A model generated the notes under the pieces. It ran no database searches. It was not told where the DNA came from and saw only the letters and a list, made by a program, of their open reading frames with translations. Shown piece by piece: positions 1 to 31,314 of a stretch of DNA of 31,314 nucleotides. Position numbers and translations under genes: made by a program. Position 1 is the first letter of the stretch. Every line of letters starts with the position of its first letter. The stretch spans positions 1 to 31,314 of IMG/VR virus record IMGVR_UViG_3300035216_000518. The stretch is one strand, 5' to 3'. This DNA is from a virus.

Positions 1-251
1 GTAGGATTAGCAGCAAGGAAATTGTTAACGACGCTGAGAGCAAAAAAAGTCTTCCCCGTGCTTGATTCTCCTGCAAGAGCGGTGACTTTGTTTGAAGGCA
101 AACCTCCAAAAAGAGAACCGCTAACTAGGGCGTTGAAAATATAAGACCCAGTGTCAACATAACCGGTAATATCACCAGCAGCAACCCCTTCGCTAACACG
201 ACTAGCAAACTCATTGCCACTATCTTTAATTACAGAATCTAAGAATCCCAT
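1..251 (-). CDS. uvsX: UvsX recombinase, N-terminal part
   Basis: This is the first 83 codons of the phage RecA/Rad51-like strand-exchange protein; the rest lies beyond the window edge. UvsX coats single-stranded DNA and drives recombination-dependent replication and repair. The Walker A motif GESSTGKT is at about residues 61-68, and the preceding region ([15 protein letters not shown]) fits the UvsX/RecA core. The ATG at 249-251 overlaps the end of the upstream 58-aa gene by 13 nt, so the two are probably translationally coupled. No promoter of its own is visible, so it appears to belong to the transcription unit of DNA polymerase. The position directly after gene 43 matches T4-like cyanophages. 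The call is secure; only the length cannot be judged. Confidence 0.93.
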
Positions 252-415
252 TGTGTTGCCTCATCCTCGTAAAAATTTACATAACTATATTTTTGCTGCA
301 TGAGTTTAACAAACCCAAGAGCAATTTTGTGATCCTCAAAACATTTAATGTCTTCTGATCCTACTTGTCCCACGACATGGTTTGTCCACGTGACAACATA
401 GATTTTTTTGCTCAC
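239..415 (-). CDS. Small conserved-type protein (58 aa) between gp43 and UvsX
   Basis: A short reading frame starts at a GTG (413-415) overlapping the polymerase stop codon as GTGA, and ends with TAG at 239-241, inside the first codons of uvsX. It therefore fills the gap exactly and is coupled at both ends. The product begins [20 protein letters not shown] and has about 58 residues. It is rich in aromatic and charged residues, with no signal peptide or membrane segment. I recognise no family and give no function. Support comes from the precise stop/start overlaps and the lack of room for any other gene. Lying between two replication proteins, it might be a replisome accessory, but that is only position-based. 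Confidence 0.72.
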
Positions 416-2904
416 TCAAAGAAACTCCCAATGGACACGGACTTTTTATGAGACCATCCTATACATTGTAGCACATTTTTGAGCGGTTCCAAGAACGACT
501 TTTCAAACTGTGTCTGATAATCCACATAGTTTTCCAACCCGAATTCTTTCGGCAAATCTCCAAAGAAACTAACCACATTTTCGTGCAGAGGGTTGGGTGT
601 CTTAAGATACATGAACTTGATCTTTTCACCTTCTTGAATCAGAGGATGCTTGTTTTCAATATCATGTTTCTTGACATAATAATTATACAACAATGCACCC
701 CTCACCGCAATGGGTGTTCCTTTCTGATAAATCTCATTCGGGTGGCGATATTTTGCCAAATTGTTAACTCCTCTGGGAAAGGCAACTTCGTTATAGGGTC
801 GTTCCCTTGTTTCTGTTCGGACAACATTGATAAAATTGATAAGTTCATCATTTGTTTTGCCGATAATGATCTTGAACGCTGCATATAACTTATCCCTAAA
901 ATATGCTGGTGTAGATGACCTAGCAGTTTCCAAACCCATGATCTTCATCTTAGGTTCTTTGTAACGAACCCCCTCACTATCCCATACGTTGAGAATATAT
1001 CGTTTCTTTGCGGTCCAGATGCCACGATCAGCGATGTTCTCTCGCTTCATTTGCATCTTCTGATCATACGCCGAAACATAATCTGCAAGTTCTTGATATG
1101 AACTCTCAATAAAAGGTTCCAATTTCTCCTCACAGATCTTATCAAGTATTGCAACAATTGCTGCTTTATCACCAGACTTAGCACTAAAAAATTTAGTAAC
1201 AAGAGGTCCAAGATTAAGATAAATTGAGTCGGTATCGGATGCGATAACATAATCTACACCCTTGGTTTGCAAAAGAGTATTTAGATACCTATTCATTTTG
1301 TCTTCAATCCATCTGATGGAAACCTGACCGGATAGAGTGATCGCCTCAGCATTAGCAAGACGGTAGTATCTAAAGTGTTCGTTGCCGATAGCACCATAAG
1401 CAGAGTTCAAAGAGATCTTCTTTGCCATCTGGATGTTATTACAACGAGCGATCTCTTTCATGAGTTCAACAGTAGGAGTTTTCTCATACTGTTGCTTTGC
1501 TTTGATCATCCTCTTCTTAAAGATAACCCTAGAGTCATACATCTTCTGCATCATCTGAGGAAGAAACCCGTGCTTCTTTTTTGTATACTGTGCGCCATTA
1601 GCACACACAGCAAACTCCCCATCAATCTCTAGTTCTTTATTAAGTATTTTATCAACAGTTGCTGTTGAATGTCTTTCGTCAAGAAGGGTCTCAGGCGAGA
1701 TATTGTACTGCATGATAAGGTGAGGATACAGAGAGTTGAGGTCAAAAGACACAACCCAATCATAGAATCCAGGTTTCGGTTCCTTAACATATGCCCCAGC
1801 ATACTTCTCAGTTTTAGTTGCACTTTCCTTCTTAGGAGGAATAGCAATCTTACGCCTAAGAAGTTCACAGTAGATGTAGTTATCCCACATACGAACCTGT
1901 GAGAACACATCCTCGTAGTTTACCTTAGCATCGTATGCCATGGTGTATGCGAGTTCAATCAACTTCATCTTATCATCTAGTTGATCTACCAGACGAACGT
2001 CATGAACGTTGTACTCAATAAACTTCTGCCAATCTCCTTCGTAGAACTCTTTGAATGTATCAAACTCTGAGTGATCTAGTTTCTTAGATCCGAGTTCCAC
2101 AAATGCAATGTGGTCCAGGCGATATGATTCTTGGTTAGTGTAAGTAAATTTTCTATAGAGATCATAATAATCTAGCGTAGCAATTCCCCGAAGATCATAA
2201 GCAATTTGCTTTCTTCCTTTAATAAAAATTTCTCTGCAGGAAATAAGTTTCCATGGACTAAGAGTTTTAGTATACTTCTCACCAAGAATTCTATCAATAC
2301 GCCTAGCAATATATGGAATATCAAATAACTGGATGTTCCAACCCGTGATAACATCAGGGCAATTTTCATTCCAGTAATACAAGAATGCCTGAAGCATAGT
2401 TTCTTCAGATGAAAAATGCATATAGTCAACCATAGGATCTTTATTGTCAAATGGACGAGCTCCAAAGACAATAATGCGACCAGTATAAGAGTCCTTAATA
2501 CTGATCGCTAAGATTTCTTGATCTGCAGTTTCAATGTTGGGGAATCCATTCTCTGCTGCTGTTTCAATATCAATTGTAAACACCCGAATTTTAGAAACGT
2601 CATAACGAATCTCTTCCTCCGGATGTTGTTCAGCAATATACTGATACAAGTATCTACTGTTACCATAGATAGGAAATTCTTCAACCTCCTTATACGTTTT
2701 GATGAACTCCTTGGCTTCATTAATAGAACCCATGGGTAAAGGTTCTACACAACCTCCATCTAAGGTTCTCCACTCAGAATAATTCTTAGTAGGAATATAG
2801 AGGGTAGGATTGAACGGCACCCTATTGGAAAAAGGAACACCACCTTCATATCCACGGACTAGCAGACGATTGCCTGCTTGCTCAACATTTGTATAAAACT
2901 TCAT
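412..2904 (-). CDS. 43: DNA polymerase gp43 (family B, proofreading)
   Basis: Replicative polymerase of 830 residues (T4 gp43 has 898). The 3'-5' exonuclease motifs are in order: FTIDIETA at 109-116 (Asp112, Glu114), ITGWNIQLFDIPY near 186-198, and YNVHD at 298-302. The polymerase motifs follow: motif A DLNSLYPHLI at 388-397, motif B KKISLNSAYGAIGN at 495-508, and motif C ASDTDS at 555-560 with the paired catalytic aspartates. The ATG at 2902-2904 overlaps the stop of the upstream Sm-like gene as ATGA. The tail should bind the sliding clamp gp45, encoded about 5 kb upstream in the same direction. It is complete, with no intein or homing-endonuclease insertion, unlike some relatives. The call is secure. 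Confidence 0.98.
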   Translation of the reverse strand: MKFYTNVEQAGNRLLVRGYEGGVPFSNRVPFNPTLYIPTKNYSEWRTLDGGCVEPLPMGSINEAKEFIKTYKEVEEFPIYGNSRYLYQYIAEQHPEEEIRYDVSKIRVFTIDIETAAENGFPNIETADQEILAISIKDSYTGRIIVFGARPFDNKDPMVDYMHFSSEETMLQAFLYYWNENCPDVITGWNIQLFDIPYIARRIDRILGEKYTKTLSPWKLISCREIFIKGRKQIAYDLRGIATLDYYDLYRKFTYTNQESYRLDHIAFVELGSKKLDHSEFDTFKEFYEGDWQKFIEYNVHDVRLVDQLDDKMKLIELAYTMAYDAKVNYEDVFSQVRMWDNYIYCELLRRKIAIPPKKESATKTEKYAGAYVKEPKPGFYDWVVSFDLNSLYPHLIMQYNISPETLLDERHSTATVDKILNKELEIDGEFAVCANGAQYTKKKHGFLPQMMQKMYDSRVIFKKRMIKAKQQYEKTPTVELMKEIARCNNIQMAKKISLNSAYGAIGNEHFRYYRLANAEAITLSGQVSIRWIEDKMNRYLNTLLQTKGVDYVIASDTDSIYLNLGPLVTKFFSAKSGDKAAIVAILDKICEEKLEPFIESSYQELADYVSAYDQKMQMKRENIADRGIWTAKKRYILNVWDSEGVRYKEPKMKIMGLETARSSTPAYFRDKLYAAFKIIIGKTNDELINFINVVRTETRERPYNEVAFPRGVNNLAKYRHPNEIYQKGTPIAVRGALLYNYYVKKHDIENKHPLIQEGEKIKFMYLKTPNPLHENVVSFFGDLPKEFGLENYVDYQTQFEKSFLEPLKNVLQCIGWSHKKSVSIGSFFE

Positions 2905-3182
2905 TCAGTAAGCAGTTCGGTTTTTCCGTTACGGTACAAAGCAATGATGTCATTGCTTGGGTCCACAAAGGTTATTATATCAGAAGAACGGATCACTGCC
3001 ACCTTTTCAGAAGCAAATGGGATCCAGTCTGTCAACTGGTCTCCATGTATGATCATAGGATCATGCAAGATACAATCCGGATCTCCCATAATCACTTCTT
3101 CAATCTCTTCAATCTTCGCTATCAGCCACTGGTCCTTCAGTAGAAGCACTTTGAGTTGGTTGTCCAATGAGGTCATCTCCAT
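2901..3182 (-). CDS. Sm-like (LSm-fold) protein B
   Basis: A protein of about 93 residues. It shares a layout with two other proteins in this window: an N-terminal strand pair (LKVLLLKDQWLIAKIEEI), a central T-D-W-I motif, and an IITF strand near the end. This resembles the Sm-like proteins described from marine cyanophage DNA. Sm folds usually form rings that bind RNA, but no RNA partner can be read from the sequence. I chose the ATG at 3182; an ATG at 3176 and a TTG at 3206 are alternatives. Even the shortest choice overlaps the end of the preceding gene by 68 nt. Its stop overlaps the polymerase start, so polymerase translation is probably coupled to it. Gene reality is likely; function is inferred. 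Confidence 0.75.
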   Translation of the reverse strand: MEMTSLDNQLKVLLLKDQWLIAKIEEIEEVIMGDPDCILHDPMIIHGDQLTDWIPFASEKVAVIRSSDIITFVDPSNDIIALYRNGKTELLTE

Positions 3183-3510
3183 TATTAGGTAAGAATGAGC
3201 AGTCAACGCCTGCTTCTTTTAGTTTATTCACGTAGTTGTCAAGAATTTCTTGAGAAGGTGGCATTGCAGTGATAACTGCAGTAGGTGATACCCGATGATC
3301 TTCATAAGGGGTGAAGGGATTCCACCTACGATATGTTACATTGAACGAATCCCCTTGATTAGGGTCTTGGGACAGTGTAAGGGTAAGAGGATAAAGCATC
3401 TGATAAGCAACAAACTTATCTTCCTCTCTAATTTGGGTGAAATTACAAATTACATGTTCTCCCGTCATCAAACTAATGATACGGACGTTGTGTTCAATTG
3501 GAGTTGCCAT
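3109..3510 (-). CDS. Sm-like (LSm-fold) protein A
   Basis: A 133-residue protein starting with ATG at 3508-3510. The start of the mature fold (RIISLMTGEHVICNF) matches the MKLITGEEIIS start of the Sm-like protein at 16285-16695. A later segment, VSPTAVITAMPPSQEILDNY, lines up with the IITM and IITF strands of the other two. A polar tail of about 35 residues (NNGDDLIGQPTQSASTEG) follows. It is the first gene after a strong sigma-70-type promoter, with a leader of only about 12 nt and no clear Shine-Dalgarno sequence. It heads the unit Sm-A, Sm-B, gp43, 58-aa, uvsX. A role in RNA handling or in regulating polymerase expression is possible but unproven. Confidence 0.78.
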   Translation of the reverse strand: MATPIEHNVRIISLMTGEHVICNFTQIREEDKFVAYQMLYPLTLTLSQDPNQGDSFNVTYRRWNPFTPYEDHRVSPTAVITAMPPSQEILDNYVNKLKEAGVDCSFLPNNGDDLIGQPTQSASTEGPVADSED

Positions 3511-3528
3511 AGTTTAAATCTTTTTTAT

Positions 3529-3557
3529 ATTATACCAAGTAAAAAGGAGACCGTCAA
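3529..3557 (-). promoter_or_regulatory. Strong sigma-70-type promoter for the Sm-A/gp43/uvsX unit
   Basis: On the minus strand, TTGACG (3557-3552) is followed by exactly 17 nt and TATAAT (3534-3529). That is 5 of 6 and 6 of 6 matches to the bacterial vegetative consensus at ideal spacing. Transcription should start near 3522, 12 nt before the ATG of the first Sm-like gene. The -35 hexamer is the loop of the terminator hairpin that closes the upstream hsp20 gene. This is the best promoter I can see in the window and points to early expression by host RNA polymerase. Confidence 0.85.
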
Positions 3558-3563
3558 GTCTCC
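3541..3563 (-). terminator. Rho-independent terminator after hsp20
   Basis: Read on the minus strand, GGAGAC and GTCTCC form a perfect 6-bp stem around the 6-nt loop TTGACG, followed by five T residues (3545-3541). It begins 13 nt after the hsp20 stop codon. On the plus strand the stem is followed by only three T residues, so it is mainly a minus-strand terminator. Its loop doubles as the -35 box of the next promoter. Confidence 0.85.
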
Positions 3564-3575
3564 TTTACAATTTAT

Positions 3576-3980
3576 TTAGAACCAAGTTTTTCGCTTCTGA
3601 TTCTCGGGGAGTTCTTTCCGAAGAAGAATTGTTAATAGACCATTTTCAAATTCAACTTCTTCAATCTCTACATCGTCTGCCATCTGCCAGTTTCTTGCAA
3701 ATGTTTTGTAAGAAATTCCACGATGAGTATATTCTCGTTCAGTTTCTTCGCGACTTTTATTAGCAGAAACTGTTAGAACATTTCGTTCTGTCTCCACTTT
3801 GATATCTCCTGCTGAAAATCCTGCAAGAGCGATTTCCAAAGTGGTTCTACCATCAGGTCCAGTAACGATGTTGTATGGAGGGTAATTCTTTCCACCTCCC
3901 GCAAGAGCTTCAAGTCTGTGGAATGTTTCATTAAATCCGAGTGAGTAGGGAGTATAAGTTTCCCAGTTAATATCTACCAT
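3576..3980 (-). CDS. hsp20: Small heat-shock protein, Hsp20 / alpha-crystallin family
   Basis: About 134 residues from the ATG at 3978-3980. A longer frame reaches back to a TTG at 4058, but that would add a basic stretch foreign to the family. The N-terminal arm (NWETYTPYSLGFNETFHRLE) is followed by the alpha-crystallin domain, with PPYNIVTGPDGRTTLEIALA leading into a typical AGFSAGDIKVETERNVLTV core. The closing FENGLLTILLRKELP resembles the conserved G-x-L motif, and the tail is short and basic. Phage Hsp20 is a recurrent member of T4-like cyanophage genomes and presumably holds unfolded phage or host proteins as an ATP-independent chaperone. AAGGA lies immediately before the ATG, closer than ideal. 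A terminator follows. Identification is firm; the start is moderately sure. Confidence 0.93.
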   Translation of the reverse strand: MVDINWETYTPYSLGFNETFHRLEALAGGGKNYPPYNIVTGPDGRTTLEIALAGFSAGDIKVETERNVLTVSANKSREETEREYTHRGISYKTFARNWQMADDVEIEEVEFENGLLTILLRKELPENQKRKTWF

Positions 3981-4031
3981 GTCCTTAAATAAGCGACGTT
4001 TACGTGTGACCCTTTCGGCATCACAGATATA

Positions 4032-4058
4032 ATTATACTTCAGAAATATTTTTTGCAA
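4032..4058 (-). promoter_or_regulatory. Possible promoter for hsp20
   Basis: A perfect TATAAT (4037-4032) overlaps the stop codon of the upstream oxygenase gene and lies about 52 nt before the hsp20 ATG. The best -35 candidate is TTGCAA (4058-4053), but the spacer is 15 nt, shorter than the ideal 17. A separate promoter for a stress-protein gene is plausible; the evidence is a good -10 only. Confidence 0.35.
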
Positions 4059-4761
4059 GTAAAATTATATCCTGGTTTTCCGAACCTTCTATTCGGTTTT
4101 CCTGTATATAATCCAAGGAATGTTTAGTAAACAAATCAAATGCTATGGAATATCTCAATTTTCCACTAAGATTTGGATCTACTTTATGCTCTAACCATGA
4201 AGGAAACAGAGTAAGAGATCCTATTTTATTTTCAGATTTCCACCAACCAAAATATAAACTAAAATTAGGAAACCAGTAATCAGTTGTGGTTCCTAAATCG
4301 GATAGAGATAAATTACCACTTAAAAAAGTATTTTCGTGAAATGAATGAGAATGAAATTCAATTGCTTGGTTGTCTTCTAGTACTACCGCCCAACCACGAA
4401 TCCATATCATATCCTTTTCTAAAGGAATTTTATTTAATCCACGACAAAAAGAAACATATGAAGTATAAATTTTATCAGCAAGAATTTTTATTTCTGCATT
4501 TTCCCAATCAAATATATTATAGTTTGACCATTGTCTCTGATAATTATTTCCGTTAGAATCTACCTTGTCTAATTTGTATCCTGCTTTTCGCTGAGATAAC
4601 ACCTTAACAAGTTTGCTGGAAAGTTTATCATCATAAAAATCTGTGTAAATTGGTATATCATAGATAGGAGCAAACATAGTGTTACCCCTCCAACTCTTCC
4701 ATCTATGTAATTTACCATCAGATGATGGCATTTTAGATGGATGATCATCTAATAAATTCAT
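4033..4761 (-). CDS. Putative 2OG-Fe(II) oxygenase (PF13759-like)
   Basis: A 242-residue protein with the layout of the 2OG-FeII_Oxy_5 type found in many marine phages. An HxH-like segment FHSHSFHENTFLSGNLSL at about 137-154 would carry the first metal ligands. GSLTLFPSWLEHKVDPN further on supplies the distal His, and RYSIAFDLF the Arg that binds 2-oxoglutarate. Such enzymes use iron, oxygen and 2-oxoglutarate to hydroxylate a substrate; none is indicated here. The ATG at 4761 overlaps the regA stop as ATGA, so it is translated with regA. The N-terminal 30 residues are basic and look non-catalytic. The last codon overlaps a -10 box probably serving hsp20. Family assignment is good, substrate unknown. 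A second, unrelated-looking 2OG enzyme is at 18160-18726. Confidence 0.82.
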   Translation of the reverse strand: MNLLDDHPSKMPSSDGKLHRWKSWRGNTMFAPIYDIPIYTDFYDDKLSSKLVKVLSQRKAGYKLDKVDSNGNNYQRQWSNYNIFDWENAEIKILADKIYTSYVSFCRGLNKIPLEKDMIWIRGWAVVLEDNQAIEFHSHSFHENTFLSGNLSLSDLGTTTDYWFPNFSLYFGWWKSENKIGSLTLFPSWLEHKVDPNLSGKLRYSIAFDLFTKHSLDYIQENRIEGSENQDIILLAKNISEV

Positions 4762-5183
4762 TCTTCAGTAGTTTTTTTGCGACCAATATTATACTTACTT
4801 TCCAAAATCCATTCTTCTTTATCACGAAAGGCAAGAACTTTAATTTGATTTAGTGGTGCTAGATCCTGAATTTTTTCAGCATCAACAATAGCAATTAAAC
4901 CCCAATCAGAAAGGAGTTGTGAAATTCTATTGCGTCTTTGTAAATCATTCTCAGAAAAGTTGGTGTTCTTACCATCCAGGGCGAACAACTCTTTAAAATG
5001 AACAATGTAATACTTTCCTTGCTTATGAAGGATATGACAAGATTGGTAGATCTTTTTTTCTTTACGTGAAGCAACACCAATTCTAGTCAGAGTTTCTCTC
5101 ACTTTCAAAAAGTCATCGGGTTCATTAAGAAGAACCTCTACCATATCACTTTGCTTCCACTGAACTTCAGTTTCACCGTTCAT
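4758..5183 (-). CDS. regA: RegA translational repressor
   Basis: This matches T4 RegA closely in the segments FLKVRETLTRIGVAS, YQSCHILHKQGKYYIVHFKE, LFALDGK and LLSDWGLIAIVD. RegA binds ribosome-binding sites of early phage mRNAs and blocks their translation. T4 RegA starts near the residues equivalent to MVEVLLNEPDDF, which here would be the ATG at 5144. The ATG at 5183 gives about 13 more residues and has a better Shine-Dalgarno (AAGGTGG, 5 nt upstream), so I used it. A GTG at 5192 is also possible. The start lies inside the end of gene 62, and the stop overlaps the following oxygenase gene. Order 62-regA is the same cluster as in T4 but with the genes permuted around it. The call is secure. 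Confidence 0.95.
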   Translation of the reverse strand: MNGETEVQWKQSDMVEVLLNEPDDFLKVRETLTRIGVASRKEKKIYQSCHILHKQGKYYIVHFKELFALDGKNTNFSENDLQRRNRISQLLSDWGLIAIVDAEKIQDLAPLNQIKVLAFRDKEEWILESKYNIGRKKTTEE

Positions 5184-5565
5184 GTTTACCACCTTTGCAC
5201 AATGCTTTTTTAATATTATCTAACTGATCCTTGGTGAGAATCCTAAGAGCTTGGAGTGCTTTATCGTCATTATAACCATAATACTCTTTAACTAATTCAA
5301 GATAATCAATAGAATTTTTTCTTGCCCAAGGAGAGAAACGTTTCCTTGGCTTCACACTATTTATAAAAAAGTCATATTGCATTTTCTTTGGTAAATGCGG
5401 GTTCTTATTCATCTCATTAGAATAGAGAACAGTATCAGTGAAAGAACTGAGGCACCTGTTAATAATATAAGGAGGATACCCTCTCTCAGCATCAGTATCA
5501 TCATCAAGAATACTTTTCTTAGATTGATTAATAGAATAGAGATAATCTTTCAGTTGGTATGTCAT
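5173..5565 (-). CDS. 62: Clamp loader small subunit gp62
   Basis: A 130-residue protein (T4 gp62 has 187) in the place of gene 62, between the clamp-loader ATPase gene and regA. The segment PKKMQYDFFINSVKPRKRFS followed by PWARK resembles the T4 region around YLMAAVPRGKRYGKWAK. The C-terminal part (DNIKKALCKGGKHER) is basic, as in the family. gp62 holds the gp44 tetramer into the loader that opens the gp45 ring. The ATG at 5563-5565 overlaps the dam stop as ATGA. A perfect late-promoter octamer, TATAAATA, sits inside the coding region at 5365-5358 and is probably fortuitous. Identity rests on position and a short motif, so it is a little less certain than its neighbours. Confidence 0.85.
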   Translation of the reverse strand: MTYQLKDYLYSINQSKKSILDDDTDAERGYPPYIINRCLSSFTDTVLYSNEMNKNPHLPKKMQYDFFINSVKPRKRFSPWARKNSIDYLELVKEYYGYNDDKALQALRILTKDQLDNIKKALCKGGKHER

Positions 5566-6404
5566 AATTCGTAGTTAGTTAGAACGAGTTCCTTGCGAGC
5601 TGCTTGATCAGTATTATAACTTCCCACACTTCTCATCGTATAAGTGTGTGCAAATTCAGCAGCTGTCCACCCTGATTTAAAACGATCTCGGATTAGTTGT
5701 GAGGAATTGTATGATATAAGTTGTGGACCGATGAACCTATCGCAGATAGCAGCAAACCCATCATGGTCAAATCCTTTATGCATGTTCCCCTTCTTACCAT
5801 AGAGATTAGAACCAATCTCATAAGGAGGATCTAGATAAGTAAAGATGCTTTTATTGTCTGTAAAGATCTCTTCATAAGATAGATTAGTAATCTTCCACTT
5901 CTTAATCATCAAGGAGTAGTCAGGAAGTTTTTCAATCCCTCGCATTGAGAAATTGCTTTCGGATGCTTGTTTGCTGAAGGACGAGGATTCAGTGAGACCA
6001 GAAAAAGAGCACTTGTTAACAATGTAAAAACTAACAGCACGAGATAGGTTGGATGTTTGATCATCGTTTACTTTCTCCTTAGCGTCTAGAAATAATAGTT
6101 TTGCTGATACTGGTTCTGGATGACGATTCTTAAGTTGTACAAGTTGATCACGCATCTCACTACCATTCTCCTGGAGTTCTCTCCAGAAGTTATAGAGTGG
6201 TTCGTATAGATCATTCACCCAGATGTCTAGTTTTGGATACCGTTTACCAATTTCAATAGCAACAGACCCACCACCTAAGAATGGTTCACGATACTCCGTT
6301 GCCTGGGAAAGGTCTGGGAGGAATCGGAATAGGTTTGCCAGCGCCCTGCTTTTGCCCCCTGGGTAGCGAAGGGGTGTCTTTAGAGATTTCAAAGTTCGGG
6401 GCAT
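5562..6404 (-). CDS. dam: DNA adenine N6-methyltransferase (Dam/D12 class)
   Basis: A 280-residue methyltransferase with the D12 signature: PLRYPGGKSR at 11-20, the AdoMet-binding EPFLGGGSVAIEIG at 40-53, and the catalytic DPPY at 192-195. The order (AdoMet motif before DPPY) is that of alpha-class enzymes such as Dam and DpnM. It likely methylates adenine in a short palindrome, perhaps GATC, protecting phage DNA from host restriction; the target site cannot be read from sequence. It is inserted between the loader genes 44 and 62, unlike in T4. The ATG at 6404 lies inside the 88-aa upstream frame, an overlap of 119 nt. The conserved PLRYPGGKSR begins at residue 11, so the start cannot be much later. 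No Shine-Dalgarno is evident. Confidence 0.93.
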   Translation of the reverse strand: MPRTLKSLKTPLRYPGGKSRALANLFRFLPDLSQATEYREPFLGGGSVAIEIGKRYPKLDIWVNDLYEPLYNFWRELQENGSEMRDQLVQLKNRHPEPVSAKLLFLDAKEKVNDDQTSNLSRAVSFYIVNKCSFSGLTESSSFSKQASESNFSMRGIEKLPDYSLMIKKWKITNLSYEEIFTDNKSIFTYLDPPYEIGSNLYGKKGNMHKGFDHDGFAAICDRFIGPQLISYNSSQLIRDRFKSGWTAAEFAHTYTMRSVGSYNTDQAARKELVLTNYEL

Positions 6405-6552
6405 TGTATTTTAGGTATTCAAAAAACGTCATTTTTAATTCCTTCTCAGTCATGCCACAGTGCTTTGCTGCAGCAGGTAGATTCATTTTAGCATAAAAAA
6501 GTCCTTCATGGGATTCTTTTACATTCTGCGGTGTGGTTTTATTTACTTTCAT
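6286..6552 (-). CDS. Small protein (88 aa) overlapping dam
   Basis: The ATG at 6550-6552 overlaps the gp44 stop as ATGA, typical of the operon. The first 50 or so residues (MKVNKTTPQNVKESHEGLFY, then a helical stretch with MNLPAAAKHCGMTEKELKMT) look like a genuine folded protein, perhaps a small helix-turn-helix type. The last 35-40 residues (PSLPRGQKQGAGKPIPIPPR) are read from the same DNA as the conserved start of Dam in another frame and are proline-rich. So the body is probably real, while the tail may be a by-product of dam insertion downstream. I do not recognise the family and cannot assign a function. Confidence 0.7.
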   Translation of the reverse strand: MKVNKTTPQNVKESHEGLFYAKMNLPAAAKHCGMTEKELKMTFFEYLKYNAPNFEISKDTPSLPRGQKQGAGKPIPIPPRPFPGNGVS

Positions 6553-7493
6553 TTGAATTCACAACTCATCATGATCTCAGTAAGGCATGCTAGCAGATTG
6601 ATCTCTTGATCAGGAACAACAGTAATATCTTTCATATACTTGGCAATGATAAGAACAGCTTCCGGAATAGAAGTAGGTTTCAACACACCATACATGCTAT
6701 CATAAACCTTACGCATCACCATACTAGGATCATTGTCTAAATGCTGAACTACCCAGTTCTTTACATTAGTAAAGTCTTTTTTCTTCAAGGACGAAAGGAG
6801 AGTGTCAAGATTGACATCAGCAACATCCACAAGAATAGCAGACGTAATAGCACCAGTAGCGGCGTATCGTTGACACTCATTAATAAGACGCCTCCAGTCA
6901 GGATAATAACGCTTAGTAATTTTAGCGAGAACTTTATCTTCATACTCTACATTCTCATTAGTAAGAATAGTTTGGAGACGAGTAAAAAACTCACCTTGAA
7001 GTTGAGTAGACTGCTCGGGTTTAATTCTAAAGTCAACCACCGTACAACGTGAGTGTAACGGTTCAATAATTTTATTGATAAAGTTACAGGTAAAAATAAA
7101 ACGACAGTTGCTATGGAACTCCTCTACAGCAGTCCTCAGAGACAGTTGCACATCGTTAGTAGTGTTGTCTGCCTCATCAATGATGACCACCTTATGGGAT
7201 GCACCAGACGTGAGAGAGACAGTCGTAGCAAACTGACGGACACGGTTCCTGATGGTGTCTAAAAAACGTCCTTCATCAGACCCGTTGATAACGATGTAAG
7301 AAGCACCAATCTCCTCACACAGCGCCTTAGCGATGGTTGTCTTGCCCACACCTGCAGTGCCACTTAGCAGCAGGTTAGGTAGTTCTCCTTGGTTTACAAA
7401 ACCCCGAAAGACTTCCTTGATACTAGCAGGAAGGATACAGTCCTCAACAATACTTGGGCGGTATTTCTCCACCCACAAAAATTCTTTGCTCAT
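6549..7493 (-). CDS. 44: Clamp loader ATPase gp44
   Basis: A 314-residue AAA+ protein (T4 gp44 has 319). Visible elements are the N-terminal WVEKYRPS motif, Walker A GTAGVGKT at 45-52, Walker B VVIIDEAD at 102-109, sensor 1 TCN at 135-137, and the loader-specific SRC motif at 148-150 that supplies the arginine finger to the next subunit. With gp62 it loads the gp45 clamp onto primer junctions. The ATG at 7491-7493 overlaps the speD stop as ATGA. In T4, gene 44 lies directly between 45 and 62; here speD intervenes on one side and two genes on the other. The call is secure. Confidence 0.97.
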   Translation of the reverse strand: MSKEFLWVEKYRPSIVEDCILPASIKEVFRGFVNQGELPNLLLSGTAGVGKTTIAKALCEEIGASYIVINGSDEGRFLDTIRNRVRQFATTVSLTSGASHKVVIIDEADNTTNDVQLSLRTAVEEFHSNCRFIFTCNFINKIIEPLHSRCTVVDFRIKPEQSTQLQGEFFTRLQTILTNENVEYEDKVLAKITKRYYPDWRRLINECQRYAATGAITSAILVDVADVNLDTLLSSLKKKDFTNVKNWVVQHLDNDPSMVMRKVYDSMYGVLKPTSIPEAVLIIAKYMKDITVVPDQEINLLACLTEIMMSCEFK

Positions 7494-7825
7494 TCTAATG
7501 GTCTGGTAAATGATTTAGATATGATGTCCTTGGCACTGAACATCATTTGCATATACTCCACACCCTTCTTGGGTTTGGTATGCTCACCACAGGTAAAGAT
7601 ATCGCAAACTGCCATACCTTTCTCTGGCCAAGTGTGAATACTAATATGACTTTCTGCTAGCATCGCCACGCAAGTTACACCTTGCGGATCAAATCTATGT
7701 GAGTTGATTGATAGCAGAGTTGACTTACATTTTCTAGATGTAGTATAAACAATATCTCGGATGAACTCCTCGTCATTTAAGAGATCAACATTACACCCTT
7801 TGAGTGTAAAGAGAATATGCTTCAC
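7490..7825 (-). CDS. speD: S-adenosylmethionine decarboxylase proenzyme SpeD
   Basis: A 111-residue enzyme of the small bacterial class. The processing site LAESHISIHTWPEKG shows Glu58-Ser59, where self-cleavage would make the pyruvoyl cofactor. His64 and Cys79 (in FTCG) match the catalytic His68 and Cys83 of the Thermotoga enzyme by spacing. It makes decarboxylated AdoMet, the aminopropyl donor for spermidine. speD is a known auxiliary metabolic gene of cyanophages. The start is GTG at 7823-7825, overlapping the gp45 stop as GTGA, and the stop overlaps the gp44 start. It is thus locked inside the clamp and clamp-loader operon. Polyamines might help compact DNA or support replication; this is inference. 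Confidence 0.95.
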   Translation of the reverse strand: MKHILFTLKGCNVDLLNDEEFIRDIVYTTSRKCKSTLLSINSHRFDPQGVTCVAMLAESHISIHTWPEKGMAVCDIFTCGEHTKPKKGVEYMQMMFSAKDIISKSFTRPLE

Positions 7826-8496
7826 GCTGGCTCTAGGGCAATGTAATACGTGAGATCAGTGTTTATATTGGTCCACTCTGAGATGAGGTGTTGAGAGACT
7901 TTGACAGTGTAGTCACCAGGGAGAAGACGGATGTTTTCAATCTTAAGATCCAAAGAATAGGTGCCAGTAGCACAACCTGCCACAGTGATATCATAAGTAT
8001 TACTGGTATCATTTTCTTTGTCCCTAAGGATGAGTTTGATAACTTCAGACCCTTCTTCAGATTGAAAAGTAAGATCTGGTAAGCTGTATACGGCAGATGC
8101 TTTCTGCAATGCAGTCAGATCTTCTCCGGGAAGATTGAACTGAAGGTCAGCACCAGGAAACTTTACATTTTTTTCTGGAGCGCCCTTGAGCGTAATTTCA
8201 GGATCGGAAAAATAATACTTAACAGACTGACGACCGCCACGGATGCTAACAAAATCACCAGATGCGAATTCAAGTTGAGGATCATTAAACAGAGAGATAC
8301 CAGAAAGAAACTGACTGAGATCATAAATTGCGAAGTCCACAGGAAATACTTCCTCGCCAGTAAACTTTGCGAGGATGTTTTCTGCGTTAGAAATAGTTCT
8401 AACCGTGGATCCTTTACGGAAGACAATAGAGGAATTGATAGTGCTGAAGTTTTTGAGAACATCTAAGGTCTTTTTAGATAGAATAACTTTACTCAT
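7822..8496 (-). CDS. 45: Sliding clamp gp45
   Basis: A 224-residue protein (T4 gp45 has 228) with clamp-like N-terminal region KKTLDVLKNFSTINSSIVFR and DFAIYDLSQFLSGISLF, a segment strongly reminiscent of T4 gp45. Three copies form a ring that tethers gp43 to DNA; in T4 the same ring activates late transcription through gp55 and gp33. The gene is followed by speD and gp44 with 4-nt overlaps. The ATG at 8494-8496 overlaps the stop of the DUF3310-like gene. The sequence is complete. Identification is firm from motif similarity plus operon position. Confidence 0.94.
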   Translation of the reverse strand: MSKVILSKKTLDVLKNFSTINSSIVFRKGSTVRTISNAENILAKFTGEEVFPVDFAIYDLSQFLSGISLFNDPQLEFASGDFVSIRGGRQSVKYYFSDPEITLKGAPEKNVKFPGADLQFNLPGEDLTALQKASAVYSLPDLTFQSEEGSEVIKLILRDKENDTSNTYDITVAGCATGTYSLDLKIENIRLLPGDYTVKVSQHLISEWTNINTDLTYYIALEPA

Positions 8497-8789
8497 TGAG
8501 GGTATGTTTCAGTAGGGGGTGCAGATTTGTCAGAGAAGTGGAGCAGCAACAATGCGTAGTGAAGGATCTTGATGATATCACGACGGGCAGTGCCCTTACG
8601 ATCGTAGCGTGAGGCATACTTTAGGATGTTGCTACGGCAGAATGCCTCAGCATCTCCACATGCTTCAATCAGATCTAACGTTTGAATGCTGTCGTTACCA
8701 GCAGAATAGTGTTGTCCATAGGTTCCAGTAATGTAATCACTCAGCTCTTTTAGAAGAGCATCTTCATTGTATTTTTTCACGGTATGCAT
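8493..8789 (-). CDS. DUF3310-like protein (T7 gp1.7 type domain)
   Basis: A 98-residue protein containing the pattern HY-x-AG...IQTLDLIEACGDAEAFCRSN, then ILKYASRYDRKGTARRDIIK with a closing helix. This is the layout of the DUF3310 domain: an HY motif, a helix ending in FCxGNxxKY, a basic turn, and a final helix. The domain is known from phage T7 gp1.7, a nucleotide kinase, and many phage proteins. A role in nucleotide metabolism or as a small regulator is possible but cannot be derived here. ATG at 8787-8789; the first 13 nt overlap the preceding gene, and the stop overlaps the gp45 start, so it belongs to the clamp operon. Family call is moderately sure. Confidence 0.78.
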   Translation of the reverse strand: MHTVKKYNEDALLKELSDYITGTYGQHYSAGNDSIQTLDLIEACGDAEAFCRSNILKYASRYDRKGTARRDIIKILHYALLLLHFSDKSAPPTETYPQ

Positions 8790-8944
8790 ACGTAATCAAT
8801 ATCTTTATAATAGCACTCTTGACTTTTTCCGTCAAGGTTAATGGCAGTAATAATATCACCCGCCACATTAGAAACTCTAGCAGCGCCATGACCACTGATG
8901 TGGATGACACTGCCAATAAAGTTACAGTCTCCCATTTCAAGCAT
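8777..8944 (-). CDS. Small beta-rich protein (55 aa) after the MoxR ATPase
   Basis: Starting at the ATG at 8944, the product begins MLEMGDCNFIGSVIHISGHG and continues with alternating hydrophobic strands and a C-terminal YYKDIDYVCIP. It looks like a small beta-barrel but I recognise no family. The start overlaps the stop of the MoxR ATPase gene (8937-8939) and has GGAG 9 nt upstream. A second ATG at 8935 would give 52 residues. A much longer reading frame continues upstream to 9088, but that part is a shadow of the ATPase gene. Its end overlaps the DUF3310-like gene by 13 nt. Probably a real gene of the operon; function unknown. Confidence 0.72.
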   Translation of the reverse strand: MLEMGDCNFIGSVIHISGHGAARVSNVAGDIITAINLDGKSQECYYKDIDYVCIP

Positions 8945-10025
8945 CTTCAGTTTCTCCATCAATTTCAACTCCAGCATCAATTTTATCATACAATTCAATA
9001 AAGGATTGTTTGGTTTCTTCATCAAAACGATTGGAACAAACCTTGATCGCTTTAATACGATCACCCCAAATAGCATATGCACGTACAATATGGACCAAAC
9101 GACGGGTGCTAATTATTTCATCAATACCTCCATCTTTGAAAGTACGACGGATAATGTCTGCCCAGTTAGCAAGGTTAACACAAAATTCTTCATCATGCTT
9201 ACCAACAGCAGCAGCAATACGAAGAAGAATTTTAGTTTCTACAGCAGGAGTAGGATACTCTTGCTCAAAAGTTAAGGCAAAACGCTCAAGGAAGGCTTCA
9301 TTGAGAACGTTAGTTCCAATAAAGCGACCGTCATCGCTGCCTTTACCTTTAGTATTTGCAGTTGCAATAACATTGAATCCAGATTTAGGGTTTACGTAAC
9401 GACCAGTTTTCTTTAGGAAGACACCCTTACCTTCCAAAACAGATTGAAGGCATAAGATTTTATTAGATGCTAGGTCAACTTCATCTAAAAGAAGAATAGC
9501 TCCCCTCTCCAAAGCTTCAATGACAGGACCATTATGCCAAACAGTTTCCCCATTAACAAGGCGGAAACCACCAATAAGATCATCCTCGTCTGTTTCAATG
9601 GTAATATTGACGCGAATCAGTTCCCTATTTAGAGAAGCACATGCTTGCTCTACCGAGAGAGTTTTACCATTACCAGACATACCAGTGATAAACACTGGAT
9701 AAAACAATTTGGAACTGATAACTTTTTTCAGATCAGTAAAGTTACCAAATGGAACAAAGTTTTCATCCTTCGTAGGAATAAGATTTTGTTCAACTGCAGG
9801 CATAGCAGCAGGTGCTTCGTAAGTTTGTTCTAGATGTTCTTGTACTGTCAGGTTCCAAGTACCACGTTTAACATAGAAGTCCCGTAGACGTTTGGTAGCA
9901 GTAGCATAAGTTACACCAAAGTAATCACATGCAGAAGTGACATGTTGTGCATTAATATCATTGCCGTAATTTTCAGACAGATAAGAAGCAAGTTGTAATG
10001 TAGTGAGATCTGACTTTGCAGGCAT
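8937..10025 (-). CDS. MoxR/CobS-like AAA+ ATPase with N-terminal HTH-like region
   Basis: A 362-residue ATPase. Residues 1-60 look helical with a helix-turn-helix-like QHVTSACDYFGVTYATATKR. The AAA+ core follows: Walker A GMSGNGKT at 115-122, the family motif TVWHNGPVIEAL at 161-172, Walker B ILLLDEVD at 177-184, sensor 1 ATANT at 221-225 and the arginine-finger region FLERF at 245-249. Cyanophage homologues are usually named CobS after the cobaltochelatase subunit, but the same fold occurs in MoxR chaperones that act with VWA proteins. Such a protein is encoded just upstream at 10095-12191. No CobN is visible, so a general remodelling role fits at least as well as cobalamin synthesis. It has its own promoter; the leader is short and lacks a Shine-Dalgarno. 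Confidence 0.9.
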   Translation of the reverse strand: MPAKSDLTTLQLASYLSENYGNDINAQHVTSACDYFGVTYATATKRLRDFYVKRGTWNLTVQEHLEQTYEAPAAMPAVEQNLIPTKDENFVPFGNFTDLKKVISSKLFYPVFITGMSGNGKTLSVEQACASLNRELIRVNITIETDEDDLIGGFRLVNGETVWHNGPVIEALERGAILLLDEVDLASNKILCLQSVLEGKGVFLKKTGRYVNPKSGFNVIATANTKGKGSDDGRFIGTNVLNEAFLERFALTFEQEYPTPAVETKILLRIAAAVGKHDEEFCVNLANWADIIRRTFKDGGIDEIISTRRLVHIVRAYAIWGDRIKAIKVCSNRFDEETKQSFIELYDKIDAGVEIDGETEDA

Positions 10026-10047
10026 GATACGTTTCGTTTATGTAGTT

Positions 10048-10075
10048 ATTATAGGGCAGAGTGGGGCAGGGTCAG
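10048..10075 (-). promoter_or_regulatory. Promoter for the MoxR ATPase / clamp operon
   Basis: A perfect TATAAT (10053-10048) stands 22 nt before the ATG of the ATPase gene. CTGACC (10075-10070) at 16-nt spacing gives 4 of 6 matches to the -35 consensus. The flanking DNA is unusually rich in C on this strand and contains a direct repeat. The promoter probably drives the ATPase and, by read-through, the clamp and loader genes. Confidence 0.6.
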
Positions 10076-10086
10076 GGGCAGAGTGG
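10054..10086. repeat. 22-bp-spaced direct repeat upstream of the MoxR gene
   Basis: GGGCAGAGTGG occurs at 10054-10064 and again at 10076-10086 on the plus strand, with a partial GGGCAGGG unit between them. The block is much more G-rich than the roughly 40 percent G+C surroundings. It abuts the -10 box on its upstream side and spans the -35 region, so it could be a binding site for a regulator or a duplication. No known motif is recognised. Confidence 0.7.
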
Positions 10087-10094
10087 ACAGTTCG

Positions 10095-12191
10095 TCAAGC
10101 GACATACTCCACAAAAGAACTAAGAAGTTTTTTATTTGCAGATTTACCACCAAGCATTTTTTTAAATGCCTTAGTAATATCTCCTTTTTTTGCGCCACTC
10201 TCAACATTAAACTCAGCAGTCTCGTTCAATGAATTATTAGAAATAGCATAAAGGGCAGTAAATGCTTTAGGGTTTTTAATGATAGCAGACTTTTCTTTCT
10301 TCCACTGTTTTTGAATATCAGAGTAACTTTCATATGAAGCATAACGTCCGACAAAATTTTGTAACTGAGAACCTCCAAGAATACGAAACCCTATTACATT
10401 TACACCTGGGTTACGATCACGAACCTGTTGAATAAAAATGTTAGTTACATTGTGATAATCAAATTGCTCATAAGTAATTCCGGTTTTACGATCCCGAAGT
10501 ACTTGATAATAATCAATACGGCGAGGAGCAATGCGATACTCATCTTTATGATCTAGATAAATTTCATGACCATATGCAGCAGAGCAACTTTCACCATCAG
10601 AAAGAATACAAACGTTGACTTTCTGAAGATCGTTGTTGTGTTTGAATTTTGGAATAATATAATTCAACATAACGATTGCTTCATTTAATGGAGTACCAGA
10701 CAGACTAACACCTAAAGTAGTTGAATACCCACTGTACTCATTATAGTAATGAGCTTCACGAAATAAATTTTTACACATACGCTCATACTGACGAGAGCTA
10801 GAACGAGAAGAAATAAAATTCATTAGATGAAAATGTTCATCGTTTATGTACACTGTATTTTTTTGAACGTTTCCATAAGTCATACTATGATAATTATTAT
10901 CGTTTTCCATAGAACGTTGAGCACATACCCATTCATTAGTAAACGCATATACTTCAAAAGGAATCTGAACTTTTTTACAGAATGCAGTCAGGTTAAGAAC
11001 TTGCTTGACAGTAGCAAGGATTTCATTGCTCATGGAACCAGACCAGTCAAGTAAGAATAACAAACCATGATTCTTACCATCAGGTATAACTGTTACTTTC
11101 TTAAAAAGATCTTCATTGTACTTATAAGTATGAAGCTTTGAAGTATCAAGCACACCAGTTTTAGATTGACCACTACGAGCATAAGCGTCAGCAGACTTAC
11201 GGCATTCAAATTCCTTTACCAGATAGTTTACTTCTTTTTGAGACTGCTTACGAAATTTATAATACTCATTATCAACATACTCATAGTTTTCTTCTGCTCC
11301 TACATTTTTATCAATCCAATTATGCAACGTAGTCCAATCAACAATGTGACTATCCAGATTCATTGCTTCCGGAATTTCAACGTAAACAGGGGAGCGACCA
11401 TGACGCGAAGAAAGATTTTCTGCTGAGTTGTCAAAGGAACGTTGAGTTTGAGAAGTTTCTCCACCAGTACTTCCACCAGAAGAATCTTCTTCATCATAAT
11501 AATTTTCTTCATACTGACTATCTGGTTGAGGCATGGAAGAATTTTCAAACTGGTCTTCGCTAACTTGGGTATTTTCTTCATCTTTACTATTTTCGTTTTC
11601 GCGTTGATGTGCTACCTCAAGCATTTCTTCATGCGTCATAGGTGTTTCAGTTTGATTACTAAACTGATATACATCAAAAGCAATCTGTAATACTTCATCA
11701 AAAGTTTCTGCTTTTTCAGTACGCTCAACAAAAACTAATTCGGATGCACCAAACGGAATAAATGCACTTGCACCAATTTTAAAATGTAAATTGATACGAT
11801 CAATCAAACTAAAGTTATCAAGATTCTGATCAACTATCTCAAAAAAATCTAAATTATTTAATTCTTTATATCCACCATTAAAAGACTTACGCAGACCAGG
11901 AAACTTACGTTTCATTAATTTTTCAATACGAGCATCTTCAATTACATTAACAAAATCTTTAGGACAATCTGCAATATCACACCAATCTTTATTAGGAGTA
12001 AAGAGAGCATGTCCTACCTCATGACCCACTAGCATGTCATAGACAGTGCCAGATGCTTTATCCCACATAGGAAGAGTCAGCAAGCGACGGTCAACATCAA
12101 AGGATGCTGTAGCGGTCTTACGGTGCTCCACAATGAGGTTCTCAGTTGCAAGCAGTCGTGCTAGGTTGCCTTTGATCTCTTGGGTTTGCAT
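10095..12191 (-). CDS. CobT-like metalloprotease-VWA protein
   Basis: A 698-residue multidomain protein. Residues 50-95 hold an HExxH-type site, GHEVGH at 56-61, with a downstream NVIEDARIE (82-90) that could give the third metal ligand, as in gluzincin-like peptidases. An acidic, Ser/Gly/Gln-rich linker spans about 195-260. A VWA domain follows, with the metal-ion adhesion site LLDWSGSMS at 380-388, then a threonine in the SLSGTPLNEA segment and ILSDGES. CobT-type VWA proteins partner with CobS/MoxR ATPases, and that partner gene is next downstream. Cyanophage homologues are annotated only as peptidase or VWA proteins. Substrate and protease activity are unproven. It has its own TATAAT promoter. 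It is one of the two largest proteins in the window besides gp18 and gp43. Confidence 0.88.
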   Translation of the reverse strand: MQTQEIKGNLARLLATENLIVEHRKTATASFDVDRRLLTLPMWDKASGTVYDMLVGHEVGHALFTPNKDWCDIADCPKDFVNVIEDARIEKLMKRKFPGLRKSFNGGYKELNNLDFFEIVDQNLDNFSLIDRINLHFKIGASAFIPFGASELVFVERTEKAETFDEVLQIAFDVYQFSNQTETPMTHEEMLEVAHQRENENSKDEENTQVSEDQFENSSMPQPDSQYEENYYDEEDSSGGSTGGETSQTQRSFDNSAENLSSRHGRSPVYVEIPEAMNLDSHIVDWTTLHNWIDKNVGAEENYEYVDNEYYKFRKQSQKEVNYLVKEFECRKSADAYARSGQSKTGVLDTSKLHTYKYNEDLFKKVTVIPDGKNHGLLFLLDWSGSMSNEILATVKQVLNLTAFCKKVQIPFEVYAFTNEWVCAQRSMENDNNYHSMTYGNVQKNTVYINDEHFHLMNFISSRSSSRQYERMCKNLFREAHYYNEYSGYSTTLGVSLSGTPLNEAIVMLNYIIPKFKHNNDLQKVNVCILSDGESCSAAYGHEIYLDHKDEYRIAPRRIDYYQVLRDRKTGITYEQFDYHNVTNIFIQQVRDRNPGVNVIGFRILGGSQLQNFVGRYASYESYSDIQKQWKKEKSAIIKNPKAFTALYAISNNSLNETAEFNVESGAKKGDITKAFKKMLGGKSANKKLLSSFVEYVA

Positions 12192-12214
12192 CTGTCTCTT
12201 TTACTTATGAACTC

Positions 12215-12241
12215 ATTATACAAAAAAGAATGGTCACCCAA
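12215..12241 (-). promoter_or_regulatory. Promoter for the metalloprotease-VWA gene
   Basis: A perfect TATAAT (12220-12215) lies 23 nt before the VWA-protein ATG and directly after the T-tract of the gp46 terminator. The nearest -35 candidate, TTGGGT (12241-12236), spans the terminator loop at a 15-nt spacing with 3 of 6 matches, so it is weak. The arrangement copies the better promoter at 3529-3557. Confidence 0.5.
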
Positions 12242-12247
12242 CCATTC
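12222..12247 (-). terminator. Rho-independent terminator after gp46
   Basis: On the minus strand GAATGGT and ACCATTC pair perfectly (7 bp) around the 6-nt loop TGGGTG, followed by six T residues (12227-12222). The hairpin begins inside the last codons of gp46, an economical overlap of terminator and coding sequence. A promoter -10 box follows within a few bases. Confidence 0.85.
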
Positions 12248-13979
12248 CATGTGTCACTTCGTTAACTGTCTCAGTCAAGACTGAATAGTTTTTAACCTTA
12301 TCAACTGTAATAGTTCTGTCAAATTTATCATCTAATCCTTGTTTGTGACTGATAACAAACACCTTGGTGCTTTCATCAAAGTTACGAAGAATCCATCCCA
12401 AATCTGATGTGCCTGATTGATCAAGAGATCCATCAAATATTTCATCTAGTATGAGGAGATTAGTATCCACGCTATTCTTGAGCTTAGCAATGCTACGCCA
12501 AGTAAGCAGTAAAGCAATATCAATTCTAGCCTTCTCTCCTTCACTAAAACTTTCATAAGAAAAAACATCACGGTATCTAGACTTAATTATCTCCTCAAAA
12601 TTTTCGTTTAAGGTAAAATTGACATAGAACTCCATCCTTTGTAAGAAATCGTTAATTAACTTATTCATAGTAGGAAGATATGTTTTAACAATTCTGGATT
12701 TAATACCATTATCTTTTAACAATTGACTTGCTGTTGTTAATACATCGCGATCTTTTTTTAGTCCATTGATACTACCACTAAAAGATTTTTTACTTGCAAG
12801 AAGTGCTTCCAATTTAACAAACTCAGATTTTTTATCAATGTTATCACCTTGCAATTCATGCACTTCATCTTGAAGTGATTCTATTTGTTTGCGAATGGTC
12901 ATCAACTGAAAATTAGTTTGTGAAATTGTAATATTAATATTGTTAACTTCAGAAGACAACTCAGTAAATTTATTAAACCTAACTTCCTCTTCTCCTATAG
13001 CAGTGAGGATATCATTATATCCTACAAGCATTTCATCAACCTTAGTTTTTCCAGACTCTAACTTTTCATCACGAAAACTTTCAGAAAGTTCCTGAGTGCA
13101 TGTAGGACATACATGATTACTCTCAAAGAACTCGTGTTCTTTTTTACAAGTTTTCAATTTACCTTGAACTTTAATAAGAAAAGTGTTTAACTTCCTTAAT
13201 TTTTCGCTGGAAGTTTGACACCCTGTCATTTCTTCATTAAGATTACCGATTTGTTTAGTTAAAATAACTACATCTTCAGAACCTTGGAGTTCAGTTTTTT
13301 TATAGTCAGTAATTTTTTCTTGCTTTTTATTGATCTCTTCCTGAGTACGTTTCTCTAACGTATGCATATGCTGTTTCTGGATTTCAATTTTATCTTTCAA
13401 CAGATCAAGTTGATAATCAAGTTCGCGAATTTCTTCTATATTTTCTCGGGACTTATCCCTAAGAAGAACATTCATTGTTGAGAACACTTGAATATCTAAA
13501 ATGTCTTCAATAATATCACGTCTCTGTGCAACGGGAAGACGCATGAAAGGAACAAAGGTAGAAGAACCAAGCACCACAATCTGTGTGAATGACTTATAGT
13601 TCATCTTAAGAACGTTTAATTCAAAATTTTTCTGCTGTTCAACGAGTGAACTTTCTTGGTTCCACAATTTACCGTTTGCATAAATCTCAAACTTGTTTGG
13701 TTTAATACCACGTACAACTTTATACTGTTGCTTCCCGATACGGAATTCAATTTCAACCAAACAATCTTTTTCGTTTATACTATTAACCATTGCTGGTTTA
13801 GGAATTTTACGAAATGGTCTTCCAAATAAAGAAAAGGTAAGAGCATCTAAGATAGTGCTCTTACCTGCTCCATTAGTTCCAACAATTAAATTTGTCCTTG
13901 CTGTTTCTAAATTTACTTCACTGTATACATTACCCGTAGATAAAAAATTCTTCCAACGGAGTTTTTCAAAAATAATCAT
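12234..13979 (-). CDS. 46: Recombination nuclease ATPase subunit gp46 (Rad50-like)
   Basis: A 581-residue SMC-type ATPase (T4 gp46 has 560). Walker A GTNGAGKS is at 34-41. A long coiled coil in the middle is broken by the zinc-hook CPTC motif (HVCPTCTQELSES). The C-terminal half carries the ABC signature FSEGEKARIDIALLL and Walker B LLILDEIFDGSLD. With gp47 it resects DNA ends to give the 3' tails used by UvsX. The ATG at 13977-13979 overlaps the stop of the DUF3110-like gene. The last codons form the upstream arm of a terminator. The call is secure. Confidence 0.96.
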   Translation of the reverse strand: MIIFEKLRWKNFLSTGNVYSEVNLETARTNLIVGTNGAGKSTILDALTFSLFGRPFRKIPKPAMVNSINEKDCLVEIEFRIGKQQYKVVRGIKPNKFEIYANGKLWNQESSLVEQQKNFELNVLKMNYKSFTQIVVLGSSTFVPFMRLPVAQRRDIIEDILDIQVFSTMNVLLRDKSRENIEEIRELDYQLDLLKDKIEIQKQHMHTLEKRTQEEINKKQEKITDYKKTELQGSEDVVILTKQIGNLNEEMTGCQTSSEKLRKLNTFLIKVQGKLKTCKKEHEFFESNHVCPTCTQELSESFRDEKLESGKTKVDEMLVGYNDILTAIGEEEVRFNKFTELSSEVNNINITISQTNFQLMTIRKQIESLQDEVHELQGDNIDKKSEFVKLEALLASKKSFSGSINGLKKDRDVLTTASQLLKDNGIKSRIVKTYLPTMNKLINDFLQRMEFYVNFTLNENFEEIIKSRYRDVFSYESFSEGEKARIDIALLLTWRSIAKLKNSVDTNLLILDEIFDGSLDQSGTSDLGWILRNFDESTKVFVISHKQGLDDKFDRTITVDKVKNYSVLTETVNEVTHGMVG

Positions 13980-14239
13980 TCTTTATCAGGTGGGGGAATA
14001 ATAAGGTCGTCTGCTGTAATAATAGAATACTTGTGTCCTTCAGATCTACATGCAGTAATAATTAAATCAGGTTCAACTTCAATAATTTCTAAATCCGGAT
14101 TGCCATTGCTCTCCTCTAACAAAAAAAGATAACGCAATGCATCATCCTCTTCTTCAAATAATGGAATAATGCGATCTTTAGAATCATTGAATACAGAATA
14201 AATTCCAGATGGTTCATCTTGCAATGTGATTATATACAT
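13976..14239 (-). CDS. DUF3110-like small protein between gp47 and gp46
   Basis: An 87-residue protein beginning MYIITLQDEPSGIYSVFN, with the segment FEEEDDALRYLFLLEES and then EIIEVEP. This closely recalls the cyanobacterial DUF3110 pattern (F-E-x-E-D-D-A-x-R-Y-x-x-L-L-E), a family of unknown function found mainly in cyanobacteria and their phages. If correct, it supports a cyanobacterial host. The ATG at 14237-14239 lies 3 nt after the gp47 stop, and its stop overlaps the gp46 start, so it is co-translated with the nuclease subunits. The tail (DDLIIPPPDKE) is proline-rich and acidic. No catalytic residues are evident. Confidence 0.75.
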   Translation of the reverse strand: MYIITLQDEPSGIYSVFNDSKDRIIPLFEEEDDALRYLFLLEESNGNPDLEIIEVEPDLIITACRSEGHKYSIITADDLIIPPPDKE

Positions 14240-14242
14240 GCA

Positions 14243-15283
14243 TTAAACAGTCTCACATGACTCTATGTAGAGAGATTGCATTAGCTTCTTGAGTTCTGTT
14301 TTGTCTACCGCAAGTTCAATCTCATCAATATACTCACTCAAGAGAGTAAGTGTATCTTTTACGTTTAATTCTACATCATCCAGATCCTCTGCGTCAACCA
14401 AAGTTTCAATAATCTTTACATCATGAACACCTACGTTGTAAAGACGATCAACCAATGTTTCAAACATTTGGTAGTCTCGTTTTTCGTTAACGACGATCTT
14501 GATAAATTTGTTTTTATAACTAGACACATCTTGTTTGTTGTAATCCGTGCTGGTATCATCGTAGAAGATTTTGTCAAAGATCTCGTAGGGATTTCGGACA
14601 AACTTAAGAGTATCACTTTCCGTATCGTAGATATGGAATCCACGAGTGTCTTTATAATCATTCCAAAACATCTGATATGGGTTACCTAAGTACTGAACAT
14701 TACCATGTTTTGATTTGTGGTGGAAGTGTCCAGACCACACACGTTTAAAATTTTTAAAATCGGAAACTTTAAAACCACCATCAAACTTCATGCCAGGAGT
14801 AACTTCAAACCCATCACACTCTAGATGACCGCACACATTATCAGCATTGCTTTTGCTGATCATTTTTAAACTTACTTCTTTATTACCTGCATTAATCCAT
14901 GGCAACATTAAAAATGTTTTACTACCTAATTTAATTTCCTTGGGGTCAACATAAATTTTAATATTATTATACTGTTCCAACAAAAGTTCCGGAGAATTTA
15001 TTTGATTTGTATTTTTATAATACGTACAATGATTTCCTAGAATCATATGAACTTTATAATTTTTTAATCGTTTAAAGTAATTTTCATTAACACGGTTAAA
15101 GGTATTAAAATCTACAGACTTTCGGTTATCAAAAGTATCACCCAAATCAATAATTGTGGTGATACCTTCTTTCTCAAGAGTTGGAAAAAATACATCATCA
15201 TAAAATTTCTGAAAATAATTCCAGAATGCTAAAGAACCTTTACGTCCGTCAAGATGTTGATCTGTAATTAAAGCGATCTTCAT
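14243..15283 (-). CDS. 47: Recombination nuclease subunit gp47 (Mre11-like)
   Basis: A 346-residue metallophosphoesterase (T4 gp47 has 339). Metal-binding motifs are DQH at 8-10, DLGDTFDNRK from 46 (Asp49), and GNH at 83-85, followed later by GHLECDG and the GHFHH element. Oddly, the residue after GNH is Cys86 (LGNHCTYYKNTNQ), where Mre11-type enzymes normally have Asp. The rest of the site is intact, so activity may be modified rather than lost. It acts with gp46. The ATG at 15281-15283 overlaps the stop of the preceding 81-aa gene as ATGA. Identity is firm. Confidence 0.95.
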   Translation of the reverse strand: MKIALITDQHLDGRKGSLAFWNYFQKFYDDVFFPTLEKEGITTIIDLGDTFDNRKSVDFNTFNRVNENYFKRLKNYKVHMILGNHCTYYKNTNQINSPELLLEQYNNIKIYVDPKEIKLGSKTFLMLPWINAGNKEVSLKMISKSNADNVCGHLECDGFEVTPGMKFDGGFKVSDFKNFKRVWSGHFHHKSKHGNVQYLGNPYQMFWNDYKDTRGFHIYDTESDTLKFVRNPYEIFDKIFYDDTSTDYNKQDVSSYKNKFIKIVVNEKRDYQMFETLVDRLYNVGVHDVKIIETLVDAEDLDDVELNVKDTLTLLSEYIDEIELAVDKTELKKLMQSLYIESCETV

Positions 15284-15525
15284 AACTTACCACTCACCGT
15301 CCCATCGTACCTTGCTGAGTATTTACAGTTTGCCCAGTTAGTAGCGACACCTTCCAAGTGGAATGGCGTTCCTTCCATGACAGATTCCCTCGTACTGCCG
15401 GTGATGATTCCCTCGTCATCCTCACTAAAGCTAGACCACGTTCCAAAGCGTTTTTCCTCAATACGGAATTTTCCATAAGGTGTTTCATACCAGTCATATT
15501 CAGAAGTTTTGGAGTTATCACTCAT
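15280..15525 (-). CDS. Small protein of unknown function (81 aa)
   Basis: A soluble, acidic 81-residue protein starting MSDNSKTSEYDWYETPYGKF and rich in aromatic residues, glycine and charged residues, with alternating strand-like segments. I recognise no family. Its ATG at 15523-15525 lies within the last codons of the 52-aa gene, and its stop overlaps the gp47 start, so translation is probably coupled along gp55, 52-aa, 81-aa and gp47. Gene reality is well supported by these overlaps; no function is assigned. Confidence 0.78.
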   Translation of the reverse strand: MSDNSKTSEYDWYETPYGKFRIEEKRFGTWSSFSEDDEGIITGSTRESVMEGTPFHLEGVATNWANCKYSARYDGTVSGKL

Positions 15526-15676
15526 TGGTTGCTTGCTTCCTTAAGGTGTTATTATAGATCACAACTCTGCCGTGACGGTGAGTAAAGACCAGTTCGTCAT
15601 CTGGACCCCAGCACAACTCTTCATACAGAGCATTTAATTTATACATGTCTTCGTATAGTTGATTTGGATTTGGCAT
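15518..15676 (-). CDS. Small protein of unknown function (52 aa) after gp55
   Basis: A short frame begins with ATG at 15674-15676, sharing its A with the last base of the gp55 stop (TAATG), and ends with TGA at 15518-15520, 8 nt inside the next gene. The product starts MPNPNQLYEDMYKLNALYEE and contains WGPDDELVFTHRHGRVVIYN. The first half looks helical and the second like a beta-hairpin. No family is recognised. The exact junctions at both ends and the protein-like composition make it a likely gene. Confidence 0.72.
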   Translation of the reverse strand: MPNPNQLYEDMYKLNALYEELCWGPDDELVFTHRHGRVVIYNNTLRKQATNE

Positions 15677-16164
15677 TAACGATTCATTTTAATTTCAATG
15701 TTTTCTTTAATACTACCCATATCAGAATATGAAGCATTCATACTTTGCATATCACCAGTATATGAATCTGTATGCATTACTTCATCGTATCCTGAACGCT
15801 CAAGAATTTTATTTTTAATTTCTAATTGCTTCTTTTCTTTTTGAATTCTTCTCAAAAATGCGTAGTAGATAATTTGAGTAAAGTAAGCAAAAGGGTTAGA
15901 AGACTTTTCTGGATTAAAGTTGTCAATGTACTGTAGGCAGTTCTCAATACCATCACAAATCATGTCCTCACGGAACATGTAGTTGACAAAGTTAGGTTTA
16001 TATGATAGGTGTGTAGCGATCTTAAGAAAACACTCCCCAATATAATTTGGAACACGAGGACGTGGTTGATCCTTTTCTTTTGCTGCAATCACTTTGTTCC
16101 GATAGACAGAGACCGCCTCTAGAAATTCTTTGTTATTGACGTAATACTCTGTCTTTTTTTTCAT
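15676..16164 (-). CDS. 55: Late sigma factor gp55
   Basis: A 162-residue divergent sigma factor (T4 gp55 has 185). The region-2-like segment FNPEKSSNPFAYFTQIIYYA with the preceding NYMFREDMICDGIENCLQYI is the conserved core that binds host RNA polymerase and the -10 of late promoters. The tail QKEKKQLEIKNKILERSG is charged. It would recognise the NATAAATA sites in this window, aided in T4 by gp45 and gp33; gp33 is not seen here. The gene has a sigma-70-type promoter overlapping a perfect palindrome, and a Shine-Dalgarno-like AAGGA 9 nt before its ATG at 16162-16164. The call is secure. Confidence 0.93.
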   Translation of the reverse strand: MKKKTEYYVNNKEFLEAVSVYRNKVIAAKEKDQPRPRVPNYIGECFLKIATHLSYKPNFVNYMFREDMICDGIENCLQYIDNFNPEKSSNPFAYFTQIIYYAFLRRIQKEKKQLEIKNKILERSGYDEVMHTDSYTGDMQSMNASYSDMGSIKENIEIKMNR

Positions 16165-16191
16165 GAGAACTTTTCCTTTTCGGATACTATT

Positions 16192-16220
16192 AGTTTAGTT
16201 CATCTTATGAATATTGTCAA
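16192..16220 (-). promoter_or_regulatory. Promoter for gp55
   Basis: TTGACA (16220-16215), a perfect -35, is followed by exactly 17 nt and TAAACT (16197-16192, 4 of 6). Transcription should start near 16185, about 20 nt before the ATG. The -35 element lies in one arm of a palindrome, so it may be controlled by a DNA-binding protein. This promoter would time the onset of late transcription. Confidence 0.65.
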
Positions 16221-16230
16221 GGCTTGACAA
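16214..16230. promoter_or_regulatory. Perfect 17-bp palindrome over the gp55 -35 box
   Basis: TTGTCAAG-G-CTTGACAA is a perfect inverted repeat with 8-bp arms and a single central base. Each arm contains a consensus -35 hexamer, one for each strand. The minus-strand one serves gp55. The plus-strand one (16224-16229) is followed after 17 nt by TAGGAT (16247-16252), a possible antisense promoter. The palindrome is AT-rich with almost no loop, so it is more likely an operator than an RNA hairpin. Confidence 0.6.
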
Positions 16231-16284
16231 ATCCTGAAAACCTGAGTAGGATAACTATGTTAGAGTTCAGAAGGGTTGTAGCTC

Positions 16285-16695
16285 TTAGCTTCTATTAAAT
16301 AGATCTTCTAAAGATTTTTTAGTTTCTTTAATAGAACCTAAGTTTCCCATTGTACGAGAAAACTTATGAGGTTCATATGAATTTTTAAATGAACTAACTT
16401 GCTTAATATGTTTTGCTACTGTATCAGAATAAAATTTTTCAATACGTTTATCTTCAACTTGTGTCATGGTTATAATATGTTGTTTAGGTAAAACAAACAT
16501 ATGATCAAAAGTTGAATGAATCCATTCCGTTAAAGAAAATCCATTAATTTTTAAATTGTTTCTTTGTTGATCAACAAAGGTTACCTCCATAGGATTTTCT
16601 AATACAAGACTATCATCATCAGGCATGTAAGAAACTTTTGAAATTATTTCTTCGCCTGTAATTAACTTCATAGTTGCTAAAAATTCTTCTTCCAT
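16285..16695 (-). CDS. Sm-like (LSm-fold) protein C
   Basis: A 136-residue protein with the start MKLITGEEIISKVSYMPDDD, then LVLENPMEVTF, a TEWIH motif and the strand HIITMTQVEDKRIEKFYSD. This agrees with Sm-like proteins known from cyanophages, and its parts align with the two Sm-like genes at 2901-3510. A basic, polar tail of about 40 residues follows. Its ATG at 16693-16695 lies 2 nt after the uvsW stop, so it is co-expressed with uvsW. It is the last gene before the gp55 promoter. RNA binding is the usual Sm role but is not shown here. Confidence 0.82.
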   Translation of the reverse strand: MEEEFLATMKLITGEEIISKVSYMPDDDSLVLENPMEVTFVDQQRNNLKINGFSLTEWIHSTFDHMFVLPKQHIITMTQVEDKRIEKFYSDTVAKHIKQVSSFKNSYEPHKFSRTMGNLGSIKETKKSLEDLFNRS

Positions 16696-16697
16696 AT

Positions 16698-18167
16698 TTA
16701 ACTTGATCTAAGGTTTACTTTTATAACCTCATACTTAAAGTTCTCATCATTATAAATGTTGACTCTCTCATTCAAATGTCTAAGGGTGTAGTTCTGACCG
16801 CCAATGTCATCAGCGATATCGTATAAGGTTGCGATGTCTTTGCCTTCGCCTTTCCTTAGCACACGTCCAATTGATTGGAGATTACGGATGCGCGACTTAC
16901 TAGGGGATGCAAAAATAATATTGTGTAGTCTTTTAATATTAATGCCTGTAGAGAATGTACCATACGAAGCAAGGATTATGGCGTTGTTCTCAGTCTCTGT
17001 AATCTGACGAACTGATTCTCTGTCTTCAACATCAGTGCCACCATGAACAAAAAATAGTTTTCGTTCGGGGTCTATGTTACTATTTATCAATTCCAAAAGT
17101 GGTTCCCCATGCTTTTCAATGTAGTTGAATAATATAAGAGTGTTCCCTTCAATATCTTTTACTAGATTTTTAATAAGATTATTTCTGCCACGATGCTCTA
17201 CAATGTAGTCCATTTCATCATGATATGATTCAAAGTGTTGCGGAGCATGTTTACAAAGTAAAATTTTGATTCTAAACTTGCTAAGGTAACCTGACTTAAT
17301 TAGATCATCTGTTTTAGTAACCTGTTCACAATCACCAAACAATCCTTCCAACACCCACTTATGTGTCTTGGTGCCGTCTAGGGTGCCAGTAAAACCAAAC
17401 CTATACTTTGCGTTATGCAACTTAGTCATGATTCCTGTGAGGGACTTTGACTTAAATAGGTGTGCTTCATCACCGATAACACAGTCAATATCATCAAAGT
17501 ATCTTTTTGGGAACTTGTAGATGGATTGCCAAGTGGAAATAACAATTGGTTTGTCTGTATTTTTATCCTTGCCTGAATATATCTTATGCACATGATCGTC
17601 AGCATTCCATCCGTAGTCGTTAAAGTCATTGACCATCTGTTCTACGAGGGACGTAGTAGGGACGATGATGAGCGTCTTCTTGTTGGTAGCAGTATAATAT
17701 CTGACGAGGGAGTAGATCATCAAAGATTTACCAGACCCGGTAGGAGAAAGAAGTAACTTCCTATTATTTTTAATTGCTTCGTAAACTGCACGATACTGAT
17801 ACACTCTAGGTTTGATTTCAGATCGTGTAATTTTATTCATGAATGTTTCAATGCCTGCGTATGAAACAAAGTCATTAGTTTCTTTAACATCTCCATACCA
17901 ATCATTCTTTTCATACTCAATGTTGTACTGGCGTTCACCTGCCCACACTTGTAGGTGCTTCATCAGACCACCATAAAGGTCGCCCGTACCAGGAGAGTAC
18001 AGACGAATGGTTCCATCCCAGTATTTGTATCTGGGGTTTTTCTTCAGGAACTTTGCTTCGGGAACTTCAAACGAAAAGTAATCTGAGAGTTCCTGATGTA
18101 CATGAGGTTCTTCAGAATGGATAGTAATATATACTTCGTTTTTCTTTTTAATAATTAAATTAGACAT
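16698..18167 (-). CDS. uvsW: UvsW helicase
   Basis: A superfamily 2 helicase of about 489 residues (T4 UvsW has 503). Motif I SPTGSGKS is at about 141-148, motif II GDEAH at 232-236, and motif III FTGTLDG is close behind. The C-terminal motifs FVHGGTD, ASYGTFSTGINIK and QSIGRVLRKGEG are present. UvsW unwinds R-loops and branched DNA, and in T4 switches replication from origin to recombination mode. A TTG at 18182 would add 5 residues; I prefer the ATG at 18165-18167, which overlaps the stop of the preceding oxygenase gene by 8 nt. A NATAAATA octamer inside the gene (17081-17088) is probably coincidental. The call is secure. Confidence 0.96.
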   Translation of the reverse strand: MSNLIIKKKNEVYITIHSEEPHVHQELSDYFSFEVPEAKFLKKNPRYKYWDGTIRLYSPGTGDLYGGLMKHLQVWAGERQYNIEYEKNDWYGDVKETNDFVSYAGIETFMNKITRSEIKPRVYQYRAVYEAIKNNRKLLLSPTGSGKSLMIYSLVRYYTATNKKTLIIVPTTSLVEQMVNDFNDYGWNADDHVHKIYSGKDKNTDKPIVISTWQSIYKFPKRYFDDIDCVIGDEAHLFKSKSLTGIMTKLHNAKYRFGFTGTLDGTKTHKWVLEGLFGDCEQVTKTDDLIKSGYLSKFRIKILLCKHAPQHFESYHDEMDYIVEHRGRNNLIKNLVKDIEGNTLILFNYIEKHGEPLLELINSNIDPERKLFFVHGGTDVEDRESVRQITETENNAIILASYGTFSTGINIKRLHNIIFASPSKSRIRNLQSIGRVLRKGEGKDIATLYDIADDIGGQNYTLRHLNERVNIYNDENFKYEVIKVNLRSS

Positions 18168-18726
18168 AAGGTCCGCCACCAAACCAACAGACTAAAGATT
18201 TTCTAACTCCTGATGTTATTGGATTAACTTTGTGCCAAGTATCTGATGGGAAAAATATAACTGTTCCTTTAGGTTCTTTAAATTTTACACTTCTCTCTTT
18301 TGCCAAAGGTCCAAAGAGTTCTAGTTTTAATTCACCACCCTCATACTCTTCGGGATCATTTAAAAATATTGTAAGACTTATTTTTCTAATAAAGGTGTCT
18401 GAATACATACCCATTTGTTGAGATTTTAAAAATCCTTGAGCATCAACATGCCAATCATAATGATCTCCTTCGTTGTAAAGAGTATATTGAATACCTTCAC
18501 TTCCTAAAATTTGAAGATTCCATTCTGCATTTACATTTGCTTGATGGCAAAGAGTTAGCAGTAAAGATTTAAGTTCGGAATTTTCAATCCAATTAATTTT
18601 ACAACTCCTTAAATCTTGATTACTTGCCTCACCTTCTTGAAAATTATTTTCTACGATTGCATTTTCAATTAATGAAAGATCGTGATCATTCAATTTATAT
18701 TTAACAAGGGGATTACCAAATTTCAT
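18160..18726 (-). CDS. 2OG-Fe(II) oxygenase (prolyl-hydroxylase-like)
   Basis: A 188-residue enzyme with the double-stranded beta-helix motifs: YNEGDHYDWHVDAQG carries the HxD pair, RKISLTIFLNDPEEYEGGEL is the conserved strand region, and GTVIFFPSDTWHKVNP supplies the distal His. RKSLVCWFGG supplies the 2-oxoglutarate-binding Arg. It resembles PKHD-type and P4H-like hydroxylases, which are common in cyanophages. The substrate is unknown. The ATG at 18724-18726 joins the uvsY stop as TAATG; a GTG at 18753 is less likely. It sits between the recombination genes uvsY and uvsW. Confidence 0.9.
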   Translation of the reverse strand: MKFGNPLVKYKLNDHDLSLIENAIVENNFQEGEASNQDLRSCKINWIENSELKSLLLTLCHQANVNAEWNLQILGSEGIQYTLYNEGDHYDWHVDAQGFLKSQQMGMYSDTFIRKISLTIFLNDPEEYEGGELKLELFGPLAKERSVKFKEPKGTVIFFPSDTWHKVNPITSGVRKSLVCWFGGGPYV

Positions 18727-19199
18727 TATTGTCCATTGACGAATTTTTCCCACTCAATTGCACTCTTGACCTGGAAACCTCTATTAGAAATTTGACGCAT
18801 GACTTGATCTATCCAGTAAAGCATCTGGTCTAGATATTTAATTTTTGCCTCAAGGTTGATGATGTCCTCATCTGCCTCAAGGTATGTTCTCATTTTTTCT
18901 GAAGTCTTAATGCTTGATCCGAATGGTTTAGCAGCATAGGTCTTAGCATCTGCTTCGCCTGAGTAATACTCACGCTTATTCTTTACCAGTTTGCGAATCT
19001 CAAATTCTAGCGAGGTCTTGATCTGCTGAATGTCAGTGTAGTGGTTTAAGTATTTATTATGTTGGAAAGGGATAGATAATGCGAGTTGTCCTAGATCTGT
19101 GGTATACTGCTTGTTCTTAAACTGAAAGTCAACTGCAGAATCTTCCGACCAGTCTTCTCTTAGTTTTTCAAATTTATTACGAAGGGTTTCAAAATTCAT
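18726..19199 (-). CDS. uvsY: UvsY recombination mediator
   Basis: A 157-residue, mainly helical protein (T4 UvsY has 137). Matching segments are KREYYSGEADAKTY, KTSEKMRTYLEADEDIINLE and a C-terminal ISNRGFQVKSAIEWEKF, corresponding to the T4 region around DYYSGRGD, LSADKDVL and IKSRGFAIKHI. UvsY loads UvsX onto gp32-covered single-stranded DNA. Its ATG at 19197-19199 overlaps the stop of the preceding tail-tube-like gene as ATGA. A NATAAATA octamer lies within the gene at 19051-19058, where it encodes ordinary residues. Confidence 0.93.
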   Translation of the reverse strand: MNFETLRNKFEKLREDWSEDSAVDFQFKNKQYTTDLGQLALSIPFQHNKYLNHYTDIQQIKTSLEFEIRKLVKNKREYYSGEADAKTYAAKPFGSSIKTSEKMRTYLEADEDIINLEAKIKYLDQMLYWIDQVMRQISNRGFQVKSAIEWEKFVNGQ

Positions 19200-19708
19200 A
19201 AAGGTTGTAAATTCTCATTGCAAATAGTGTATTTCTCATACTTAAACGTTACGTCTGCAAGTAGATACTCAACATCTCCTACTGTAGCATCAAATTGAAC
19301 TCCAGACAATGACACTGGAAAAATATTTTTGAAATCAATAATGTGATTTACATTATTATATGAAGTTAAAATGTGTAGTCGTGCTGATGAGTATTCATCT
19401 GGACCAGACGATCTTCCATTTGCCAATCCAAATTCAGTAATCCAATCATGTACTGTACGGTAATTAATTAATTCTTCATCAATAATAAACCGAACATTTA
19501 AATCTCCATAACTGACTCCACCACTAGGAGCAATTGCTACACCTCTATACGGCGTAGGAACTTCAACAAACGGCATTGAAATATCTGGAATACTTGCTGT
19601 CTGGCAGAAAAAATCTACACCACGAAAAATTTCAAGATCCAGTTTAAAACCAACTGGAGATAAAAAGTTGCGGTTACCAATTTGTTCTTTGTACCATTCT
19701 GCAGGCAT
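19196..19708 (-). CDS. Tail-tube-fold structural protein (gp19 paralogue)
   Basis: A 170-residue protein with the layout FLSPVGFKLDLEIF, TASIPDISMPFVEVPTPYRG, GDLNVRFIIDEELINYRTVH and a final beta segment. Compared with the tail tube gp19 in this window (VIEVPFRGRTVKIAGDR, ATFINDEDMKIRAFFEDWM), the order of motifs is the same: an EVP-loop, a strand, an I-x-DE turn and a helix ending in W. It is therefore probably a tube-like subunit, for instance a tail-completion or baseplate-tube cap protein. Cyanophage genes at this place are sometimes labelled gp3; I cannot confirm that. A late promoter (CATAAATA) precedes it by 22 nt, consistent with a virion protein even though the next genes are for recombination. 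Confidence 0.75.
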   Translation of the reverse strand: MPAEWYKEQIGNRNFLSPVGFKLDLEIFRGVDFFCQTASIPDISMPFVEVPTPYRGVAIAPSGGVSYGDLNVRFIIDEELINYRTVHDWITEFGLANGRSSGPDEYSSARLHILTSYNNVNHIIDFKNIFPVSLSGVQFDATVGDVEYLLADVTFKYEKYTICNENLQPL

Positions 19709-19730
19709 GTCAACTTCCCAAGCTACTTAG

Positions 19731-19738
19731 TATTTATG
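19731..19738 (-). promoter_or_regulatory. T4-type late promoter CATAAATA
   Basis: CATAAATA (19738-19731 on the minus strand) matches the NATAAATA late consensus of T4-like cyanophages and lies 22 nt before the ATG of the tail-tube-like gene. Its TAA is the stop codon of the 75-aa gene upstream. gp55 would be the sigma factor. Confidence 0.65.
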
Positions 19739-19961
19739 GGTTGTCAGTATCAAGACCTAAACTAATTAAATATTCTGTCCACCAATCCGGATCTTTTTTC
19801 TGTCTCCATTCCGGAACTGGTAAACCATGAAGCGAATAGTATTCATTAATCGCTTCATTGATAATCTGTGCGATCTCCAAATTCTTCTTCCTCTTCGTCA
19901 ACATCTGCATATGCATCTGCCACAAAGGGTCCTCGTTTTCTAAAGGGTTCTTTTCCAACAT
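19734..19961 (-). CDS. Small helical protein (up to 75 aa)
   Basis: The frame starts at ATG 19961 but internal ATGs at 19916, 19910 and 19904 are also possible. The C-terminal 55 residues (KRKKNLEIAQIINEAINEYY, then a tryptophan-rich stretch with WRQKKDPDWWTEYL) look like a compact, mostly helical protein. The full frame overlaps the membrane-protein gene upstream by 107 nt; from the ATG at 19904 the overlap falls to 50 nt. No family is recognised. The stop codon is part of a late promoter. Probably real in its C-terminal part, but the start is unsettled. Confidence 0.6.
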   Translation of the reverse strand: MLEKNPLENEDPLWQMHMQMLTKRKKNLEIAQIINEAINEYYSLHGLPVPEWRQKKDPDWWTEYLISLGLDTDNP

Positions 19962-20067
19962 AATTGGATTCGGTATTTACAGCAGACATCCACACAACAA
20001 ATTTTAAAATTACATAAATTATAACAATAGGCGTAAAGCAAAGAGCAAGTGTTAATTTGTAGTTCAT
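19855..20067 (-). CDS. Small membrane protein (70 aa)
   Basis: A 70-residue protein with one hydrophobic segment at about residues 5-27 (TLALCFTPIVIIYVILKFVV) and a polar, very acidic tail with five consecutive glutamates. A single-span membrane protein with its tail in the cytoplasm or periplasm is likely. The ATG at 20065-20067 shares a base with the preceding stop (TAATG), which supports the start. No family or function is recognised; it lies among late genes and might act at the envelope, which is inference. Confidence 0.65.
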   Translation of the reverse strand: MNYKLTLALCFTPIVIIYVILKFVVWMSAVNTESNYVGKEPFRKRGPFVADAYADVDEEEEEFGDRTDYQ

Positions 20068-20228
20068 TACTCTCTATATTCGTTTAGTATATCTAGTACT
20101 TTATTTAATGCATAATGAGATCCTTCATTCCAAGATTTTCCATTCTCCAAATTTTCATTATAAAGTTCAGTTTTTAATTTATACACTTTTGCAAGCATAT
20201 CAGTTTTAAATAATTGACCGCGAGGCAT
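20067..20228 (-). CDS. Small protein (53 aa) after the gp23 terminator
   Basis: A short frame from ATG 20226-20228 to TAA 20067-20069. The product starts MPRGQLFKTDMLAKVYKLKT and is highly charged and mostly helical. No family is recognised. It is the first gene after the gp23 terminator and is preceded by CTTAAATA, a loose late-promoter variant 22 nt before the ATG. The stop shares a base with the start of the membrane-protein gene, suggesting coupled translation. Confidence 0.65.
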   Translation of the reverse strand: MPRGQLFKTDMLAKVYKLKTELYNENLENGKSWNEGSHYALNKVLDILNEYRE

Positions 20229-20250
20229 AATAATTAAGAGATACTACTTC

Positions 20251-20258
20251 TATTTAAG
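20251..20258 (-). promoter_or_regulatory. Late-promoter-like CTTAAATA
   Basis: CTTAAATA (20258-20251 on the minus strand) differs from NATAAATA at one core position. It follows the T-tract of the gp23 terminator by 3 nt and precedes the 53-aa gene by 22 nt. Position is persuasive, sequence is not perfect. Confidence 0.4.
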
Positions 20259-20261
20259 CAC

Positions 20262-20286
20262 AAAAAAAGGGACCCCGAAAGGTCCC
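20262..20286 (-). terminator. Strong terminator after gp23
   Basis: GGGACC and GGTCCC form a perfect 6-bp, GC-rich stem around the loop TTTCGG, followed by seven T residues (20268-20262). It starts 22 nt after the gp23 stop codon. It closes the capsid transcription unit and should raise the stability of the capsid mRNA. Confidence 0.9.
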
Positions 20287-20307
20287 TGTGTTGATATCGT
20301 AACGATA

Positions 20308-21693
20308 TCACATGAGGTTCTGAACCAACACACGACGGTAGTACTGGTTACGTGAAGCAGTAAGTGCCTCAGCATCAGGTGTACCGTTAGACTTAGTAAC
20401 GAATGGATTAGCAACCATGCCGTAGCGGGTCTTAAATCCAATCTTGGGCTGGAAGGTGTCAGGACCGATTGAGCGGACCATCTGGAGGGGTACATATGGG
20501 CAGTAGAACAATCCACTGTCATAAGGTGAAGAACCCTTATAACCAACTACGTAGTAGTGGGAGTTAGAAACGTTAGCAGAGTAAGGATCAACGAAGACCT
20601 TAATGCGACCGTTCATGGTTCCAACTAGAAGATTACCGGTGTCATCAACTTCACCGATGGAAGGACCACCAGCGCCGTTAAGACCTGAGGTGTAGTCTAG
20701 AGTACCAGACATCGCGAGAGCAGAAGCAACATCAGCAGAAGTGATGATGAAATTGCCCTTTCCTCTACGAGTCTCTTGTGCGATTGCGTTGGCATCGCGC
20801 TCAATTTGGAACATAAGTCCCTTGAATTTTTCAACTGACCATCTGCCGTTGGAGTCAACGTCTAGGTCAAAACGACCAGCATTGGCAGTGTTGTTCTGAG
20901 CACCAGGCTTAGCGATGGTGTACACAGTACGAACAACTTCACGGTTGATCTCAGCAAGGATCTCGCTAGACAGAATGTTAGCAAGTTCCTGTTCAGCATC
21001 AAGACCGTGGATTGCCTTAAGGTCTTGTGCCAATTCCAAGGTGTATTCTGCTTTGAGAGCTCTGGACTGTGCAGTCACAGAAGTCTTCTCAATGCTGAAT
21101 GACATCTCGCGGAATAGTTTTCCGCTTTCTCCTAGTGCCTCAGCGTCCTCACGTGCCATGGGCTTGACGCCACGGTCATAAGTACCTGAATCGTTAAGAA
21201 GACCAGGGTTGCTGCCTGCAGTGGGGTTAGCAGTGTCGTATGCGTTTGCAGATGCATCAAATCCTGCAGAGAAGTCGCTGTCGGGTTCGTTGTACAGTGC
21301 TTCAACACCGCCACGACCTTCATACTGACTCTTCATTGCGAAGATTAGTCCAGTAGGACCAGACATAGGTTGAACGCCACAAATGTCATAGGCAATGAGG
21401 TTAGGCATTGCACGACGGATGAGGCTGATCATTACAGGATCAAATCCAGCAAGACCACCAGTTTGGGTGGTTAGACCTGAACCTGAAAGGGCGTTGCCAC
21501 CGATAGCACCAACAGAGTTACCTGCTGATCCACCTGCTTCCATAAGCATACCGCGCTCTTCGCGCATAAATCTTTCTTGGTTTTCTAACAGAACAGCGGT
21601 AACACTCTTTCTATAGTTGTCAGTGATGGCTGAAGAGCCTTCATGACCTAGAACAGGTGCCCACTTTTCGGTTAGAGCTTGTGCATTAAACAT
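20308..21693 (-). CDS. 23: Major capsid protein gp23
   Basis: A 461-residue capsid protein of the HK97 fold. The N-terminal propeptide contains GMLMEAGG; cleavage after Glu52 in L-M-E would fit the (L/I)-x-E rule of the gp21 protease. The conserved ICGVQPMSGPTGLIFAMKS block and DPYSANVSNSHYYVVGYKGS block typical of T4-like gp23 are present. The start ATG at 21691-21693 has GGAG 7 nt upstream. A terminator follows. No gp24 vertex gene is seen next to it, in contrast to T4. The call is secure. Confidence 0.97.
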   Translation of the reverse strand: MFNAQALTEKWAPVLGHEGSSAITDNYRKSVTAVLLENQERFMREERGMLMEAGGSAGNSVGAIGGNALSGSGLTTQTGGLAGFDPVMISLIRRAMPNLIAYDICGVQPMSGPTGLIFAMKSQYEGRGGVEALYNEPDSDFSAGFDASANAYDTANPTAGSNPGLLNDSGTYDRGVKPMAREDAEALGESGKLFREMSFSIEKTSVTAQSRALKAEYTLELAQDLKAIHGLDAEQELANILSSEILAEINREVVRTVYTIAKPGAQNNTANAGRFDLDVDSNGRWSVEKFKGLMFQIERDANAIAQETRRGKGNFIITSADVASALAMSGTLDYTSGLNGAGGPSIGEVDDTGNLLVGTMNGRIKVFVDPYSANVSNSHYYVVGYKGSSPYDSGLFYCPYVPLQMVRSIGPDTFQPKIGFKTRYGMVANPFVTKSNGTPDAEALTASRNQYYRRVLVQNLM

Positions 21694-21728
21694 TTTTAGC
21701 TCCGATTAAAAATTAGGTTTTATTACAA

Positions 21729-22892
21729 TCACTTCCAGCGATTGAGGGCAGTAAGGTATTGTGCCATTGCTGGTGTTACCTCTGCATTCTCTCCTTCTAC
21801 TGGAGTTTCATCTGCAACTGATGCTGTGGGAGTAGAAACTGAATTCTTGAAGTATGACTCTTTGATAGTTTTAACTTTCTTAGAGAAATCTTCTTCAGTT
21901 ACATACTCTAGACCCTCAGCAAGTGCTGCGAGTTTTTCTTTTTGAGTATCTGCGAGTCCTTCTGACACAGTGGACAGAACATTGAGTTTGGCAGACTCAT
22001 TAAGACGATTCTGTAGTTTCACATTTGCCTTGACCTGTTCGTCTAGGCGCTCTTCCATTTCACGAATAGATTCCACCATACCTTCTACCACGTCAACCTT
22101 GTCGTCGGGGATAGCGATATAGTGTTCTTCAAAGAGACCTTTGAGACCTGCAATGAAGTCTTCAGTAATCTCATTTTTGATGCCACGATCAATAGCTACT
22201 TGATTTTCTTCTAGCCATTGTGTGACTGCGTAGTTTACAGTTCCGTTAACTTCCTCAGAGAGTTCTGCATTAGCAGATTCTACTTGCTTCTCTAATTCTT
22301 TACCGAAATGCTCTACAAGCTTGTCATACTCTTCAGAGATTTTCGCTTTGACAGCAACTTCAAAAATAGTTTTTGCTTTCTCAGCGAACTCTTCTGAGAG
22401 TTCTGTGCCTTCTAGAAGGGCACTAACGTCTGCGGACATATCCAGCTCTTCAAATGCTGGTTTGATAGGATAAGATACGTTTGGACCTTTCTTAGTTCCG
22501 TAAGCAATTTCTGCGCCAAGTGTATTGGCACCTGCTTCATCACCGGGTTTACCTGATGGTGAAGTAACACTACCGTCTTGTGAGACAGGTGCTGCTGCTT
22601 TAGAACCAGGATTATCTTCACCTTCTTCCTTATTGGAATGAAGTGGTTCAGACTGTGAACCACCAAGATCAGTTTGTGACTGATTAGGTGCAACTGATGT
22701 AGGTACTGTTGGCATTGGATCTTTACCACTGCCGTTTTGTTGAGGATCACCCGAAATTGCCGAGGGATCTGAGCCTGTACCAGGAATTACTGAAGCAGAT
22801 ACACGAGGCATGGGATCCTGTGCTCCCGCTTCCATAACGACTTGCTGACCGCTCAGAAACTCCTCAAACTTTTCGTTTAACATGTCTGACAT
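21729..22892 (-). CDS. 22: Prohead scaffold protein gp22
   Basis: A 387-residue acidic scaffold protein (T4 gp22 has 269). The first 20 residues end in VVMEAG, a possible gp21 cut site. Residues 20-130 are low-complexity, rich in Pro, Ser, Gly and Gln, with DPMPRVSASV repeated as DPMPTVPTSV. The remaining part is long and helical with coiled-coil character (for example EKQVESANAELSEEVN), as expected for a scaffold core. The gene has a late promoter 38 nt upstream and a good Shine-Dalgarno (GGAAGGA). It lies between the protease and the capsid protein, as in T4. Identification is from position, composition and length. Confidence 0.9.
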   Translation of the reverse strand: MSDMLNEKFEEFLSGQQVVMEAGAQDPMPRVSASVIPGTGSDPSAISGDPQQNGSGKDPMPTVPTSVAPNQSQTDLGGSQSEPLHSNKEEGEDNPGSKAAAPVSQDGSVTSPSGKPGDEAGANTLGAEIAYGTKKGPNVSYPIKPAFEELDMSADVSALLEGTELSEEFAEKAKTIFEVAVKAKISEEYDKLVEHFGKELEKQVESANAELSEEVNGTVNYAVTQWLEENQVAIDRGIKNEITEDFIAGLKGLFEEHYIAIPDDKVDVVEGMVESIREMEERLDEQVKANVKLQNRLNESAKLNVLSTVSEGLADTQKEKLAALAEGLEYVTEEDFSKKVKTIKESYFKNSVSTPTASVADETPVEGENAEVTPAMAQYLTALNRWK

Positions 22893-22930
22893 TTTGAGTC
22901 CTTCCGTAAATCTTATGATTATCTATAGTT

Positions 22931-22938
22931 TATTTATT
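22931..22938 (-). promoter_or_regulatory. T4-type late promoter AATAAATA
   Basis: AATAAATA (22938-22931, minus strand) lies in the 49-nt gap before gp22, 38 nt before its ATG, and matches the NATAAATA consensus. It would let gp22 and gp23 be made in excess of the upstream protease. Confidence 0.65.
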
Positions 22939-22941
22939 AAA

Positions 22942-23586
22942 TTATAAACCCGCGAGGAAGTTTTGGAACACTTGAAGCGTTCTCTCCTCTAGGTTTTGGC
23001 GAGTAGATTCGCCTATGTGACGTTGATATTTAGCAACCTGGGACTCCTTAAGAATTCCATTATCCCAAACCCATTCTTTACCTTCCATAATACCATTGAC
23101 AAAAGCATCTGGTGCAGAGGGATCTGCCACAATATCAGCAGCAGTAGCAAGCATAAAGTCATCCATGACATATGCGGTACTTTCACGCTTATCAATACTT
23201 CCCATTCCGCGTGAAGACACACCAAGTTGAACACCCTCACCTAAGAGAGACTTAGCAATCTTCCCCATAGGAGTATCTAAAATTTGTGCTTTTCCAATGA
23301 AGTTATTACCTTCTGCTCTAAGCGAAGTAATTCTGTGGGAAACTCTATCAAGGTTGACAGTTGGACCATCAGGATGACCCAGCTCACCGAGAGCACGATT
23401 AGTTTTAACATACTCTTCGTTATAACGTCCGACTTCACGTTCTAGAACTTGAAGCGGATAAACACGACCGTTCCTATTCTTCAGTTCTGACTGAAGAAAA
23501 ACACCTTCAATGTATAATTTTTTATCATCACCAATTCCTTCGGTGATAACACGTACATCTTCAATCTGTTCCGTTATCAGTTTCAT
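22942..23586 (-). CDS. 21: Prohead protease gp21
   Basis: A 214-residue serine protease (T4 gp21 has 212). The catalytic His is probably His71 in GELGHPDGP, and the Ser is Ser124 or Ser125 in LGVSSRGMGS. The N-terminal region KNRNGRVYPLQVLEREV is conserved in the family. It matures gp23, gp22 and core proteins at (L/I)-x-E sites and also cuts itself. The ATG at 23584-23586 lies 26 nt inside the preceding small core-protein gene. The call is secure. Confidence 0.95.
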   Translation of the reverse strand: MKLITEQIEDVRVITEGIGDDKKLYIEGVFLQSELKNRNGRVYPLQVLEREVGRYNEEYVKTNRALGELGHPDGPTVNLDRVSHRITSLRAEGNNFIGKAQILDTPMGKIAKSLLGEGVQLGVSSRGMGSIDKRESTAYVMDDFMLATAADIVADPSAPDAFVNGIMEGKEWVWDNGILKESQVAKYQRHIGESTRQNLEERTLQVFQNFLAGL

Positions 23587-23782
23587 TAGTTTCCGTATCT
23601 ACTGGTTCGTCAAAGTAAGTCTTGGCAACACCTTGTTTGTATGTTGATAAAGTTTCTGATGCTTTTGCATATAGCAAATCTTGAATAGCATCAATTGCTT
23701 TAGACCTTTCATTGTCTGCAATAGCAGTTACAATGTTAACAACTTCCGCTTCCGGATTAACCGGATTAATAATATTTTCCAT
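23561..23782 (-). CDS. Prohead core protein, gp67-like
   Basis: A 73-residue acidic protein between portal and protease genes, the place of gene 67/68 in T4. The segment LLYAKASETLSTYKQGVAKT with following YFDEP is similar in type to T4 gp67 (AARTIDLIKEEKIAIARNFL). The tail is rich in Asp, Glu, Thr and Asn. Such core proteins are packed in the prohead and cut by gp21. The ATG is at 23780-23782. Homology is faint and the assignment is mostly by position. Confidence 0.65.
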   Translation of the reverse strand: MENIINPVNPEAEVVNIVTAIADNERSKAIDAIQDLLYAKASETLSTYKQGVAKTYFDEPVDTETNETDNGTD

Positions 23783-23792
23783 GACTTATTGT

Positions 23793-25490
23793 TTATTTAG
23801 TATTAGTAGAAGGTTGCGACTTTGCCATCTGCAATTGTTTTTGATGTGCATCATCTGCTTTTTCTTGTTCTCTTTCATGTGAATCGTCAGCTTGTTGCGC
23901 TGCAATTTCTGGTTGGAATGCTTGGTTCTGACGATCCATCATATCAAAAGTATTAATATCTGTTGGATTCATTGCTAAACCAGAATTAATTTCTGATCGC
24001 ATTTGTTTATCAATTTCTTTGTATTCCTTTTCATTTTGTTGTAGAACCTGTCTTCTTACGTACTCAAGAGAGAAATACTTACCAACAAAAGGATCCATTT
24101 GAGTTGCAAGATTGATGCGTTGCATCATTAGTTCTTGCTCTTTTAACTCATTAAAATGATTATCAAATAAGAAGTCATATTGAATATGCTCCTTCATGTC
24201 ATCCCAATCTTCGGGGGAGATTACACCTTTAAGAATAAGTTGAGTTTTAAGGATATCATGAAAGAGTTCGCTGAATCTCTTACGGAGACGACCAATAAAT
24301 TTAGTAAACTTAAGTTCATCACGAAGTACTTCAGTACTCTTACCAAGATTAAATCCTTTACTCTCATCAGTGAGACGAGAGGGTGGTAGGTTTAGAGAAT
24401 TGTATAATTTCTTTTTAAAATACTCAACATCCTTAAGTTCGCCAAGGTTCTGACCACCAGGCAACGTAGTAATTTCAGTACCACGCCCACCCTCTCTACG
24501 AGGCAACCAGAAATCCTCAAGCATACTCATATGCTTTTTGTCATCACGAATCTCGCCAGTACTGGAATCATATACAAGCTTGTTACGATAACGTGCCATA
24601 ACATCACGTAGGTATTGCTCTGCCTTTACTTTAGGGAGATTACCAACATCAATATAGAAAATTCTACGTTCTGGTGCGCGTGACAATCTGTAAATAACTA
24701 GAGCATCTTCAATCATTCTTAGTTGATTGAGTGATTTAATTCCCTTGTGTAGGAAACTCAAGTGCATTCTTTTATTTAAATCCTGAACGCCCGAAGAACA
24801 AAATGCAATAGAATCTGCGGCAATTTTAATTCCTTGGGAGTTTGACATATCACCAATTGGACCAAGAGCTCCGCTCTTTAAATATCCTTTGGGGTTATAT
24901 AAAAAATAATCAATATACTGACCCCATTCATATTCTAATGCAGTACCTTTAAATGCTCGGTTTAATCTAGGATCTGATGAACCCGAATCTAATTTTTGTC
25001 TGACCTTACGCATCTTGATTGGGTCAATATAACGTAACTCAACAATTCCTTTTTTCGGATTATCTAAATCAATTACTTTATGGTAAAATAGTTTTCCGTC
25101 AATATACCAACTACGAACTATTTCGTGAGCACGGTTATCAAAATTTAACATCTGTTTGACTTTATCAAACTCATCACGAATTTTTTTCTTAACTCCAGAA
25201 CCAACTTCTAAATTATTTAAGTCAACTTCAACACAACTATCGTTAGAATCGCTAACAATAAACTCGTTTACAATTTCATCAACAGCAGAATCTACTTCTG
25301 GATGTAGAGACATATCTCTATAACGTTTGATCAGTTCAAACTCATTCCTTGCAGTAGCGTCTGTGTCTACATATGTTCCAAAATACCCGCCTGCTGCAAT
25401 AGAGACTGGCTCGTCAGCAGAAGGAGGGACAGGGGATTGACCCTTCTGACCCTCCTTACGATTAATTTGGAAGCCAAATAACTGACTCAT
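23793..25490 (-). CDS. 20: Portal vertex protein gp20
   Basis: A 565-residue portal protein (T4 gp20 has 524). Conserved segments include DEIVNEFIVSD, RMIEDALVIYRLSRAPERRI with the following FYIDVGNLPK, PRREGGRGTEI, and LNLPPSRL. Twelve copies form the DNA channel and bind the terminase. The C-terminus is charged and Gln-rich (AQQADDSHEREQEKADDAHQ), likely a flexible tail. The ATG at 25488-25490 has no clear Shine-Dalgarno. A loose late-promoter variant lies 28 nt upstream. gp20 is a common cyanophage marker gene. The call is secure. Confidence 0.97.
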   Translation of the reverse strand: MSQLFGFQINRKEGQKGQSPVPPSADEPVSIAAGGYFGTYVDTDATARNEFELIKRYRDMSLHPEVDSAVDEIVNEFIVSDSNDSCVEVDLNNLEVGSGVKKKIRDEFDKVKQMLNFDNRAHEIVRSWYIDGKLFYHKVIDLDNPKKGIVELRYIDPIKMRKVRQKLDSGSSDPRLNRAFKGTALEYEWGQYIDYFLYNPKGYLKSGALGPIGDMSNSQGIKIAADSIAFCSSGVQDLNKRMHLSFLHKGIKSLNQLRMIEDALVIYRLSRAPERRIFYIDVGNLPKVKAEQYLRDVMARYRNKLVYDSSTGEIRDDKKHMSMLEDFWLPRREGGRGTEITTLPGGQNLGELKDVEYFKKKLYNSLNLPPSRLTDESKGFNLGKSTEVLRDELKFTKFIGRLRKRFSELFHDILKTQLILKGVISPEDWDDMKEHIQYDFLFDNHFNELKEQELMMQRINLATQMDPFVGKYFSLEYVRRQVLQQNEKEYKEIDKQMRSEINSGLAMNPTDINTFDMMDRQNQAFQPEIAAQQADDSHEREQEKADDAHQKQLQMAKSQPSTNTK

Positions 25491-25518
25491 AATAATTGTT
25501 CAACTGTACGCTTCCTAC

Positions 25519-25526
25519 TATTTAGG
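25519..25526 (-). promoter_or_regulatory. Late-promoter-like CCTAAATA
   Basis: CCTAAATA (25526-25519, minus strand) stands 28 nt before the gp20 ATG and differs from NATAAATA at one core base. Its TAA is the gp19 stop codon, so part of the match is forced by coding. Support is positional. Confidence 0.35.
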
Positions 25527-26085
25527 CAACCGTAATACCTGCTTCTCCGCCATTCTCAACTGTCCAATATGAATACTGGAATTCAACTGAGAATTCTTCA
25601 ATTTGATCATTGCTATCATAAGCAAGATCAATTGCAGAAGATGCTGTTGGGAATGCATACCAAAGTTTGTAGGTTCTTAAAACCTTACCCTCAGTTGCGG
25701 CATCTTTTTCCAGTTGATGAACGAAGAGATGCTTACCATAAACGGTAGGATCAATGACTTCGTTTACATTGGATTCGTGACTGTTCATTTGTCTCATCCA
25801 ATCCTCAAAGAAGGCACGAATTTTCATGTCTTCATCATTGATAAAAGTAGCACTCCAGTTATCAAACGTGCGGTCTCCCGCAATTTTAACTGTACGTCCA
25901 CGGAAAGGAACTTCAATTACACCTACATTAGATGCTGGTAGAGCAGCAGACTTGCACATATATGATGCAAGGTTCTGCTTTGCTGCGTCATCTCCAGGGA
26001 ATGCAATATCCACCCTGAACATGTTGGGTCTTACACCCTGTTTTACTTTGTTTAAAAACCCAGAGACTGAATTAGTTACTGCCAT
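25522..26085 (-). CDS. 19: Tail tube protein gp19
   Basis: A 187-residue protein (T4 gp19 has 163), located between sheath and portal as in T4. Segments PNMFRVDIAFPG, ASYMCKSAALPASNVGVIEV and SATFINDEDMKIRAFFEDWM match the phage tail-tube family, with the C-terminal FSVEFQYSYWTVEN. It forms the inner tube around which gp18 is assembled. The start ATG at 26083-26085 has AAGGAG about 10 nt upstream. A related protein is encoded at 19196-19708. The call is secure. Confidence 0.95.
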   Translation of the reverse strand: MAVTNSVSGFLNKVKQGVRPNMFRVDIAFPGDDAAKQNLASYMCKSAALPASNVGVIEVPFRGRTVKIAGDRTFDNWSATFINDEDMKIRAFFEDWMRQMNSHESNVNEVIDPTVYGKHLFVHQLEKDAATEGKVLRTYKLWYAFPTASSAIDLAYDSNDQIEEFSVEFQYSYWTVENGGEAGITVA

Positions 26086-26109
26086 TTTTCTAGTTACTCC
26101 TTACTGTTG

Positions 26110-26117
26110 TATTTAAT
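26110..26117 (-). promoter_or_regulatory. Late-promoter-like ATTAAATA
   Basis: ATTAAATA (26117-26110, minus strand) is in the gap between gp18 and gp19, 24 nt before the gp19 ATG. One core position differs from NATAAATA. Position agrees with a separate late start for the tube gene. Confidence 0.4.
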
Positions 26118-26122
26118 GATGA

Positions 26123-28345
26123 TCAGCGTCCAACTACTTCGCTGAAGGAAACTCCAGTTCTGGTTGCAGTAAATGTTACTGAAACGTAGTTGATGGAGCG
26201 AGCGGGTTTGATGAAGATTTCTGCAACAAATTCGTTGCGATCAATAACATCAGGGGTGTTATTGGTTTCATCACAGACAACTAGGAAATCGGTGATTCCC
26301 TGAGCAGCAACGATGTTATCTAGATAACCACCGATTGCACCAGCAAATGAGGTACGAGTAGTTGTATCGTTGATTTCAAAAAGAACACTCTTGGAAAGTT
26401 GCTCAACTCTTTTCTCAACGTTAAGGAAAAGACGGCGAACATTAATTCTATCAAATGCCGATGGTGCAGCAAGAGCAGTTTTATCACCGAACAATACAGC
26501 ACCGCTACCTGGGAAGGTTACGACTGGATTAATTCTGTTCTGATAAAGTTCGTCTCTATCTGCTTTGTTTGGATTGAATGCCAGTTTAATTACGTTGCGA
26601 AGACCGCCACGGTTCATGCCAGCAGGAGAAATCCAATCAGCAACTGTTTCTGAAGTATTAACACAAAGACCAGCAATGTCTCCATTGCAAGGAACATAGC
26701 GATACTTATCATTAAAACGATCATACATGTACTTGTAACCGCTATCAAGAACAGCGTATGAAGTAGATGTAATTGTGTTAAAGAAATTAACTGTATTAGT
26801 TCTTTGATCGCCAGATGTCAATGCGGTTCCACCAGTACCAATTTGATTTCCTTTATGGGGAGAAACAAATGCGATACAATCTTTACGTAGAGCAGCAACT
26901 GCTACACATTTTTGTGCCTTAGCAAGTGTGTCATTTTCAGTTCCCATAGATCCACCCATGAGAATAAAATTAGTTTCAGTTGCTTCTGTATCTGCAAACA
27001 GATCCATAGCAGCATTTACTTCTCCTGGAGTATATGAGTAATCATCAACTCCTCCGGATAATGTAGATTCGTTTAATGCTGCAAGAAGGAATTTAGATCC
27101 AGTTGCCAATGCGGATGATGCTTGCCCAAATGCTTCTGCACCACCTGCCGTTGTTGGTTCTACAAGACCGGTTAGAGATCCACTTGTGTAGATAAATTGT
27201 GATTCTAAATTAACGATATCTTTGAAATACAAAGAAGCACCTTCTGCGCTCTTAGCATCAGTCATCTTGGAAAGATATGTCAATCTTTCTAGTACTGTTG
27301 ATGCAGCACCGGAAACATCGCCAGTAACGTCAATAACTGCAATATGAATTTCGTCATACGAAACTCCTCTGCCCGATGCATATGCAGAAGTACCAGGACG
27401 AGGACCAATTGCACCAAGAGTTAATTCAGTTCCTGCAATTTTAGTATTGGTGTACCAATCTTTAACTGAAGAAATTGCAATATTATCATTTGATACTGTA
27501 CCAATAGTAACAGAAAGATCTGCACTTGCTCCAGTTCCAAGATCTGCTGCTGGTACTGTAACAACATCGCCTTGTGTATATCCAGTACCACCTGCCTGAA
27601 CTGTAACTGAAGTAACAATTCCGTTGACATCAATGATAGCTTGTACTTGCAACCCAGATCCTGCACCACCAGTTGGTGAAGATGTATGGGAACCATTCTG
27701 AGAACCAACGCCAGTATATGCAGCAAATGTAACTGCTGATACAATACCATCTCCGGGTTCATCTAATACATCAGATGATGTAATAAGTGAACTTGGGTTC
27801 TCTAGGATAACTGCCAATTCATTCTTTGTACTATCAAAAGAATAAATTCTACCTGCTTTACCACCTACAGTTGTAAATGCAGTGTTTGCTGTTGTAGTTG
27901 CAGGAGCAGATGCTAGTGTTAGAATCTGATCTGCACCACGGTCAACTGCAACAACCTTAAGTGAGTTACCCCACGTTCCTGCTGTTCTTGCTACGAATGC
28001 TTCTGCGCCACCAACACCAGATTGATAATCTGATTCGTTTCTGACTAAAACTGCTGTGCCATCTGATGTTGCATTAAGAACACTGGTTTCTGCACGAACT
28101 ACCGCTAATCTACCACCGTATCCTAGAAACTCAGACGCAACGAGCCAGTCTTCTGCATTTGCTTCCGAAGGAGTACCGAAGGTTCCTACCAAATCTTTCA
28201 ATGAAGATATGGGAGTAACTTCTCCGATTGGTCCTTTTTGGAATGATGATGCGAAAGCTGCTGTTAAAGTTGAGCTGCCTACAATGGTAACATTAGTAAG
28301 GTCGCGTTCTCTTAAAATAACACCAGGCGAGACTTGACTTGCCAT
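26123..28345 (-). CDS. 18: Tail sheath protein gp18
   Basis: A 740-residue sheath protein (T4 gp18 has 659). The N-terminal SPGVILRERDLTNVT and C-terminal RSINYVSVTFTATRTGVSF, with the LAFNPNKADRDELYQNRINP block, are typical. Residues 198-287 (27484-27753) look like an inserted beta domain with the VTVQAGGTGYTQGDVVTV pattern seen in exposed phage domains, which accounts for most of the extra length. The start ATG at 28343-28345 has AAGGAG 8 nt upstream, and a perfect late promoter lies 37 nt upstream. It is the contractile sheath of the tail. Confidence 0.96.
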   Translation of the reverse strand: MASQVSPGVILRERDLTNVTIVGSSTLTAAFASSFQKGPIGEVTPISSLKDLVGTFGTPSEANAEDWLVASEFLGYGGRLAVVRAETSVLNATSDGTAVLVRNESDYQSGVGGAEAFVARTAGTWGNSLKVVAVDRGADQILTLASAPATTTANTAFTTVGGKAGRIYSFDSTKNELAVILENPSSLITSSDVLDEPGDGIVSAVTFAAYTGVGSQNGSHTSSPTGGAGSGLQVQAIIDVNGIVTSVTVQAGGTGYTQGDVVTVPAADLGTGASADLSVTIGTVSNDNIAISSVKDWYTNTKIAGTELTLGAIGPRPGTSAYASGRGVSYDEIHIAVIDVTGDVSGAASTVLERLTYLSKMTDAKSAEGASLYFKDIVNLESQFIYTSGSLTGLVEPTTAGGAEAFGQASSALATGSKFLLAALNESTLSGGVDDYSYTPGEVNAAMDLFADTEATETNFILMGGSMGTENDTLAKAQKCVAVAALRKDCIAFVSPHKGNQIGTGGTALTSGDQRTNTVNFFNTITSTSYAVLDSGYKYMYDRFNDKYRYVPCNGDIAGLCVNTSETVADWISPAGMNRGGLRNVIKLAFNPNKADRDELYQNRINPVVTFPGSGAVLFGDKTALAAPSAFDRINVRRLFLNVEKRVEQLSKSVLFEINDTTTRTSFAGAIGGYLDNIVAAQGITDFLVVCDETNNTPDVIDRNEFVAEIFIKPARSINYVSVTFTATRTGVSFSEVVGR

Positions 28346-28382
28346 CTTTTATCTCCTTAGAAATTCCGATTTTACCTGAAAT

Positions 28383-28390
28383 TATTTATC
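28383..28390 (-). promoter_or_regulatory. T4-type late promoter GATAAATA
   Basis: GATAAATA (28390-28383, minus strand) lies 37 nt before the gp18 ATG in an 85-nt gene-free gap. It matches NATAAATA and is not part of a coding sequence, so it is one of the most convincing late promoters here. Confidence 0.75.
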
Positions 28391-28430
28391 TAAACTCGGT
28401 TCTCCAAAGGGGAAACAGTGCATGAACTTA

Positions 28431-28652
28431 CTACCAGTCAGGATATTCCCACCGATTACTATCAATTTTTCTCGTTTTTAATACTCTAATTTTAGTACAG
28501 TTTTTACATTCATATGAATATGCTGACGGAGTAGTTCTATTTTTTCTGGTTTTATAGAACTCATTAATTAATTCTTTAGTTACACCACATGACCTACAGG
28601 TTCTTTCTGTAAATATCAGATGGTCTAGTAAGAATTGATCTTCTATATTCAT
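28431..28652 (-). CDS. Small zinc-finger protein (73 aa) between gp17 and gp18
   Basis: The ATG at 28650-28652 overlaps the terminase stop by one base (TGATG). The protein starts MNIEDQFLLDHLIFTERTCR and contains two cysteine pairs, CRSC and CKNC, about 32 residues apart. The intervening LINEFYKTRKNRTTPSAYSY is a pattern common in phage zinc-binding modules, including those of endonuclease VII and HNH-type proteins. No HNH catalytic residues follow, so it is probably a stand-alone DNA- or protein-binding zinc module. Its position might suggest a role in packaging; this is inference. Confidence 0.8.
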   Translation of the reverse strand: MNIEDQFLLDHLIFTERTCRSCGVTKELINEFYKTRKNRTTPSAYSYECKNCTKIRVLKTRKIDSNRWEYPDW

Positions 28653-30304
28653 CAGTAGTTCCACATGTATTCAACTGATTCCTGTGTCGTTCCATACTCC
28701 CAAACGGTTCCTTCTTCGTCAACGAAGGTATCATCACCCAAACCGTCATCAATAAACCCAAAAGGAGCCATGTCTTGGTCAATTTGATTTCTTTGTTCAT
28801 CATAAATTCTTCTCCTGACATCTTGATCTGTCATTTCTTTAAAATATTCTTGCATGACTAACCATGCAAATATAACCATACACATTACAAGGTCATCATG
28901 ATAACCTTCGTCTGCTTCCCATGCTTGTTTCTTTTGTACGAACGTAGTAAGTTCTTGAAAGATTTGGAAGTCGTTAAATATTAATTTGTCTTCTTCAATG
29001 ATTGCTTTAAGATTAGAGCAACCAATTTTTTTAACAGTTACACTCATCTTGACGCCCAGTTGAGTTTTCATTCCTGAGAATCCTTGCCCCACGACTTGAC
29101 CTGCTCTACCACGCATCGCACACATAAGTACGTTAGGATATTCAAGATCATAATTGAGAGTAGCAGCAATAGAATCGCCAATGTCATTTACTTCTACCAA
29201 AACGTATGGGTTATTATATTCTTTACAAATTTGAAAAATTACTGAGGGAAACAGTATAGGTTTAATCTCATTATTTCTGTACTTTGCAACGATCTTATAC
29301 GGCATCGTGGTGATATCAAACACGACAAAAGCACTGTAGTCACCACCGATACCTCGGGCAACATCAACAGTAATAATATATTCGTGATCTTTTTCTGCTC
29401 TCGTATAAACATCAAGTCCTGCATTGCTTGCAATAGGATCGTGGAATGGTATATTTTGTAATTTTGATGGACTAATTAAAGTGTCGGCGGATCCGAGAAA
29501 GTCGCATTCAAACTCTTGTGCAAACTGTCTTGGAGATGTGTTTTTAATTGTCTCTTCTTTCCACTTAGAATCTCTTCCAGGTACTTGAGACCAGTGAACT
29601 TCGTTTGTAGTGTAATCATTTCTACCTCTACTAGCATCCTCCCACATCTTGTAGAAGTGATTCATGCCATTAGGCGTAGAGATAATAATTACTTTCGTTG
29701 ATTTACCAGAAGTAATAGTAGGATAAACAGAGGCAAAGAATTGCTCCGCAACATGGTTTGGAACGAATGCGAATTCGTCAAGGAAGAGGATGTTAAACGA
29801 CATGCCTCGGACAGCACTTGCAGATGTAGATGCTGCCAATATCTTACTGCCATTCTCTAACTCAACGTTACCTTTATTCCATACAAGAATACCATGCTGC
29901 ATCCACTTAGGCAAATTTTCATATGCAAGTTGCAATCTTCCTAGCAATTCCCTAGCGGTAGATGCCTTGTTTGCAAGAATACCAATATTAACACTATCAA
30001 AAAAGATTGCATAGTAAAGAAGATAAGCGACAACCGTAGTAGACTTCCCTGTTTGCCTGGGGAGTTTTGCGATGTTAAATCTATTTTCATGAAAATCATT
30101 TAAAATTTTCTTTTGAAAATCATACATCTTAAAAGGTATCAAACCCTCATCAAGAGAAATGATTTTAATATAATTCATTGCAAAGTAGATGGGATCATTC
30201 TTGCACCTGATCCACTCATCAATTTGCTTTTTTGTAAACTGTATTGGGGTCCCCGCCTTTTTAAGGTTGGGATTACCCAAGTACACATCATTACTAGTTG
30301 CCAA
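28652..30304 (-). CDS. 17: Terminase large subunit gp17
   Basis: A 550-residue packaging motor (T4 gp17 has 610). The ATPase part has Walker A PRQTGKST at 82-89, Walker B NILFLDEF at 171-178, and the coupling motif IIISTPNG at 207-214. The nuclease part begins with YIITVDVARGIGGDYS, where Asp314 is a metal ligand, and has a late DDLVM motif. The only early in-frame starts are TTG at 30302-30304 or GTG at 30284-30286; no ATG precedes the conserved region. I used the TTG. A perfect TATAAATA lies 24 nt upstream. No gp16-like small terminase is recognised next to it. Confidence 0.95.
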   Translation of the reverse strand: MATSNDVYLGNPNLKKAGTPIQFTKKQIDEWIRCKNDPIYFAMNYIKIISLDEGLIPFKMYDFQKKILNDFHENRFNIAKLPRQTGKSTTVVAYLLYYAIFFDSVNIGILANKASTARELLGRLQLAYENLPKWMQHGILVWNKGNVELENGSKILAASTSASAVRGMSFNILFLDEFAFVPNHVAEQFFASVYPTITSGKSTKVIIISTPNGMNHFYKMWEDASRGRNDYTTNEVHWSQVPGRDSKWKEETIKNTSPRQFAQEFECDFLGSADTLISPSKLQNIPFHDPIASNAGLDVYTRAEKDHEYIITVDVARGIGGDYSAFVVFDITTMPYKIVAKYRNNEIKPILFPSVIFQICKEYNNPYVLVEVNDIGDSIAATLNYDLEYPNVLMCAMRGRAGQVVGQGFSGMKTQLGVKMSVTVKKIGCSNLKAIIEEDKLIFNDFQIFQELTTFVQKKQAWEADEGYHDDLVMCMVIFAWLVMQEYFKEMTDQDVRRRIYDEQRNQIDQDMAPFGFIDDGLGDDTFVDEEGTVWEYGTTQESVEYMWNY

Positions 30305-30328
30305 AACAAAATACTAGTTCACCACTAC

Positions 30329-30336
30329 TATTTATA
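30329..30336 (-). promoter_or_regulatory. T4 late promoter TATAAATA before gp17
   Basis: TATAAATA (30336-30329, minus strand) is the exact T4 late consensus, 24 nt before the gp17 start. The TAA stop of the upstream 99-aa gene is part of the motif. It is followed by a leader with two TACTAGTT repeats (read on the plus strand) and no Shine-Dalgarno. Confidence 0.75.
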
Positions 30337-30631
30337 GGTCTCCAAATTGATCGCGCATATCTTCCATTGTTTTTTTCTTTTGGGTGTAAGCACCATCAAT
30401 GAAACCAGCACGATATTCCCAACTAGTTCCACCATTTTTTCCTTTTGATGGGTTGATACATTGCTCGTCACCTAGTTTATTGCAAACCAAACCAGCAAGG
30501 TCTAGTTCACTTCTATCATAGGATGCGGCTGTACCACTAAACATGTGTTTGCCGTTGATCCAAATAGCACCACATTTAGGACATTCTTTTCTCTCAAGTT
30601 TGAGATCCGACAGTTCCTTATCGTTGGTCAT
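30332..30631 (-). CDS. Putative zinc-ribbon protein (99 aa) upstream of gp17
   Basis: A 99-residue protein with one CPKC pair near residue 17-20 and two further cysteines at VCNKLGDEQCIN, which could bind zinc. The middle (AIWINGKHMFSGTAASYDRS) and end (KKKTMEDMRDQFGDL) are polar. I recognise no family. It occupies the place of gene 16 in T4 but shows no resemblance to the small terminase, so I leave the function open. The ATG at 30629-30631 overlaps the preceding gene by 14 nt. Its stop codon is inside the late promoter of gp17. Confidence 0.75.
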   Translation of the reverse strand: MTNDKELSDLKLERKECPKCGAIWINGKHMFSGTAASYDRSELDLAGLVCNKLGDEQCINPSKGKNGGTSWEYRAGFIDGAYTQKKKTMEDMRDQFGDL

Positions 30632-30839
30632 CTTTTAATTCCTTTATAAGTTTGTTGTAATCAGGTAGATCCTTTATAAGTTGTTGTTCTAATTTACGTT
30701 TCATCATAAACGTTCTAAATTTAATCCATTGATATCTAATTACGAGATCAATGTATGCAAATAGACGCACCGTTTCTTCCATACCTGCATACGCTACAAG
30801 TAGAATAAAACAAGTGATTAATACATAGAGTCCGAGCAT
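30618..30839 (-). CDS. Small membrane protein (73 aa)
   Basis: Residues 1-20 (MLGLYVLITCFILLVAYAGM) form a hydrophobic segment, either a membrane anchor or an uncleaved signal. The rest is helical and strongly basic-acidic (KRKLEQQLIKDLPDYNKLIK), facing probably the cytoplasm. No family is recognised. The ATG at 30837-30839 follows a TATAAT box by 23 nt, so it is likely the first gene of a transcript running to gp17. Function unknown. Confidence 0.68.
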   Translation of the reverse strand: MLGLYVLITCFILLVAYAGMEETVRLFAYIDLVIRYQWIKFRTFMMKRKLEQQLIKDLPDYNKLIKELKDDQR

Positions 30840-30862
30840 TGTGTTACACTACGCTACAAAGT

Positions 30863-30868
30863 ATTATA
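30863..30868 (-). promoter_or_regulatory. -10 box (TATAAT) before the membrane-protein gene
   Basis: A perfect TATAAT (30868-30863, minus strand) lies 23 nt before the ATG in an 80-nt gap. The only -35-like hexamer, TTTACA, is 21 nt further upstream, longer than ideal. The spacing to the ATG equals that of the promoters at 10048 and 12215. The rest of the gap holds nothing else I can recognise. Confidence 0.45.
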
Positions 30869-30919
30869 GGACTATGTAGGGGAAAATCGTGTAAAGAATA
30901 CTAACAATTTGTGTATTGT

Positions 30920-31126
30920 CTACATTTCCGTAAAATTGTATTCTGCCATCATAGCAAACATTCTCTTCTTCATTATATCCAGAAGAATTTGTTCTTCGGG
31001 AGGACGTGCAGGGGAACCTGGCCACATTCTTATTGAATAATCATAGTGATCATACAGACATCGGACTTCATCTATTCCTAATGTCATAGTACAATACCAT
31101 TCATTTTCTTTAGATGAGGGTTCCAT
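30920..31126 (-). CDS. Small protein of unknown function (68 aa)
   Basis: Starting at ATG 31124-31126, with AGGAG 5 nt upstream, the product is about 68 residues: MEPSSKENEWYCTMTLGIDE, a middle with HYDYSIRMWPGSPARPPEEQ, and a helical, methionine-rich end. A start at 31156 would extend further into the nuclease gene and has no advantage. No family is recognised and no membrane segment is present. Its start overlaps the end of the nuclease gene by 17 nt, so the two are probably translated together. Confidence 0.7.
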   Translation of the reverse strand: MEPSSKENEWYCTMTLGIDEVRCLYDHYDYSIRMWPGSPARPPEEQILLDIMKKRMFAMMAEYNFTEM

Positions 31127-31314
31127 GTGCTCTCCTGATTTCTCGTAGTGCTTCAAGGTTCATATCCTTGGTGCCACCATCATATGCGTGAGCATATCCT
31201 TCAGTAATCATTTGCTCGTTAAGGGACACACTGTCGTCCCCAATGTAAAGCCAACCCAGAAGACGGCCGTATTTCCCAGTGCCACCAACAAGTTCAGTCC
31301 TAACAGACAACTCA
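31110..31314 (-). CDS. SNase-like nuclease, C-terminal part
   Basis: The reading frame is open to the window edge. The visible 67 residues contain KYGRLLGWLYIGDDSVSLNE, then QMITEGYAHAYDGG and a final helix LEALREIRRAHG. This is the C-terminal pattern of staphylococcal-nuclease (thermonuclease) proteins: K-Y-G-R-x-L-G, then N-E-x-x-x-x-E-G-x-A-x-x-Y. The Arg of KYGR is one of the catalytic arginines in that family. The N-terminal half with the metal-binding Asp is outside the window, so activity cannot be judged. Such nucleases occur in many T4-like cyanophages. Confidence 0.82.
   Translation of the reverse strand, partial: ELSVRTELVGGTGKYGRLLGWLYIGDDSVSLNEQMITEGYAHAYDGGTKDMNLEALREIRRAHGTLI

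Follow-up and report, generated by a model that had tools for sequence, protein, structure and literature searches.

The window analysed here is the whole 31,314-base stretch at positions 1 to 31,314 of IMG/VR record IMGVR_UViG_3300035216_000518. Its closest annotated relatives are T4-like Synechococcus phages, for example S-CAM4 and ACG-2014e/i/j, and S-CAM4 is the closest complete one. The minus strand carries the gene for the late sigma factor gp55 (15676-16164, 162 aa; phrog_234, E 1.6e-67), the gene for an Sm-like protein that databases list under "methylamine utilization" (16285-16695; phrog_471, E 1.9e-33) and, next beyond it, the uvsW helicase gene (16698-18182; phrog_16, E 3.9e-123). 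The Sm-like product scores 28.6 bits against Pfam Sm_like (PF16243), slightly below the cut-off of 29.4, and has a weak match to PDB 3by7. Between the gp55 start (16164) and the Sm-like stop (16285) lies a perfect 17-bp palindrome, TTGTCAAG-G-CTTGACAA (16214-16230), formed by two abutting -35 hexamers. It stands exactly where a sequence-only reading of this DNA had placed it, with one consensus -35 on each strand.

Both promoters proposed in that reading are present. The gp55 promoter, on the minus strand, has a TTGACA -35 at 16220-16215 and a TAAACT -10 at 16197-16192, and its start is predicted from the spacing near 16185. The plus-strand promoter combines TTGACA at 16224-16229 with TAGGAT at 16247-16252, a -10 also found in relatives L006, L007, L009, L022 and L034, and has its predicted start near 16259. 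The spacer is 17 nt in both. The plus-strand promoter points across the Sm-like gene and is antisense to both this gene and uvsW. A T4 late promoter (TATAAATA at -10 and no -35) was ruled out for gp55, because its -10 is TAAACT and is accompanied by a full TTGACA -35. The two -35 hexamers are 3 bp apart and the predicted starts 74 bp apart; from the established geometry of the holoenzyme, two polymerases at such a spacing would clash. Both promoters score 10/12, which places them in the top five of the 26 promoter-like sites counted in 8 kb. Shuffled sequences gave 30.4 such sites, so there is no excess, and a motif match by itself would be weak evidence. The antisense promoter stands out from chance because it is conserved. 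A scan with Rfam 15 gave no match at 16.2 kb, even at E 5.

We gathered 80 relatives by gp55 similarity alone, read their upstream regions and aligned the 70 non-redundant loci on the gene-strand TGTCAA; this anchor was picked by the analyst, the -10 was not. The plus-strand consensus is GGGG-c-TTGACA-a-N17-TA[GCT]AAT-AACnCTGT-nn-GGGTTcAAGGG. An antisense TTGACA-17-TAnnnT promoter lies upstream of gp55 in all 70 loci, with a spacer of 17 in 67 and of 18 in the other 3. The -35, the -10 and the box that follows are rich in information, the spacer and the sequence past about +15 poor. On the opposite strand, gp55's own promoter is TTGACA-17-TATAAT-like in most loci. The arrangement typical of sigma70-type promoters, TTGACA and a TATAAT-like hexamer about 17 nt apart, is thus kept in relatives on both strands, and the predicted antisense promoter is a conserved feature placed back-to-back with the putative sigma70-type promoter of gp55. 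The two -35 boxes are offset by 9-16 bp in 45 of the 70 loci, and a single TTGTCA(A) serves both strands in 20, so that in 65 loci they are too close for two polymerases, as in the window. Using the divergent gp55 of S-B68, 80 more distant loci were gathered; 69 carry the element, antisense and just upstream of gp55. The 11 without it (L405-L415) make up the S-B68-like clade. By eye, an antisense promoter of the form TTGACA/TTAACA-16/17-TAnnnT seems to be kept in most of these, but the box behind it is another one, about GTnAGTGTCAAC, which possibly marks a second regulator class.

When up to 3 mismatches are allowed, the palindrome has on average 0.10 matches in shuffled windows. The exact 17-bp form, with any centre base, is found in 56 IMG/VR stretches, in 22 of them directly upstream of gp55, and these 22 copies span at least three lineages (gp55 identity 62-99%). 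The window's palindrome is kept in place in close relatives (gp55 identity 91-99%) and reappears in separate lineages with gp55 identities of about 84% and 62%. The conservation anticipated by the sequence-only reading therefore holds for close relatives and two further lineages, but the spacing of the halves varies across the 70 loci, the window being the offset-10 case. Given the offsets of 9-16 bp or 0, dyad symmetry is not what is kept. The palindrome is the meeting point of the -35 boxes of two promoters and not a functional unit itself, and an operator role in its own right was rejected. Of the two roles that had been suggested for a symmetric site here, operator or competing promoter pair, the second is the best reading. 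The span originally described, 16214-16252, stops at the plus-strand -10, but the conserved element extends to about 16274. Its operator-like part is the box after this -10, which the earlier description did not include. Viral contigs unrelated to gp55 (L081, L085, L103, L119 and others) also contain this palindrome, flanked on either side by a good -10 hexamer, so divergent phage promoters may commonly be built with abutting -35 boxes.

The box, AACTATGTTAGAGTTCAG (16253-16270, plus strand), is 18 bp long, directly follows the antisense -10 and lies over the predicted antisense start. It is phage-specific: ACCTTTGTTAGGGTTGAAGAG occurs twice in S-SKS1, AACACTGTGGGGTTCA twice in S-RIM14, and AACCATGTnAGGGTTCA in S-SM1. 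Ten sites away from gp55 were taken from searches with R1, a covariance model of the element, and not from scans with the genome's own box, and the box at each was compared with the gp55 box of the same genome. The matches add up to 152, against a mean of 119.6 when genomes are permuted, and none of 20,000 permutations reached this total; in the same test the 17-nt spacers were barely genome-matched (p 0.06). S-CAM4 is an exception, as its second site matches its own gp55 box poorly (10/18). Variants common within a genome and differing between genomes are the mark of an operator for a trans-acting regulator, and this pattern points to a putative phage-encoded one; the sites of one genome presumably see the same factor. 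S-PM2, S-SKS1 and S-BM1, all recorded on host strain WH7803, have different boxes, so that the factor predicted to act on the box is more likely the phage's than the host's. Copying between sites could account for part of the matching. Pairing between the box arms, AACNN/NNGTT, exceeds that of permuted arms (z about 8, kinship ignored), and a second analysis, also ignoring kinship, agrees in three of five measures. The loop length varies from 4 to 6, which is unusual for a rigid dimer operator. Because the predicted start is inside the dyad, the box is read as a putative protein operator.

R1 has one strong match in the window (E 2.6e-13; the next is 0.15), and of 14 named cyanophage genomes 12 carry the element at gp55. 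In 11 of these, S-PM2, P-HM1, S-CAM3, S-RSM4, S-SKS1, S-BM1, S-RIM14, P-SSM2, S-SM1, S-CAM4 and Syn9, the top-scoring site lies on the antisense strand between gp55 and the Sm-like gene, while the gp55 site of P-SSM3 yields a weaker match (6.4e-5). The antisense start is predicted near 123,698 in Syn9 (DQ149023.2) and near 84,439 in S-PM2 (AJ630128), and the P-HM1 site spans 116,759-116,815, all three on the minus strand. R1 failed to reach significance at gp55 in both ACG-2014f and S-B68, and had no match in T4.

In most complete genomes there are one or two further copies of the promoter and box, which are sense-oriented and precede small-ORF, cp12 or cpeT genes; P-SSM2 has the gp55 site and no second one. 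Nine complete genomes were scanned with their own gp55 box, the sole extra condition being a TAnnnT before it. Each has 1-3 good sites, all preceded by a TTGAC-type -35 at the 17-nt distance. Several different families are represented among the genes that come first after the sense sites: a small protein of phrog_718 in Syn9, S-RIM14, S-SM1 and S-BM1, as well as CpeT in S-BM1 and a helicase in S-SKS1. A CP12-annotated gene (phrog_627) lies downstream of a site in S-SM1, and its relative does so in L147; other sense copies are in L180, L196 and L212. The antisense back-to-back layout is repeated before a DNA helicase gene in L146 (2245-2291) and before a phrog_580 gene, beside a ferrochelatase gene, in L188 (3971-4017). 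Thus, the whole module behaves as a movable unit. According to a review, cp12 is among the genes co-expressed early in Syn9 infection (PMC6359870). A role of the box as a general early promoter of Syn9 is unsupported, as this genome has two strong sites only.

We propose that a regulated antisense promoter sets the timing of the late sigma factor by competing with the gp55 promoter, a reading to which we give somewhat less than an even chance. The site would consist of two back-to-back host-type (sigma70) promoters, one driving gp55 and the other firing away from it, antisense to the Sm-like gene and uvsW. As their -35 boxes abut or are common to both, one RNA polymerase would occupy the site at a time. 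The box over the antisense start would most simply be the operator of the putative phage-encoded regulator. Operators that cover a start site usually serve repression. At early times of infection, the antisense promoter would compete with the gp55 promoter and delay gp55; the regulator would then shut the antisense promoter, freeing polymerase for the gp55 promoter, and the late sigma factor would be made. The antisense RNA may also lower Sm-like and uvsW expression. The regulation may also have the reverse sign, or an antisense RNA may act on the Sm-like gene or uvsW instead. Marine T4-like cyanophages lack motA and/or asiA (PMC5780444), so another switch is needed. The proposed circuit bears on how these phages time late transcription without the T4 middle-gene switch proteins. 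A broader version, an "antisense timer" that replaces the T4 MotA/AsiA switch, would have a phage-encoded regulator with its own operator in each phage, the antisense promoter barring polymerase from the late sigma gene in coordination with a few small-ORF, cp12 and cpeT promoters; this we find doubtful.

The competing explanations give other roles to the promoter or the box. The antisense promoter might serve to produce a cis-antisense RNA controlling the Sm-like gene, uvsW or uvsY, with competition at gp55 incidental. In every genome read it points into the Sm-like gene and uvsW, and a precedent exists in the cyanophage S-PM2, the antisense RNA CfrI at psbA, cited from Millard et al. 2010 in a passage of PMC5931967. 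The transcribed sequence is, however, unconserved past about +15, and the same layout stands before other genes in L188 and L146, so that the Sm-like and uvsW targets are not required; we regard this explanation as unlikely. That the box acts as an RNA hairpin in the transcript rather than as a DNA operator agrees with the superior pairing of AACNN/NNGTT over permuted arms, with the variable loop length and with G-U pairs that fit the plus strand. It seems improbable, because the predicted start within the loop leaves the promoter's own RNA without a 5' arm. The box also keeps the promoter's strand whichever direction the neighbouring genes run; read-through mRNA therefore cannot explain both settings, and a hairpin in such mRNA was rejected.

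A promoter that primes DNA replication would form an R-loop of the kind made by the transcript at T4 oriF, next to uvsY, to be dissolved by the adjacently encoded UvsW. A conserved promoter without an ORF, beside uvsW and uvsY, speaks for this, but GC skew has no shift at the site and elsewhere the same promoter and box stand in sense orientation to drive ordinary genes, which makes replication a very improbable purpose. The number of promoter-like matches in the region, no greater than in shuffles, would suit the view that the gp55 promoter gave rise to both the palindrome and the antisense promoter by chance. This is scarcely credible, as it is already refuted by conservation: both the box and the antisense -10, with its constant spacing, persist even in loci whose gp55 -35 lies at a different place.

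Elements of both kinds, opposed promoters and antisense RNAs, are already known, and overlapping divergent promoter pairs with an operator are well described, for example lambda PR/PRM. The cyanophage site resembles that pair in its two opposed host-type promoters, which would be mutually exclusive, and in the operator-like box that accompanies one of the two. It differs in that the -35 boxes themselves abut or are common to both promoters, one promoter is antisense without an ORF, the regulator is putative, and the phages are strictly lytic and T4-like. With T4 middle and late control (MotA/AsiA; gp55 with TATAAATA promoters) it has in common the stage of the programme and a homologous gp55, whereas the site here has full host-type -35/-10 promoters and R1 lacks a match in T4. 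CfrI likewise runs antisense in a T4-like cyanophage; however, it lies at another locus and is an observed RNA, while our promoter is read from sequence alone. The abstract of the Syn9 transcriptome study (Doron et al. 2016) reportedly describes a novel early-gene regulatory element. It is possibly of the same promoter class. Syn9 has only two strong copies of our box. Should the published motif prove identical with the box, part of the element would be known already, and the novelty would be confined to its antisense use at gp55. Transcription at this site goes unmentioned in the passages found of the P-HM2 and S-PM2 papers, and a near-universal antisense promoter with a genome-matched box at the cyanophage late sigma gene was not found in the searchable literature, which did not include Doron et al. 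2016. A nearly universal antisense promoter at the late sigma gene, together with an operator-like box that marks few other promoters, would make a concrete circuit. It can be checked in existing strand-specific RNA data from S-PM2, P-HM2 and Syn9, and the box could serve as bait for the regulator.

Further features lie along the predicted transcripts. Given the Sm-like character of the "methylamine utilization" product, the strand opposite the predicted antisense transcript may code for an RNA-binding protein. Inside uvsW, about 560-580 nt past the predicted antisense start, a weak match to a terminator-like hairpin (16815-16838, plus strand) could be the end of the antisense RNA. Within about 40 nt after three of the sense promoter copies (L147 3130-3180, L180 3178-3260 and L212 8381-8440), an ATAAATA or TAAATA was observed, which resembles a T4-type late promoter and hints at tandem early-then-late control.
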